From: a virus
Reading direction: 5' to 3' (one strand)
IMG/VR virus record: IMGVR_UViG_3300015158_000015
Location: 1 to 50,775 of that record
DNA: 50,775 bases
Position numbers and translations under genes: made by a program. Below are positions 1 through 50,775 of the stretch, in pieces. The notes under the pieces are model-generated. The model saw only the letters and a list, made by a program, of their open reading frames with translations. It did no database searches and was not told the origin of the DNA. Positions within the stretch are counted from its first letter, which is position 1. Every line of letters begins with the position of its first letter.

Positions 1-384
1 GTGAGCGAAGTTACCGGACCAGTCTCCACCCTCCCCGGCACCCGGCATGAACTGCCGGAGGGCACCGTTTGCGATGAACACCCGGACAGGCCGGCGGTCG
101 CCCGCGTCCAAGGTGAAACGGATTCGTTCGGCTCCGAACTTTTCGACGTGTGTCAGGAATGCTTGGACGCCGACCGGGAGTGGGCGCGCTCTGCGGAGGC
201 CCGGTCTGGCCGGTGCGATTGGTGCAAAAAAGACGCGGCCGATCTCTGCGACCGCCGCGACTACGAAGAAGGCATGGCCGGTCCCGTTTATCGCGTCTGC
301 GGCGGGTGCGCTACGGCATCAGATCGACGCATCCAGCAAGAACTCGATGAATACGACAACGGCCACGACGATTGGGACGATTGA
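1..384 (+). CDS. Cys-rich, zinc-ribbon-like small protein
   Basis: A 127-residue acidic protein, family not recognised. Cysteines form pairs typical of zinc-binding loops: C24/H27 with C51/C54, then C72/C75 (CDWC) with C83 and C100/C103 (CGGC). A structural zinc site is likely; the function is unknown. The reading frame begins with GTG at the very first base, so the true start may lie upstream. It is the first gene of a plus-strand chain whose members overlap or nearly abut, which suggests one transcript of phage accessory genes. Confidence 0.6.
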   Translation: MSEVTGPVSTLPGTRHELPEGTVCDEHPDRPAVARVQGETDSFGSELFDVCQECLDADREWARSAEARSGRCDWCKKDAADLCDRRDYEEGMAGPVYRVCGGCATASDRRIQQELDEYDNGHDDWDD

Positions 385-386
385 CC

Positions 387-482
387 ATGACCGACACCAT
401 CGTCACCCGCCGCGCGCTTCGCCTCCATCCGCACGACTGGATGGGCAGCGCGGCGTTGTTGCTGTGGTGGTGGGCCTCATGA
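387..482 (+). CDS. 31-residue peptide with Trp-rich C-terminus
   Basis: ATG lies two bases after the previous stop and the stop overlaps the next ATG (ATGA). The product begins MTDTIVTRRALRLHPHDW and ends in a short hydrophobic stretch, AALLLWWWAS, so it may touch a membrane. No family recognised. The overlap chain is the main support; length is the main doubt. Confidence 0.4.
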   Translation: MTDTIVTRRALRLHPHDWMGSAALLLWWWAS

Positions 483-535
483 GCACCTACAGCACCCGCC
501 ATCCGAAGGGCCATCGCTCGGAGATCACGCGATGA
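479..535 (+). CDS. 18-residue micro-ORF linking two genes
   Basis: Starts in an ATGA overlap with the 31-codon gene and ends in an ATGA overlap with the 90-codon gene. The basic product (MSTYSTRHPKGHRSEITR) is too short to assign. It may serve only translational coupling between its neighbours. Confidence 0.25.
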   Translation: MSTYSTRHPKGHRSEITR

Positions 536-804
536 TCGACTTTTCCAAACTCACCATGATGGTCGGGCCGCGCTTCCGACAGACCAAAGCGCAGCGCGAT
601 GACCGCGAAAAGCTCGCGCGGTCGCACATGCGCAGGGCCAAGGGTCACAAGAACCATTCGACGAACAAGGAGCGCTCACAACACGAGCGCGCCCGAGCGA
701 AGGCGGTCAAGAAGCTCATCGCCCAACGTGAAGCCGAGCTTTCCTCCTACCGGCAGGCCGTCAAAGCCTATTGGGCGGGTGATGCCGAGGAGCACCCACG
801 ATGA
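532..804 (+). CDS. Basic helical hypothetical protein
   Basis: 90 residues, strongly basic in residues 15-65 (many Lys/Arg/His) and predicted mostly helical from composition. No family recognised. Both ends use ATGA overlaps with neighbours, so it is translated as part of the small-gene operon. Nucleic-acid contact is possible from charge alone but unproven. Confidence 0.55.
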   Translation: MIDFSKLTMMVGPRFRQTKAQRDDREKLARSHMRRAKGHKNHSTNKERSQHERARAKAVKKLIAQREAELSSYRQAVKAYWAGDAEEHPR

Positions 805-1067
805 AGGCACTCACCAAATCGCAAGAGCGCGCAAAGCGCCAGGCGGAATGGGACGCCGAACAAGCGCGCGTCGAGGCGCTAGGAAATTTATTCAGCGCCC
901 TTCCTGACTGCACAGCAAGACACGCGCTTATGGCTGCCATGATTGACCGGATTTGGGCGCTCTACAACGAATGTCGGCTCGAGGAAGGCGACGCGATCTT
1001 GGAATTCCTGCCGAACGACGAAGCCCGGAAACTTCTGGACGACTATTTCAGCGATGAACCGAGCTGA
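801..1067 (+). CDS. Hypothetical helical protein
   Basis: 88 residues; basic first 25 residues (KSQERAKRQAEWDAEQARVEAL), then an acidic helical half ending DDYFSDEPS. Starts in an ATGA overlap with the preceding gene. No domain recognised. Confidence 0.55.
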   Translation: MKALTKSQERAKRQAEWDAEQARVEALGNLFSALPDCTARHALMAAMIDRIWALYNECRLEEGDAILEFLPNDEARKLLDDYFSDEPS

Positions 1068-1109
1068 TGCATCTTCCGAACGCAGCCGCCGCCTGATATC
1101 TTGTCCGGC

Positions 1110-1358
1110 ATGTCCGATACGCCGCGAAAATTCCGCAGACCGTGGAAGTTCGAAGAAAAGAGCGAGTCGTTCGTCGTCAGCGACGCCGACGATCATCCGC
1201 TCGCCTACGTCTACTTTGAGGATGAGATCAAGCGGCGTGAGATCATGCGCCGGCTGACCAAAGATGAAGCCCGCCGTGTCGCCGCCAATATCGCGAAGCT
1301 ACCCGAGCTGCTGGCCATCGCCAAGAACGCCAAGAGCGATTTCTTTCCCGAGGTGTGA
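1110..1358 (+). CDS. Small conserved alphaproteobacterial-type hypothetical
   Basis: 82 residues from ATG 1110; a TTG at 1101 could add three residues and neither has a clear ribosome site. The pattern PW-(F/x)-E-x-V-x-DADxxxLAYVYFEDE followed by LTKDEARRVAANIAKLPELL is one I recognise from many small rhizobial genes of unknown function. No catalytic motif. Its stop overlaps the next start. Confidence 0.6.
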   Translation: MSDTPRKFRRPWKFEEKSESFVVSDADDHPLAYVYFEDEIKRREIMRRLTKDEARRVAANIAKLPELLAIAKNAKSDFFPEV

Positions 1359-1588
1359 TGCCACTGTTCTGGATCGTCCACACGAAAGGACGCGTGCCGT
1401 CCATCTTCATTCAGGACGCCAGCGCCATGGTCTATGCACGGCTCGCAGCGGCAAAAGCTGGATTCGATGGCGCGTTCGCCGAAGCGCACGAACTGGATGC
1501 GAAGACGGCGAAGAAAATCCCGAAACAGATGATCGGCCGGGCGCTTTCGCAAAAAGAAGCGGCCGCGCTCCTGAAGCGCATGGCCTGA
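1358..1588 (+). CDS. Hypothetical protein, last gene of the left operon
   Basis: 76 residues from ATG 1358, which overlaps the previous stop by one base (TGATG) and has GAGG a few bases upstream; a GTG at 1355 is an alternative. The sequence has a short N-terminal strand-like part (PLFWIVHTKGRVPSIFIQ) and an Ala/Lys-rich helical tail. No family recognised. It ends just before an inverted-repeat terminator of the opposing operon. Confidence 0.5.
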   Translation: MPLFWIVHTKGRVPSIFIQDASAMVYARLAAAKAGFDGAFAEAHELDAKTAKKIPKQMIGRALSQKEAAALLKRMA

Positions 1589-1593
1589 AACGC

Positions 1594-1631
1594 AAAAAAA
1601 AGCCCGCCCCAGCCGTGAGGCCAGGGCGGGC
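1594..1631 (-). terminator. Rho-independent terminator of the leftward operon
   Basis: An 8-bp stem (GCCCGCCC at 1602-1609, GGGCGGGC at 1624-1631) is followed on the minus strand by a run of eight T (the A run at 1594-1601). It lies after the last leftward lysis gene and between converging operons. There is no T tract on the plus side, so it should mainly stop leftward transcription. Confidence 0.85.
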
Positions 1632-1662
1632 AGTCGGGCGGCTCAGACAGGGATCGAGCAGC

Positions 1663-1737
1663 CTAAAGCATGAACGGAACGTGCAGCAGGATCTCGGCGA
1701 CGATGACCGCTGCGGTGAAGCGCCAGGCGAAGGTCAT
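1663..1737 (-). CDS. 24-residue membrane peptide of the lysis cluster
   Basis: Starts in an ATGA overlap with the stop of the preceding membrane-protein gene. The product (MTFAWRFTAAVIVAEILLHV..) is one hydrophobic helix with a single Arg near the start. A small holin-like or pinholin-like part is possible from position and hydrophobicity, but a peptide this short cannot be assigned by sequence. Confidence 0.4.
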   Translation of the reverse strand: MTFAWRFTAAVIVAEILLHVPFML

Positions 1738-2006
1738 TTCCAGCCGAGCTTGGTCAGAATCGCGGGACCTAGCTGAGTGGCAAGCCACATAATGAGACCC
1801 GTCACGACGCTGATAGCGATGACAACTTTGTTGCGATCACTGACCAGCGACCGAAGTGTGCCTTCGATCTGCTCAAGCCGCGTTTTGTTTTCGCTATGCC
1901 GGCAGTCGGCAACGCGCCGGTTCTCCCTGATGCCGTAGTCGAGTGCGTCGAACTTGGCTTGCAGGCCGCCGATCGCTTGGCTTATTTCGTCGAGTTTGCC
2001 AGCCAT
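1734..2006 (-). CDS. Coiled-coil plus C-terminal membrane protein (possible holin)
   Basis: 90 residues from ATG 2006 (a GTG directly upstream is an alternative). Residues 1-58 look like a charged coiled coil (KLDEISQAIGGLQAKFDAL); residues 62-83 (VVIAISVVTGLIMWLATQLGPAIL) form one membrane helix ending near the C-terminus. This architecture resembles small rhizobial phage proteins of the DUF1515 kind, and it sits with endolysin and spanins, so a holin or lysis-accessory role is likely but inferred from context. Confidence 0.6.
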   Translation of the reverse strand: MAGKLDEISQAIGGLQAKFDALDYGIRENRRVADCRHSENKTRLEQIEGTLRSLVSDRNKVVIAISVVTGLIMWLATQLGPAILTKLGWK

Positions 2007-2028
2007 CACGATTGCACCAAGAAGAGGA

Positions 2029-2286
2029 TCAGGAGCGAGCTATCGGCGCGCATAGCTTGCTCCATACTCTGTTGTGCACGCGCACCTGCCTTACGGTAAC
2101 AGGCGTATCGCGTCGGCCGCTGTACGTGATGACCCGCCACGGTGCGCATTGCGCTCTAGCGGTTGTCACGGTTGAACTTGTCGTCGCGCAGCTCGCGAGG
2201 AACAGGGGTAGGACGAGCGCGAGGGCGAGGCGCTGGAGCGGTGCTACCCGGCGCAGGGCACGACTGAGGTTGAGGCTGTTCCTCAA
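2029..2286 (-). CDS. Outer-membrane spanin lipoprotein (Rz1-like), nested
   Basis: In a second frame within and past the 3' half of the inner spanin gene. The protein contains a hydrophobic signal and lipobox LALALVLPLFLASC, giving a lipid-modified Cys followed by a Ser/Thr-rich and basic short domain. With the TTG at 2286 the precursor is 85 residues; the frame is open to an ATG at 2412, but that would give an overlong signal. A nested Rz/Rz1 pair fuses inner and outer membranes in the last lysis step. Start uncertain, lipobox clear. Confidence 0.7.
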   Translation of the reverse strand: MRNSLNLSRALRRVAPLQRLALALVLPLFLASCATTSSTVTTARAQCAPWRVITYSGRRDTPVTVRQVRVHNRVWSKLCAPIARS

Positions 2287-2599
2287 CCATGGGCGCGTCG
2301 ACCACGGGAGGGATTTCCTGCTCGGCTTGTTCTCGAGCAGTGCCTCCCCGGTCGATCGCGTTTTGCTCGGCGGCCTTCCACTGTGTTCGCGTGCTTGAAG
2401 CGCCATTTTCAAATCCCATCGTGTAGACGAAGTTGAAAGCGAGAGCGCCGATCGCGACGTTGAACGCGAGCGCTTTGACCTTGATGAAGATCGGCGGGAT
2501 GAACCACCAGACCACTGCGGCGCCGACGGCGACGAGGATCGAGAGGCCGGCCCAACTCAGGAACCAGTCCCGCAGCCAGTGACCGATGAGGCTGAGCAT
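2156..2599 (-). CDS. Inner-membrane spanin-like protein (Rz-like)
   Basis: 147 residues from ATG 2599, chosen because it overlaps the endolysin stop by one base (TGATG). Two hydrophobic segments (about residues 15-37 and 43-62) precede a charged helix (TRTQWKAAEQNAIDRGG) and a long Pro-rich periplasmic tail. Classical Rz has one membrane helix, so this is a variant. The nested lipoprotein in another frame supports the spanin assignment. Confidence 0.65.
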   Translation of the reverse strand: MLSLIGHWLRDWFLSWAGLSILVAVGAAVVWWFIPPIFIKVKALAFNVAIGALAFNFVYTMGFENGASSTRTQWKAAEQNAIDRGGTAREQAEQEIPPVVDAPMVEEQPQPQSCPAPGSTAPAPRPRARPTPVPRELRDDKFNRDNR

Positions 2600-3513
2600 C
2601 ACGCTGCCTTTTTCATGACGGCGCGCCTGTACCAAATGAACGCGCCAGCACCGATGACGCCGACGAACACCCAGAAAGCTGGTTTCCCGGCCGCCCCAAG
2701 AACCGCCTGCAGAATGGCGTCCGGGGCCTGCGTGACCTGTTCCCAGACCTGAGAGAAGATGCCAGCGACGCCGAGCCCGGTGCCGACCTTCGCTCCTTCG
2801 CTGATGCCGGTTTTCGGCGCGTCGGCCGGCGCCTGGTGCGGCTTTGTATCGTCCGGCTCGGCGTCGGGACCCGGATCGTCTGGCTGGCGCGGCGGCAAGT
2901 CCGGCGCATCGTCCGCGGCCTCGGGGCGCCGCCTCGGGAGCGGTACAGGTGCGGGGTCCGCCGCTTTCGGCCCCTCGTCGGCATCGTCCGCGAACAGATT
3001 CTTGGCGATAGCCAAGTATCGCTTGCGTTCCGCGAGCCCGTTCACCCCGCCATTGATGCGCCGCGTGATGTGCTCGATGTCGTCTGCATCGGCCAGTGCG
3101 TTGAGCTTATGGTCCTTCCAATATTCGCAGGCGAGCCGGACGCTGACTTCGGGTTCGGCTGCTTTCTCGGGATGGCCGACAAGATCGATGCCGAGCCGGT
3201 CACCGTATGTCTTGTAGTTTGCCCGGCCGGTGCACTGGATGAGCCCGCGGCCCTTGAAACGAATGCCATCGCCAGGATGCGTGTTGCCGAGATCGTGGCG
3301 GCCCTCGTACTCTTTCCCGCTCGCGTATTCGGTGAGCGTCTTGAACCCGGCGCTCTCCTCCGCCGTTTGCGCGAGGAAATGCGGGAGTCGCCGCACTGTG
3401 TCGATGCCGTACGCGGGCAGATAGGTGTTGAGCGGCCCCACGATCCCTTTCAGTATGTTCGCGCCGCCGTGCGGCGCCAGCCGGCGTAGTGCGTCTATCG
3501 TGATGTTGGGCAC
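2599..3513 (-). CDS. GH19-type endolysin with C-terminal membrane anchor
   Basis: 304 residues. Residues 1-170 match the glycoside hydrolase 19 fold used by phage lysozymes: AQTAEESAGF (catalytic Glu about 52-53), a second Glu at 62, RFKGRGLIQCTGRANY, and RRINGGVNGLAERKRYL. The enzyme would cut peptidoglycan glycan strands. Residues 178-240 are a Pro/Asp-rich linker, and residues 276-296 (FWVFVGVIGAGAFIWY) are a membrane helix followed by a basic end. The membrane tail is unusual for a lysozyme and may hold it at the inner membrane. It overlaps the spanin gene by one base. Confidence 0.85.
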   Translation of the reverse strand: MPNITIDALRRLAPHGGANILKGIVGPLNTYLPAYGIDTVRRLPHFLAQTAEESAGFKTLTEYASGKEYEGRHDLGNTHPGDGIRFKGRGLIQCTGRANYKTYGDRLGIDLVGHPEKAAEPEVSVRLACEYWKDHKLNALADADDIEHITRRINGGVNGLAERKRYLAIAKNLFADDADEGPKAADPAPVPLPRRRPEAADDAPDLPPRQPDDPGPDAEPDDTKPHQAPADAPKTGISEGAKVGTGLGVAGIFSQVWEQVTQAPDAILQAVLGAAGKPAFWVFVGVIGAGAFIWYRRAVMKKAA

Positions 3514-3516
3514 AGG

Positions 3517-3873
3517 CTATATCCTCTGTATGGTCACGCGCGCGACGCCGGTCATGCCGATGGCGCGAGCCGTCCCCGCCGCAAGGTCGAGCGAGCGGCC
3601 TTTGACGAATGGTCCGCGATCGTTCACACGGCACACGACGCAGCGCCCGCGGTGGCAGACGCGCAGCCGTGTCCCCAGCGGCAAGGTCCGATGCGCAGCC
3701 GTCAGCCCATTCGGATGGAAGCGCTCGCCGCTCGCCGTGATCTTGCTCTTGGAGCACTGGCCCTTGGCTCGGCAGTCGTACCAGGACGCCAGCACGTCAC
3801 GCGCCATGTCGGCTCGGGCCGGAACAGCATGAAGCGCGCCGGCAACCGCCAGCACGGCGAGAAGGTGCCGCAT
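3517..3873 (-). CDS. RlpA-like double-psi beta-barrel protein, secreted
   Basis: 118 residues from ATG 3873, preferred over a TTG at 3885 because GGAGA sits at proper spacing before it. Signal peptide MRHLLAVLAVAGALHAVPARA. The mature part has the RlpA/DPBB hallmarks ASWYD, GERF, LTAAHRTLPLGT, VNDRGPF and RSLDLAAGTARAIGM. RlpA proteins bind or cleave denuded septal glycan. Beside the endolysin it may help cell-wall opening. It has four cysteines, possibly disulfides. Confidence 0.85.
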   Translation of the reverse strand: MRHLLAVLAVAGALHAVPARADMARDVLASWYDCRAKGQCSKSKITASGERFHPNGLTAAHRTLPLGTRLRVCHRGRCVVCRVNDRGPFVKGRSLDLAAGTARAIGMTGVARVTIQRI

Positions 3874-3882
3874 GCGTATCTC

Positions 3883-3911
3883 CAAAGCAAAAGGCCCGCG
3901 ACGTGCGGGCC
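3883..3911 (-). terminator. Leftward terminator before the lysis genes
   Basis: Stem GGCCCGC/GCGGGCC (3893-3899 and 3905-3911) followed on the minus strand by TTTTGCTTT. It lies after the giant virion gene and directly before the RlpA-like gene, so it could attenuate late read-through into lysis. Its T-rich tail runs up to that gene's ribosome-binding site. Confidence 0.65.
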
Positions 3912-3982
3912 TTGGTGGAAACGTGGACTCGACAACCTGCGGGAGAGCGCCCTATCCTCGTCGTTTCAACGGGAGAAGCATC

Positions 3983-4189
3983 ATGAACGCGTGTCTTGCG
4001 GTCGGACTTGCAATGTCAGTAACGGCCGGCGCGCCGCAGCAGTGTCTCAAGCCGCAGCCGCCGGTTCGTGTGGCGCAAAGCAGCATCGCGTGCGGTATCG
4101 CGCCGATTCCGCCGGTCGGTTGCAGAGTCGGCGCATGCGTCTGCGATCAGAACCGGCAGAATTGCCAGTGGACCTTCGTGTGCAACTGA
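3983..4189 (+). CDS. Small secreted Cys-rich protein (moron-like)
   Basis: 68 residues on the opposite strand to the surrounding late genes. The start is fixed by GGGAGAA a few bases upstream. Signal-like N-terminus MNACLAVGLAMSVTAGA, then six Cys in the mature part including VGCRVGACVCDQNRQNCQWTFVC. Its stop abuts the stop of the giant gene base to base (4189/4190). Opposite orientation and secretion suggest an independently expressed cargo gene acting in the host periplasm or outside. Function unknown. Confidence 0.65.
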   Translation: MNACLAVGLAMSVTAGAPQQCLKPQPPVRVAQSSIACGIAPIPPVGCRVGACVCDQNRQNCQWTFVCN

Positions 4190-7100
4190 CTACTGCCCGA
4201 ACCGCTTGTCCAGACTGCGCTCCTTGCGCTGATGTTCCCTGACGGCAGCGCCATAGCCCTTCGGGTGACCCTGCGAGATCGAAACGCCTGCGAACGGCGC
4301 GAGGATCTTGAGTTTCGACGTCGCCGGGTCTTTCTTGCTCTCGTCGTCGAGAAGATCAGCGCCAGAGCGCAGCGCATCCGCCGGGAGTTGCGCCTCGGCG
4401 AAGTGCAGCGCGATCCGTGCCGCGTTCTTGAACCATTCCGCGCCCTCGGGATTCGGCCGCCAGATCGGCGTCGGCCGGTCGAACCCGGAGCCGACATATT
4501 TGTCGTTGAGCATCGTCTGCAACGCGGGGCGCGCGAAGGTGCCGAGCTTACGCAGGATCATGTCGCCCGGCGCGGTCGGCCAGCCGGTGAATTCCTCGCC
4601 GATCTTGCCCATCGGGTTGCGGCCGTAGATCGCGCGGCCGTTCCGGTCGTGATAGAGGAGCACGCGCGCTTCCATGCCTTCGCGCTTGCGCGGTTCATTG
4701 GTGGCGGTGGAGGACAATTTCCACAGCGAATTGATCGGGTGCAGTGCCGTGTCGGCCGGATGGTCACCGGTGTGTTGAATGAGGTCGATGAAGCGCTTGT
4801 AGTAGTCGGCGAATAGCTCCGGCCAATCCTTTTCGCCGCGCAGTTTCTTGAAGGCGTCCTGCATGAGCGATGTCGTGATGACCCCGAGCGCAATGTCGAG
4901 GATCAGGATCGCCATAGACTTCCGTTTGGCGAAGGTCTTGATCTTGCCCAAGGCCTCAGGCCCTGCATCGCGCAGGATTTGCGCCTGCACGTCGCGCGGC
5001 AGGCCAACCAGCATATCCTTCATGGCGCCGAGATTGCCGAAGGTGAAGGTGCGAGAGAACAGAATGAGATTTGCGAGCTTGCGCGCGCCTGATGACATCG
5101 CCTCGATCGGTAGAGCTCCGGCGTAACGGTTGGCAAAGTGCGCGGCGGTACGCGAGGCCGTCTGTGCGTCATGCCCTTTGGCGATGAGATCGCGCCGCAT
5201 GTTGACGTAGAGACCCATCTGAAGGTCGGCGACGCGATCCCACAGCAGCTTATTGTGCCAGAAGTCGCCCGCTTTATCGACGGCGCGCTTGACGGCATCG
5301 CCCGCGCCTCGGTCGAACAGGCCGGGGATGAAGCCGAGAACCTGCGATGTCCACGAGTTACCGGGCGCGAGGCTCGGCTCCTCCATGATCGAGGTGATGT
5401 CCTGATTGAAGAAGCGCTTGCCGATCGGCACCATGCCGGCGTCGATCGCCTCGCGCATCTGGGTCGGATCGTGCTTGGCGCGGTTGCCCTCGAAATAGAT
5501 GAACGTGCTCGCCACCTTGAGCGGGTAAGACGGCATCGCGCGAGAGTATTCCACCATGTTGTGGATGACCGGTGAGTACATCACCATGCTCATGGCCTTG
5601 CCCTTGAGCGCCATGAAGCCGTTGTAGATTGCCCCGTTGTCTTTGCCCAAGACGGCGAGCAGCGGGCCCTTGAAGTCCGAACGGATATAGATCGGCACGC
5701 GCTCGAAGGCGGGCGTCCCGTCGTCGTATTTTGCGCCCTCCCATTTTCCCGTCTTCTCATTCTTTTGCATGATCGGCCGGTACGTCTTGAACGCCGGATG
5801 ATCGAGCGTAAACCAGTGTTGGCCATCCTGCGGCTCGTGGCCTTCGCTTACGGTACGAGCACCGGCCAAATCCCCCATGCTCTTGATCTTGTTGACGAGA
5901 GCGCGCGCGGCGATGGCCTCCTGTAGCTTCGCGGTGCCGAGCGACAACGCACGAATGTCCTTCGCAATCTTGGCGTTCGGGCCGAACCGCGCCTTCATCG
6001 CCGCCTCGGTCTCGTCAGCCGTCATGTATTTGCGCTGCTTGGTCTGCCCCGTCGTGGTGCGGAAACCGCGGCCTATACCTTCAGGACTTGCGGCGGGTCC
6101 GGCACCGGACGGCGGCTTATCGAAGCCGCCCGCCTCGTTCATCAGCACCATCATGCGCGGCACGTAGGACGGAAGCCCCTCGCCTTCCACGATCCCCACG
6201 TCTTGGGCAGCCGCCCATGTCCGGTTCGCCTCGTCTTGAAGGCCCTCGACCACCTTGCGCTCGGGGTCGCTCAGACCCGACATACCCTCGCCGGCCTTCG
6301 CCTCGATCCCGGTTTGCAGCGCGACGCTCTCATGGTCGGCCGCGCCCCACATCTTGGCGCGTTCTTCCGGCGTGAAGTTTTTCTTGATGAGGTCATCGCG
6401 CCGCGACCACTGGTGACGCGCTTGGCGCACGGCGTTTGCAAAGTCCTTTGCTGCCGCCTGTGCCTCAACCGACCCGACGGCCATCGGTGCGACCTTGAGC
6501 AAGCCCTCGTCGACGATCTCCATTGCTTTATCGGCGGCCGTGCGCAACGCGCCTACCTTCTCCGCAACCGGGCCGTGGCGCAGCGCGAACATTTCCCCCT
6601 GCTTGGCCTGCTCGCCGAACAACGGCAGGTCGCCTACGGTCTTCTGTGTCTTGCCGGAGCGCAGCGGCTCGGCACCCTTGCGCTCGGCCAGCGCTCGGTC
6701 ACTGATCTTTTCAGCGCCGGGAATGACAGTTTGCGGCTTGTTGTCGGCGCCCGCCTCGGTCTTGAACAGGTCGCCTTCGCCCTTGCGGACGGCGTAGGCT
6801 GGCTCTCCGGCCTTGTCTGCATTGCGCGGGCGCGCGCCGATCTCGCCCTCGTCGATCTTGCGGAAGATGCTCTCGGCGGTCTTGAAGCCGCGCCCGCGCA
6901 GCGCGTTGCCGAGCGCTTCAAAGAAATCCCTGATGCGGCGGAACAGCCGGGCAATTCGTCCGTCTTTGGTCGCAGGCTTGCCCGCCGCCCATTCCGCATA
7001 GGCGTGCGCGACACCTTCCTCGGTCTTCACGTCGTCGGAAAAGGCCGAATAGCGCTCGTCGATGTTGTGCTGCTCGCGCCACTTGTCGGCCGCGCGGGAG

Positions 7101-10100
7101 AGGATCGACCATTCGCCATCGGTGAACAGGCCGAGATCGCGCAGCGCATGCAGGGCTTCGTGGTGCAGTGTGCGGAACGTGTTCTTGCCATCGAGCGCGA
7201 CGGTGATCGCACTCCTGAGATAGGCGCCGTCGGCGCTGCGCAGTTCGCCGTCGATGTAACGCCCGATGTGGTCTTCGAGCTTGAGCGCAACGTCTTTCAG
7301 TCCGATGCGGTCGAGTTCGGCGCGGAGCGCCTTGTAAGTCTCTGCCGCACTGTCGGCGAATGCCGGCGTGACTGCGCCGTCGCGCAGCTTGAACATTTCG
7401 ACGCCGCGGTCTGTGTCCCGCGTCTCGATGGTGTCGAACAGCTTATCCAACGCTGGCCGAATTCCCAGCTTTGTCATTTCGGCGGCGGTCGGATACGCGC
7501 CACCTGCCGTGTCGATGTTGGCGAGGTAGTCGTTGATGGCACCTTTCTCGGACAGTCGGTCGACGATGTATCGCTCGAAGGCGCGCGCCGCCTTCTCGAT
7601 TGTCGTGCCGAAATAGGGCTTCGAGCGCGCCTTGTCGAATTCCGCCGAGCGGTCGGCAAAGCTGCCCTTTTGCAGCGTCGCCTCGTACTCTTTCCACGCC
7701 TTGTAGACTTCATCGCGCACCGGGCCAGAGTCGCGGTGGCGCTCGCTCATGTAGCCGCCAGCCTTGTCCTGCCGTGCGAAATAGTTGTCCAGCGCGTGCA
7801 GCCATTCGTGAGCGAGGGAGCCGGGACCGCTGCCTTTGGTGAGGTTGATTACGACGCGGCCGGGCTCGTAGTGCGCCGCCGCCGCGTTGCTGCCGCCATG
7901 CCCCCGCGCGCCGAAGGCGAGCCCAAGATCGCCGTTCAATGACAGCGCGCGTGGCGGAACGCCAACCACGTCGGCAAGGTCCATCAGCGCGTCGAACGCC
8001 CGATTGAGGTCGGCTTGCCGACGTGGCCCTTCGACATAATTCCCGAACTGGACGCCACGGAAGCCGAAGGCTTCGCCGAACATATCAGGCGAAACGTCGC
8101 CCTCGCGCAGCGCCTCGCCGCTCCGCGCGCGGTTTTCGGTGCCCCGCATGTTGGGGCCTTTGCGCATCTCGTCGATAAGCGCCTGCAGTTGGTCGCGGTT
8201 TTCTGCTAGGTACTCACGCGCGCTTTTGACGTTCTCGAAGTCTGCCTTGAGCCGGATGACCGTGCTGCGCACCTTGAGACCGAGAAAGACTTTCTTGGTG
8301 GCGCGATCATGATACACGCCGACATCGGTGTATTTCGAGCGCTCGCCTGCCTCAGTCGCGGGCTTGGCCTTGAGTTCGTTTTCGATGATCTGCTTTGCCA
8401 GCGCGACGGCTTCCGCAGGATTATCCCGGTAGGTGTACGGGTTGGCCGGATCGTTGCCGAGCGGGTTGCGCATCATGCGCTTGTCCGGCGACTCCAGGAA
8501 CCAGAACGTCTTCGACGGGGAGTATCGCTGCCCGTTGAGCATCGAATAGGAGCCTGAATTCACCCGATACTGCGCGGCGCGCGGCAGGTCGGCCGGCGCG
8601 ACACCTTCGATGGCTTCGGCGGTCAAGGGCAGCGTCTTCAGCGCATAATTGTCTCGCGCACCCTGCTCGAACTTGGCAACGTCGATCTCGCCATCCAGCA
8701 GGCGCCTGGCGAACGAGCGCAGCACCTCCACTTGGGCGGCCCACTGCTTTGCCTTGTACGGCACGCGCGGACGGTTCGGGATGGTGTCGCGCATGATCGC
8801 GATGTGAGCGAGCACCCGCTTATCCACGCCGGACGCCGCCAGTTTCTCGTAATTGGGCTGCGGGAATGATTTCGAGAGCGGTTCTGTCGCGACATTCATC
8901 TCGTCGCGCAGCGAGTCCCGGAAGCCAGCGAAGGTATCCTTGCGCGCGCCCTCGATCTTCTCGCCGAAATCCTCGATTGGCCTCAAGCCCTCGCTCGATA
9001 GTTCGAGGGCTGGTCGGGACGGCTCGCTCTGCGGTGCGCCGCTCGGCCCCTTCAGCATGTCCCGAGCCTTGGCGCGCGCGCGCTCCAGCGTCTTCACGAT
9101 CTGGATCGGCCCGACGGTCTCCTGCGCGTCCGTATCGCGCATCACCACATTGAGGCTCTCGCCGTCCGAATTCTTGACGATGAGGACTTCGGTTCCGTCT
9201 TGGCCCGGAATGCGTTCGACGAGCCCTTCCGGTTCGGCTGCCTTGGGCGGAGCGGAATCAGAACCCCCGCCTTCGGGGCGGGGCTCAGGGGTGGCGGCGG
9301 GTGTCGGCTCAGGCGCTGGTTCCGGCTTTTTCCGCAGCGGTATCTTCACGCGCGATGTAGATTCTCGCGCTCCACTAATCCGCAGTCCGGTCATGGTGTC
9401 AGCGTTCGGGAATTGATCTGCCAACTGGCTGAGAAGTCCGCGAACGGCTGCGGGGCCGATTGCATTTTTGCCGTCTCCGGCACGAACGTCACCGACGTAA
9501 AGATTTTTCCCACCCTGATTTTCCAGAATGCGAACGCTGCCCGCGACGTTGCCGGCGCCGTCCACCATCTCGAATAGATGATGGCCGTCGCTCTTGCGCT
9601 CAAGTTCGCGAAGCCGTAGGCCTGTGGCCGTCGGCTCATTGTTGACTCTTAAGTCAACAACCGGCGACGCAGGCTCGGGAATTGTCGACTTGCGCAGTTC
9701 GTCAAACTGACCGGAATGCTTGACTTGCGCGGCCCGATCTTCCTTGCGCGCAACCTTCGCCGCTTCCTTCGCGGCCTTCTTCTCCTCGATGGCCTTCGCG
9801 CGCGCGGCTTCTTTCTCTGCGACGCGACGCTCCTTGCGGACGATCTTGATGTAGGTCTGTAGCCGCGGCCGGTGCGGATGCTCGCGCGATGGCATCCAGT
9901 TGCGCCAGCGCGTGTCGGCTTCGGCTTTGATCTCGGATTCCGGGGTGCGGACGGCTGGTTCGGCCGTGCCCTGCTTTTCCGCATCATTTGATGCAGGATT
10001 TTGGGGCACTGGCTCAGGCGCCGGGGTTGCTTTCGGCTCGTCCTTCGAGCGCCGCAGGAAGTCCGGGATTTCGAGATCGTCGGCGGTCGGCGCGGGCTTT

Positions 10101-13100
10101 AAACCGGAAGTGTCGCTTTTTAAACCGGGAGCAGCGTTCCTTAAATCAGAAACCCCGCCTTCGGGGCGAGGTTGCGCTGAAAGGACGCGATGTAGCGGTT
10201 CCCATCCAAGGCCGGAATCGGCTTCCGCGACCTGTATCCATCCATTGGATGATGCTTTGGCGACGAGTTCTTTGGGATCAATTCCCAATGTCGCAGCCAC
10301 ATCGCGAAGCGTTTTGAGCGCGGCTGCGCTCAGCGGGAGTTTCGCGCTTGCCGACAGTGACGCGGTGTCGCCGCTTGGTTGCGCGGCGTAGGTGGTGATC
10401 TGCACGAGCCCATGATCTTCAGGGCCGCCCGCGCCGCTCATGGCGGTGAGGAGGGCCTCGTGCCCTTCCGCCTCGTTTACCGCACTGCCCGTCGCATCAA
10501 ATAGGCGGCCGCGCTTGTCGACAACGAGGGCCATTTCAACGGAATTGGCCACGTCGGCAACATCGATAGCGCCGCGTCCGCCTACGCTCTTGATGAACTG
10601 ATCGAGGTTTTCCAAGGATCGTCGCCCATCGCGCGCGACGTCAATGATCTCGTCGTCGTGGCCGAACATCAGCCCTTGAGGCCGAGTCTCCACTTGCCGG
10701 TCAGCTTTGGCAATCCCGGAAGCTAAAACCTTCCCGGGCCCGGCTTCATCGGCTACTACGCCTGCCCGGCCGGCTCCATGCTCTGCTGCTCGGAGCCCTG
10801 AGGTGTCGAGGCTTTGCCCGCGTCCAGCATGTTCAGCGCCACCAGATTGCTCGCGAGGCGGCGCGCTTCCTGCCGCTGGCTCGACTTGAGCCCCGGCTGG
10901 CTGTTCGCGCGCTGGCGCAAGCTCTGCGCGAGCCTGATGCGTTCCCGTGGCTGCATTCTCGGGCGGTTGCCCATGTTCGACTCCTGCAAGCGGCTCGAAT
11001 GATACCAGATGATCTTCGCCAGCCATAGCGCTGCGCTCGACAATGTCGACCAGCGCATCTTCCAGATTGGCGTTATGCACCATCACCTGTTCGACGGTGG
11101 CGCGGACTTCCTCGTCGGTGAGCCGGGTTATATTGAGCGACTTCGCCATGTCGCGGACATCGGCTTCGACTTCGAGCGCGTGGGCGCGCTGCTGCTTGAC
11201 CGCCGTCTTCTCCTGCCGATCGGCGGCGGCCTGTCGGTCCGGTGCCGAATAAACGCGCTCGCCGCGGGCTTCGGCGCCAAGCGCGCCGAGCAGATGGTCG
11301 ATGGTCGATTCCGACGGACGCATCTGCATCCCGCCGGAGGCGGCGGCTTCCAGCGCGGGGGCATCGTGCAGGTAGCCGGCTTCGACCGCGGCCTCGCGCG
11401 CCCGGTCGAGTGGCATCCCGGATGAACGTAAGAGGCGGCCATAACCGGGCACGAATTTGTTGTGCAGGTCGAGCGAGCGCAGTTCGCCGCCCTGGTCCTG
11501 GATGCCGCCATTCTTGGCGAGAAACTGGAACAGCGAGAGCGGCGCGCGCTCTTTTGGGGCGGACGCTGGCTTGGGCGGCTGATAGCCGAGCGGCTTCTTG
11601 GTGTCGCCCTTGGCGAGCCACGTCTTGAATTCCGGTACCGACATTTCGGTGACCGCGCCCCAGCGGTGCTGGCCCGAGCCGTCGTTGAAGCCGGCCTCAT
11701 AGATCGAGCGGGCTTCATCCTGCGAGCGCGCACCGATGACGATCTTGTGCTCGTCGAATTTGCGGTTATCCGGATCGACCTGGTCGAAGGCATAGACGTG
11801 CGGCGAGTTCGGATCGGGTCCGAGATAAAGGTCGATGTGATCGCCGTCCTTTCCGACCGTACTTTTTATGTACCCATAAGGGTGTTCAAGCGTGTGCGAC
11901 CATGGCGCGCCGTCGGCACCGATCCCGGTGCGGTCCTGTCCGGCCTCCGTCTCGACCGCGATGTCGAGCCCGTTCCATTTCAGGTGCCGTTTGGAATAAT
12001 TCCCGGCTTCGGCTTGCGCCGGGGTCGGATCGGCGGTGCGCTCGGCGCCGGCATGCACGTCGTTTGACGTCTGGACGTCAATCGGGGCTTCCCGGCTACC
12101 CGGTTGCGGCGGGATGCGTGCCAGCGTCCGATCGCCTTCGACTTTGGTCTCAAGCGTGGGATCGAGCGCTGCACCCTGGGGAACCGGCTGCCAGTCATCG
12201 GACGGCTGCCACGCCTTCGCCTCGGCCATGTCGCGGCGGATTTCCGCGGCCGTGCGCGGGTCGTCGAACAGCGCTTGGATATGAGGGTGGCTGGTCGGCG
12301 GGGCGGGAGGAGGCGCAGGCGTGTCGATATTCTGGACCACCTGGGAGGGCGCAGAAATCGACACGGGCGCAGGTTGGGGGTTCGCGCCCGTTTGAAGTGG
12401 CGGCTGACCACCATTCAAAGTGTTGTCGACAACACTTTGCGGGGCGGGCGCTGTAACCGGTGCCGCGGCCTGTGCGGCGGGCGGCGTCTGCCCCGCCTCC
12501 GGTGCCACGGACGGAACGCTCACCGGCGGGGCTGCCTGAGGCGCAGCAGGTGCTTCTGGCGATATAACAATATTGTTATATGCCGTCCCGGGTTGAGCTG
12601 CGGCGGCGCCCGTTACAGCCGGAGTGGGTGGCGGTGCGACCCCGGCAAAGCCCGCGTTCTGATATTCGGCGGTGCGCTGGGCCGGCGTCATCGCGTCGAT
12701 TTGTTCGGGCCGATAGCCGTAGCGCAGGAGCCCGTCTCGCTCGGCGGCCGCGGGATCGATCGCGGCTTGCGGCTCCGGTGCGCGCGGAACTGGCGATGCG
12801 GGCGGTGTGGCTTCCGGCGGCGGGAGGGCGAGCGTCGGACCGGAGGGCGCGGGTTGGCTGAAGCCACCCTTGGCGACTGCGGCATTATAGGCCTGCGTGC
12901 GCTCGCCGGGCGACATGGCGTCAAGTTGCTCGGCGGTGAACCCTGACCGGGTGAGCACTTCGCGCTGGAAGTTGTCCACCATCGGCGAAAGCGGAGCATC
13001 GGCCGGGCGGGTGCGCGCGGCTTCGCCAAGGAACGATGCAACGTCTTCGGGAGATGATCGCGGAGTCGGCGCGGTCGCGGCGCTGACTATCTTGTGGCCG

Positions 13101-13936
13101 CCAACCAGCGTTGCGCCGGTCGCGGCATTAAGCAGGTAACCCTGCGCCAAGTTTTCAAGCGAGAGGTCTTTGCCCTCGATTTTCGCGCTCGTGACTTGAT
13201 GCGCAGCACCAATGGCGGGCATCGACACAAAAATATCGGCGAGCGCCTTGCCGACCTGCTGCTTGGCGGTCGCGCCAGCTGATCCAAGGCCGGGGACGGC
13301 ACCCATTGCAGCACCGAATGCGCCAGCGACGCCGGATTGCAGCCATGCCCGGTTAACCGCGTCCTCGTGGCTTAGACCGTCGGCGCGCGCGCGCTGATAG
13401 GCGGGCGCAATCTCCTGAATGGCCGATCCGAGACCGAACCCCGCGATCGATCCGGCGAGCGCGCCGGGCGGTCCTGCAATTGCACCGCCGGCGGCGGCGC
13501 CACCTATGCCGGCGGCAAGGGAGGGCGAGCTTTTGGCGACGCCGTGGGCAATCTGCGCGCCCCACCAATCAGGGTTGCTATAGCCCTCCCCGAGCGGCTG
13601 CTGAAGTAGTTTGCCGACGTAGCTATTGTCCGGCTCGGCAGGCGGCTTCTCGTGCCAGCCTTGCGCCGCGGCCGCGGTCTCCTGCAGGCCTTCCTTGCCG
13701 CCACGGACAAGAGCTTGTCCGACGGTCGAGAGGAACCCCGGCTGCTCCGACGCCGTATCCTCCGCGAAGGCTGGGTTCTGCGTGGAGCGCAGCGCCGGCT
13801 CGTCCACAGCCGTCAGCCCCGAAACGTCCAGCGGCTTCAGCCCGCTCACATCGAGCGGCGAAGCGCTACGCGCGTCCGTCTCGGTCAGTCCGCTCGTATC
13901 GAGTGGCTTGAGGCCGGAAACGTTGAGCCCTGCCAT
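4190..13936 (-). CDS. Giant polyvalent virion protein, 3248 residues
   Basis: Probably the largest ejected internal protein. Order: residues 1-50 carry four copies of LDxSGL (single copies again near 1043 and 1278); a Gly/Ala-rich hydrophobic region about 135-290 that could cross membranes; Pro/Ala/Gln linkers; about 655-790 an inorganic-pyrophosphatase-like domain as in phage polyvalent proteins (HPYGYIKSTVGKDGDHIDLY, FDEHKIVIG); FtsZ-like DDLEIPDFLRR at 1286-1296; about 1950-2100 a metallopeptidase-like domain with HEWLHALDNYF (HEWLH at 2043); a second HEALHALRDLGLF motif at 2259; and about 2750-3020 a helical C-terminal module like LPD38. Two HExxH motifs suggest two zinc proteases. It follows two other putative ejection proteins. 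Domain names are from memory of the families. Confidence 0.85.
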   Translation of the reverse strand: MAGLNVSGLKPLDTSGLTETDARSASPLDVSGLKPLDVSGLTAVDEPALRSTQNPAFAEDTASEQPGFLSTVGQALVRGGKEGLQETAAAAQGWHEKPPAEPDNSYVGKLLQQPLGEGYSNPDWWGAQIAHGVAKSSPSLAAGIGGAAAGGAIAGPPGALAGSIAGFGLGSAIQEIAPAYQRARADGLSHEDAVNRAWLQSGVAGAFGAAMGAVPGLGSAGATAKQQVGKALADIFVSMPAIGAAHQVTSAKIEGKDLSLENLAQGYLLNAATGATLVGGHKIVSAATAPTPRSSPEDVASFLGEAARTRPADAPLSPMVDNFQREVLTRSGFTAEQLDAMSPGERTQAYNAAVAKGGFSQPAPSGPTLALPPPEATPPASPVPRAPEPQAAIDPAAAERDGLLRYGYRPEQIDAMTPAQRTAEYQNAGFAGVAPPPTPAVTGAAAAQPGTAYNNIVISPEAPAAPQAAPPVSVPSVAPEAGQTPPAAQAAAPVTAPAPQSVVDNTLNGGQPPLQTGANPQPAPVSISAPSQVVQNIDTPAPPPAPPTSHPHIQALFDDPRTAAEIRRDMAEAKAWQPSDDWQPVPQGAALDPTLETKVEGDRTLARIPPQPGSREAPIDVQTSNDVHAGAERTADPTPAQAEAGNYSKRHLKWNGLDIAVETEAGQDRTGIGADGAPWSHTLEHPYGYIKSTVGKDGDHIDLYLGPDPNSPHVYAFDQVDPDNRKFDEHKIVIGARSQDEARSIYEAGFNDGSGQHRWGAVTEMSVPEFKTWLAKGDTKKPLGYQPPKPASAPKERAPLSLFQFLAKNGGIQDQGGELRSLDLHNKFVPGYGRLLRSSGMPLDRAREAAVEAGYLHDAPALEAAASGGMQMRPSESTIDHLLGALGAEARGERVYSAPDRQAAADRQEKTAVKQQRAHALEVEADVRDMAKSLNITRLTDEEVRATVEQVMVHNANLEDALVDIVERSAMAGEDHLVSFEPLAGVEHGQPPENAATGTHQARAELAPAREQPAGAQVEPAAGSAPPREQSGGAEHAGRGQSLDTSGLRAAEHGAGRAGVVADEAGPGKVLASGIAKADRQVETRPQGLMFGHDDEIIDVARDGRRSLENLDQFIKSVGGRGAIDVADVANSVEMALVVDKRGRLFDATGSAVNEAEGHEALLTAMSGAGGPEDHGLVQITTYAAQPSGDTASLSASAKLPLSAAALKTLRDVAATLGIDPKELVAKASSNGWIQVAEADSGLGWEPLHRVLSAQPRPEGGVSDLRNAAPGLKSDTSGLKPAPTADDLEIPDFLRRSKDEPKATPAPEPVPQNPASNDAEKQGTAEPAVRTPESEIKAEADTRWRNWMPSREHPHRPRLQTYIKIVRKERRVAEKEAARAKAIEEKKAAKEAAKVARKEDRAAQVKHSGQFDELRKSTIPEPASPVVDLRVNNEPTATGLRLRELERKSDGHHLFEMVDGAGNVAGSVRILENQGGKNLYVGDVRAGDGKNAIGPAAVRGLLSQLADQFPNADTMTGLRISGARESTSRVKIPLRKKPEPAPEPTPAATPEPRPEGGGSDSAPPKAAEPEGLVERIPGQDGTEVLIVKNSDGESLNVVMRDTDAQETVGPIQIVKTLERARAKARDMLKGPSGAPQSEPSRPALELSSEGLRPIEDFGEKIEGARKDTFAGFRDSLRDEMNVATEPLSKSFPQPNYEKLAASGVDKRVLAHIAIMRDTIPNRPRVPYKAKQWAAQVEVLRSFARRLLDGEIDVAKFEQGARDNYALKTLPLTAEAIEGVAPADLPRAAQYRVNSGSYSMLNGQRYSPSKTFWFLESPDKRMMRNPLGNDPANPYTYRDNPAEAVALAKQIIENELKAKPATEAGERSKYTDVGVYHDRATKKVFLGLKVRSTVIRLKADFENVKSAREYLAENRDQLQALIDEMRKGPNMRGTENRARSGEALREGDVSPDMFGEAFGFRGVQFGNYVEGPRRQADLNRAFDALMDLADVVGVPPRALSLNGDLGLAFGARGHGGSNAAAAHYEPGRVVINLTKGSGPGSLAHEWLHALDNYFARQDKAGGYMSERHRDSGPVRDEVYKAWKEYEATLQKGSFADRSAEFDKARSKPYFGTTIEKAARAFERYIVDRLSEKGAINDYLANIDTAGGAYPTAAEMTKLGIRPALDKLFDTIETRDTDRGVEMFKLRDGAVTPAFADSAAETYKALRAELDRIGLKDVALKLEDHIGRYIDGELRSADGAYLRSAITVALDGKNTFRTLHHEALHALRDLGLFTDGEWSILSRAADKWREQHNIDERYSAFSDDVKTEEGVAHAYAEWAAGKPATKDGRIARLFRRIRDFFEALGNALRGRGFKTAESIFRKIDEGEIGARPRNADKAGEPAYAVRKGEGDLFKTEAGADNKPQTVIPGAEKISDRALAERKGAEPLRSGKTQKTVGDLPLFGEQAKQGEMFALRHGPVAEKVGALRTAADKAMEIVDEGLLKVAPMAVGSVEAQAAAKDFANAVRQARHQWSRRDDLIKKNFTPEERAKMWGAADHESVALQTGIEAKAGEGMSGLSDPERKVVEGLQDEANRTWAAAQDVGIVEGEGLPSYVPRMMVLMNEAGGFDKPPSGAGPAASPEGIGRGFRTTTGQTKQRKYMTADETEAAMKARFGPNAKIAKDIRALSLGTAKLQEAIAARALVNKIKSMGDLAGARTVSEGHEPQDGQHWFTLDHPAFKTYRPIMQKNEKTGKWEGAKYDDGTPAFERVPIYIRSDFKGPLLAVLGKDNGAIYNGFMALKGKAMSMVMYSPVIHNMVEYSRAMPSYPLKVASTFIYFEGNRAKHDPTQMREAIDAGMVPIGKRFFNQDITSIMEEPSLAPGNSWTSQVLGFIPGLFDRGAGDAVKRAVDKAGDFWHNKLLWDRVADLQMGLYVNMRRDLIAKGHDAQTASRTAAHFANRYAGALPIEAMSSGARKLANLILFSRTFTFGNLGAMKDMLVGLPRDVQAQILRDAGPEALGKIKTFAKRKSMAILILDIALGVITTSLMQDAFKKLRGEKDWPELFADYYKRFIDLIQHTGDHPADTALHPINSLWKLSSTATNEPRKREGMEARVLLYHDRNGRAIYGRNPMGKIGEEFTGWPTAPGDMILRKLGTFARPALQTMLNDKYVGSGFDRPTPIWRPNPEGAEWFKNAARIALHFAEAQLPADALRSGADLLDDESKKDPATSKLKILAPFAGVSISQGHPKGYGAAVREHQRKERSLDKRFGQ
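9256..9280. repeat. 25-bp direct repeat with hairpin, copy 1
   Basis: A 25-bp unit matching 24 of 25 positions at 10144-10168, in the same reading frame of the giant gene, coding PRPEGGxSD both times. It contains a GC-rich hairpin closed by TTCG. It lies in a linker. Confidence 0.7.
9639..9660. repeat. Inverted repeat inside the giant gene
   Basis: Arms TTGTTGACT and AGTCAACAA, nine perfect pairs around a 4-base loop, in a linker (PVVDLRVNNEP). Confidence 0.75.
10144..10168. repeat. 25-bp direct repeat with hairpin, copy 2
   Basis: Second copy of the 9256-9280 unit, one mismatch, same frame. It codes PRPEGGVSD just before the third LDxSGL-like peptide. Confidence 0.7.
12416..12439. repeat. 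Perfect 24-bp palindrome inside the giant gene
   Basis: Twelve-base half CAAAGTGTTGTC followed directly by its exact reverse complement, centred on GTCGAC. It codes QSVVDNTL in a low-complexity linker. A second, imperfect inverted repeat (TTTGAA-GTGG ... CCAC-ATTCAAA) overlaps its left edge. Confidence 0.85.
12562..12581. repeat. Perfect 20-bp AT-rich palindrome inside the giant gene
   Basis: ATATAACAAT followed by its exact reverse complement, about 120 bp from the 24-bp palindrome and AT-rich in a GC-rich gene. It codes YNNIVI in a Pro/Ala linker. Confidence 0.85.
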
Positions 13937-13939
13937 CGG

Positions 13940-15295
13940 CTACTTGGTGTACATCTTGCCGTCTACGACGATGATCGAGCCGGGCGCTGCGGTCTGCTTG
14001 AACCAGTCGACGTGATCCTGTGTCGACGCCTGATAGGGCGACTGCCGCGTGCCGACGCCGCCAAGGCCGGATGGCGTGTTCTGCACGTCGACGCCGGTGA
14101 CCGTATTAGCGGGCGGCAAACCGCTGCCGGGCGCCTGCGACTGCGGTGCCGGCGTCGGCGCGGACGATCCGCCGCCGAACAGCCCATCGAACATGCCGGG
14201 CTTCTTGGGCGGCGCGGGCGGGTCGACGACCTCTTTCCCGGCAGCACGATCTTTCACGCGCTGCTGAGCGAGCCGCTCTGCGTCCACTTCCTTCATGTTC
14301 GGATTGGTGGTCATCAAGAGTTTCTTTTCGCCCTGTACCATCCGTCCGAAAAACGTCGGGTTGTTCACACCTTCGCGCATCATTTTGATGGCCGACTGAA
14401 GGTCGGGGGCAACGCCGCTCTTGACGTAGAATTCGGCGTTCTTCTGCAGGGCGGTTGGGTTTCCACCGGCGGCCGATCCGGCCTTGCCAAAGGCACCCGT
14501 GCCCTCGACCTGCGTCATGTCGCCTGACTTCCGGTCGAACTTGTAGGATTTGACGACGGGCTGGCCCGTGGTCGGATCAAGCTCCTGACGATGCACGAGG
14601 TCGTACTGGCTCGATCCGCTGTTTTCGACCGGCTCCGGCGCTCCCGGAGGAACGAGGTACTGCTGCACGAAGGGCGTAACGCGCCCCTCGGCTTTGTCCT
14701 TTTCTATCTGATCGTAAATGCCTTGAACGACTTGCTGTCCGCCGCGAGGGTGATCCGGCTGGGTCCGTCTACTCGTTTCGATTGCGCCCTTCATGATAGC
14801 GCGCTCTTGCGCGCTCTGAATGAGATGGTTCGGCATTTCGCCGAGCCCGAGGCTGCGCCACATTTCCTTGCCGCCTTCGGCATCTCCTCCGTCGACACGA
14901 TCAAGAGCGGACTTAACTGTGTTCATCTCCGTGCTTGCGGCTGTCGCCGTCTGTTGGCGCAACGTCTGTTCTGCCATCTTGCTTTTCGCTGGCACGCTCG
15001 CCGTGCTGACGGTGGCATCGTTCGTGGCAACGGTCGCGTCGGCTCCTGATTTCGCGATCTTGTCGCCCTGCGTACTGGAATCGACGTTTGCCTGGCTCTC
15101 GGCCGTCGTCGTCTCGGCGCCCAATTTGTTCAGCCGGATCGGATTAGCCGAACTGTTGAAATCGTTAGCGAGTTGCTTGCCTTGAAGATCGGCCGCGCCG
15201 AGCGCCTGCCTTTGCTGGAAATCCCGGTTCGTGCGCATTTCATCGATCGCCGGGTTTGAGTCGATGAAGTTGATGTCCGTGAGGCGGTTTGCCAT
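13940..15295 (-). CDS. Putative internal virion/ejection protein, 451 residues
   Basis: No family recognised. Residues 1-120 are Gln/Ala/Thr-rich and helical (FQQRQALGAADLQGKQLANDF); the middle has RVTPFVQQYLVPPGAPEP; about residues 350-420 are Pro/Gly/Ser-rich; the C-terminus ends DHVDWFKQTAAPGSIIVVDGKMYTK. It lies six bases downstream of the repeat-rich 760-residue gene and four bases upstream of the giant gene. P22-type phages carry three ejection proteins in a row after the tail genes, which supports the role by position only. Confidence 0.6.
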   Translation of the reverse strand: MANRLTDINFIDSNPAIDEMRTNRDFQQRQALGAADLQGKQLANDFNSSANPIRLNKLGAETTTAESQANVDSSTQGDKIAKSGADATVATNDATVSTASVPAKSKMAEQTLRQQTATAASTEMNTVKSALDRVDGGDAEGGKEMWRSLGLGEMPNHLIQSAQERAIMKGAIETSRRTQPDHPRGGQQVVQGIYDQIEKDKAEGRVTPFVQQYLVPPGAPEPVENSGSSQYDLVHRQELDPTTGQPVVKSYKFDRKSGDMTQVEGTGAFGKAGSAAGGNPTALQKNAEFYVKSGVAPDLQSAIKMMREGVNNPTFFGRMVQGEKKLLMTTNPNMKEVDAERLAQQRVKDRAAGKEVVDPPAPPKKPGMFDGLFGGGSSAPTPAPQSQAPGSGLPPANTVTGVDVQNTPSGLGGVGTRQSPYQASTQDHVDWFKQTAAPGSIIVVDGKMYTK

Positions 15296-15300
15296 GGTGC

Positions 15301-17583
15301 TTAGCTCCAGCCGCCGAGACCGGCGTAATCGGTGCCATTCGAAGGCCCGGTTACGCTGAAGCTGCCGTCTTTCTTGATCGCCGAGCCGATGTCGCCGATC
15401 GCCGTGCCCGACGATCCGCCGCTCGCGCCGTTGCCGAGCGTCTGGGCGAACAACTTGCCGTTCGCTGTTTGCGAGTTGGCATTGATGGTTCCGGCGTTTC
15501 CGAATCCCGTGTTCATTGCCGTACCCATCGTCGATGTCGTATCGGACAGGTTCTGACCCGACCCGCTTGCTATTTTTGCGAACTGATCGCCCGCCTTCAC
15601 GTTCATCGTGGCTTCGTTCGTGCCGAGAGAATAAGTCTGGTCCGAGAGCTTGGTGCCGAGCCCGGTTGCCACGCCCGTCGTTGCGGCTCCGGCGCCGCTC
15701 GCAATTCCAACGTCCTGTCCGCCGGTGCTGGTCGCGAGACTGGTGCGCGCCTGCGCCGCTCCGGTGAACAGCGACGCCGCCTGTTGGCCTTGCGCCGAAT
15801 TGATATCGATACCCTGCTTGGTCATCGCGGCCTGGATCGCCGCGAGGTACTGAGCGCGGTTTGTCTCGATATTGACCCCGGACTTTGCAAGGTCGGTCGC
15901 GACGGCCGCCATCTGCTGACCATGCGCGGAGTTGATATCGATGCCGTTTTTGGCGAACTGCTGAAGGATCGACGCGACCTGCTGGCCTTGCGCGCTGTTG
16001 ATGTCGATGCCGGTTTTCGCCAGTTGCGCCGCTATGGCTGCGTCGGCCTGCCCTTGCCCCGTCGCGATGTTGGCTGTTTGGGTTCCGCGATTACCCTCGA
16101 TGGCAGCGGTCTGTGTGCCCAGGTTTCCTTCGATCGCCGCCGCTTGGGTTCCGCGATTGCCCTCGATGCTCGCGGTTTGCGTTCCGCGATTACCCTCGAT
16201 GGCGGCGGTCTGCGTGCCCTGCGCGCTGGTGAGCCCGGTCTGGGTGTTGCTCAGTGCACCGAAGATGCCGGATTCGGTCGTGCCGCGATTGGAAGCGATC
16301 TGACCGACCTGCGTTCCCTCGTTCGCCTGCTGGCCGGCAATAGCGCCTTCGGCCGCGTTGCCCCGGCCAGCCATCGCACCAGCGGCTTCGAGCGAGCGCG
16401 CGCGATTATTCTCCAAAGCGGTGTTCGTGAAGTCGGATTCCGTCCTCTTGAGAAGCGCGGCCGCAGTACGCCCCGAGCCAGCCATACTTGACGTATCGAT
16501 GGTGTTGCGCGTCTGGCGGCGCGCCTCATCGAGCGCCGCCTGCTGCGCTCCGGTGAGATGCCCGCTATCTGCCACGGTCTGACGGAGGTACTCTTGCCCC
16601 GGCGCGTTTTGATCGACGATGCCGCCGTAGGTCTGCTGCGCCAGCTTCGAGCCTTGCTGGACCGATCCCGTTGCGGCTGTCGCGCCGCGATCCACAGCGC
16701 CGATCTGCTGCCCGGCGAGGCGGTTCGCGGTTGTCTTGCCTTCATGCGCAGCGCGATCGACCGCCGTGAGTGCCGCATTCGCGCCGGTATTGACCGCGCC
16801 AATGCCTGCATCGGCTCCGGTGTTGATGGCATCGCGCGCGCCGGACGCTCCGGTATTGACGGCAGAAAGACCCGCGTTCGCCCCGGTGTTGATGGCGCCA
16901 GTCGCGTTGCTCGCCCCGGTATCGATCGCGCTGCGGGCATCCGTTCCATACTGCTGCGCGGCAAGGCGTGATGCGCCCGCGGCGTCGGTGACCGCGCCCG
17001 TGGCACCCGTCGCGCCCTGTTGCGCGGCACCCAGCGCAGCACCTGCGCCTGTGTTGATCGCCGCTCCGGCCGTGCTGGCCCCCTGATCGGCGATGGCCCG
17101 CGATGCATCCGCGCCATTCTGAATGGCTGCGGTCTGGGCCTGGCCGCCCTGACCGGAGAGGCTGAGTGATTGGCTGGCGGCGGTCTGGATCGCGGTGAGG
17201 GCTTGCTGTTCGCCCTCGCTGATCGCCTGCCCGCCCGTGGCGCGCGCCTGCTGGACGGCGGCGGTCGCGTCGGAGGCTGCTTTCTGGATTGCAGCCAGCG
17301 CATTGGCTGCGCCCTCGCGCGCGGCCTGCTCGGCCTGCTGCGCCTGCGCGACGAGATCGGTACGCCCCTGCGCGGTGAACTGGAGGATCGACGCCTTCGC
17401 CTCGTCGGCCTTCTGCAGGTACTGCTGCTGCGCGGTTTGAAGCTGCTGCACCTGCAACTGCGCGCCCATGAGCTGCGCATTGCTGGCGGTCGCCGCGGCT
17501 GACTTGTTCGCGCTCGAGGAGATGACGGCGCCGCCGATCCCGGCGACGGCCGCTCCGCCGATGGCGACGGCTACGAAAGACAT
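15301..17583 (-). CDS. Repeat-rich internal virion protein, 760 residues
   Basis: Starts with a short hydrophobic Gly-zipper-like segment (VAVAIGGAAVAGIGGAVI), then almost entirely Ala/Gly/Gln/Thr repeats: about 12-residue units around AINTGANAG (residues about 180-280), five 11-residue units around GTQTAAIEGNR (about 455-510), and about 22-residue units around KxGIDINSAQGQQxA (about 525-610). Heptad-like spacing in the first 120 residues suggests a coiled coil. Probably a structural or ejected protein. The start overlaps the cupin-like gene by 13 bases. Confidence 0.65.
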   Translation of the reverse strand: MSFVAVAIGGAAVAGIGGAVISSSANKSAAATASNAQLMGAQLQVQQLQTAQQQYLQKADEAKASILQFTAQGRTDLVAQAQQAEQAAREGAANALAAIQKAASDATAAVQQARATGGQAISEGEQQALTAIQTAASQSLSLSGQGGQAQTAAIQNGADASRAIADQGASTAGAAINTGAGAALGAAQQGATGATGAVTDAAGASRLAAQQYGTDARSAIDTGASNATGAINTGANAGLSAVNTGASGARDAINTGADAGIGAVNTGANAALTAVDRAAHEGKTTANRLAGQQIGAVDRGATAATGSVQQGSKLAQQTYGGIVDQNAPGQEYLRQTVADSGHLTGAQQAALDEARRQTRNTIDTSSMAGSGRTAAALLKRTESDFTNTALENNRARSLEAAGAMAGRGNAAEGAIAGQQANEGTQVGQIASNRGTTESGIFGALSNTQTGLTSAQGTQTAAIEGNRGTQTASIEGNRGTQAAAIEGNLGTQTAAIEGNRGTQTANIATGQGQADAAIAAQLAKTGIDINSAQGQQVASILQQFAKNGIDINSAHGQQMAAVATDLAKSGVNIETNRAQYLAAIQAAMTKQGIDINSAQGQQAASLFTGAAQARTSLATSTGGQDVGIASGAGAATTGVATGLGTKLSDQTYSLGTNEATMNVKAGDQFAKIASGSGQNLSDTTSTMGTAMNTGFGNAGTINANSQTANGKLFAQTLGNGASGGSSGTAIGDIGSAIKKDGSFSVTGPSNGTDYAGLGGWS
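16076..16207 (-). repeat. Tandem 33-bp repeats coding GTQTAAIEGNR
   Basis: Four adjacent 33-bp units inside the 760-residue gene, each coding one 11-residue repeat with small changes (A/S, R/L), plus a degenerate fifth. The units stay in frame, so copy number can vary without breaking the protein. Confidence 0.75.
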
Positions 17584-18068
17584 TTGGCGGCCTCTTTGGT
17601 CTCGATGCTGCGCCGGAATGCGGCGTAATCTTCATCGGTGTCGACGACGAACAGGGCTTCGAGCTTTGCGATGTCGGTTTCGTCGGTGGCGAGGATCGTC
17701 GTCCACACCGTGTCCTCGTGCGCATAGGCGATGCGCTTGGTCCCGGCTGGCGAAACGACAGTGAACGGCGCCTTGACCCGCACGATCCCGTCTTCGGTCA
17801 GCACCGACATGTCGCCTTGGCTCATGATGTTGAGCTGCGGATACTTGTGCACCTTGCCGGTGAGCAGCGTGCCCTTCGGGATGAACAGTTCGCGCGCATA
17901 GACGCCGGGCGAGAAGTGATGTTTGAGCGGAAGGTCGAGCGCCGGAAGTTTACGCATCTCGGCCTCGATCGCGTTTACCTTGTCGCGTAGCGACAAGGAT
18001 TCGGCCGCGATGTCGACAAGCGCCGAGCCGATCCGATGTTCTGGCCCGACCGCGAGTTCGGCGGTCAT
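17571..18068 (-). CDS. Cupin-like virion-associated protein
   Basis: 165 residues from ATG 18068, chosen because it forms an ATGA overlap with the upstream stop. Residues about 48-130 read as a small beta-barrel of cupin type: ELFIPKGTLLTGKVHKYPQLNIMSQGDMSVL, then APFTVVSPAGTKRIAYAHEDTVWTTI. The usual metal-binding His/Glu set is only partly visible (H76, Y77, H117, E118), so enzymatic activity is doubtful. It sits among virion genes; similar cupin-like proteins occur in podovirus structural clusters. Confidence 0.6.
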   Translation of the reverse strand: MTAELAVGPEHRIGSALVDIAAESLSLRDKVNAIEAEMRKLPALDLPLKHHFSPGVYARELFIPKGTLLTGKVHKYPQLNIMSQGDMSVLTEDGIVRVKAPFTVVSPAGTKRIAYAHEDTVWTTILATDETDIAKLEALFVVDTDEDYAAFRRSIETKEAAKCLS

Positions 18069-18526
18069 TGCTGGAAGTTCTGCGCGCTCAGGCGTTGCGC
18101 GGGCTGCGGCGGCATCGCGCCGGGCGCGGGCGGCTGTCCGGGCGTAGGAGGCGCACCACCCGGTGCCCCGCCGCCGCTCTGCTTGGTCTGGATGATCTTG
18201 TCCCACAGGAAGCCGAGTTCGGGGACGAGCTTCTTGAGTACGGCGAGCGCCGCAACCGAAACGCCAGCCGCAAAGGCTTGGCTTTCCTGCGGCGTGAGTT
18301 GATGGCCACGCTGTATCAGCGTCGCCTGGATATGGTTGTTCGGATCGATGTGCTGCTGGAATTCCGCGGGCATCTGCGGCCCGGCCGGAGGCGCCCCACC
18401 AGGTGCGGGCGGCATTCCCGGCTGCGGGGGTGCGGCCGCGGCGGGCTGCGGAGCTCCCGGGCCCGGCATCGACGGACGTGCGCCGCCCCCCGCGCCATCG
18501 AGCGCGGGCTTGAGTTGATTCCACAT
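18065..18526 (-). CDS. Pro/Gly/Ala-rich structural protein
   Basis: 153 residues with low-complexity Pro/Gly/Ala ends (residues 10-55 and 115-150) around a helical core, PAEFQQHIDPNNHIQATLIQRGHQLTPQESQAF and AALAVLKKLVPELGFLWDKII. No family recognised. Overlaps the next gene by four bases. Confidence 0.5.
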   Translation of the reverse strand: MWNQLKPALDGAGGGARPSMPGPGAPQPAAAAPPQPGMPPAPGGAPPAGPQMPAEFQQHIDPNNHIQATLIQRGHQLTPQESQAFAAGVSVAALAVLKKLVPELGFLWDKIIQTKQSGGGAPGGAPPTPGQPPAPGAMPPQPAQRLSAQNFQQ

Positions 18527-18542
18527 GGTTGTGTTCCTTGTT

Positions 18543-19493
18543 CTACCAATCGGCCGGCAGCGCGGACCAGGTCACAATGCCGAAGCCGTCGACGCCCGAT
18601 GACCAATCATTGCCGGTCGGCGTCACCAGATCGCCAGGCTGATTGCCGCCCTTGAGTTCGATCGTGTCGAAACCCTGGATGCCGGGGCGCTTGCGCGTGA
18701 AGGGAACGATCGTCGGCCATCCGAAACGATGCGAGCGATGGTCACTGATCTCGTCGAGCAACGCCAGCGTGCGCCGTGTAAAGTCGTCTTCGGTCGTGCC
18801 CGCAAAGTCGACCCATGCGGCGTCGCTCGTCGATGTGTGGCGCAGGATGCCGTAATCGGCATCGCTCCCGCTCCAGTCGAGCTTTTCGTATGCGATTGAG
18901 CCGGCCGGACTTCCCTGCGGGATGCGCGCCCAGGTCTTGCGCACCTCGATCCGGTGCAGCTTTTCCAGTCGCTCGTAATACAGCGCTTCCGGGTCGTCCT
19001 GATAACGCGGATCGATCTGCCACACGAGCTTGGGGTTGCAATAGGACGCCGCGCCCACGGCGTTGGTGTAGCCGTAATGGACGAATTGCGCGAGCGTCGT
19101 GCCGGGGCCGATCGGCAGGGCGTTTTCATAATGCGGGTTGCGATGCTCGAAGTGAGCATAGTCGCCGTTGCTGTTCGTCGCGCGGGTGCCGTTGCGCAGG
19201 AACGCGTCGCAAAAGAACGCGTTCATCAAGAACCACGCCTCTCCTTCCGGCACCGTCGCGTAAAACGGGGGATGGAGATAAACCATCGCGCGCGGGTCGA
19301 GGAGCGCCGCCCTGTTGGCGTAGTAGGCCTTGCGTGCTTTCGCCGTAGCGGCCGTCGATGCTGCCGCAGCAAGGGTGTCGGTCACCGCCGAGTGCAGGTC
19401 CTTTGCCCAATCGATAAGCTGGACGAGGTCGCGCGTGTCGTCACCGGTTCGCTTCGGCGGGGGGAGGATGAGATCGTTGAATTTCTTTGCCAT
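18543..19493 (-). CDS. Virion-cluster hypothetical protein, 316 residues
   Basis: No family recognised. It has an N-terminal helical part (residues 15-60), then a mixed region rich in aromatic residues (VYLHPPFYATVPEGEAWFLMNAFF). The last third ends GDLVTPTGNDWSSGVDGFGIVTWSALPADW, which resembles the beta-rich ends of tail proteins. It ends next to the small Pro-rich gene and begins next to the gp10-like gene, so a tail or head-completion role is likely by position. Confidence 0.5.
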   Translation of the reverse strand: MAKKFNDLILPPPKRTGDDTRDLVQLIDWAKDLHSAVTDTLAAAASTAATAKARKAYYANRAALLDPRAMVYLHPPFYATVPEGEAWFLMNAFFCDAFLRNGTRATNSNGDYAHFEHRNPHYENALPIGPGTTLAQFVHYGYTNAVGAASYCNPKLVWQIDPRYQDDPEALYYERLEKLHRIEVRKTWARIPQGSPAGSIAYEKLDWSGSDADYGILRHTSTSDAAWVDFAGTTEDDFTRRTLALLDEISDHRSHRFGWPTIVPFTRKRPGIQGFDTIELKGGNQPGDLVTPTGNDWSSGVDGFGIVTWSALPADW

Positions 19494-20900
19494 TTAGTGA
19501 CCGAGCGGCATTGCCTTCACGTCGGCCCCGATCAGGTCGATTGGCGTGTCGTCGGTGCAGCCAATCTCGAACGCGAACGTCGATCCCGAACCGAAGTTGC
19601 CGAACTCGATGGCCTGAAGCCGCTCGCCGGCGGCACCAAGGCTCCGTCCGATCCAGTTGCCGAACGGGCGCCCGTCGCGGCTACAGCGCACCCGCACGGT
19701 TGCGGCTGCGCTTGACGTTCCCCGCCCGCGGACCATGCGCAGGCGGAAGTTATTCAGGACCGCGCCCGCGCCTTGCGACAGATGCGCGGTACGCACCAGC
19801 CAGCGCTGCGTCTCGCCGCCATTGCGATAGACGGTGGCATCAAGCTCGTAGAGCTTGCCCTGTCCGCCGATGAAAACCCGATCCCAAAGGGTGTGATGCG
19901 ACCAGCCGGGCCAACGCGCCGGTGCCCCGACGTTGCGATCCCATCCATAGAGCGAGAAGAACCGCTTCTTGAGATATTCGCAGCCGATCGTCACGCCCTT
20001 GCTGCCGTAGACGTTGGTGGCATTCGGCGCCTGGATGATGATGAAGCTGCGCCCGGCAATGTCGATGGCTTTGCTCATCCATGCGTCCGACCAGTCGTCG
20101 ATCGCGCTGAACAACTGCTGCACGTCGTCGGACATCGGCTCCTGCACCTGGCCGGCAAAGCGCACGAATTTATTGCGGTTGTTGATCGCCCACACGAAGT
20201 TGTCCGCATAGGTGATGGCCGAGGGGACCTTCACGCCGCCTGCCCCGATCTCCCAGCGGCGCGCGAAGGGTGCGGTGCCGCCGGAGCGCTCGAACTGTTC
20301 GACCGATTCCGGTCCGCCGAGCATCAGTCCGAGCGAGGGCGTCACCAGCAGCGAATTGATGTTGTCGGGGTTGCCGTCGGCCGCGAAGGTATCGAGCGGG
20401 TCCCATATCTCCGGCTGACCGGGAGGCGAGTGAAAGAACCGCCCGCTGTCGTTTTCGACCGCGATGGTGAAGTTGTCGAGCCAGCCGATCAGGGCGCTGA
20501 GCGGTGCGGCGCTGCTCAACAATTCCGTCTGCGCATGGCGCAGGCGCACGATCGGTCCGCCGGCGGCCATCAGAAGATCGCGATCGGTCTTTGCGAAGCT
20601 GACGCGCCGCCCTCCTGCGACTTGCACGCTGGTGACGTCGGTCGCGTTATAGGCGCGGTCGATCCGGAACACCTGCCCTTTGTCCGTGGCAGCGATCAAG
20701 TCGCCGTCGTAATCGTGCAGGTAGATGCGCGAATTGGTGCCGAAGTCCTTGCGTTCAATCAACCCGGGAAAACGACTGTGCCCGCCAAGATCGTTGAGGA
20801 AGCCGTTCTCGATCGCGGTCTGAAACCCGACAACCGCATCCGCATTGAGATTGGCGTAGAGCGGCTTGTCGAGCGGGAGCGGGAGCCACTTGTCTGCCAT
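19494..20900 (-). CDS. P22 gp10-like packaged-DNA stabilisation protein
   Basis: 468 residues from ATG 20900, the first ATG after the tailspike stop. The pattern agrees with the P22 gp10 family (about 470 residues): a FPGLIER-type N-terminal motif, a beta-propeller-like alternation (DGDLIAATDKGQVFRID), RWEIGAGGVKVPSAITYADNFVWAI, and a C-terminal end with VRCSRDGRPFGNWIGRSLGAAGERLQ-type sequence and LIGADVKAM. In P22 it closes the portal channel and binds the tail needle. Assignment is from pattern and length. Confidence 0.7.
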   Translation of the reverse strand: MADKWLPLPLDKPLYANLNADAVVGFQTAIENGFLNDLGGHSRFPGLIERKDFGTNSRIYLHDYDGDLIAATDKGQVFRIDRAYNATDVTSVQVAGGRRVSFAKTDRDLLMAAGGPIVRLRHAQTELLSSAAPLSALIGWLDNFTIAVENDSGRFFHSPPGQPEIWDPLDTFAADGNPDNINSLLVTPSLGLMLGGPESVEQFERSGGTAPFARRWEIGAGGVKVPSAITYADNFVWAINNRNKFVRFAGQVQEPMSDDVQQLFSAIDDWSDAWMSKAIDIAGRSFIIIQAPNATNVYGSKGVTIGCEYLKKRFFSLYGWDRNVGAPARWPGWSHHTLWDRVFIGGQGKLYELDATVYRNGGETQRWLVRTAHLSQGAGAVLNNFRLRMVRGRGTSSAAATVRVRCSRDGRPFGNWIGRSLGAAGERLQAIEFGNFGSGSTFAFEIGCTDDTPIDLIGADVKAMPLGH

Positions 20901-20905
20901 CGGTT

Positions 20906-23008
20906 TTAGGCCCGAACGCTGGAGCTGGAGACGACTTCGACATCGACGGTCCACTCCAGCGTCTGTGCGACCTTGCCGCGCACACGCAGTTCGATCTGCG
21001 CGCCGTTCGCATAGAAGCTCGAACTATAGTAGTTGGCCTCGGTGTTCTCGAACGTACCCAGCGCCCACCCGGTGGTTTGCAGCCCAATGACGCAGATTGC
21101 CGTACCCCCAAGGCCATCGGTTAGGGTTTCGCCATCGATGAAGATGCCCGCGGTGTTGGTCAGAAATAGACTTCCGGTCGCGCCGGCATCGGTTTGCGAT
21201 GCGAGGTAGCCGGTCGCGCCGCTCGTGGCGCCGGTGACGACCTGTCCAACCGTGAAGTTCACGGTCTGACCGCTAAAGACGAGCGTCTGCTGGCTCAAGA
21301 TCACCGCGAGTTGGTCCACGATGGCGCCGTTCACGGTCGCCGAACCGCTGATGCCGTCAGTGATGAGTTCGCCGTCGACGAATGTCCCGACTACATCGTA
21401 GACGCTCAATGTGCCGGTGGCGCCGCCATCGGCGTCGGTGACGAGGCGCGCGCTCGCTCCAGAGGTGCCCCCGGTGAGAACCTGGCCGACGGTAAAGTTG
21501 CCGGTTTGAAGTTCGTAGGCGAGAAACGACCCCCGCCGCTTGGCCGAGATGCTTTGGTGGGTGAAGTAGTAACCGCCCCCGTTGATCTGACGTCCGAGGG
21601 TCTTTGCGACCAGCCGCACATGCTCACCCGGCGCGAGCGTGATCGCCCACGCCTTGATGTACTCGCCATCGGTCGTGTTGATGGAGGCAGCGTTGCGATT
21701 GCCGGTGCGGGCGCGACGCCATGCCGTGACATCCCCCGCGATGGTGACGCTGTTCTCGCTGCAGTCCTCGACGTGGACATTGTGCGCCGGCGCCGTGATT
21801 GTCACCGCAACGCTCGCGAGTGCCATCTGGCGGAAGGCAACAAGGTCGAGCCTGTCGTTGAGCGCCACCGTACCGCCACTCATGGAGCCGCCGATCAGTT
21901 CCAGGCCGATGACGGTATTGAGCGTCGTTGCCGGCGAAATATCCGCAACGGTCAGGTTGTTGGTGTTGTCGTTCCAGTGGCAGTGCAGGAAGGTCGAGCG
22001 GCGCGCACCGCGCACCCACACCGCCTTGCCAGTGTTGGTCTCGAAGCCGACCCCATGAAATTGATTATGCTCATTCGGTTGGTCGACGTATTTGAGGTCG
22101 ATGCCGGCAGTCCCGCAAAGCTCGACCTTGCCGCCGCGCCAAGCATTGAAGTGTAGCGCGCCGCCTGCCCCCGACGCGGCATCGCCGTATGCGGCATATC
22201 CGGTGGAGCAATTCGAGATGTAGAGATCGGTCCATGCCGATTTCCCGCCGCCCTTGCGCTGAATGCCGATCTCGAACCGCTTGATCTCCACGTCGGCAAG
22301 GACGATCTCGTCGATGTTCGCCGCGTAGAGCCCGATTGAGGTTGCGACCAGCGTCGCGCCATCGAGCGTGAGGCGCGAGAGGCCGGCGCGCGCACCGGCC
22401 GGGGTGAGCACGTTGCCCGCAAAGATGGATTGCAGCGTGGTCGCCCCGCGCCCCTGCCCGCGCAGCACCACGCCGAGCGGGATGGTCGCATGGGTGATGG
22501 AGAATGTGCCGCCCGGAAGCTCGACGAAACCGCCGCCGGCAGCCGCAGCGACGCCCATCGCAGTGGTCAGCGTCGCGGTGTTGGTCGAGGAGGAAGCGCC
22601 CGGGGCGCCGGTGCCAAGAAACTCGCCGAAGTCGCGCACGTCGACACGGCGCGCGAGGTGATCGTCAAGCGCAACGGCTTGGCTACCGCCGGTGACGATG
22701 ATGAGCGCCTCCGAGGCATCTGCGTCGTCCAGAGTCGTAATCGGCACGCGGATCACGCCGGTGCGGTCGACGCTGTTGATCGCCAGCTCGTAGGTGACGC
22801 CCACATAGAGCGGCACCGCGAACTTGCCGTAGGAAACCGAGCCGACCGTGTTCGTAAGGAGCGTCTGCGGATTGGCCGCGGCAACCGAAAGAGCCTCATT
22901 AGTGAATATGCTGGCGAGCGTGGTGGTGCCCGCCAGATACACCGCTACCGTATCTGCGCCGTAGCCGGCGCGCCAGGTATCGAACTCGGCTATCCTGATC
23001 GCGCTCAT
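20906..23008 (-). CDS. Tailspike-like protein with beta-helix, 700 residues
   Basis: The N-terminal about 110 residues form a small head-binding-like domain (RIAEFDTWRAGYGADTVAVYLAGT). Residues about 125-420 show the right-handed beta-helix pattern of tailspikes: VDVRDFGEFLGTG, GGGFVELPGGTFSITHATIPLGVVLRGQG, ADVEIKRFEIGIQ, and FHGVGFETNTGKAVWVRGARR. Residues about 500-625 contain two copies of a roughly 60-residue module starting FTVGQVxTGxTSGA. It should recognise and perhaps cut surface polysaccharide; no catalytic pair can be fixed here. Start overlaps the previous stop (TAATG). Confidence 0.75.
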   Translation of the reverse strand: MSAIRIAEFDTWRAGYGADTVAVYLAGTTTLASIFTNEALSVAAANPQTLLTNTVGSVSYGKFAVPLYVGVTYELAINSVDRTGVIRVPITTLDDADASEALIIVTGGSQAVALDDHLARRVDVRDFGEFLGTGAPGASSSTNTATLTTAMGVAAAAGGGFVELPGGTFSITHATIPLGVVLRGQGRGATTLQSIFAGNVLTPAGARAGLSRLTLDGATLVATSIGLYAANIDEIVLADVEIKRFEIGIQRKGGGKSAWTDLYISNCSTGYAAYGDAASGAGGALHFNAWRGGKVELCGTAGIDLKYVDQPNEHNQFHGVGFETNTGKAVWVRGARRSTFLHCHWNDNTNNLTVADISPATTLNTVIGLELIGGSMSGGTVALNDRLDLVAFRQMALASVAVTITAPAHNVHVEDCSENSVTIAGDVTAWRRARTGNRNAASINTTDGEYIKAWAITLAPGEHVRLVAKTLGRQINGGGYYFTHQSISAKRRGSFLAYELQTGNFTVGQVLTGGTSGASARLVTDADGGATGTLSVYDVVGTFVDGELITDGISGSATVNGAIVDQLAVILSQQTLVFSGQTVNFTVGQVVTGATSGATGYLASQTDAGATGSLFLTNTAGIFIDGETLTDGLGGTAICVIGLQTTGWALGTFENTEANYYSSSFYANGAQIELRVRGKVAQTLEWTVDVEVVSSSSVRA

Positions 23009-24459
23009 TACCGCACCCTGCGCGCGCGCAGAAACGCGCCGTTAGCTGTAAGCGTCGAGGTTGTGAAGCTGGTTTGCACCACGAGATAGTAGATCGTGGG
23101 TACGGCGATCGAGACGCGCCGGTTCGGCATACTGATCACGGTGGCCGGTCCTGTGGCGCCGGCGGCGCTCGGGGCTCCGCCGCCAAAATTCCCGGTCGAA
23201 AAATCGCACGTGGTGAGGGTCGTGCTGATCGAGACATACTGAGTCATCACCACGGTGCTGGCGGCTGCTAAAATGTAACTCCCGCCGTCGATGTCCCAAT
23301 CGCCCGCGGTGAGCTGCACGGCGGCCAGGTCTTTCGCTACGGCGGTCGTGAGCGGGATAACCTGCGTTCCCGTGTGCGTGCCGCTCTGCGAACCGCTGGT
23401 GTTGACGGCGGTGTTGGCGAGCGCGTTCGCAATCGAGGTCGCGACCTTGAACGTGCCGCCAAGATTGGTGTCCGCGCAGGTGTAATAGACGGTGCTCGCC
23501 GTCAGTCCGGTCGGCAACGCGCCCGTGGTCGTAAACAGGACGGCGCAGACCCCGACAATCCCGTGATTGGCAAAGCTGACCACGGCGGGTGAGGCGATGG
23601 TGACGGTGACGGTTGCGTTCCCGGGGTTGGGGGAGGTTGAGGCAATCAGTTCGCCGATGTTGCCCGCCGTCGCCGCGTCGTTTGAATTGGTGCCGGGGAA
23701 CTGTCCGCGGCTGACAGTGATGCCGTTTATCTTCAGGCTGTTGCCCGCGCCCGCCGAGTCGAAGGTCTTGTTCGTGAGCGTATTCGTCGAATCGGCGGTC
23801 AGCACGCTTCCTGAGTTGGCCGGGAACGTGTAGGTGCGACCGTCGGTGCCGGCGAGCGCGATGCCGTTGTTCACGACCAGCGTCTTGCCGTTGGCAAGCG
23901 TGATGGTCCCGGTGGTTGTCGAGATCGTCAGCCCGTTGATCGAGATCGCGGTCGCGACGCCGAGGACCGGCGTAATGAGAACCGGCGTGTTGTCGAGGAC
24001 AATATGCCCCGTGCCGGTCGTGCCGTTGGTGAAATCACTCGCCGCTTTTGCTGCAAGCGTCGTTACGCCGGTGGGACTGATCGTGATGTCGCCAGACATC
24101 GTGCGCCACACGGGCGCAGTGCCTGAATTGATCGGGATTTGCCCTGCCGTGCCTCCCGCGAGAGTGACGCCGGTGACAAAGACAGTCCCAATGACGCCGG
24201 TATCGTGCGATGCGACGTTGCGCCCGGAAACGGTCGCGACCACCGGCCCATTGATGTAGACCGGTGCGCTGAATTTGCCCTCACCGTCGAGGGTCTGCGG
24301 ATTGGCGAGCGTCGTCGATCCGGTCGCGGTGGAATAAAGCGTTGCCGCAGTCGTGGTCTTTGCGCCGGTGCCATCGACGGTCCAGAAGGTAACACGCGCG
24401 CCAATGTAGATCGGATTGGCGAGCGAGAAGTCCTGAACCGAAACCCGCGCTTCTGTCAT
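23008..24459 (-). CDS. Tail fibre-like protein, 483 residues
   Basis: Start taken at ATG 24459, which makes an ATGA overlap with the adaptor gene; a further ATG lies four codons upstream. Thr/Gly/Ala-rich and beta-dominated throughout (TVDGTGAKTTTAATLYSTATG; TLDGEGKFSAPVYI), with fibre-type stretches such as SDFTNGTTGTGHIVLDN and SVLTADSTNTLTNKTFDSAG. Such stretches recur in trimeric phage fibres. It probably forms part of the receptor-binding apparatus with the neighbouring spike. Confidence 0.65.
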   Translation of the reverse strand: MTEARVSVQDFSLANPIYIGARVTFWTVDGTGAKTTTAATLYSTATGSTTLANPQTLDGEGKFSAPVYINGPVVATVSGRNVASHDTGVIGTVFVTGVTLAGGTAGQIPINSGTAPVWRTMSGDITISPTGVTTLAAKAASDFTNGTTGTGHIVLDNTPVLITPVLGVATAISINGLTISTTTGTITLANGKTLVVNNGIALAGTDGRTYTFPANSGSVLTADSTNTLTNKTFDSAGAGNSLKINGITVSRGQFPGTNSNDAATAGNIGELIASTSPNPGNATVTVTIASPAVVSFANHGIVGVCAVLFTTTGALPTGLTASTVYYTCADTNLGGTFKVATSIANALANTAVNTSGSQSGTHTGTQVIPLTTAVAKDLAAVQLTAGDWDIDGGSYILAAASTVVMTQYVSISTTLTTCDFSTGNFGGGAPSAAGATGPATVISMPNRRVSIAVPTIYYLVVQTSFTTSTLTANGAFLRARRVR

Positions 24460-25205
24460 GTCAGGCCCCAAGGCTCACAGATTGGCGGCGTGGTTTCATG
24501 GGCGCGGTTAGCGAACGACAGCAGGCGTTCTTTCGCGACCGTCGCCATCTTGTCGAAGCGATTGAGGCTCTGTTCCGGGAGCTTATGAATCGCGCCCGCG
24601 CCGAGATCGTGGGAGAGTTGGCACACAAGCCAGCGCTGCCAGGCTTGCCCCATGCGATGGATCACGGAGCCGGAGGGCTGATCGTCGCTCACGCCTGCGG
24701 GTGCGACGTTCGGCGCGAAGCGCTGCACCATGAGTTTGAGCGTGTAGACGTTGGTATCTGTGACCGCAGGCGTCGGATAGATGCGCAAGGTCGGCGCAAG
24801 CTCTCGATCGACGGTGAGCCATGCCGGCGGCCCGCCGGTGTCGGCAGGGAGCGAAACGTCCTCGAACTTCTGCTGGCTGGCGACTTCGACCGGCGTGCGA
24901 TTGCCGTTGGCGTCCTGCACCCATGCGTCGACGATGAACTGGATGCCGTCGGCTGGGAGCGTTGCCCCCAGCGCCGCATACAGGTCATAGCTTTGCGTGC
25001 CGTTCGTGATCAGCATCGAAAGCGTCGCGGGTTCGATCATCGAGAACATCCGCTCGGTTCCGACCATCTCGCCGAGCAACAGGTCGAGCCACTCCATGGC
25101 GCGGCGCAGGTGCTCGGGCTGCGGGGCGCTCTCGGTGACCGGGAACGCCCCGATCGCGCCGAGAGCGGCCTCGCAGATTTCGTTGGCCGAGAGGACGCGG
25201 GACAT
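24456..25205 (-). CDS. Head-tail adaptor-like protein (gp4-like)
   Basis: 249 residues. Starts SANEICEAALGAIGAFPVTES with a helical first part (LRRAMEWLDLLLGEMVGTERMFSMIEP), then a beta part (TNGTQSYDLYAALGATLP; PTLRIYPTPAV), then a helical C-terminal third. This helix-beta-helix layout and its place between coat and tail genes fit podovirus head-tail adaptor/tail accessory proteins such as P22 gp4 or T7 gp11. Identity by layout, not by motif. Confidence 0.55.
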   Translation of the reverse strand: MSRVLSANEICEAALGAIGAFPVTESAPQPEHLRRAMEWLDLLLGEMVGTERMFSMIEPATLSMLITNGTQSYDLYAALGATLPADGIQFIVDAWVQDANGNRTPVEVASQQKFEDVSLPADTGGPPAWLTVDRELAPTLRIYPTPAVTDTNVYTLKLMVQRFAPNVAPAGVSDDQPSGSVIHRMGQAWQRWLVCQLSHDLGAGAIHKLPEQSLNRFDKMATVAKERLLSFANRAHETTPPICEPWGLT

Positions 25206-25210
25206 CGGTG

Positions 25211-25750
25211 TTAGGCCGCGTCCTCAAGATCGGGCTCGGGCAGGAACTCGTCCTTGCCGACATCGGCCTCGCGCGAAACGTTGGCCTTGGCCGCCTTGAC
25301 CTTCGCTTCGATGATGAACGCGATCATCTCGCCGCGGACCGGCGCTTCGGCGAAACGTTCGCCGCCCGCCATCTCGAGCACGCGGGCCTGCAGCGATGGG
25401 GTGGAGAGTTCGTCGTAGCGCGCGATGGTCTCGTCCTGCGCCAGCACCAGAGTTTCGCCGGCGCCCAATTCGTCGGGCTGCTTGGGGCGGCGCTTGAATT
25501 CGATGAGGTTGCCGTCCTTGTCGACCAGCTTGAATGCGTCGTGACGGATAAATTTGATCGCGACGGCCTTCGGCAACGGGAGCGCTTTGCCCTGCTCGAA
25601 CGTGAACGACTTGACCATGCCGTCGATGATCTGCTCGTGGGTGCGCGGGCCGGACACAGCGGTGGTGTCGAGCACGAATAGGGTTTTGACTTCGGCCTTG
25701 GCCTCCGCCTTGGCGGCAGGCTTGGCGAGTTCTGCTTTCGCAGTGGTCAT
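25211..25750 (-). CDS. Virion-cluster hypothetical protein
   Basis: 179 residues from ATG 25750, with GAGG upstream; a TTG 15 bases earlier is less likely. Ala/Lys-rich N-terminus, then a compact region (FEQGKALPLPKAVAIKFIRHDAFKLVDKDGNLIEFKRRP) and an acidic tail (FLPEPDLEDAA). Similar small proteins lie between coat and adaptor genes in P22-like phages. Function unknown. Confidence 0.5.
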   Translation of the reverse strand: MTTAKAELAKPAAKAEAKAEVKTLFVLDTTAVSGPRTHEQIIDGMVKSFTFEQGKALPLPKAVAIKFIRHDAFKLVDKDGNLIEFKRRPKQPDELGAGETLVLAQDETIARYDELSTPSLQARVLEMAGGERFAEAPVRGEMIAFIIEAKVKAAKANVSREADVGKDEFLPEPDLEDAA

Positions 25751-25789
25751 GAATAACGTCCTCAATGGTGGGGGAGGCAGAAAGCAACA

Positions 25790-25811
25790 GGCCCGGCGTT
25801 GCGGCCGGGCC
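25790..25811 (-). terminator. Hairpin after the 226-codon virion gene
   Basis: Stem GGCCCGG/CCGGGCC (25790-25796, 25805-25811) followed leftward by a weak T-rich stretch (TGTTGCTTT). It may be a partial terminator or mRNA-stabilising hairpin in the late transcript. Confidence 0.45.
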
Positions 25812-25834
25812 CGTCAGTCGTTGATGCGTAGCGG

Positions 25835-26515
25835 TTAGATCAGCCGGTACGGGATCAGCAGAAAGCCCTTGCCGAGCGTTGTGCCGGTATCGAGCGTGTA
25901 GCTGATTGACTTGCCGGTGATGCTGTCCGTCATGAACGGCGCGTTCGTGGAGTAGAACGAACCGTTCACGCCGATCTTCAACACGGCCGTGGTCAGCGAT
26001 ACGTTGGTGCAGAGACCGTTCGCCGATCCGCCCGACTGGGACGACAGAACGCCGAACGCGACGTTCTGACCGGCATTCAGCGTGGTCACACGGACGCCCA
26101 TGCCGTGAAGGCGATCGAGCACGATTGCCTGCGCCGGGAAGCTGAAGCCCGTGTCCTTCTCGGTGTTGGCCACCGAATCCGCAATCGAGAACGGGACGGT
26201 GGCGAACTGCGTCTTGTCCCAGGTATCGATGAGGATTTCGTTCGGGCCGGAAGGCGCAATGCCGGTCATCACGAAGAACTGACCGCCGGGCGCCATGCCG
26301 TACAGATCGACCGTTGCAACCGAGACATCAACGAAGAAGTTGATGAAGCCGCGCGTCGGGGTGATCGGGTTGGCCAACGAGGCACCGGTCTTGTCGTAGA
26401 GCGTCGCCTTGTCGGGGGTGCCGGCGGTGCAGACTTGCACGGTTCCGCCGGCAGAGATGATGTTCGCGAGCGTAAAGCGATCCTGCATCTGGATGCGCCA
26501 TTCACGGTTAGCCAT
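25835..26515 (-). CDS. Structural protein, possibly capsid decoration
   Basis: 226 residues beginning ANREWRIQMQDRFTLANIISAGGTVQVC. Beta-rich, with GFINFFVDVSVATVDLYGMAPGGQFFVMTGI and a short C-terminal GKGFLLIPYRLI. It follows the coat gene directly and is flanked by hairpins, as often seen for abundant capsid proteins. No family recognised; a decoration or minor head protein is a guess from position. Confidence 0.55.
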   Translation of the reverse strand: MANREWRIQMQDRFTLANIISAGGTVQVCTAGTPDKATLYDKTGASLANPITPTRGFINFFVDVSVATVDLYGMAPGGQFFVMTGIAPSGPNEILIDTWDKTQFATVPFSIADSVANTEKDTGFSFPAQAIVLDRLHGMGVRVTTLNAGQNVAFGVLSSQSGGSANGLCTNVSLTTAVLKIGVNGSFYSTNAPFMTDSITGKSISYTLDTGTTLGKGFLLIPYRLI

Positions 26516-26552
26516 GGTGGGCTACTCCTTAGGGTGAAGCGATGAGGGGGAG

Positions 26553-26576
26553 ACGGGCCGGCGCATGCCAGCCCGT
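26553..26576 (-). other. Hairpin after the coat gene
   Basis: ACGGGC/GCCCGT arms with an inner GGC/GCC pair and ATGC loop, lacking a T tract. It is placed between the coat stop and the next gene and could protect the coat mRNA 3' end. Confidence 0.4.
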
Positions 26577-26590
26577 CAGGATGGGGAGGC

Positions 26591-27376
26591 TTAGGCCGCC
26601 GCCGCGGTCTTCACCGCGATGGTGCCGAAGTCCTGCGCGGTCGAGGAGTCGTAGATGCTCTTGAACTGCGGCTTGAGCATCCCGATCTTGCGGCCGACGC
26701 CGATGCCCTGGCGGTTCTGGTAGTCGGTCTTGTCCGACTCCCGCCAAAACATGTTGCCGATCATGGCAAGGCCCGCGGCCTGGCGGCCGAGCAGGATCGC
26801 CTGCGCACCGTCAACCGTCGAACCCGAACCCCACTTGGAGCTCGCGCCCAGCCCTAAGGTGTTGAACACCTTGGCGTGGCTGTAGAGGACCACGCCCTGC
26901 ACGACCGCGAGTGCGCCCGTGAACAGCGGATTGCTCTTGCCGGTCTTCTCGGCCGACCGCACGATGGTCTGGTAGGTCGGGTCGAGAACGAGATCGCGCT
27001 CCTGCTCCGGCGACATCACCATGCAGTAGTAGCCCTTGCCGCCGTCACGGATCGGATTGAGCCGCTTGCGGATGGCCAGTTGCTTGGCGCGCACGATGGT
27101 CGCCCAGGACATCTTGTCCGTGGTTGCCAGCGTGGCCTCGCTCGTCGCCGAACCCGCGTACAGAATGCGGTTCGAGGACGGAGCGACAACGTCCGCAGCA
27201 AAGCGCAGCGAAGGAAGCTGCGAGCCGGTGCGGGTCGTGCCGTCGAGCTTGAGCGTGTAGGCGCGGCCGGACATCGTCAGGAACATCAGTTCGTCGAGCT
27301 TGTCGGCGAGCCAGAACCCGAGCTTCTCCTTGCCTTCCTCGCGGAAGCGGATGACCGTGGCCTGCTCGGCCATTTC
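26591..27376 (-). CDS. Major capsid protein, exon 2 (N4-gp56 type)
   Basis: 261 codons, beginning EMAEQATVIRFREEGKEKLGFWLADKLDELMF. Joined to exon 1 (28174-28500) it makes a 370-residue coat protein of the DUF4043/N4-gp56 family. The family signature WLADKLDELMFLTMSGRAY is here, and RAGRDQSFFF-like plus QTIRIDQLRH are in exon 1. The splice point follows ACG at 27377: exon 1 ends on a full Gly codon and exon 2 starts on a full Glu codon, so the frame is kept (SKG-EMAEQ). Without splicing, this half would have no proper start. Confidence 0.88.
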   Translation of the reverse strand, partial: EMAEQATVIRFREEGKEKLGFWLADKLDELMFLTMSGRAYTLKLDGTTRTGSQLPSLRFAADVVAPSSNRILYAGSATSEATLATTDKMSWATIVRAKQLAIRKRLNPIRDGGKGYYCMVMSPEQERDLVLDPTYQTIVRSAEKTGKSNPLFTGALAVVQGVVLYSHAKVFNTLGLGASSKWGSGSTVDGAQAILLGRQAAGLAMIGNMFWRESDKTDYQNRQGIGVGRKIGMLKPQFKSIYDSSTAQDFGTIAVKTAAAA

Positions 27377-28173
27377 CGTTGTGTTCAACCGGGGTTCGCT
27401 ATTCCCCGGCCCGTCGTCGCAGCAGGTTTGCGCCGACCGCTGCATGTCGCCATGCAGACCAGACTATATCATCACCCAATGTGCACTTGGGTGCTTCGCG
27501 CTTCGGGCCGCTTGGCCCTACTCCCTTGCGGGATAGTCGTTGAACCTTCTCTCAGTTTGTGGGCACAGATGCCGCCATTGCGGTGCTTGCTAAGATTGCA
27601 GTTATAGCAAAGCACCTGAAGGTCATCCGGGAAGTCGTTGTCGATGATCCATGCGTAGAAATTGCCGGACCAACGAACCCCTCGGATATTCCTCCTGAAC
27701 GCCGCACCATCTTCCTTCATGTGGTCGATGGTGAGCATTGTCGGCTCTGTCTCTCCGCAGCAGGCGCACTTGAAGCCGCCGTAGGCGGCGAACACGCGCT
27801 CCTTGACGTCCGAGTACCACGCTTTCTTGATCGCCTTGCGTTTCGGAAGGGTCCGATCACGCCAGCGCTTCAGAATATCGCGGGCTCGCTGCGGGTTTTC
27901 AGCCCGTCGTCTTTGCTCCTTCGTCGCCTGCTTGACGCGATGACAAACAAGACAGGTATGTTGCCTGTACTGCTTGCCGCGGGTCTTCTTGCTGTAGACG
28001 GGAGCGAATTGATCGAGTGGCTTTATCTCGCCACACGACTTGCACTTACGTTCAAGCTGAGAGCTTGGCTGCTGATTGTCTGTCATAACCCTTATTAACA
28101 AGGATTAAGCAGGTTTTCCAGCAATTCACGAAGTTATCTACCGCCCATTACTGAGCGGTGGGGCTTAATGGTA
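27377..28173 (-). ncRNA. Group I intron in the coat gene, with HNH ORF
   Basis: Conserved core elements in order on the minus strand: P-like AATTGCTGGAAAACCT (28126-28111), Q-like AATCAGCAGCCAAGC (28077-28063), R-like GTTCAACGACTAT (27545-27533) and S-like GATATAGTCTGG (27470-27459). R and S pair as P7 (GACTAT/ATAGTC). P1 is exon GGGT with intron GCCC (28164-28161), giving the U-G pair at the 5' site. P10 is CCATT in the P1 loop with AATGG of exon 2. Two 3' hairpins follow (27440-27457 with a GCGA loop, 27389-27409). The intron ends in G. Layout resembles subgroup IA. Confidence 0.9.
27472..28086 (-). CDS. Intron-encoded HNH homing endonuclease
   Basis: 204 residues from ATG 28086 (AAGG upstream). 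The N-terminal zinc pair CKSCGEIKPLDQF with CLVCHR is followed by a basic helix. The nuclease core is FKCACCGETEPTMLTIDHMKEDG then DLQVLCYNCNLSKHRNG, an HNH finger with two CxxC pairs. It would cut intron-less coat genes to drive homing. The ORF begins between P and Q and its last 25 codons are encoded by the R element and the P7-adjacent region; its stop touches the S element. Translation and ribozyme folding therefore compete. Confidence 0.85.
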   Translation of the reverse strand: MTDNQQPSSQLERKCKSCGEIKPLDQFAPVYSKKTRGKQYRQHTCLVCHRVKQATKEQRRRAENPQRARDILKRWRDRTLPKRKAIKKAWYSDVKERVFAAYGGFKCACCGETEPTMLTIDHMKEDGAAFRRNIRGVRWSGNFYAWIIDNDFPDDLQVLCYNCNLSKHRNGGICAHKLREGSTTIPQGSRAKRPEARSTQVHIG

Positions 28174-28500
28174 ACCCTTCGACTTCACGCCGTGACGCAA
28201 TTGGTCGATGCGGATCGTCTGGGAGTCGTTGATGAGCGCTTCTTCGTTGTCGTCGAGCTTGTTGTCGCCGATGACACCGTCACTCGTCAGATCCATGACG
28301 AGCTGCATCACGCATTCGAGACCACGCTCGGTCTCGGTCAGTTCGGTCACCCGCTGGATGATCGAGCTTTTGTCGCTGTCCCCTTTGCCAACGAAGCCGT
28401 TGGAGAAGAAGAACGACTGGTCGCGACCCGCGATCCAGAGCTTGGTGGACCAGACCTTCTTTTGCGCGGCCTGGAGTGCACCGAAGTCAGTAACGGCCAT
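28174..28500 (-). CDS. Major capsid protein, exon 1
   Basis: 109 codons: MAVTDFGALQAAQKKVWSTK then WIAGRDQSFFFSNGFVGKGD and TIRIDQLRHGVKSKG. This is the N-terminal arm and first part of the N4-gp56-type coat protein. In the unspliced RNA the frame reads only two codons into the intron before TAA at 28165-28167. It starts after the scaffold gene and a strong hairpin. See exon 2 for the rest. Confidence 0.88.
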
Positions 28501-28524
28501 GATGGCACCTTCTTTAGAAAGCCG

Positions 28525-28546
28525 AAGGCCGCCCGGAGGCGGCCTT
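28525..28546 (-). other. Strong hairpin between scaffold and coat genes
   Basis: Nine-base arms AAGGCCGCC/GGCGGCCTT with a four-base loop, beginning at the scaffold stop codon. Only a short, interrupted T stretch follows, so it may be a leaky terminator or an RNA-processing/stability element that sets coat over scaffold expression. Confidence 0.5.
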
Positions 28547-29609
28547 ATGCGGCGGTGGCGCCGAGGATTTTCGCTTCAAGTCCGGGCATTCGTTTCAGCA
28601 GGTCGGCCATTTCCTCGTCGTTCATCGCATCGAGTGCTGCCGCTGACGGCATCCCGTCCTCTGCCGCGCCCGAGAGGGTGGACAGATTGAGGGGAGCGCC
28701 TGCGGCGAGATCGAGCTTTGCCGTCCGCGCTTGTGCGGCCGGTGAGAGGGTTGCCTTCTGCTGAGAAGCCGGTGGTGTCGCTTGAGACTGCTGCTGACTG
28801 GCCGGAACCGTGATGCCTGCCTTGGTTGCGCGTCCTGCCACGAGGGTCGGGCCGAGTTCGTCCATGAGCCGTGCCATCGTCTGGCGCAGTTCAAGGTCGG
28901 TCGCGGCCTTGTTCGAGGTGTCGAAACCCCGTTCCTTCATGTCGTCGGCTGCGCGCGCCCGAACGAACGCCCAATCGGCATCGGTCCCCACCTTCTCGAA
29001 CACATCCACCCAAGGGTGCTGTGTTACGGCTTGCTGGGTCTGCTGATGCAGATAGAGGCTGTCGTCGGTGCCGGTCGCCGCTGACGGCTTCGGGATTCTG
29101 GCGAGCAGGTTCTCCTCGCGGATAGCCTGTACCTTGTCCTCGATGTCGTCCTTGCGCTGCTCGAACTGCGCTTGAGTGATCTGGCCGTCGTCAAATTCCT
29201 TGGCGGCGGCGAGCTTCTCGGCACGAAGTTCGGAGATGCGGTCTTGCGGCGTGGGCTGCTGGGTCTGTTCCGTTTTCGCCGGTGTTGCCGGCTGAACGGC
29301 TTCGGCCCTGCCGCGCCAATAGGCGGCGTCCTGCTCGGCCTTGGTTGCGCGTCCGAGCACCTCGTCGAACCGCGGCTTTGGGATTGTCGGAACGGTGTGT
29401 TCCGGATCCTTGGCGGCAGTTACGGCAGGTGCAGCGGCGGCTCCGGCGGCGGGTTGTGGCGCCTCACCCCTGGCTGCTGCCTCCTCGACTTTGGCAGCGG
29501 CTTCGGCGGCTTGGAGCTCCAACACGTCAGGATCGGTCTCGACCGCCGGTGTCGGCGGGGCGGACTGGTCCAGTACCGGATTAGGCAGAGCTTCGGATTC
29601 GGTCGTCAT
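28545..29609 (-). CDS. Scaffolding protein
   Basis: 354 residues, highly charged and helical, with an Ala/Pro/Glu-rich N-terminal 70 residues, a coiled-coil-like middle (RISELRAEKLAAAKEFDDGQITQAQFEQRKDDI), a Gln-rich linker (PASQQQSQ) and a C-terminal helix (MNDEEMADLLKRMPGL) that could bind coat. It lies directly upstream of the coat gene, downstream of the portal, the standard scaffold place. No catalytic residues expected. Confidence 0.75.
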   Translation of the reverse strand: MTTESEALPNPVLDQSAPPTPAVETDPDVLELQAAEAAAKVEEAAARGEAPQPAAGAAAAPAVTAAKDPEHTVPTIPKPRFDEVLGRATKAEQDAAYWRGRAEAVQPATPAKTEQTQQPTPQDRISELRAEKLAAAKEFDDGQITQAQFEQRKDDIEDKVQAIREENLLARIPKPSAATGTDDSLYLHQQTQQAVTQHPWVDVFEKVGTDADWAFVRARAADDMKERGFDTSNKAATDLELRQTMARLMDELGPTLVAGRATKAGITVPASQQQSQATPPASQQKATLSPAAQARTAKLDLAAGAPLNLSTLSGAAEDGMPSAAALDAMNDEEMADLLKRMPGLEAKILGATAA

Positions 29610-29682
29610 TCACATTCTCCCAATGTCGCTGGGTGGCGGATACGCCCGAGAGGCGGCGGCCCTTTGCGGTGATGTCGCTCAC
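29581..29682 (-). CDS. Possible 33-residue ORF upstream of scaffold
   Basis: From GTG 29682 the frame reads MSDITAKGRRLSGVSATQRH and ends inside the scaffold start region, overlapping it by 29 bases. The composition looks protein-like but there is no ribosome-binding site. It could be a leader peptide or chance. Confidence 0.3.
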   Translation of the reverse strand: MSDITAKGRRLSGVSATQRHWENVNDDRIRSSA

Positions 29683-29771
29683 CGCGGGCGGGATCGTCCG
29701 AAGCTATTCGTCGGACGAGCGAAGTCCGCCGCAGGATCAGTGCGGCAGACGAAAACTGGTGATGAGCGGTG

Positions 29772-30326
29772 TTAGTGGATTGCGCTCGGTGCGCTCTGGC
29801 CTTGAGCGCGTTTGAATGTTTGCCCGTCTTTGAGATCGAGCGTCTGCCGGCTGTCGTCCCAGATCATCCACGCCTGCTCGCATTTCTGCGCGGTGGACAT
29901 GATGCCTGCTTCGACCACATCGGCGAAGGTGCGCAGCCCGTCGGTGCCAGCCTGCCATTCCAAGGTGAATTGCGGATCGCCGTCGGCATCGAGCCAGATC
30001 AGGCCGTAGCGGCGGTAGTCGGCATGGGTCGCGTCATGCAGAATGCTCTCGGCTGGCGCGGCACGCGGATGCGTGAATACCAGCACCCAGGCGCCGTCGT
30101 GGTGTAGTTCCTTGTTGAGCAAGTGCAGGATTGCGCCAGCCCATAGCAGTTGGGGCGCGACCGCCGGTAGCGAGCCCGGATGGTGCACAAAAAGGTCGCC
30201 GTTATCCCGCTCGATCACGCCGTAATAGCGCCCGTCGCCCTCCTCCATTTCGCCTTCAGCCTTGAACCGCCGCAGCAGATTGGCTCCGACGTTCTTGGAG
30301 AGGATGATGCTTTCACCGATACGCAT
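29772..30326 (-). CDS. Hypothetical protein next to portal
   Basis: 184 residues starting MRIGESIILSKNVGANLLRRFKAEGEMEE; mixed alpha/beta with HHPGSLPAVAPQLLWAGAILHLLNKELHHDGAWVLVF and an acidic-aromatic middle. No family recognised. It starts six bases after the portal stop, so it is co-translated with packaging and head genes. Confidence 0.5.
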   Translation of the reverse strand: MRIGESIILSKNVGANLLRRFKAEGEMEEGDGRYYGVIERDNGDLFVHHPGSLPAVAPQLLWAGAILHLLNKELHHDGAWVLVFTHPRAAPAESILHDATHADYRRYGLIWLDADGDPQFTLEWQAGTDGLRTFADVVEAGIMSTAQKCEQAWMIWDDSRQTLDLKDGQTFKRAQGQSAPSAIH

Positions 30327-30332
30327 GTGCCC

Positions 30333-32441
30333 TCAGTGCATTCCGCCGGGCAGCGCTGCCTCGGCCGGGGTCAAGCTCGGATTGCCGCCGTGCATTCCGC
30401 TCGGGGACGGCGCCATGTGGCCGCCGCTCGGTGCGGGTGCCGGTGCACCGTTCGGCGCGGGAAGCGCCGCGATCGCCGCCGGGTTGAGATGAATGCCGGC
30501 CTTCTCGGCCAACTGCGCCTGTCCGTCGGGCGGCAGGTCCTTGAAGTTGATGCTTTCCGATGGCGGCTTGGGCGGCGGTGGACCCTGCGGCTGCTGAAGC
30601 TTCTGCAGGCGCTCGATCCACTCGTCCTTGCGCGGCATCGACGACATGCCGATGATGAGGTCCGCGAACTGCGGCAACTGGTTGCCGAGCACCGGCCCGA
30701 TCTTTTCGAGAAGCTGCATCATCTCCTCGAACTGCGCGTTGGCGAAGGTCGCGGAGAGCGGCTGCTCGTCTACTTTGGTCGCGTATTTCCCGAGCGTAAT
30801 GTCGTTGATGATGCGCTTGCCGCCGCTCGTCGGGTCGGACAGCATCTGGTTGATAGCGACTTGGTCATCTTTCCCGTCGTCGCCGGTGATCCGGTAGATG
30901 CGGGCTTCCGTGTAGTAATTCTGGAAAATGTAAAGGTGGCGATGCCCGAGCAACATCTTCGAGCGGCGCAGGTTGTTCATGTACATTTGGACCGAGACGA
31001 CGGCCTGGCGCTGGCGCGCGAGTGTCGCGCGGCCCGAGGCGCCGGAGGCATCCACTTCGCCCAGCGCGCTTTCGTTCACGCCGGAAATGCGGCGCACATC
31101 GTCGTCGGCCGCGCGTTCCAGCTTCTCGTAGGCGATGGATGGCTGCGAGGCCCCAATCTGGGTCGGGGCGGGGGTGCCCTTCCTGTGCTTGACGGTCACG
31201 CCAGGCATTGAACCGAATTTCTTGAGGTTCCTCTCCTGAACAGGATCGAGGGACTCCTCCTCCCACATCCAGCCGCCGTTCGCGGTCTTTGCTTCAATCT
31301 CGATGCGCGCGTTGCGGCTCTTGTTCTTCTCTTTGTTCGGGTCGATCAGATCCTCGACCATGCCGCGCGTTACGCCGCGGCGGAAGTAAGGGAAATACCC
31401 GGTCTTGGTGAAAGCGTCGTAGTAGGACGGCGCGTCGTACAAATTGATGTCGCCCGCGATCGTGGTGAACTGGATGCGTTCGACCATGCGGCGCTCAACG
31501 CGCAGCGGGTTCTTCATCTGCTCGCCCCAGAGCAATGCTTTCTGGATGCGGTCCTTGTCCCAGCTCTCCGGCACGACTTCCTTGTCGCCGGTCTCAAGGT
31601 CGATGATGACGTTGCGCGGCTCGCGAACCTTGTGCTGGCATTCGATCAGGCGGATCGTCTTGCGGTGCGTATCGACGAAGTAGCCCATCGCGCCGTAGAA
31701 GTTATCCCAGAACGTGGTTGCGTCCTCGCGCTGGCCGAAGTAGCGCGACGGGGAAATCTCGTCGTTGACGAAGGCGTGGCCAGAGATCGGCGAAACCGGC
31801 GTCTGCCCCATCGTGAACGGTCGGATCAGGTCGGCGACCCGCTTGCCCAGCCCGGCCTCGATTTCGTCGATCGACACCATCTTAGACTCGATGATGTAGC
31901 CGGCCGACTCATTGAGGTCATAGGTGTCGGCATCGGGATCGGGATAGATGCAGAACGGGTCCGACGCCGTGGTCTTGATCTCGCCGAGGTCGTTCTTCTC
32001 GAAGTCGAGCCGCGTGTCGTACCAGCCGCGCCCCGTGGCGAGCCCGTCGAGAAACACCTCCACGTCCACGAAGTCGAGCATCGAACCGTCGGCAACCGCC
32101 TTCTCCAGCTTGCTCAGCGCATCGGCGACGCTATCGGTGGAGCGGTTATCCTGCCCCGGCTTGTGCGTGATGTCGGTGCGGTTGTTGCCCTGGTAGCCGA
32201 GTATCAGCCGCACGATCGGCGCGATGATGTTGAATTTGAAGTGCGGACGCCCTTCCGCCTTCAGCTTGGCGAGCTGCGTTGCAGTGTAGTGCCGCCCTTC
32301 CAGAAAGTCGTAGCATTCCTTCGCCGGCGTTGCCCAAGCCTCCTGCGCCCATAGCGCGCGCTGCCAGCGCTCCGCGTGCAGCAGAACCTTTTGCGGGTCC
32401 TGATTGGGCAGTTTGTTGAGGGCGACCGGGCCGAATTTCAT
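30333..32441 (-). CDS. Portal protein (P22 gp1-like)
   Basis: 702 residues, the usual length for P22-type portals (about 725). Seen: an N-terminal helical part WQRALWAQEAWATPAKECYDFLEGRHYTATQ, the RLILGYQGNNRTDI motif, GRGWYDTRLDFEKNDLGEI followed by DPFCIYPDPDADTYDLNES, and a basic central region, then a Pro/Gly-rich C-terminal tail (residues about 610-700). The portal forms the dodecameric ring at the packaging vertex that binds terminase and the tail adaptor. Confidence 0.85.
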   Translation of the reverse strand: MKFGPVALNKLPNQDPQKVLLHAERWQRALWAQEAWATPAKECYDFLEGRHYTATQLAKLKAEGRPHFKFNIIAPIVRLILGYQGNNRTDITHKPGQDNRSTDSVADALSKLEKAVADGSMLDFVDVEVFLDGLATGRGWYDTRLDFEKNDLGEIKTTASDPFCIYPDPDADTYDLNESAGYIIESKMVSIDEIEAGLGKRVADLIRPFTMGQTPVSPISGHAFVNDEISPSRYFGQREDATTFWDNFYGAMGYFVDTHRKTIRLIECQHKVREPRNVIIDLETGDKEVVPESWDKDRIQKALLWGEQMKNPLRVERRMVERIQFTTIAGDINLYDAPSYYDAFTKTGYFPYFRRGVTRGMVEDLIDPNKEKNKSRNARIEIEAKTANGGWMWEEESLDPVQERNLKKFGSMPGVTVKHRKGTPAPTQIGASQPSIAYEKLERAADDDVRRISGVNESALGEVDASGASGRATLARQRQAVVSVQMYMNNLRRSKMLLGHRHLYIFQNYYTEARIYRITGDDGKDDQVAINQMLSDPTSGGKRIINDITLGKYATKVDEQPLSATFANAQFEEMMQLLEKIGPVLGNQLPQFADLIIGMSSMPRKDEWIERLQKLQQPQGPPPPKPPSESINFKDLPPDGQAQLAEKAGIHLNPAAIAALPAPNGAPAPAPSGGHMAPSPSGMHGGNPSLTPAEAALPGGMH

Positions 32442-32477
32442 GTCACGGGCCGATGCCCAAGCCCCGGGAGGCCACGA

Positions 32478-33587
32478 TCATTCCTCTGTCCACTCAATGT
32501 CGCAGTCAAAGGATGCGCCGGTATAAGAAGCCGTTGAGATATTCAGTTGGAAAAACTCGCCAGTTCCGCGCAAAACGAATGTCTGACTGTTTCTCGTGCC
32601 GAAATCGATGGTGTAAGGAACGACTGGCACAGTGGCCGACGCCGCCTGCGCTCGCCCGTATGCGACACGGGTTGCACTCGCAGCGAGGACCGATGTCGTG
32701 TACGCAGTCACGACTGCGGTTGCGGTGGCATTATTCGAATCAAGTTTGGATATTGCGGTCGTTATCGTCCCAGCGGGGGTTGTAACGGCGCCAGTCGCGC
32801 GGAATAAAGAACAAATAACCGTCGCCGAGGTCGTCAGCGCCCCCGAGAATGCGACTTTGGTAATGCGGACGGTTTTTGTCCCCGAACCCTGCAACTGCAA
32901 GAACACGCCATCGGCGGTCATGACCACAGTGCTGGTGCCTGAACGGTAGGTTGCCTTGCCGCCCTCTGTGTTGACGCGCAACGCGCCGAAGCTGTCGTAG
33001 ACCAAGGTCCCGACCGCGGTGATGAGCGTGGTCAGCCGCTGCGCGATGCGCTGCAAACGTCCGTTGAGGCCGCTTGATGCTGTATCGGTCGCCGGTGCCG
33101 TCTCAGTCACCGGCCCATGAATTGTATCGTCGGTCGCTTGCACGACGCGCTCGGCATTCGCTGCGGTGCCAGCGCCCAGGCTGTTGGCAAAGAACGTCAC
33201 CAGCCCACGCAGGTATTGCTGCATGGTGCCGTTTGCATCGGTGATGACCTTGACGCCGGTGGTGGCGCCGAGAGCTGCGACGGCAGGATCGTCGCTGGCG
33301 AGAGTGACGCGTTGCACGGTCGCGCCAACGGCTCCCGCTCCCGCAGCGACGCCGTCCTGTCCGGTGATCGGCGCAACCGAGTTCGTCGTTCCCGGTGTCG
33401 TCCGGTCAGTCGTGACCTTGCCGATGACGTTGGCGCCGGCTTCTGCGATGACCCGCAGATAACCCCCAAGCGTCAGGGAAAGCCGGTGAAGCTTCCCCTC
33501 GACGTAAGTCGGATCGGCTGCGGTGGCGACACCGAACGAAGAACGGCCGCCGGTGTCTTCCGCAGCGCTTTGACCTTCAGCAGCCAT
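32478..33587 (-). CDS. Fibre- or decoration-like virion protein, 369 residues
   Basis: Beta-rich, Thr/Ala/Val-dominated, without aromatic-rich enzymatic motifs. Contains HRLSLTLGGYLRVIAEAGANVIG, LNGRLQRIAQRLTTLI, and a C-terminal beta domain (FVLRGTGEFFQLNISTASYTGASF) that could form the exposed knob. Encoded between terminase and portal, where several podoviruses keep head-fibre or decoration genes. Role inferred. Confidence 0.5.
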   Translation of the reverse strand: MAAEGQSAAEDTGGRSSFGVATAADPTYVEGKLHRLSLTLGGYLRVIAEAGANVIGKVTTDRTTPGTTNSVAPITGQDGVAAGAGAVGATVQRVTLASDDPAVAALGATTGVKVITDANGTMQQYLRGLVTFFANSLGAGTAANAERVVQATDDTIHGPVTETAPATDTASSGLNGRLQRIAQRLTTLITAVGTLVYDSFGALRVNTEGGKATYRSGTSTVVMTADGVFLQLQGSGTKTVRITKVAFSGALTTSATVICSLFRATGAVTTPAGTITTAISKLDSNNATATAVVTAYTTSVLAASATRVAYGRAQAASATVPVVPYTIDFGTRNSQTFVLRGTGEFFQLNISTASYTGASFDCDIEWTEE

Positions 33588-33604
33588 GGCCGGTGCTCCA
33601 AATG

Positions 33605-33626
33605 AAAAGGCCGCCCGAAGGCGGCC
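33605..33626 (-). terminator. Terminator before the 369-codon gene
   Basis: Stem GGCCGCC/GGCGGCC with a CGAA loop (33609-33626) followed leftward by TTTT. It stands after the 196-residue virion gene. Confidence 0.65.
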
Positions 33627-33650
33627 GTGTCACGCTTGACAGGGTGACGG

Positions 33651-34241
33651 TTACGCCGCGACGCCCTTGAGCACGACGAAGTTGAGGACGAGCGCCTCAC
33701 CGAGCGACCCGGCCGTCAGGTTCGAGACCGTGATTTCGCAGGAGCCGGCCGCTACTGCGGTCACGCACACGTCATAGGCTGCGCTGGTGCCGCCGGTGGC
33801 GACGCAGACCGCCACAACGTCGGTCGCAGCAATCGCGGTGTTAGTGAGCGTGAACGCAACCTCTGCACCCGCACCAAGCGCGGCGTTGTTCATAGTGATC
33901 TGGCCGGTCACCTTGCTGAGCGTGACGCCGGTCGACTTGTTGGTGGCCTGGGTGATCGTTCCACCTGCGCCGGTGGCGTAGCCGATGCCAGCGGTGGCGC
34001 TGGATGACTTGACGAGGCCGGAGCTGGTCAGGCTCGTGGGAGTGCTTGCTCCGGTGGAGATAGCCCCGCTCGTGGTGACTGTGCCGGCGCCGAGATTGAT
34101 GTTGCCGCTCGAATCGGTCGTGACCGCCTTGCTCGCCTCGGCGGTGCCGTCCGTGGACGGAAACAGCGCGTCGAGGATATTCTTGTGATTGACGTGCCAG
34201 GCCGAGCCGAACAGCGCGTCGAGTGTGGTGCGGAAGCTCAT
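33651..34241 (-). CDS. Small beta-rich virion protein
   Basis: 196 residues: FRTTLDALFGSAWHVNHKNILDALFPSTDG at the start, then SSGNINLGAGTVTTSGAIST, and a C-terminal domain with GGTITQATNKSTGVTLSKVTG, GAEVAFTLTNTAIAATDVV and ITVSNLTAGSLGEALVLNFVVLKG. That last pattern recurs in phage fibre and decoration proteins. A ribosome site GGAGAG precedes ATG 34241. Likely exposed on the capsid or fibre; role inferred. Confidence 0.55.
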   Translation of the reverse strand: MSFRTTLDALFGSAWHVNHKNILDALFPSTDGTAEASKAVTTDSSGNINLGAGTVTTSGAISTGASTPTSLTSSGLVKSSSATAGIGYATGAGGTITQATNKSTGVTLSKVTGQITMNNAALGAGAEVAFTLTNTAIAATDVVAVCVATGGTSAAYDVCVTAVAAGSCEITVSNLTAGSLGEALVLNFVVLKGVAA

Positions 34242-34269
34242 GGGTCTCTCCTATGGGGTCTTGGTGGGA

Positions 34270-34287
34270 TCAAGCGGTTTGGAAGTC
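34270..34287 (-). repeat. Remnant of the terminase 3' end (RDFQTA-stop copy)
   Basis: Minus strand reads GAC TTC CAA ACC GCT TGA, preceded by CGC: the peptide RDFQTA and a stop. The live terminase gene ends 641 bp upstream with the same peptide but different codons (CGA GAC TTC CAA ACT GCC TAG). Synonymous changes at every variable codon suggest a displaced original 3' end. Confidence 0.7.
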
Positions 34288-34347
34288 GCGATCAAACGCG
34301 ACCGCGCGCGGCGATCGTGATCAGGTCAGGAAGCAGGGAAGTAAGAT

Positions 34348-34890
34348 TTAGGGGTTTGCGAACTCGCCGAAGTGCTGTTCGGCCGCTCTCACGTACTCGA
34401 CGCGAGCCTTTTCGCGAGTTTCAAAGAGACCCAGATGACGCTGCTTGCCGTTCACGGAAATTGCTGCACCCCATCGACCAGTTCCGCGATGGAAGCTGAC
34501 ACCCTTCATTCCGCTCGTATTGTTACGATACAGACGGGTGTTCCCGTTATTCTGGCCCTTTGTGGCCAGCCTCAGGTTCGCGGCGCTGTTGTCGGTGCCG
34601 TCGTGGTTACGGTGATCGGGCCAATAGCCATCGGGAATGGAGCCGTGCATCCATATCCACGCCAGTTGGTGACCGTAGTACCGACAGTCCGCAAGACCGA
34701 TTTGAATGTAGTCGCTACTGCGCTTGCCCGCCTTCTTCAGGACGCGGCCAGCAGGTTTACCGGCCCACCTAGCATTCCACTGCACGGGGACGTTCTGGCG
34801 CTCCCGCCAGAGCATAAATCCAGTCGCAGGATCGTAGTCGAGCGCCTCGCGGACTTCATTTTGCGACGGGAATTTTCGGCGAATGCCCAT
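34348..34890 (-). CDS. HNH-AP2 homing endonuclease
   Basis: 180 residues. Residues about 20-110 hold an HNH_3-type nuclease: LWRERQNVP, YIQIGLADCRYYGHQLAWIWMHG, DHRNHDGTDNSAANLRLATKGQN (His/Asn core). Residues about 120-178 are an AP2-type DNA-binding domain: TSGMKGVSFHRGTGRWGAAI, then KQRHLGLFETREKARVEY. Such proteins are free-standing homing endonucleases of phages. It lies 20 bases after the terminase stop and is followed by a copy of the terminase 3' codons, suggesting insertion at that site. Confidence 0.85.
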   Translation of the reverse strand: MGIRRKFPSQNEVREALDYDPATGFMLWRERQNVPVQWNARWAGKPAGRVLKKAGKRSSDYIQIGLADCRYYGHQLAWIWMHGSIPDGYWPDHRNHDGTDNSAANLRLATKGQNNGNTRLYRNNTSGMKGVSFHRGTGRWGAAISVNGKQRHLGLFETREKARVEYVRAAEQHFGEFANP

Positions 34891-34910
34891 GCGAGAAGTA
34901 TCGCAGAAAG

Positions 34911-36524
34911 CTAGGCAGTTTGGAAGTCTCGCTCGACCTCATCATCCAAATCTCGAAGCCATTTCGGCATTCCTTCATCGTCCGGCTGCGGTTTCACGAT
35001 GCCGAGCGCCGGGTCGAGGATGCGCGCCATGCAGTCGAGCCCGTCGTCGTGCGCCGAAACCGGGAACGCCTCGTATTCCTCGGTGACGAAGGTGCGCACC
35101 ACGTCGGTTTGCAGGCCTTCCTGCGTCAGGTGCACGATGCCGTTCGCCGGCAGGAACATGCGGCCCTGCTCGAAGACGGGAACGAGGCTCTTAATGCGGT
35201 CGGGCTTGCCGATCTGGCCGCCCAGCGGCGTGATGGTGAAACGATAGTTTTCTTCGCCCATCACATGCTCCATGTGCTCGATGTCGGCCTGGAGCCCGTA
35301 TTCCTCGTAGCCGACCACCCGCGGACGCCAGCGGCGGTGCAGCGTGAACAGCCATTTGGTGCGCTGGGTCAAATTGAGCCGGTCGCGTACGCCGTCGACC
35401 ACGTAGTAATTGCCGTCGCCGCCGACGCCGATCACCCACATCGAGGTGAAGTCGTTCTTTCTTTGCTTGGCCTTCTTGCCCGACGCCGGATCGACGAGGA
35501 GATAGAGGTTGAGGCCGGTGGTGTTCTTGTTCGGCCAGTATTTGAGCCATTCGGACCGGAAGCCCTGCGCCGTGTCGGCGCGCGGATTGAGCAGCATCTG
35601 CGCTCCGAATGTGTAGGGACCCTGCAGCCGGCGCTTCTCTGCGAGGAATTCCGGGGTGCGCAGCACCGCTTTGCTGAAATCCTCTGAGCCGTCCGACGTG
35701 CAGGCGTAGGTTCGGGCCGGGATGCCGCGAGCGATCATCGCCGAATAGGTGTCGAACAGGTGGTAGCGCGTGCCGATGTAGCGGACCCATCCGCCTTCGG
35801 TGCCGAGATTGAGCGAGAGCTCCCAAGCCGCGGTGGTCTTCGGGATCATGTCGGTCGTGACGCTGCGATCCGTCACCACGTCGTCGTAAACGCAGATGAA
35901 ATAGTGCATGCCGATCGGCTGGCCATCGACCAGGCCGTGCGCCTCGATCGTCGCTTCCTTTGGGTTCGTCTTGCGGCGGAACACCAGCCCGTCGTCTTCC
36001 GACCACTTCGGCGCGGCCTTCGTGATCGCGCCCCACAGCACGTCGGGAAACAGCGCCTGCAGGTCGCGGTTGTTCTCGCATTCCTGTTTGATCTGGCGCA
36101 GCGGCTTCTTCGCCTCGGGGCGATTGTAGGAGAAGATGCCGATGGTGACTTCGCGCCCGCCGTAGCGGGCTTCCGGATTCTCGCCGTGGCTCGCAAGGAT
36201 GTCCTGCAAGGACAGCCCGAAGGTGATGATGAAGCTCTTGTAGTGCTCGCGCGCCCACAGATCGAGAAAGCCGTTCGGCGCCGCCTGCACCTCCCGGCAC
36301 CTGGCGAACAGCCAGTCGTGGTTGAGGTCCTTTCGCTTGCAGAGAACCGTGAGCAAAAAGAACAGATCGTTGCGGGCGAGCCAGCGCTTAGCCTGGCGCA
36401 GGTGCTCCGGGCTTGCCTGCGCGGCCCTTGCGAGCCGGTCGGCGTACCACGCGATCGCCGCGAGGCGCGTTTGCGGCAGCACGATCGGCAGGGACGCCGG
36501 CGCCGAAGATCGCTCCGATTTCAT
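34911..36524 (-). CDS. terL: Terminase large subunit
   Basis: 537 residues, the packaging motor and headful nuclease. The ATPase part has a degenerate Walker A (REHYKSFII, residues 92-100), a Walker B-like stretch HYFICVYDDVVTD, and the coupling region GGWVRYIGTRYHLFDTY. The nuclease part shows three acidic clusters: LLVDPASGKK, VGYEEYG, and FPVSAHDDGLDCMARI. The C-terminus ends EVERDFQTA. The start overlaps the small-subunit gene by 137 bases, long for a phage; a later non-ATG start is possible. Confidence 0.9.
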   Translation of the reverse strand: MKSERSSAPASLPIVLPQTRLAAIAWYADRLARAAQASPEHLRQAKRWLARNDLFFLLTVLCKRKDLNHDWLFARCREVQAAPNGFLDLWAREHYKSFIITFGLSLQDILASHGENPEARYGGREVTIGIFSYNRPEAKKPLRQIKQECENNRDLQALFPDVLWGAITKAAPKWSEDDGLVFRRKTNPKEATIEAHGLVDGQPIGMHYFICVYDDVVTDRSVTTDMIPKTTAAWELSLNLGTEGGWVRYIGTRYHLFDTYSAMIARGIPARTYACTSDGSEDFSKAVLRTPEFLAEKRRLQGPYTFGAQMLLNPRADTAQGFRSEWLKYWPNKNTTGLNLYLLVDPASGKKAKQRKNDFTSMWVIGVGGDGNYYVVDGVRDRLNLTQRTKWLFTLHRRWRPRVVGYEEYGLQADIEHMEHVMGEENYRFTITPLGGQIGKPDRIKSLVPVFEQGRMFLPANGIVHLTQEGLQTDVVRTFVTEEYEAFPVSAHDDGLDCMARILDPALGIVKPQPDDEGMPKWLRDLDDEVERDFQTA

Positions 36525-37041
36525 CCAGCACCTGCTGCCTCGCCTGCTCGGGGGACTGAGCGGCGGGCGGGATCAGCGGCGGGGCGGTCTCGTCGGCGCC
36601 AATCCTCATCCGATCGCCGTATTTCTTCGGGGCGAGCTTCCCGGTGAGCCACTTGCGCGCGTCCACCCGCAGCTTCGAGCGGCTGATGTGCTCGTGGTCG
36701 ACTATCTGGACGGTCGACCCCTCGTCGCCGAGCTGCTTCTCGATGAAGTCGCCGCTGGTTTCGTCCGCGATGTCGAGGATTTCCTCGGCCAGCGCGTCAG
36801 CCTGGGCCTCTCTCGCGCGCGCGTATTGGTCGCGAAAGGCCTCATGGGCGGCAAGCCAGCGGAAGACTGTCGCCTTGTCCGGCATCTCATGGGCGGTGCA
36901 AATCGTGCGCAGGCTTTCCCCGCTGGCGATCCGGTCGCAGATAGCGAGTGCAATCTCCGGCGTGTAATCACTGGGGCGGCCGATCTTGGCCGGTGCTGTT
37001 GCATCGCCTGCGGTCTCGAGCTGCTCCTGCGGTTCCTTCAT
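36388..37041 (-). CDS. terS: Terminase small subunit
   Basis: 217 residues. The N-terminal DNA-binding part is typical of small terminases: KIGRPSDYTPEIALAICDRIASGESLRTICTAHEMPDKATVFRWLAAHEAFRDQYARAREAQ-like pattern (HTH about residues 40-65), a helical oligomerisation region (LAEEILDIADE), and then KLRVDARKWLTGKLAPKKYGDR. Pro/Ala-rich basic tail. It recognises the packaging site. Starts in an ATGA overlap with the upstream small gene. Confidence 0.85.
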   Translation of the reverse strand: MKEPQEQLETAGDATAPAKIGRPSDYTPEIALAICDRIASGESLRTICTAHEMPDKATVFRWLAAHEAFRDQYARAREAQADALAEEILDIADETSGDFIEKQLGDEGSTVQIVDHEHISRSKLRVDARKWLTGKLAPKKYGDRMRIGADETAPPLIPPAAQSPEQARQQVLDEIGAIFGAGVPADRAAANAPRGDRVVRRPARKGRAGKPGAPAPG

Positions 37042-37235
37042 GCCGGAATGGTCCCAGGCTCGACACCGGTCTCCTCAGCGAGGGTCAGCTCGTCAAGCGC
37101 GCGGCGGTTGGTAACGCCGGCGCAGCGGGCGAGCATCATGCGATCCCGCCATTCAGCGAGGTAAGCAGCGCGGGCCCGGCGGGCGCCGGGCGGCAGGATG
37201 ATGGTCTCGGCCGGTCGGGTGAACCCCTGCTTCAT
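37038..37235 (-). CDS. 65-residue hypothetical upstream of terminase
   Basis: MKQGFTRPAETIILPPGARR then RAAYLAEWRDRMMLARCAGV. ATGA overlaps at both ends place it in the packaging operon. No family recognised. Confidence 0.5.
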   Translation of the reverse strand: MKQGFTRPAETIILPPGARRARAAYLAEWRDRMMLARCAGVTNRRALDELTLAEETGVEPGTIPA

Positions 37236-37411
37236 TCGCCGTCTTCCTCGCGCGCGGATAGCTGAGCGAGGAAGCCGACGGCGTTCAGATTGTTCTGCTG
37301 ATCCTGCAAGCGAGGTATCACCGACCCCTTATCAGGGACGCGCCAGATAGGTCGGCCGATTACCCGCTCCGACCGGATTGGCCGACCGCTCGGATGAACT
37401 CGCGATGCCAT
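37232..37411 (-). CDS. 59-residue hypothetical
   Basis: Start taken at ATG 37411 (MASRVHPSGRPIRSERVIG), which overlaps the previous stop by one base; a start four codons upstream is possible. Basic first half, Gln/Asn-rich middle (LQDQQNNLNAVGFLAQL), acidic end. No family recognised. Confidence 0.45.
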   Translation of the reverse strand: MASRVHPSGRPIRSERVIGRPIWRVPDKGSVIPRLQDQQNNLNAVGFLAQLSAREEDGE

Positions 37412-37635
37412 CAACCCCAACACCTTCGCGCGTGCCTAATCTCAGCGCTGGTGCGCTTTTGGACTTCCCGCGGGGCGATGCCCTTCACTTTGTCGAGCAG
37501 CAGCCCGATGCGGCGTACCGCGTCGCTCTTGTCCTCGTGGAACAGATGCGGCTGGCCACCCATCGGCGGGCGGATGCGCTGCACGTCGTCGCGGATCGTC
37601 TTCAATTCTGATTCGAGGTCGTTTTGGCTGATCAC
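37411..37635 (-). CDS. 74-residue helical hypothetical
   Basis: GTG start at 37635 chosen for its GTGA overlap with the upstream stop. Product ISQNDLESELKTIRDDVQRI then HLFHEDKSDAVRRIGLLLDKVKGI; helical and charged. No family recognised. Confidence 0.45.
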   Translation of the reverse strand: MISQNDLESELKTIRDDVQRIRPPMGGQPHLFHEDKSDAVRRIGLLLDKVKGIAPREVQKRTSAEIRHARRCWG

Positions 37636-37871
37636 AGCGGCGGGTCCCGGCGGATGTCGATGCAACGCAGTCCGAACCTTCGCAACATGGATTTCAGCAG
37701 CCAGCGCAGCGCCCGAATTTCGTCGACGCCAGGCTCGCCGCGCACCGAGAGCTTGTAGACCGGACGGTCGGCCGCGCTCGGATGGTCATGCGGCGCATCG
37801 CTAAACCGACCCTCAGGCTCACACGCCAGATCGCCGTCGTCCGCCAGCGTCGTGCGAACACGACCGCTCAT
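37632..37871 (-). CDS. 79-residue hypothetical
   Basis: ATG 37871 has GGAG eight bases upstream and overlaps an upstream frame by ATGA. Product MSGRVRTTLADDGDLACEPEG, later VYKLSVRGEPGVDEIRALRW and LLKSMLRRFGLRCIDI. No family recognised. Confidence 0.5.
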   Translation of the reverse strand: MSGRVRTTLADDGDLACEPEGRFSDAPHDHPSAADRPVYKLSVRGEPGVDEIRALRWLLKSMLRRFGLRCIDIRRDPPL

Positions 37872-37939
37872 GGCCGGATCTCCAGATCGACGGTGCGGCC
37901 GGGCCAAAGCGGAATCGGGTAAGGCCCGACGCGCACCAA
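37868..37939 (-). CDS. Possible 23-residue peptide
   Basis: A frame ending VRVGPYPIPLWPGRTVDL-EIRP with its stop in an ATGA overlap. It is open further up (HYNPLHGL) but has no ATG; TTG 37939 is the first plausible start. The protein-like end and the overlap argue for coding, the missing start against. Confidence 0.3.
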   Translation of the reverse strand: MVRVGPYPIPLWPGRTVDLEIRP

Positions 37940-38021
37940 CCCGTGGAGCGGGTTATAGTGCCGGAGTGGACTCGAAAGGTTGCTGATATCTTAAGGGCTT
38001 ATCGGAAGTTGCTCGCTCGGT

Positions 38022-38264
38022 CTATGAGCTTGCCGGGCCGGATTTCTCCTCGCCCGGGCCGACGATGGCTTCGCGCTCGTCGTCTTCCTCGAGATGACGG
38101 GTGCGGCGGCGGGGCGCGGCGGCAGGCTTGGCCCGGCGGCGCTCGGTCCGCAGCACCGGCAGGACGGTGACGGTTCCCGGCTCGGCGAATTGTTCTCCCG
38201 GGCCCGGGATGCGGATGCGTCCGCCGTGGGGTTCGGCCCAGATGTCGATGACGTTGGCGGACAT
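38022..38264 (-). CDS. 80-residue hypothetical
   Basis: ATG 38264 with GGAG upstream. N-terminal compact beta-like part (ANVIDIWAEPHGGRIRIPG then GTVTVLPVLRTERRR), C-terminal basic then acidic tail (RHLEEDDEREAIVGPGEE). No family recognised. A terminator hairpin lies just upstream. Confidence 0.5.
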   Translation of the reverse strand: MSANVIDIWAEPHGGRIRIPGPGEQFAEPGTVTVLPVLRTERRRAKPAAAPRRRTRHLEEDDEREAIVGPGEEKSGPASS

Positions 38265-38284
38265 CGGGCGCGCTCCAGAACGCG

Positions 38285-38306
38285 AAAGGCCCGCACATCG
38301 CGGGCC
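38285..38306 (-). terminator. Hairpin terminator after the 28-residue gene
   Basis: GGCCCGC/GCGGGCC (38288-38294, 38300-38306) followed leftward by TTTCG. The same stem sequence is used at 3893-3911. Confidence 0.55.
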
Positions 38307-38332
38307 TCGCTACGCAGAACTTGAATTGACGG

Positions 38333-38419
38333 TCAGCGCTTGGTCTTGGTCCGCGCCATCGTCTTCGTTTTCGTGCGCGCGGTCTTGCGCTTTGTCGCCT
38401 TGGTTTTCTTCGTAGCCAT
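38333..38419 (-). CDS. 28-residue very basic peptide
   Basis: ATG 38419 is preceded by a full ribosome-binding site (AGGAGG, five bases). The product (MATKKTKATKRKTARTKTKT..) is Lys/Arg/Thr/Ala only after the first Met apart from one further Met, with 13 of 28 residues basic. It resembles histone H1-type or protamine-type tails, so DNA or RNA binding is likely. Followed by a terminator. Confidence 0.6.
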   Translation of the reverse strand: MATKKTKATKRKTARTKTKTMARTKTKR

Positions 38420-38464
38420 GATGGCCTCCTGTGTCGCGCTGCAAATCAGCGCGTGCGGAGGGAA

Positions 38465-38626
38465 TCACGGTTCGCTGAATCGCGCAACGTCGGCGAGCTG
38501 CTGGCGGCGTTCGAACCGCTCGCGCGCGGAGAGCAATGAAGCCGTCCAGCGGATGAGATCGGGATCGTTGCCGAAGGGCTTCACGATGTCGCGGGCTTCT
38601 TCGCAAGGGCGCGGCGCATCGGACAT
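38465..38626 (-). CDS. 53-residue hypothetical
   Basis: GGAGG sits eight bases before ATG 38626. Product SDAPRPCEEARDIVKPFGND then LIRWTASLLSARERFERRQQ; mostly helical with an Arg/Glu-rich helix. No family recognised. A terminator lies upstream, so it may have its own transcript. Confidence 0.55.
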   Translation of the reverse strand: MSDAPRPCEEARDIVKPFGNDPDLIRWTASLLSARERFERRQQLADVARFSEP

Positions 38627-38646
38627 GCGGCGAGCCTCCGAACATG

Positions 38647-38677
38647 CAAAACCCGGCGCGGATTTCTCCGGCCGGGT
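38647..38677 (-). terminator. Terminator between the 264- and 53-codon genes
   Basis: Outer stem ACCCGGC/GCCGGGT (38651-38657, 38671-38677) with an inner CGGA-GAAA-TCCG on the minus strand, followed leftward by TTTTG. Confidence 0.65.
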
Positions 38678-38710
38678 CGCAGTAAGACGGCTCTCTGTAT
38701 AGTCAATATC

Positions 38711-39502
38711 TCAGGTATCGGCAAGCGCCAATTCGCGGCGCGCGGGTTTAAGGTTAGCCGATTGCACTTGTGCCCGCAGAATGCGGGTTTTCGGCTCGTC
38801 ATCGTATGCCCATGGCTCCGCCGCGGCGCGGGGCGGCCGCGCGCGGTGGTCCCGCAAATCCCAATTCTCAAGTATCATGGTCACCCGGCACAGCCCGGCG
38901 CGCCATGCCGCGTACTCTGCGCGCGCGAATGCGATTTCGGCGCCGAGCGGCTCGAGCCGGAGCGGACAGCGGGCGCCCGGCCCATAGCGGCGGCCCGCTG
39001 TCAGTCCATCGATCAGCGTCACGCCGTCATCGTCGAGAAATTGGACGCGCGCTTTGTTGTTCTTAGAATTGATGCGCAGAAGTTTGGGCTCGCCCAGATC
39101 CCATTGCGGCCGGGTGCCCATGCGGGCATGCATCGCGACCAGCGCGCCGGCCTGAAACGACAGATAGGTCAGCGCGGGGTCGTTGAGATCGACGTAGGGC
39201 GCGAGGTGGCCCATCAAAGGCTCGCGCGAGGCCGCCCAGTCGAGCCCGACGTCTTCCAATCGGCCTACGGCGCTTTCCGCCAAGATCGCGTCGGGGTGTG
39301 GCTCATCGCCCATGGCCATGGGCAGTCCTGGTTCGCGCGACCAATCGACTGACGTGCCGAGCGCGGCGCTGCGAAACATCGGCGAGATCGAAGCCCATCC
39401 GGGAGAGGCTAGCGAGTCGCCGCGGTAGCCCTTCGGCAGTTCGTCGCGATACGCCCAGCGCAGCAGGTCTTCAACGTCGATGTCTGATCGTGTCACCAAC
39501 AT
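38711..39502 (-). CDS. Conserved-type hypothetical, 263 residues
   Basis: Start set at ATG 39502 (GGAGA upstream): MLVTRSDIDVEDLLRWAYRDELPKG. Contains AALGTSVDWSREPGLPMAMGDEPHPDA, LSFQAGALVAMHARMGTRPQWDLGEP and a C-terminal AYAAWRAGL-like helix. The opening VEDLLRWAYRDELPK recurs in rhizobial phage proteins I remember without function. No catalytic motif. Ends before a terminator. Confidence 0.55.
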   Translation of the reverse strand: MLVTRSDIDVEDLLRWAYRDELPKGYRGDSLASPGWASISPMFRSAALGTSVDWSREPGLPMAMGDEPHPDAILAESAVGRLEDVGLDWAASREPLMGHLAPYVDLNDPALTYLSFQAGALVAMHARMGTRPQWDLGEPKLLRINSKNNKARVQFLDDDGVTLIDGLTAGRRYGPGARCPLRLEPLGAEIAFARAEYAAWRAGLCRVTMILENWDLRDHRARPPRAAAEPWAYDDEPKTRILRAQVQSANLKPARRELALADT

Positions 39503-39781
39503 CGATCTCCACGGCGGACGGCGCTGCGCGAACAGCCCCGGCATAACCCCGCGATCATGTTCAGGTGGTTAAGGCCGGATTTCCCGGACCTGAGCAAAAC
39601 AGCGCAGAACGGATCGCATGCCCGTGTCATGACCGGGCGCAGGAGGTCGGCAGATCGGCCCAAGAGATGCGCGGCCCGGAATCAGGATGGCTCCTGTGGA
39701 GGCAGGGGTTTCAAGTGTCCTGACCCCGGGCCGTGCGGCGCGCGGGGACGCGCTTTGGTGGATTTGTGATTGAGCGCGGGC
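39503..39781. other. Non-coding-looking gap, 279 bases
   Basis: I see no gene with a ribosome site here on either strand. It could hold the leader of the leftward 263-codon gene. A short leftward frame of 45 codons (CDPFCAVLLRSGKS) overlaps the next start but lacks support. Confidence 0.4.
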
Positions 39782-40063
39782 TCAGGTCAAGAGTTTGGAG
39801 AGCGTCGCCCGCGGCACCCAGAATGTCTTCCGCAACCGCGGCCCTTCGATCAATACCTGGACGTCGCTGCCGCCGTCGATCAGCGCTCGAGCGCGGATAT
39901 TGACGAGATCGCCCTCGCGGAAATCTTCCGCGGCCGCATGCGAAAAGGACGCGCCTGGCGCCCCTCGTGTTCTATCGACCATTCCGACGGCTCCCGCCGT
40001 TCGATGGCCTCCTGTAGAGCCCAAATTCCCCGGAAAACGCTTAATTGCGGTATTATATCGCAA
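39782..40063 (-). CDS. Small paralogue A (EGDxVxxRA...TFWxPR family)
   Basis: Up to 93 residues from TTG 40063 (AAAGGA upstream); ATG 39982 would give 66. The C-terminal half FREGDLVNIRARALIDGGSD then VQVLIEGPRLRKTFWVPRAT is clearly homologous to the next upstream gene (40091-40451), so this is a tandem duplicate. Small beta-barrel-like character. A perfect TATAAT overlaps its start region, without a good -35. The N-terminal part is poorly supported. Confidence 0.55.
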   Translation of the reverse strand: MRYNTAIKRFPGNLGSTGGHRTAGAVGMVDRTRGAPGASFSHAAAEDFREGDLVNIRARALIDGGSDVQVLIEGPRLRKTFWVPRATLSKLLT

Positions 40064-40090
40064 ATTTTCCTTTCAAGATTGTGACCCGGG

Positions 40091-40451
40091 TTAAGACCGC
40101 TCGAGCTTGGCGATGGTGGAGCGCGGCGCCCAGAATGTCTGACGCTGTCCGGGCCCCTCGATCAAGCACTGCACGTCGGAGCCGGCGTCGACCACTATTT
40201 TGGCCCGCAAGCACACGATGTCGCCTTCGTGGAACATAAATCCCACCACCTCGTCCGGGTGGCATTCGGCGCGATACACAAGCCAGCCGGTGCCGTCGTG
40301 CTCGGCATAATAGGTGACGGACCATAGGCGCCTGTTGCGCTCGAACGTGCGCGTGGTGATCTGGCCTGGTTCGTAGTGGGGGATCGACGATGGGGGTCAG
40401 GAACTCGTCCGCCGAGATGTCAGCGTCCGCTCCTGTCTGTTTCTGTCCCAC
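40091..40451 (-). pseudogene. Small paralogue B, frameshifted at a C5 tract
   Basis: The downstream frame reads PHYEPGQITTRTFERNRRLW, then WSVTYYAEHDGTGWLVYRAE, FHEGDIVCLRAKIVVDAGSD, VQCLIEGPGQRQTFWAPRST to 40091, but has no start before an upstream TGA. The -1 neighbour frame from GTG 40451 reads ADEFLTPIVDPP and enters it if one base is lost at CCCCC (40378-40382) or at a second CCCCC (40392-40396). So this is a real frameshift, a programmed slip or a sequence error. A GTG at 40279 could still make the last 62 residues. Confidence 0.6.
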
Positions 40452-40520
40452 ATCAATGCTCGCCCCAAAGCGACGGCACTATGGCTGATTTTCCTGGGGA
40501 AATCTAGAGTTGCGTCAACC

Positions 40521-40820
40521 CTATGCGGCGGAACTCTCGCGCATCGCCTCAAGCCGTTCCCTGACCTCACACCGCAGGCCGAAGACATAGAGTTCCATCC
40601 GCGCCCGGAACCTCTCGCCCATGTGCAGTGTGCGCGGCCCGACGCGCCGGCACTCGTCCGGTCCGACCGGTGCCGGGAACGTCACCCAATAGGTGAACAG
40701 CCGCGCCCAGGGCGAAAGCGCAATCGGCCGCGACGTGTAGACCTCCACCGGCCAGCAGTAATGATGGACGTAGTAGGCCGCGACGTTGGGGTCGAGGATG
40801 GGTTCGGAGGGGATCATCAT
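40521..40820 (-). CDS. 99-residue aromatic-rich hypothetical
   Basis: ATG 40820 overlaps the preceding stop by ATGA. Product MMIPSEPILDPNVAAYYVHH, YCWPVEVYTSRPIALSPWAR, then a helical end (RARMELYVFGLRCEVRERLEAM). No family recognised; many Tyr/Trp/Pro. Confidence 0.55.
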   Translation of the reverse strand: MMIPSEPILDPNVAAYYVHHYCWPVEVYTSRPIALSPWARLFTYWVTFPAPVGPDECRRVGPRTLHMGERFRARMELYVFGLRCEVRERLEAMRESSAA

Positions 40821-41149
40821 GCACCGAGCCATCCGATCGGCGGCATGCGCTTTCGCAGCAACAAGACGCGATCGCGGATTTCGTTTAGCTCGTCTTGGGT
40901 GGTGACGGCATCAATCTCCCGCCTGAGCGCGAGCGTATAGGTCTCGATCCAGTCTTGGCCGAAGCCTTGGTCGCACATGAAGCGGCGCGCACTAAACACG
41001 ATGATCTTCCCGAACACGCGCCGATGGTTACGAAACGCGCGGCGCGCTGGCGCCTCTCGCTTGGCCTGCGCAAATAGGTCGCGCGCCGCGCGTTTGCGGG
41101 TGGGGATCATCGCCCACCCGCTCACACCCATCGGCCCGGACGGGAGCAT
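40817..41149 (-). CDS. 110-residue basic hypothetical
   Basis: ATG 41149 overlaps the previous stop (TAATG). Arg/Lys-rich helical N-terminal half (TRKRAARDLFAQAKREAPARRAF), then MCDQGFGQDWIETYTLALRR and DELNEIRDRVLLLRKRMPPI. May contact nucleic acid; no family recognised. Confidence 0.5.
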   Translation of the reverse strand: MLPSGPMGVSGWAMIPTRKRAARDLFAQAKREAPARRAFRNHRRVFGKIIVFSARRFMCDQGFGQDWIETYTLALRREIDAVTTQDELNEIRDRVLLLRKRMPPIGWLGA

Positions 41150-41928
41150 TACACCGCCCGCTCGCGCCGCCGCGCCAAATCTTCCTGCACGCGCCGCACC
41201 GACGTGCCGTGCTCGATTGAGCGCGCGATCCGTGCCGCCGCTTCATCGATCACCTTCGCGGGGTCGCCATGCGCCGCGGTAGGACGTGCACCGATGGGCC
41301 TGCCGAGCTTGGCTGCGATCTCTTCAGCGGTGAGTTTCGGCTCGGGCGGCGGCTGGATCTTCGCGCGCAATATCGCTTCGGTCTCCCGCAGACGCAGGCG
41401 ATACATCGCGGCGCGCAACGCGACGACCTTCGCAAATTCCGGTTCGGTCGGCGGGAAGCTGGGATTGAGCCCGGCCTTGTTGCCGCGCACCAAACCGCAG
41501 GCCTCGACGATCGCCCAATGCGGCTCCTCGCGCACCGTCCAGAGGTAGGATGCCGCGATCATGCCGGCGGCTTCCTCGTCGTGCCGCTGCATCGACGGAT
41601 AGGCGCCCAGCATCCCTTCGATTTCGTCGAGCAGGACATCGCGGCTCGCTACCGGCGCGGGCGCCACCGCTGCGCTCAATGCGGATACGCGGCGTACCAG
41701 CGCTGCATGTTCCTCCGGTTCAAGCGCGCGACGTAATTCCGGGTCACCGCGGTCATCGTCGGTGCGGCCGCGCCAGAACGCCACCAGCCGGTCCGGCAAG
41801 TCGCGATCGACGGCGCGGTCCAAAAGCGGCGGAAGGTCACCCCGTACCGTGATCGGAACGATGGCTTTGCTCGCGGAACCGAGCGACCCGACTACGCGCA
41901 AAACCGCCTGCCCTATGCCCATTTCCAT
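41149..41928 (-). CDS. Replication-cluster helical protein, 259 residues
   Basis: Start at ATG 41928 (GAGAGG upstream) rather than the frame's first ATG at 42027, which would overlap the upstream gene much more. Helical and charged: ALEPEEHAALVRRVSALSAA, EEAAGMIAASYLWTV, FPPTEPEFAKVVALRAAMYR, LRAKIQPPPEPKLTAEEIAA, and ends ARRRERAV. Position just after a DnaT/O-like protein suggests a helicase loader or replication accessory, but no Walker motif is present. Confidence 0.5.
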   Translation of the reverse strand: MEMGIGQAVLRVVGSLGSASKAIVPITVRGDLPPLLDRAVDRDLPDRLVAFWRGRTDDDRGDPELRRALEPEEHAALVRRVSALSAAVAPAPVASRDVLLDEIEGMLGAYPSMQRHDEEAAGMIAASYLWTVREEPHWAIVEACGLVRGNKAGLNPSFPPTEPEFAKVVALRAAMYRLRLRETEAILRAKIQPPPEPKLTAEEIAAKLGRPIGARPTAAHGDPAKVIDEAAARIARSIEHGTSVRRVQEDLARRRERAV

Positions 41929-42892
41929 TGTTTGTTCCTCTCGAAATTGCCGGTTGATCGCTCCAGCGGTCCTGCCGCAAAAATGTTCCTGGGTTGCACC
42001 ACGGCCGGTCATCGGTTTTTGCGACATAGCGATCGAGTCCGGCCATCAATTCAGTAAAACCGACGCGCCCCCGCGCGCCGTCGAACGCCTTCACGGCATC
42101 GCGTTTCCCAACCTTGTGCGGATACCGGGACCAGAACTGATCGAAGGCGCCGCGCGGCCATGCGCTCTCGCGCGTAGCCTCTACTTCCTCATCTTCGGAA
42201 AATAGAGTTGACGAAGGAGTAGAGGCTAAGAGACTAGAGGGAGCCTTTTGTGTACCCTTAAGGGGTCCTAAAATTTCACTGATTTTTCCGATACCTACAG
42301 GATCAATGAAAAACCACTCACCAGATCGTCGACACGATAGAGAGCTATGAACGTGCGCCTCCGATGCGCCCATATTCTCTACTGCCCAGGTAGCGACAAC
42401 CTTTAGATTTTGACCTGGATACTGTACTGAAATCTTTCGGAGGCGCTTCATCGGGTTTATGCTAATCCCGATCTTGTAGGCACCGTCGATGCGTGGGCCA
42501 ACGACGTAAACGAACCCAGGCTTATCGTATCCCGAAGACAGCTTTGGATTTCCGCCTTTGGCGCCAAACTTTCGAGCTTCCGCCATTTTCCGGGCATCAC
42601 GCACCATGCGACGCGAATAAATGCGCTGCTGGCGGTCGCGGGAAAACACGCCGTTTCGGTCTAGCTCGCCTAACAGGGAAGCGATCTCAGATTCGGCCCC
42701 GCCGATGACACGGGCGAGACCGGGTATGTCGAGACCTTTGCCTGCTACCGCGACGTAGCCGATCGGGTCGTGTGATGCCGCAACGCACAGCATACGCATC
42801 CACAAGCCCTGTGCTGCGAATGAGCACAGGCGTAGCGCTGGGTCGGTTTCCCAGTCGCTCCAAAAGAATTTACTCCAGTGCAGGCCGCTCAC
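41837..42892 (-). CDS. Replication protein with inserted GIY-YIG-like (T5orf172) domain
   Basis: 351 residues, GTG start 42892 (AAGAGG upstream). Residues 1-112 resemble the DUF1376-type start of phage replication proteins (HWSKFFWSDWETDPALRLCS). Residues about 127-205 are a T5orf172/MUG113-type GIY-YIG-like domain: GFVYVVG, AYKIGISINPMKRLRKISVQ, EAHVHSSL, GEWFFID, with R150 and E178 as candidate catalytic residues. Residues about 260-320 are an O/DnaT-like end: FDQFWSRYPHKVGKRDAVKA, WCNPGTFLRQDRW. The middle domain looks like an insertion. Probably acts in origin recognition or helicase loading. Confidence 0.7.
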   Translation of the reverse strand: MSGLHWSKFFWSDWETDPALRLCSFAAQGLWMRMLCVAASHDPIGYVAVAGKGLDIPGLARVIGGAESEIASLLGELDRNGVFSRDRQQRIYSRRMVRDARKMAEARKFGAKGGNPKLSSGYDKPGFVYVVGPRIDGAYKIGISINPMKRLRKISVQYPGQNLKVVATWAVENMGASEAHVHSSLSCRRSGEWFFIDPVGIGKISEILGPLKGTQKAPSSLLASTPSSTLFSEDEEVEATRESAWPRGAFDQFWSRYPHKVGKRDAVKAFDGARGRVGFTELMAGLDRYVAKTDDRPWCNPGTFLRQDRWSDQPAISRGTNNGNGHRAGGFARSRVARFREQSHRSDHGTG

Positions 42893-43027
42893 GATTACGC
42901 GCCTCTTGTTCTTTATGGTTTTTCTTGAGCACGCAGGTACCGACGCGGGGACAAATTCAGGTCAGAGAACGCGACACGAAAACTTCACGTGGCAACTATG
43001 CCGCACGCTCCTCGTTGTCCGGCTGGC

Positions 43028-43192
43028 TCATCCCCGCACAGGCTCCGCGGGCTTGCACTCGCACATCCAAGTGACGAGGACGCTGTAGAAATCGTGATGC
43101 GCTGGCGCTGCTACAGCTGCCGGACACCAGCCTAGACGGAGGAAGTCGAGAGCGTGTTCGTGGGCGGCGTAGCGGAAGATGCGGATGGTCAC
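43028..43192 (-). CDS. 54-residue hypothetical, translationally coupled
   Basis: GTG 43192 overlaps the methyltransferase stop (GTGA). Product TIRIFRYAAHEHALDFLRLG, then WCPAAVAAPAHHDFYSVLVT and WMCECKP, a pattern (RLGW then YSVLxxW-C-C) that recurs in small rhizobial phage genes. Two close Cys may bind metal. The 135 bases downstream hold only an 11-codon ATGA-coupled frame and the next ribosome site. Confidence 0.6.
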   Translation of the reverse strand: MTIRIFRYAAHEHALDFLRLGWCPAAVAAPAHHDFYSVLVTWMCECKPAEPVRG

Positions 43193-43962
43193 AGCATGGT
43201 CTCCTGTTTGGCAGGAAGCGGTCTGTCGATGAACATATCCGGCGCGTCTAGCGCGGCCTGTATGCGGCGGCAGGCGATGTCGAAATACTTCGGCTCTATC
43301 TCGATACCGATGAACTTCCGCCCGAGCTTCACGGCCGCAACGCCTGTAGTGCCGGAGCCCATGAAGGGATCGAGGATTAAATCGCCGCGTTCTGTCGAGA
43401 CGTTTAATAGTGGTTGGATCGTCGCGAGTGGTTTTTGCGTCGGATGGTCGACCTTGCCGGGTTGTCCATATCGAAACGAATCCGAGTCGATAACGTTATT
43501 GAACATGCCATCAGCGAAGTGACGGCCGGGCTTATAACCGTAGAGGCACAGTTCGGCGCCGCTCTGCCATCCACTGCGTGGGGGCGCGGGCGCTGGGCAC
43601 AGCTTCCGCCAGATTAGGAAGCGCGTCGAATATCCACCCGCCTCTAGTAGCTCGGTGAGCGGGCCAAATTGCCGATGCCCACACCAGCAATAGACCGACA
43701 ACGGCTCGAGCTCGAGGCCGAGCCGAATTGACTCAACAACCGCGGCCGTCATCGCAGGCCAGTCGGTATCTCCGGCGAAAAACGACAACGAGCGCGTGCC
43801 CTTGTTGCCGATGCGTGTGAACGATCCAGAAGCACCAGCAAGCGAGACTGAATACGGCGGATCAGTCACCACGGCATCGACCTTGCCGAGAGTCGGGAGC
43901 ACTTCGCGACAATCGCCGAGATACAGCGTGACGCCTTCGGCTAGGTGCTCGACCCGGCTCAT
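43189..43962 (-). CDS. DNA methyltransferase (N6-adenine/N4-cytosine)
   Basis: 257 residues from ATG 43962 (ATGA overlap). Catalytic DPPY at residues 34-37 precedes the SAM-binding motif DPFMGSGTTG (198-207), the beta-class order also used by CcrM. Also seen: HPTQKPLATI and GRKFIGIEIEPKYFDIACRRI. It transfers methyl from SAM to an exocyclic amino group in DNA; the target sequence cannot be read from this. No partner nuclease is adjacent, so it is an orphan, useful against host restriction or for altering GcrA/CcrM-type regulation. Confidence 0.85.
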   Translation of the reverse strand: MSRVEHLAEGVTLYLGDCREVLPTLGKVDAVVTDPPYSVSLAGASGSFTRIGNKGTRSLSFFAGDTDWPAMTAAVVESIRLGLELEPLSVYCWCGHRQFGPLTELLEAGGYSTRFLIWRKLCPAPAPPRSGWQSGAELCLYGYKPGRHFADGMFNNVIDSDSFRYGQPGKVDHPTQKPLATIQPLLNVSTERGDLILDPFMGSGTTGVAAVKLGRKFIGIEIEPKYFDIACRRIQAALDAPDMFIDRPLPAKQETML

Positions 43963-44180
43963 TTCGGCCCCGTGATAGGCTTGTCGTAATAATCGAATCC
44001 CATAACGTCTCGCCGACGCTGGTTCATCGCTTCGCGCCGCGCGCCGCGCTTTAGAATGTTGCACGTCACGAAAACTAGCCGCCGATCGAGCTCGCTGTGG
44101 CCTCTGTGTTCTTTCTTCGCGGCCTCGATGCGCTTGCGCAGTGCGAAAGGATCATCGCGGTATTTCGGGAGCGGGGTCAT
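43959..44180 (-). CDS. 73-residue basic hypothetical
   Basis: ATG 44180 overlaps the GcrA-like stop (ATGA). Product MTPLPKYRDDPFALRKRIEA, then LDRRLVFVTCNILKRGARRE and QRRRDVMGFDYYDKPITG. Strongly basic. No family recognised. Sits between GcrA-like and methyltransferase genes with overlaps on both sides. Confidence 0.5.
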   Translation of the reverse strand: MTPLPKYRDDPFALRKRIEAAKKEHRGHSELDRRLVFVTCNILKRGARREAMNQRRRDVMGFDYYDKPITGPK

Positions 44181-44665
44181 GATCGACCCCGCAGCTCGGC
44201 GCGAGTGAGTGCGCGCGGCGAGCGGTAGGCGATGAAACAATGATCGTGGCAGTACGGCACTGTCTCGGCTTTCGGCGCGCCGCAGAAAAACACCCGTGGC
44301 GCCTCGCCCTGCGGCCAGTGGCAGACCAGATCGGTGAGATCGATGATTTCGAAATGACCGAGTTGCGGGCGGGCGCGCAGCGTTGAACGCGCGATAAGCC
44401 GGTCGCGGAATCCGCTGCGCTCTCTGTGGGCTCTGGCGTATCCGGAAAGCTTGGCGCGTGGCCGTTCTGGCCCATTGTCGATGCCAGGCAGCGGCGGCGG
44501 AACGATCATCGGCCGCTCGCAGGCCTCCGGCGCCGACGTGAATTCCATGTCGCGTTCCATCCCCGAGGCGACGGCATCGCGCATCAGATCAGCAAAACGG
44601 GCCGTCGCTTCGGTGAACTGCGCAGCCTCGACTTCCGGCGCGCTGTCGCGTTCTTGTTTCAGCAT
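44177..44665 (-). CDS. GcrA-like zinc-binding regulator
   Basis: 162 residues. The C-terminal part (about 105-150) matches the GcrA family signature: DLTDLVCHWPQGEAPRVFFC, then GAP-x5-PYCHDHCFIAY, with C115, C128, C139, H142 and C143 as zinc ligands. In alphaproteobacteria GcrA binds sigma-70 RNA polymerase and activates promoters carrying methylated GANTC sites. The usual N-terminal HTH (residues 1-45 of GcrA) is not evident; the first 100 residues are unrelated and acidic/Pro-rich. It precedes a DNA methyltransferase in the same overlap chain. Confidence 0.75.
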   Translation of the reverse strand: MLKQERDSAPEVEAAQFTEATARFADLMRDAVASGMERDMEFTSAPEACERPMIVPPPLPGIDNGPERPRAKLSGYARAHRERSGFRDRLIARSTLRARPQLGHFEIIDLTDLVCHWPQGEAPRVFFCGAPKAETVPYCHDHCFIAYRSPRALTRAELRGRS

Positions 44666-44667
44666 GA

Positions 44668-44976
44668 TCAGCCATCCTTGGTGGGTGAGCCGACAACGCC
44701 GAGCTTTTTAATCTCGGCTTCGATAATCCGTTTTGCCGCACTTATGATTAGGCGACCGGTTTCGTCGTCCACGACAATTCCATGATCCGGCTGCACGATT
44801 TCGCCCCCGCATTCCTGCTCAATTTCGCCAACGTCCAGTGAGAGGCCGCAGCGGTTGACCTTGAACGCCTCGTCGAAATCACCCCAATCCTCCAAGGCCC
44901 TACCGAGCCGCGCGGCACGCTGTAGGTTTGCCATTTTCATATTTTCCCGCTCTTCCCGGCTTGCCGCCCGCGTCAT
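44668..44976 (-). CDS. 102-residue hypothetical
   Basis: ATG 44976 overlaps the preceding stop (ATGA). Helical basic start (TRAASREERENMKMANLQRA), then FDEAFKVNRCGLSLDVGEIE and DETGRLIISAAKRIIEAEIK. No family recognised. Confidence 0.5.
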   Translation of the reverse strand: MTRAASREERENMKMANLQRAARLGRALEDWGDFDEAFKVNRCGLSLDVGEIEQECGGEIVQPDHGIVVDDETGRLIISAAKRIIEAEIKKLGVVGSPTKDG

Positions 44977-45125
44977 GACCCGCTCACCAGCAGATAGATC
45001 ACCCACGCCGCGATGCCGCCCATGGCACCGATCGCACAGAGCGCGGCGATGCCGGCGAGGATCAATGCGCCGCGCCAGATCGAGCGCAGCAGGTGCCGGG
45101 GCGAGGATGTGGGGAGAGCGATCAT
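44973..45125 (-). CDS. 50-residue membrane protein
   Basis: Start at ATG 45125 just after the resolvase stop. Short basic N-terminus (PRHLLRSIWRG), then a long hydrophobic stretch (ALILAGIAALCAIGAMGGIA) with a second segment AWVIYLLV. One or two membrane helices. Role unknown. Confidence 0.5.
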   Translation of the reverse strand: MIALPTSSPRHLLRSIWRGALILAGIAALCAIGAMGGIAAWVIYLLVSGS

Positions 45126-45147
45126 GCAGCGGACTCGGAGGCGGCGC

Positions 45148-46089
45148 TCACGGCTGGCTGGTTGAGGACGGCGCGCCCGGCTCACGGCGCATGAACGGCG
45201 GGATTTCAAGATCGTCGGCCCCGCCCGGCGTGTCAGCGACCTGACTGTTGATCGGGTGCTCCGGGCGGGGCCGATCATCGCCGTCTACGCGGTTCGGCGA
45301 TGATCTGAGTTTGTCGGCCTCACCCGGTGGAGTAGCAGTTCGGGTTGCGGATTCCGGATGAGGCCGGTCACCGCCGGGCGAAAGCGTTGGCGGTGAAGGT
45401 GGGTGATCGGTTCCGGCGCGGTCCCAAGCCTGCGTCACCGCAGGCTCACTCTCTCCCGAGGGTAGAGAGCCCAAGAAAGACCGCGCCGAACTGGTTGTTT
45501 CGCTCGACTGCGCCGGCGTCGCCTTCATCGGCGCGGGGCATCTGCCGCCCTCACCGAACAGGTGCAGCGATTCCGTGCGCCGGTTGCCGAACGTAGCGGC
45601 GGCCCAATCCCATGTGGCGAGCGCGTCGGCGCGGTTATCGTCGCGGCTCTCGCGCGGCATGTAGCCGAGCAGGTGGCAGCGCTGCACCACGGCGGCTTTG
45701 GTCGCGGCGCGGTTGCCGTAGTTGGCGCGCCCCACAAAATGCTTGCGCACGGTGGCGTCGGCGATCTCCTCGAATGGGATGGCGAAACGCTCGCAGACAC
45801 CCTCGACGATGCCATGCATCGCGTGGGTTACGCGCACAGTGAAGGCGGCGTTGCCCAAGGTTTTGTATGCCTGGAGCGGCAGCGGTGCCTCCTTCACGAC
45901 CAGCGCGGGCTTGGCACGGCGAAATTCATCGTCGAGCCACGCCATGAGATTCCCGAACGCCACACTGCGGTGCTCGGTCGGCTTCTTGAGAACGACCGTC
46001 CCGCTCGCGGGCAACGCGCCGACTTCGCCAAAGGCGAATCCGGTGTGCACCCCGAGATCGAGCGCGAAGATCGTTCCCTTGAAAGCCAC
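45148..46089 (-). CDS. RuvC-like Holliday junction resolvase with FtsZ-type tail
   Basis: 313 residues from GTG 46089. The RNase H-like fold carries FALDLGVHTGFAFG (D11), LVVKEAP (E67) and RDDNRADALATWDWA (D151, D155), the four-acidic set of RuvC-type resolvases. It should cut four-way junctions formed in recombination or replication before packaging. Residues about 175-290 are a Pro/Ser/Thr-rich unstructured linker ending in DDLEIPPFMRR (292-302), close to the FtsZ C-terminal peptide. The linker-plus-motif build also matches FtsZ. Confidence 0.75.
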   Translation of the reverse strand: MAFKGTIFALDLGVHTGFAFGEVGALPASGTVVLKKPTEHRSVAFGNLMAWLDDEFRRAKPALVVKEAPLPLQAYKTLGNAAFTVRVTHAMHGIVEGVCERFAIPFEEIADATVRKHFVGRANYGNRAATKAAVVQRCHLLGYMPRESRDDNRADALATWDWAAATFGNRRTESLHLFGEGGRCPAPMKATPAQSSETTSSARSFLGSLPSGESEPAVTQAWDRAGTDHPPSPPTLSPGGDRPHPESATRTATPPGEADKLRSSPNRVDGDDRPRPEHPINSQVADTPGGADDLEIPPFMRREPGAPSSTSQP

Positions 46090-46093
46090 GGCG

Positions 46094-46702
46094 TTAGGCC
46101 GCCGCGTGCGTGGACGGCTGGTCGCCGACGGGCGGCGGCAACATGTCCTTGGCGACATCGCCGAGCTTCTTGAAGCCTCCCGCGCGCGTGACGTTGAGCG
46201 CGGTGCGGCCGGCGTTGAAGCCCGCAAGCCAGCGTTGCGCGGGCTTCTCGGAAAGATGCGACGGCGGCTTGGCCGGTTCATCCTGCATCGCGGCCCGTTT
46301 GCCGTCCTCGTAGATCGCATCGTTGCTGGCCTGCTCGCTGAACATGCCAAGCTGCACGCCGACGCCATTCCACTTCGCGATCTCGACCTGCTCAGCCATG
46401 GACGCCTGAAATGCCTGCTGGCCGTCCTCGGTGCGTAGCGCGAGGGTGAGCTCGAGAGCTTTGATCGAACCGCCCTCCTCCTTGATCCGGTCCTTGATCT
46501 TCTTGTGCGCCTTCTTGGCGTCATTCTCGTTGAGGAGCGAGGCCTCGAACTCCTTCACATGGCGGAAGTGGAGCGCCTGGCGCTCATCATCGCGCAGGCC
46601 GAGGCCACCTTTCGGGCGGCGCCCGCCCTTCCCTTTTGTCCCGGACTTCTCTTTGGCGTGGCCATTCTTCGCCTTGCCGTTGCCGTTTGGTTTCTTGCTC
46701 AT
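46094..46702 (-). CDS. Lys/Gly-rich protein with RMF-like C-terminal motif
   Basis: 202 residues. Residues 1-35 are almost all Lys/Gly/Asn/Ser, a disordered cationic tail. The middle is helical (HFRHVKEFEASLLNENDAKK). Residues about 128-165 read NDAIYEDGKRAAMQDE then LSEKPAQRWLAGFNAGRTA, the A-Y-x2-G-x2-A ... Q-x-WL-x-G-x3-G pattern of ribosome-modulation-factor-like modules in phage proteins. Function in this phage unknown; a nucleic-acid or ribosome contact is possible. Confidence 0.6.
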   Translation of the reverse strand: MSKKPNGNGKAKNGHAKEKSGTKGKGGRRPKGGLGLRDDERQALHFRHVKEFEASLLNENDAKKAHKKIKDRIKEEGGSIKALELTLALRTEDGQQAFQASMAEQVEIAKWNGVGVQLGMFSEQASNDAIYEDGKRAAMQDEPAKPPSHLSEKPAQRWLAGFNAGRTALNVTRAGGFKKLGDVAKDMLPPPVGDQPSTHAAA

Positions 46703-46760
46703 GGTTGCCTCTCTGTTGACGTTGCCCGCACGCGGCTACTCGAAACGTTCGATGTCCGCC

Positions 46761-47072
46761 CTACCCCGTCGCCTGAATGCCGGATGGAGCGGCCGGAACC
46801 GGCTGCCCCGCGACAATCGCCGCCATGGATGGCCTGGACAACTCATACCCAAGCTGCTTCCGGTTGATCACCGTGATTCCGTACCGCGCCACCTTCTTGC
46901 GCAGGTAGTGCAGCACGACCTTGACCGGGCGGCCGGTCTGTCCCTGCCGGTGGGGCTGGATCGCGGCGTCGAGCTCGTCGGTCGTGACGTATTTATCGGC
47001 GTGGGCGAGGCGCGACAGCAGCGCAGTCTCCATCGGGGAGAGCTTCCACGCGGCGGGGAATGTGAGGGTCAT
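46761..47072 (-). CDS. Winged-helix (OmpR/CtrA-type) DNA-binding protein
   Basis: 103 residues with no receiver domain. Pattern LSPMETALLSRLAHADKYVT, TDELDAAIQPH, VKVVLHYLRKKVARYGITVI, RKQLGYEL fits the C-terminal winged helix of response regulators (recognition helix VVLHYLRKKV, wing GYEL). A likely transcription regulator of early genes or of host OmpR/CtrA-type promoters. Confidence 0.65.
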   Translation of the reverse strand: MTLTFPAAWKLSPMETALLSRLAHADKYVTTDELDAAIQPHRQGQTGRPVKVVLHYLRKKVARYGITVINRKQLGYELSRPSMAAIVAGQPVPAAPSGIQATG

Positions 47073-47081
47073 GGCGCGTTC

Positions 47082-47483
47082 CTATCGGCGCCGCGCGCCC
47101 CGCAAATGATCGTGCACGGCCTCAATCGACGGCCGGTGGAAATCGGGATCGCTGATCGCGAGGCTGCTTTCGAGTTGCGCGAGCCGCGCCCAAAGCTGTT
47201 GCAGTTCGCAGCGGCGTTCCGCGCGCCGCTTGTGGTCGAGCGCAAGCGCGACGGCGGCGATCTCAGCAACGTCGACGCCGCGCGCCTTGCCGTACCAGAT
47301 GTTGAAAACGCGCCAGTGGCCGAGGCCTGCCGACCTTGCGGCGCGCTCGATCGCGACGGTGATCTTTTCACCGCGCTCGATTGGGCTGGCGAGTTCACGA
47401 AGATCATCCGCTAAGTCCTTGACCGGGTTGCCACCAATAGAAATGGCGGCGTCGCCAACGGAATTGCGTCGAACTGAACGCAT
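47082..47483 (-). CDS. Conserved rhizobial-phage-type hypothetical
   Basis: 133 residues from ATG 47483. Contains PIERGEKITVAIERAARSAG, then LGHWRVFNIWYGKARGVDVA and EIAAVALAL, a pattern I recognise from many alphaproteobacterial phage early genes, and a coiled-coil-like tail (RRCELQQLWARLAQLESS). The first half resembles a DNA-binding helix-turn-helix but I cannot confirm it. Starts ten bases upstream of the winged-helix gene. Confidence 0.6.
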   Translation of the reverse strand: MRSVRRNSVGDAAISIGGNPVKDLADDLRELASPIERGEKITVAIERAARSAGLGHWRVFNIWYGKARGVDVAEIAAVALALDHKRRAERRCELQQLWARLAQLESSLAISDPDFHRPSIEAVHDHLRGARRR

Positions 47484-47589
47484 GGATACGCCCTCACGCA
47501 CCGCACACACGGATCACTGGATCTTGCTCGGCAGCACGCACGCGGTCGGCGAACTAAACGCGGGCCTGCACAAGGCCGCGCGGAAAAAC

Positions 47590-47949
47590 TCAGCCAGGTA
47601 CTCCTTCGCCGCGACAGAACGTAGCGAGGGGGAGAAAATCATCGGCGGTCGGCGCCGGAACGGACGGATCGGCGATGCGTCGCAGCAAGGTCTCGAGGTC
47701 GGCGGCATTGAGGATGCGCGCGCCGGTATCGAGCACGTAGACGCGCACGCGCACGCCGGCGAGCGCGAAGCGGCCCCGCCAGATCGTGGCGGGAAATTCT
47801 GAGATCGGAATGCCCTGAGGCTGGCGGGCCCCCTCGCCTGTCTTGGCGGTAGTGCCGCCGGAGCCGGACGTATCGCGTTCAAAGGCTCCGGCGGCAGGTC
47901 CGCAGCATGGGTGTTCGTGCGTGGCGAGATTGGCGAGGCCTGCGGTCAT
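47590..47949 (-). CDS. 119-residue hypothetical, first leftward early gene
   Basis: ATG 47949 has GGAG eight bases upstream. Disordered start (HEHPCCGPAAGAFERDTSGS), then a beta-like part ISEFPATIWRGRFALAGVRV, RVYVLDTGARILNAADLETL. No family recognised. It is divergent from the plus-strand gene at 48040, so a leftward promoter probably lies between them. Confidence 0.5.
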   Translation of the reverse strand: MTAGLANLATHEHPCCGPAAGAFERDTSGSGGTTAKTGEGARQPQGIPISEFPATIWRGRFALAGVRVRVYVLDTGARILNAADLETLLRRIADPSVPAPTADDFLPLATFCRGEGVPG

Positions 47950-48039
47950 GCGGAAACTCCCGCGAGCCGACCGGCGCCGCCGTGAAGCCGGTCGGTTCGC
48001 GCTACCATCGGAGTGGTGAGACAACCGATGGAGAGGAAA

Positions 48040-48300
48040 ATGCACGAGGAAGACACGCCGGCGCTCGCGATGGTGACATTCGCGATGCTGCAAGAGTTCT
48101 TCGTCAAGATCGAAGCGATGGGCCTCATGACGGATGAGCAGATCATCGGGGTTTGCTCCCGGGCCGCTTCGGGGCTGGTCGCCGACGCGAAGGCCGCGCC
48201 ACAGGACGAGTTGTTGCAGCAGGCCGCGGCGATGGGCGATTTTTGCGCGAAGGCGATACGGGCGAAGCTTGGTCCCCGGCCCGCTGGATTACCGCAGTGA
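48040..48300 (+). CDS. 86-residue hypothetical
   Basis: ATG 48040 has GGAGAGG at good spacing; the frame opens earlier at GTG 48013. Helical, Met/Ala-rich: HEEDTPALAMVTFAMLQEFF, TDEQIIGVCSRAASGLVADA, QAAAMGDFCAKAIRAKLGPR. No family recognised. Its 3' half overlaps a leftward frame (48143-48460) on the other strand. Confidence 0.55.
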   Translation: MHEEDTPALAMVTFAMLQEFFVKIEAMGLMTDEQIIGVCSRAASGLVADAKAAPQDELLQQAAAMGDFCAKAIRAKLGPRPAGLPQ

Positions 48301-48460
48301 TCCATTTGCGAGCGCCTGGGCGAGGTGCTGCGAGGCCTTGTCCGCTAACGAACACGAAGAAGGCCTTGGCGCGCCAGATGACACCCTCCTCGGGCCCGGC
48401 TGCTGCCGTCTGCCCGATGGCGAGCTCGAGACAGCGGAGGCGGAGTTGCTGCCGGGTCAT
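48143..48460 (-). CDS. Possible protein coupled to the Cro-like gene
   Basis: ATG 48460 overlaps the Cro-like stop (ATGA). The first about 50 residues look real (TRQQLRLRCLELAIGQTAAA, VIWRAKAFFVFVSGQ), with a pattern known from small genes after phage repressors. The remaining residues are Pro/Arg-rich and antisense to 48040-48300, so the true gene may be shorter or frameshifted. Confidence 0.4.
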   Translation of the reverse strand: MTRQQLRLRCLELAIGQTAAAGPEEGVIWRAKAFFVFVSGQGLAAPRPGARKWITAVIQRAGDQASPVSPSRKNRPSPRPAATTRPVARPSRRRPAPKRPGSKPR

Positions 48461-48738
48461 GACGCCGCTCGCACGGGTTCGGGGGTGTCGGGAGCGGTGG
48501 GGGGTGACGCCATGTCCGGCCATAGGTCGGGCCGTAATTGCGATTTCGTCACGCGAATATCGGGCGAGGCATCGGCCGTCGCGCGATCAATCGCGAGTGC
48601 CGTCTCAGCGTCGATCTGATCTGCGACTTGGAGAAGCCAACTAATTTTAGACTGAGAACAGCCAATCGCGCGCGCCAGCTTGGGTTGCGAGCCGTAGCAC
48701 CGGACCGCGCGTTGAAGATGCTCTTTCCATTCGGCCAT
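48457..48738 (-). CDS. Cro-like HTH repressor
   Basis: 93 residues from ATG 48738 (GGAGAG upstream). Helix-turn-helix GSQPKLARAIGCSQSKISWL (residues about 16-35) of the Cro/YdaS kind, followed by IDAETALAIDRATADA and a Pro-rich tail. Divergent from the CI-like gene across three operator-like repeats. It should repress the CI-like gene and favour lytic growth. Confidence 0.75.
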   Translation of the reverse strand: MAEWKEHLQRAVRCYGSQPKLARAIGCSQSKISWLLQVADQIDAETALAIDRATADASPDIRVTKSQLRPDLWPDMASPPTAPDTPEPVRAAS

Positions 48739-48748
48739 GCCTCTCCTT

Positions 48749-48762
48749 AACAAAGGCTTGGT
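48749..48762. promoter_or_regulatory. Operator-like site 1
   Basis: AACAA-AGGC-TTGGT, part of a set of three with consensus A(A/T)CAA-N4-TTG(G/T)T. Overlaps the probable -10 region of the leftward promoter. Confidence 0.65.
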
Positions 48763-48772
48763 CAAATGTCAA
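48750..48772 (-). promoter_or_regulatory. Probable leftward promoter of the Cro-like gene
   Basis: Perfect -35 TTGACA on the minus strand (48772-48767) with a weak -10 (TAAGGA or TTAAGG, 48750-48755) 16-17 bases downstream. Site 1 covers the -10 and site 2 touches the -35. Confidence 0.5.
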
Positions 48773-48785
48773 ACAATGCGTTGTT
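48772..48785. promoter_or_regulatory. Operator-like site 2
   Basis: AACAA-TGCG-TTGTT, the most symmetric copy. Centre 23 bp from site 1 and 25 bp from site 3. Confidence 0.65.
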
Positions 48786-48796
48786 GGTGACGCGCA

Positions 48797-48810
48797 ATCA
48801 ATCCGTTGGT
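48797..48810. promoter_or_regulatory. Operator-like site 3
   Basis: ATCAA-TCCG-TTGGT, next to the CI-like start at 48823. Occupation should block CI-like transcription. Confidence 0.65.
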
Positions 48811-48822
48811 AGCGTCATCCCT

Positions 48823-49461
48823 ATGTCTCTCAAGGATAACCTGCTCCGGCTGCGCACCGCAAAGGGCTGGAGCCAAGAGGAATTGGCCCGCAAGGTCGGC
48901 GTGCGCCAGAACACCATCGCGGCGATCGAGACCGGAGCAACCTCGAAAACGAAATATTTGGCGGACCTGGCGCGCGCACTCGGCGTCACCGTGGATGAGC
49001 TCGACCCGCCGGCCGGCGGTGGACCTGCGCCGGTCATGCAGCCGCCACCGCGATACGGCCCGCGGGATTTCCCGGTCTATTCCTCGGCCGAAGGCGGTCC
49101 CGGCGAGGTCATCCGCTCAACCGAGCCAATCGACTGGGTGCCGCGCCCAGCACCCGTAACGCACACCCCGGACGCTTATTGCATGCTGATTTCGGGGGAT
49201 TCGATGGCCCCGGAATTTCGGCCGGGCGATTCGGCCATCGTGAACCCGAGGCTCCCGATCGTCGCCCAAGAAGTCTATGTTTTCTATAGGGATTTAGACG
49301 GAGAGGCCCGCGCCACGATCAAGCAGTTGCGCCGCGCGACCGCTGATTCGTGGCTGGTAACACAGCACAACCCGCCGGCTGGGCAGAAGCCCGACTTCAC
49401 GCTGCCCCGCCGCGAGTGGCAGTGGGCGCATCGGGTGGTCGGCAAATACTCGCGGCAGTAG
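48823..49461 (+). CDS. CI-like repressor, HTH plus S24 peptidase
   Basis: 212 residues from ATG 48823, chosen because the frame's earlier ATG (48766) lies inside the operators. No ribosome-binding site is seen, so the message may be leaderless, as for lambda cI. HTH: GWSQEELARKVGVRQNTIAA (residues 15-34). S24/LexA-type C-terminal domain: MLISGDSMAPEFRPGD with Ser127, and ARATIKQLRR with Lys167, the self-cleavage dyad. I see no clear Ala-Gly cleavage site in the linker (SAEGGP at 88-93 is closest). Maintains lysogeny. Confidence 0.85.
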   Translation: MSLKDNLLRLRTAKGWSQEELARKVGVRQNTIAAIETGATSKTKYLADLARALGVTVDELDPPAGGGPAPVMQPPPRYGPRDFPVYSSAEGGPGEVIRSTEPIDWVPRPAPVTHTPDAYCMLISGDSMAPEFRPGDSAIVNPRLPIVAQEVYVFYRDLDGEARATIKQLRRATADSWLVTQHNPPAGQKPDFTLPRREWQWAHRVVGKYSRQ

Positions 49462-49479
49462 CTTAGCTAGGCGTCCATA

Positions 49480-49495
49480 CCGGCCCCAAGGCCGG
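49480..49495. other. Hairpin between converging genes
   Basis: CCGGCC-CCAA-GGCCGG, without a T tract on either side. It may be a weak two-way terminator. Confidence 0.35.
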
Positions 49496-49512
49496 CGGCG
49501 CCTCAGTCGGCT

Positions 49513-49962
49513 TCATGGTCGTGCACGTAGCAAGGGGTTTGAGGCGCACGGGAAGGCCTTGGCCACCGCATAGAATAGAAATGTTCTCGCGGGCTGGTGC
49601 AGCATCTCCGGAAGTCGATGAGCCTCGCGTACAAAAAGCAGGCGTAGCTGCTCGGGATGCATGTCTTTCGGAGCGCACGACCATTCCGGCAACGCGCGGC
49701 CATCAAACGCCATTGCATCAAGCCGGCCACCGCACCGAGCGTTATCAAGCTGATCGGAGCTGGCGCAGTCGATAAGCAGCAATGCCGCGCTGGTTTCTCT
49801 GCAGGCGCTGTCGTTCGGGTTCTTCGAGCAGAACAACCGGCGCTGCTTCATCTCCTCGGGGCTGCTGAGTGCGGGCTTGAGTTCGTTCCAAAATGCGACT
49901 GCTGGCGCCGGCGCAGCCAACGCCAGCATCGCGACCATGGCGGCCGCGGGGGGCTTTTGCAT
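49513..49962 (-). CDS. Secreted Cys-containing protein, 149 residues
   Basis: Start at ATG 49962: signal peptide MQKPPAAAMVAMLALAAPAP with AVA before the mature part. Mature region FWNELKPALSSPEEMKQRRL, FCSKNPNDSACRET, LLIDCASSDQLDNARC, with five or six Cys likely in disulfides. No family recognised. A periplasmic or surface lysogeny protein is a guess. It is followed by converging CI-like gene. Confidence 0.6.
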   Translation of the reverse strand: MQKPPAAAMVAMLALAAPAPAVAFWNELKPALSSPEEMKQRRLFCSKNPNDSACRETSAALLLIDCASSDQLDNARCGGRLDAMAFDGRALPEWSCAPKDMHPEQLRLLFVREAHRLPEMLHQPARTFLFYAVAKAFPCASNPLLRARP

Positions 49963-49975
49963 CGCGAACTTGAGC

Positions 49976-50119
49976 TTAAGAGCAGCTTCTGACGCAGGTG
50001 CGCTGGTTTGGCGGCCCCGAGCACGTCGTTGTGCAGGTACGGCCGGCTTGGGCCACCGCCTCAGCGGTAGCGGCGGCAAAGGAAAGTAGCGCGAACGTCA
50101 AGATCAACATGCTGCGCAT
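49976..50119 (-). CDS. 47-residue secreted Cys-rich peptide
   Basis: ATG 50119 has GGGAG nine bases upstream. Signal peptide MRSMLILTFALLSFAAATAE then a mature peptide of about 24 residues with CTTTCSGPPNQRTCVRSC, four Cys spaced as in small disulfide-bonded peptides. It is directly upstream of the 149-residue secreted protein, probably one transcript. Confidence 0.6.
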   Translation of the reverse strand: MRSMLILTFALLSFAAATAEAVAQAGRTCTTTCSGPPNQRTCVRSCS

Positions 50120-50201
50120 AGAGCGTGCTCCCTAAGTGGCAACGTGCAACCGTCGGGCATTGCAGCAGAAGTCGTCGCGTTCCGCTTAACCAATCTTTTG
50201 T

Positions 50202-50230
50202 TTGACAGCCACCAATATCTTGTTTATATT
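50202..50230 (+). promoter_or_regulatory. Strong sigma-70-type promoter
   Basis: TTGACA (50202-50207), 17-base spacer, TATATT (50225-50230), in an AT-rich stretch of a GC-rich genome. It reads into the gene starting at 50260. Confidence 0.8.
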
Positions 50231-50234
50231 AGGT

Positions 50235-50250
50235 CCTCGTACACACGAGG
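50235..50250 (+). promoter_or_regulatory. Leader hairpin or operator over the ribosome site
   Basis: CCTCGT-ACAC-ACGAGG lies at the expected transcript 5' end and contains the GAGG ribosome site of the gene at 50260. As RNA it would hide the site; as DNA it could be a repressor dyad. Confidence 0.6.
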
Positions 50251-50259
50251 ACCGCACCA

Positions 50260-50775
50260 ATGTCCGCCACAGCCCAAACCGCCGACCCCGCCCGTCTCGG
50301 CAAGATCACAACGCTCTATCACGGCAAGCACAATCCGAACGGCAAGATGTGTGCGATGGAGGCCGTTGCCTTTGTTGCCGGCGAGCCGTGGTCAGATCAT
50401 CCGGCCTGTGCGTGTCCGGTGATCGGTGCGTTCATGCGCGCGTGGAACGACGCGCTACCCGACGGTGAACGGACCGCGCTGCTCCTGCCCTTGATACCGA
50501 AACTGGTTGGCACTCGCGCGACGAAGAAGATCGAGGAGCGGCGCGCGACAATGGCGGCCGATTGGTACGTCCGCACGTTCACCCCGGCGTGGCTTCGGCT
50601 CGCTGGCCTCGGCAAACATGCCGACACACTGGCGGCGTTTCCCGAAATTACAAACTTCGCAAAAACTCCATCCATTCGAGCGGCGCTAGAAGCCGCGCGA
50701 GTTGATGCGAGCGCCGCCGAGAGCGCCGCCCGGAGCGCCGCCGAGAGCGCCGCCTGGAGCGCCGCCGAGAGCGCC
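50260..50775 (+). CDS. Hypothetical with Ala/Ser repeat tail, 3' truncated
   Basis: 172 codons to the window edge with no stop. The N-terminal part (RLGKITTLYHGKHNPNGKMC, AMEAVAFVAGEPWSDHPACA, CPVIGAFMRAWNDAL, LLPLIPKLVGTRAT) matches a family common in bacterial and phage genomes that begins MEAVA-(Y/F)-xAGEPWSDHP. The last 25 codons are a repeat AAESAARSAAESAAWSAAES coded by near-identical GCCGCCGAGAGC-type units. Own promoter and leader hairpin. The assembly may have stopped in the repeat. Confidence 0.75.
   Translation, partial: MSATAQTADPARLGKITTLYHGKHNPNGKMCAMEAVAFVAGEPWSDHPACACPVIGAFMRAWNDALPDGERTALLLPLIPKLVGTRATKKIEERRATMAADWYVRTFTPAWLRLAGLGKHADTLAAFPEITNFAKTPSIRAALEAARVDASAAESAARSAAESAAWSAAESA

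Follow-up and report, generated by a model that had tools for sequence, protein, structure and literature searches.

In the td intron of phage T4, which encodes the endonuclease I-TevI, RNA structure hides the ribosome-binding site of the open reading frame (ORF), and translation of the ORF has been shown experimentally to disturb splicing (PMC2988022). Overlap between the 3′ end of the I-TevI ORF and the ribozyme core, and its cost to splicing, are likewise established, and such overlap is common to many intron endonucleases (PMC2988022). Introns in coat genes were previously known from Tuc2009 and LittleE, and for the capsid intron of LittleE, a Cluster J mycobacteriophage, splicing was demonstrated by RT-PCR and N-terminal sequencing (PMC3706429). 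In the open-access literature we found no report of introns in coat genes of the N4-gp56 type. Such a gene is present in the window, by which we mean the whole 50,775-nucleotide stretch of IMG/VR record IMGVR_UViG_3300015158_000015 that was analysed, and it very probably carries a mobile intron of group IA that encodes an HNH endonuclease and would follow the cycle proposed below and belong to a coat-gene lineage. We establish here the boundaries and fold of the intron, the integrity of its ORF, purifying selection on its exons and the distribution of its relatives. The locus is organised as follows:

28500..28174, minus strand: coat gene exon 1, 109 codons (1-109), last codon GGT; phrog_334, E 3.5e-19; junction placed from uninterrupted homologues.
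28173..27377, minus strand: group I intron, 797 bases; RF00028, 36.3 bits, E 1.9e-7; core covariation; empty-site alignment.
27472..28086, minus strand: HNH endonuclease ORF, 204 residues, ATG at 28086, stop at 27472; phrog_2255 HNH endonuclease, E 5.5e-16.
27376..26591, minus strand: coat gene exon 2, codons 110-370 and stop; phrog_334, E 2.6e-53.

The unspliced coat frame reads GGT TAC CAT TAA, with the stop three codons inside the insert, while joining the exons at 28174/27376 gives 370 residues in frame. Each exon separately matches the phrog_334 major head protein, and the joined product matches Pfam PF13252 (Phage_capsid_3; E 3.1e-37, 128.8 bits) over positions 6-375 of the 376 in the profile, a full-length match that places it in the N4-gp56 family. 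The first-pass annotation, made from the letters alone, had described a coat frame that stops after 109 codons and resumes 797 bases on, restoring a 370-residue N4-gp56-type coat; both its exon coordinates and its assignment hold.

Scanning IMG/VR with the protein of exon 2 retrieved 28 loci, 27 of which cover the junction, and in all 27 the coat is uninterrupted at this point. Alignment to intron-less homologues, a check proposed with the first-pass annotation, was made with 22 of these relatives and places the junction exactly and unambiguously at KG/EM (the slash marks the junction here and below), confirming the boundaries. The nearest empty-site relative, L004, with 91% protein and 87.5% DNA identity to the window coat, reads ...AAGGGC/GAAATGGCC..., whereas the window reads ...AAGGGT/(intron)/GAAATGGCC.... 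Exon 1 thus ends in T in the window and in C (GGC) in most homologues, a difference explained by the U.G pair needed at the 5′ splice site. Other in-frame choices of terminal G at the 3′ junction were rejected, as they would add residues found in no homologue. The same relatives bear on the reading that the coat halves are two separate proteins, each with its own start and assembling together. A 284-codon ORF does open at an ATG at 27445, but this start lies in the P9 region of the intron and adds 23 residues found in no homologue, and with one uninterrupted chain in every covering relative we find a two-protein coat scarcely credible. Comparison with L004 gives exon dN/dS values of 0.19 and 0.14, indicating purifying selection on both exons. 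Selection on both, together with an intact HNH frame, argues for functional splicing; splicing and endonuclease cleavage are what we infer from the sequence.

The ribozyme itself is composed of the following elements, with pairing percentages and compensated pairs counted across 18 relatives:

28161..28177, minus strand: P1, GGGUU (28177..28173) with AGCCC (28165..28161), U28174.G28164 at the splice site; MFE fold.
28140..28159, minus strand: P2 hairpin, ACCGCUCA/UGGGCGGU; MFE fold.
28127..28133, minus strand: P3 5′ strand CUUCGUG, partner 27500..27494; 97.6% of cells paired, 5/7 pairs compensated.
28118..28123, minus strand: P4 5′ strand UGCUGG (P element), partner 28075..28070 in Q; 92.6% paired, 4/6 compensated.
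28080..28112, minus strand: P5/P5a hairpin, its 3′ strand holding the HNH AUG (28086) with AAGGG nearby; MFE fold; P5 79.6% paired.
28064..28079, minus strand: Q element (P4 3′ strand and flank), from the sequence; read by the ORF as DNQQPS, in the same frame in relatives.
28057..28063, minus strand: P6 5′ strand CUCUCAG, partner CUGAGAG 27555..27549; 81% paired, 5/5 counted pairs compensated.
27534..27546, minus strand: R element GGUUCAACGACUA, including the P7 5′ strand GACUA (27538..27534), read by the ORF as GSTTI; P7 100% paired, 3/5 pairs compensated.
27505..27532, minus strand: P7.1 (CCC/GGG) and P7.2 (GGGCC/GGCCC), extra group IA hairpins; 94.4% and 100% paired, compensated.
27473..27493, minus strand: P8, CACCCAA/UUGGGUG; 82% paired; MFE fold.
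27461..27471, minus strand: S element, including the P7 3′ strand UAGUC (27466..27462).
27370..27377, minus strand: 3′ splice site, terminal G27377 and P10 partner AAUGG (27374..27370), which pairs with CCAUU (28171..28167) over 5 bp; from the sequence.

Local MFE folds recover P1, P2, P4, P5/P5a, P7, P7.1, P7.2, P8 and P9. As in group I introns, the 5′ splice site has a U.G pair, U28174.G28164, and the intron ends in G27377. P, Q, R and S in order, the P7 pairing, the P1 with its U-G pair, the 5-bp P10 and the terminal G are all as first described. The P7.1 and P7.2 hairpins between P7 and P3 assign the intron by its predicted fold to subgroup IA, of phage type (P1-P10, P7.1, P7.2, terminal G). 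RF00028, a search with which had also been proposed, is matched at 28204..27440 (model 1-253) when the region is searched alone, although at a score below the 50-bit gathering cutoff, so that a default Rfam scan of the window reports no intron. The low score is probably due to the long ORF insert. At gathering thresholds Rfam also misses the nearest intron relatives, one excepted, and the ORF-reduced second intron of a close relative, L163, scores 61.6 bits.

The window structure, including the P3/P7 pseudoknot, was counted on an ORF-less core alignment of 18 relatives. In this alignment 91.7% of core cells are paired, compared with a shuffled mean of 71.7% and with 31.7-44.7% when the partner is slid by 1-3 columns. 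Both sides have changed in 30 of the 39 core pairs, a count reached in none of 500 shuffles, and P7 occurs among the relatives as GACUA/UAGUC, GGUCA/UGACC, GAUCA/UGAUC and GACCA/UGGUC. The core, with its predicted pseudoknot, is therefore strongly covarying, and RF00028, covariation and empty sites agree with the original proposal that the coat gene is split by a group I intron containing an HNH ORF. The sub-cutoff Rfam score would also fit a degenerate, non-splicing remnant that leaves the coat broken and the phage dead or helper-dependent. However, all core helices are intact and covarying, no stop interrupts the 204 codons of the HNH frame, purifying selection acts on the two exons, which are both in frame, and the portal and terminase genes beside the split coat are intact, which makes such a remnant very improbable.

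The HNH ORF starts in P5 and passes through Q, P6, R, P7.1, P7.2, P3′ and P8, with its stop abutting S; the span from ATG 28086 to the stop at 27472 thus covers Q at its start and R at its end, as had been noted. Its start is either ATG 28086 or TTG 28101, since no later start codon precedes the zinc-ribbon cysteines. The HNH motif and zinc-binding cysteines of an HNH homing endonuclease are present, the residues CxCCGE, DH and C.NCN being invariant among relatives, and a search of the ORF against Pfam gave no match at 0.001. In the window, as in L152 and L158, the start codon is contained in the P5 helix; in the two relatives the AUG sits within an unbroken helix, CUGUCAU/AUGACAG, and P5 is weaker in the window than in either. 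The AAGGG in P5a is close to the AUG, but it was rejected as a conserved Shine-Dalgarno sequence because it is absent from L152 and L158.

The profile matches listed include 75 non-redundant HNH ORFs. Of these, 27 have an in-frame AUG upstream from which Q is read and 9 read Q without such a start, while in L003, L153-L155, L202, L232 and L233 the ORF starts just after Q. GSTTI-like tails encoded by R are found in most of the nearest HNH relatives. The double overlap with Q and R recurs within the HNH lineage and was rejected as unique to the window. Given this read-through of Q and a 3′ overlap of the kind known from T4 I-TevI, the packing is not exceptional but a lineage trait of known kind, and calling it notable was an overstatement. 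The coat intron of L203 (2371..2890) has its HNH ORF in the P1-P2 region, ahead of P4, and not in the P6 loop. The second intron of L163 (4723..5135) holds an HNH ORF that is internally deleted and still in frame from the P5 start to the R-encoded tail.

A single-protein HNH search of viral contigs returned no match. An alignment profile of six HNHs, run on IMG/VR with HNH peptides only and no coat input, listed at least 80 loci, the contigs being assemblies and some loci near-duplicates. The best 13 of these (L152-L164) are without exception located in split N4-gp56 coat genes, and in L166, L169, L170, L175, L202 and L203 an N4-gp56 coat is broken or begun at the intron. L232 and L233 were added by DNA pattern, and L003 (MW202512.1) came from phage records. 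Among the matches listed, breaks with this HNH type fall near coat positions 12, 35, 64, 70, 88, 95, 109, 115, 139, 266 and 322, i.e., the lineage occupies about eleven N4-gp56 positions. By sequence inspection, L162, L163 and L233 have two introns in the N4-gp56 gene and L156 has three. Those of L156 (3300..5680) are group I introns at coat positions ~70, ~96 and ~115 with very short exons between them; one has no ORF, and the HNH ORFs of the other two differ. Two coat group I introns, at about 62 and 78, are also seen in MW202615.1 (L002; 1600..3900), where the first has an HNH of another type, annotated as PacI-like, the second has no ORF and the coat in the deposited annotation is truncated at its start.

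About 44 of the 80 loci listed share another flanking ORF pair, related among themselves, whose representatives match the phrog_283 major head protein and a head scaffolding protein, these matches being for representatives only. Related HNH introns, their HNH start codon likewise placed in P5, are found close to the start of the phrog_283 coat family in L205 and some 40 loci related to it. In L038 and L046, further major head families (phrog_10, phrog_422) are interrupted by introns that carry other types of HNH. Matches to the R-S-P9 core alone occur in 312 of the 50,697 phage records and extend to genes for DNA polymerase and helicase, showing that the ribozyme type is widespread and not coat-specific, whereas the HNH lineage is coat-enriched. 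That breadth, and the mutually related flanks of 44 of the at least 80 HNH loci, could mean that the apparent coat-specificity is an artefact of over-represented coat genes or contigs. We think this unlikely, as an HNH-only query nevertheless returned N4-gp56 coat genes for all of its best 13, and on a tree of 55 HNHs the host-gene label changes 8 times compared with 25.8 when shuffled. The putatively mobile lineage is thus concentrated in coat genes.

On the same tree the window groups with L152, also at site 109 (97/69), and this pair is sister to L158, at site 115 and hence six codons away (98/95). Most same-site copies cluster, including a site 88 trio (100/96), sites 64-70 (100/94), sites 95-96 (98/89) and a site 139 pair (99/96), while the three site-266 and two site-322 copies form no supported group. 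A tree from the ribozyme core alone gave no resolved branching. The truncated second intron of L163 was placed by hand at the L158 site (CGT/GTT versus GCT/ACT). The coat of L158 is 63-68% identical to that of the window. L152 has its intron at the identical site with a coat 27-37% and an HNH 47% identical to those of the window, which fits horizontal movement. The initial view that a coat intron is uncommon stands in part: the close coat relatives retrieved from IMG/VR with the exon-2 protein have no introns, and nor do nearly all of 151 annotated phage records. It was overstated in that HNH relatives recur in N4-gp56 coats and Tuc2009 and LittleE were already known.

The first-pass annotation had also assigned the phage to an alphaproteobacterial host. 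Two cellular genomes only match the coat, both alphaproteobacterial metagenome-assembled genomes (MAGs), which weakly suggests such a host. Elsewhere in the window, a 3248-codon ORF (4190..13936, minus strand) carries inorganic pyrophosphatase (InPase), LPD5 and LPD1 domains and is a giant polyvalent protein.

We propose the following cycle for the mobile group IA intron, in which the switch between translation and splicing and the endonuclease-driven homing are inferred by analogy. The transcribed intron would fold, guanosine would attack after U28174 and the exons would join as GGT/GAA, giving full-length coat protein. On unfolded or unspliced RNA, ribosomes may instead start at the AUG in P5 and produce the HNH enzyme. 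Ribosomes on this ORF would open P4-P8, so that each RNA should either splice or yield endonuclease. The enzyme would then cut intron-less coat genes, and repair would copy the intron in. Homing introns are expected to keep one site, and their route to new sites is a standing question. The occupation of about eleven N4-gp56 positions, with related HNHs in phrog_283, suggests that this lineage repeatedly took new sites and stayed in coat genes; candidate routes are relaxed endonuclease targeting or reverse splicing. More tentatively, and at slightly less than even chances in our estimation, a coat-specialised intron-endonuclease lineage took these positions, sometimes several at once, via nearby sites (109/115), and in part of it the start codon is built into P5 such that folding switches endonuclease translation off. 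With one lineage at many positions of one gene and sister copies 18 bases apart, target shift and reverse splicing become directly comparable, and HNH-intron relatives in phage coat genes offer a natural test of how introns reach new sites. With its start codon in P5, the ORF likewise makes it simple to test how translation and splicing stay apart. Split coat genes of this type are wrongly annotated as truncated coats, and the intron in the window escapes default Rfam scans.

In MW202512.1 (L003) and L152, a homologous ribozyme and HNH also occur in N4-gp56 coat genes. The intron of L003 differs in lying at coat position ~35 and in its ORF start after Q, while L152 shares the identical site in a distantly related phage. 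Proteobacterial-phage group IA introns in DNA polymerase and helicase genes, as in Xanthomonas phage CP1, have an R-S-P9 core of ~80% DNA identity, but differ in their host genes and in endonucleases that fall outside the nearest HNH set. LittleE likewise has an intron with an endonuclease ORF in its major capsid gene, although the ORF there is LAGLIDADG-like and read from the opposite strand, and capsid type and host are different. The T4 td intron resembles that of the window as a group I phage intron whose endonuclease ORF runs with its 3′ end into the structured core. However, I-TevI belongs to the GIY-YIG enzymes, its intron sits in a thymidylate synthase gene, and a dedicated hairpin and a late promoter control it, whereas the HNH ORF of the window has its start within P5 and runs through Q as well.
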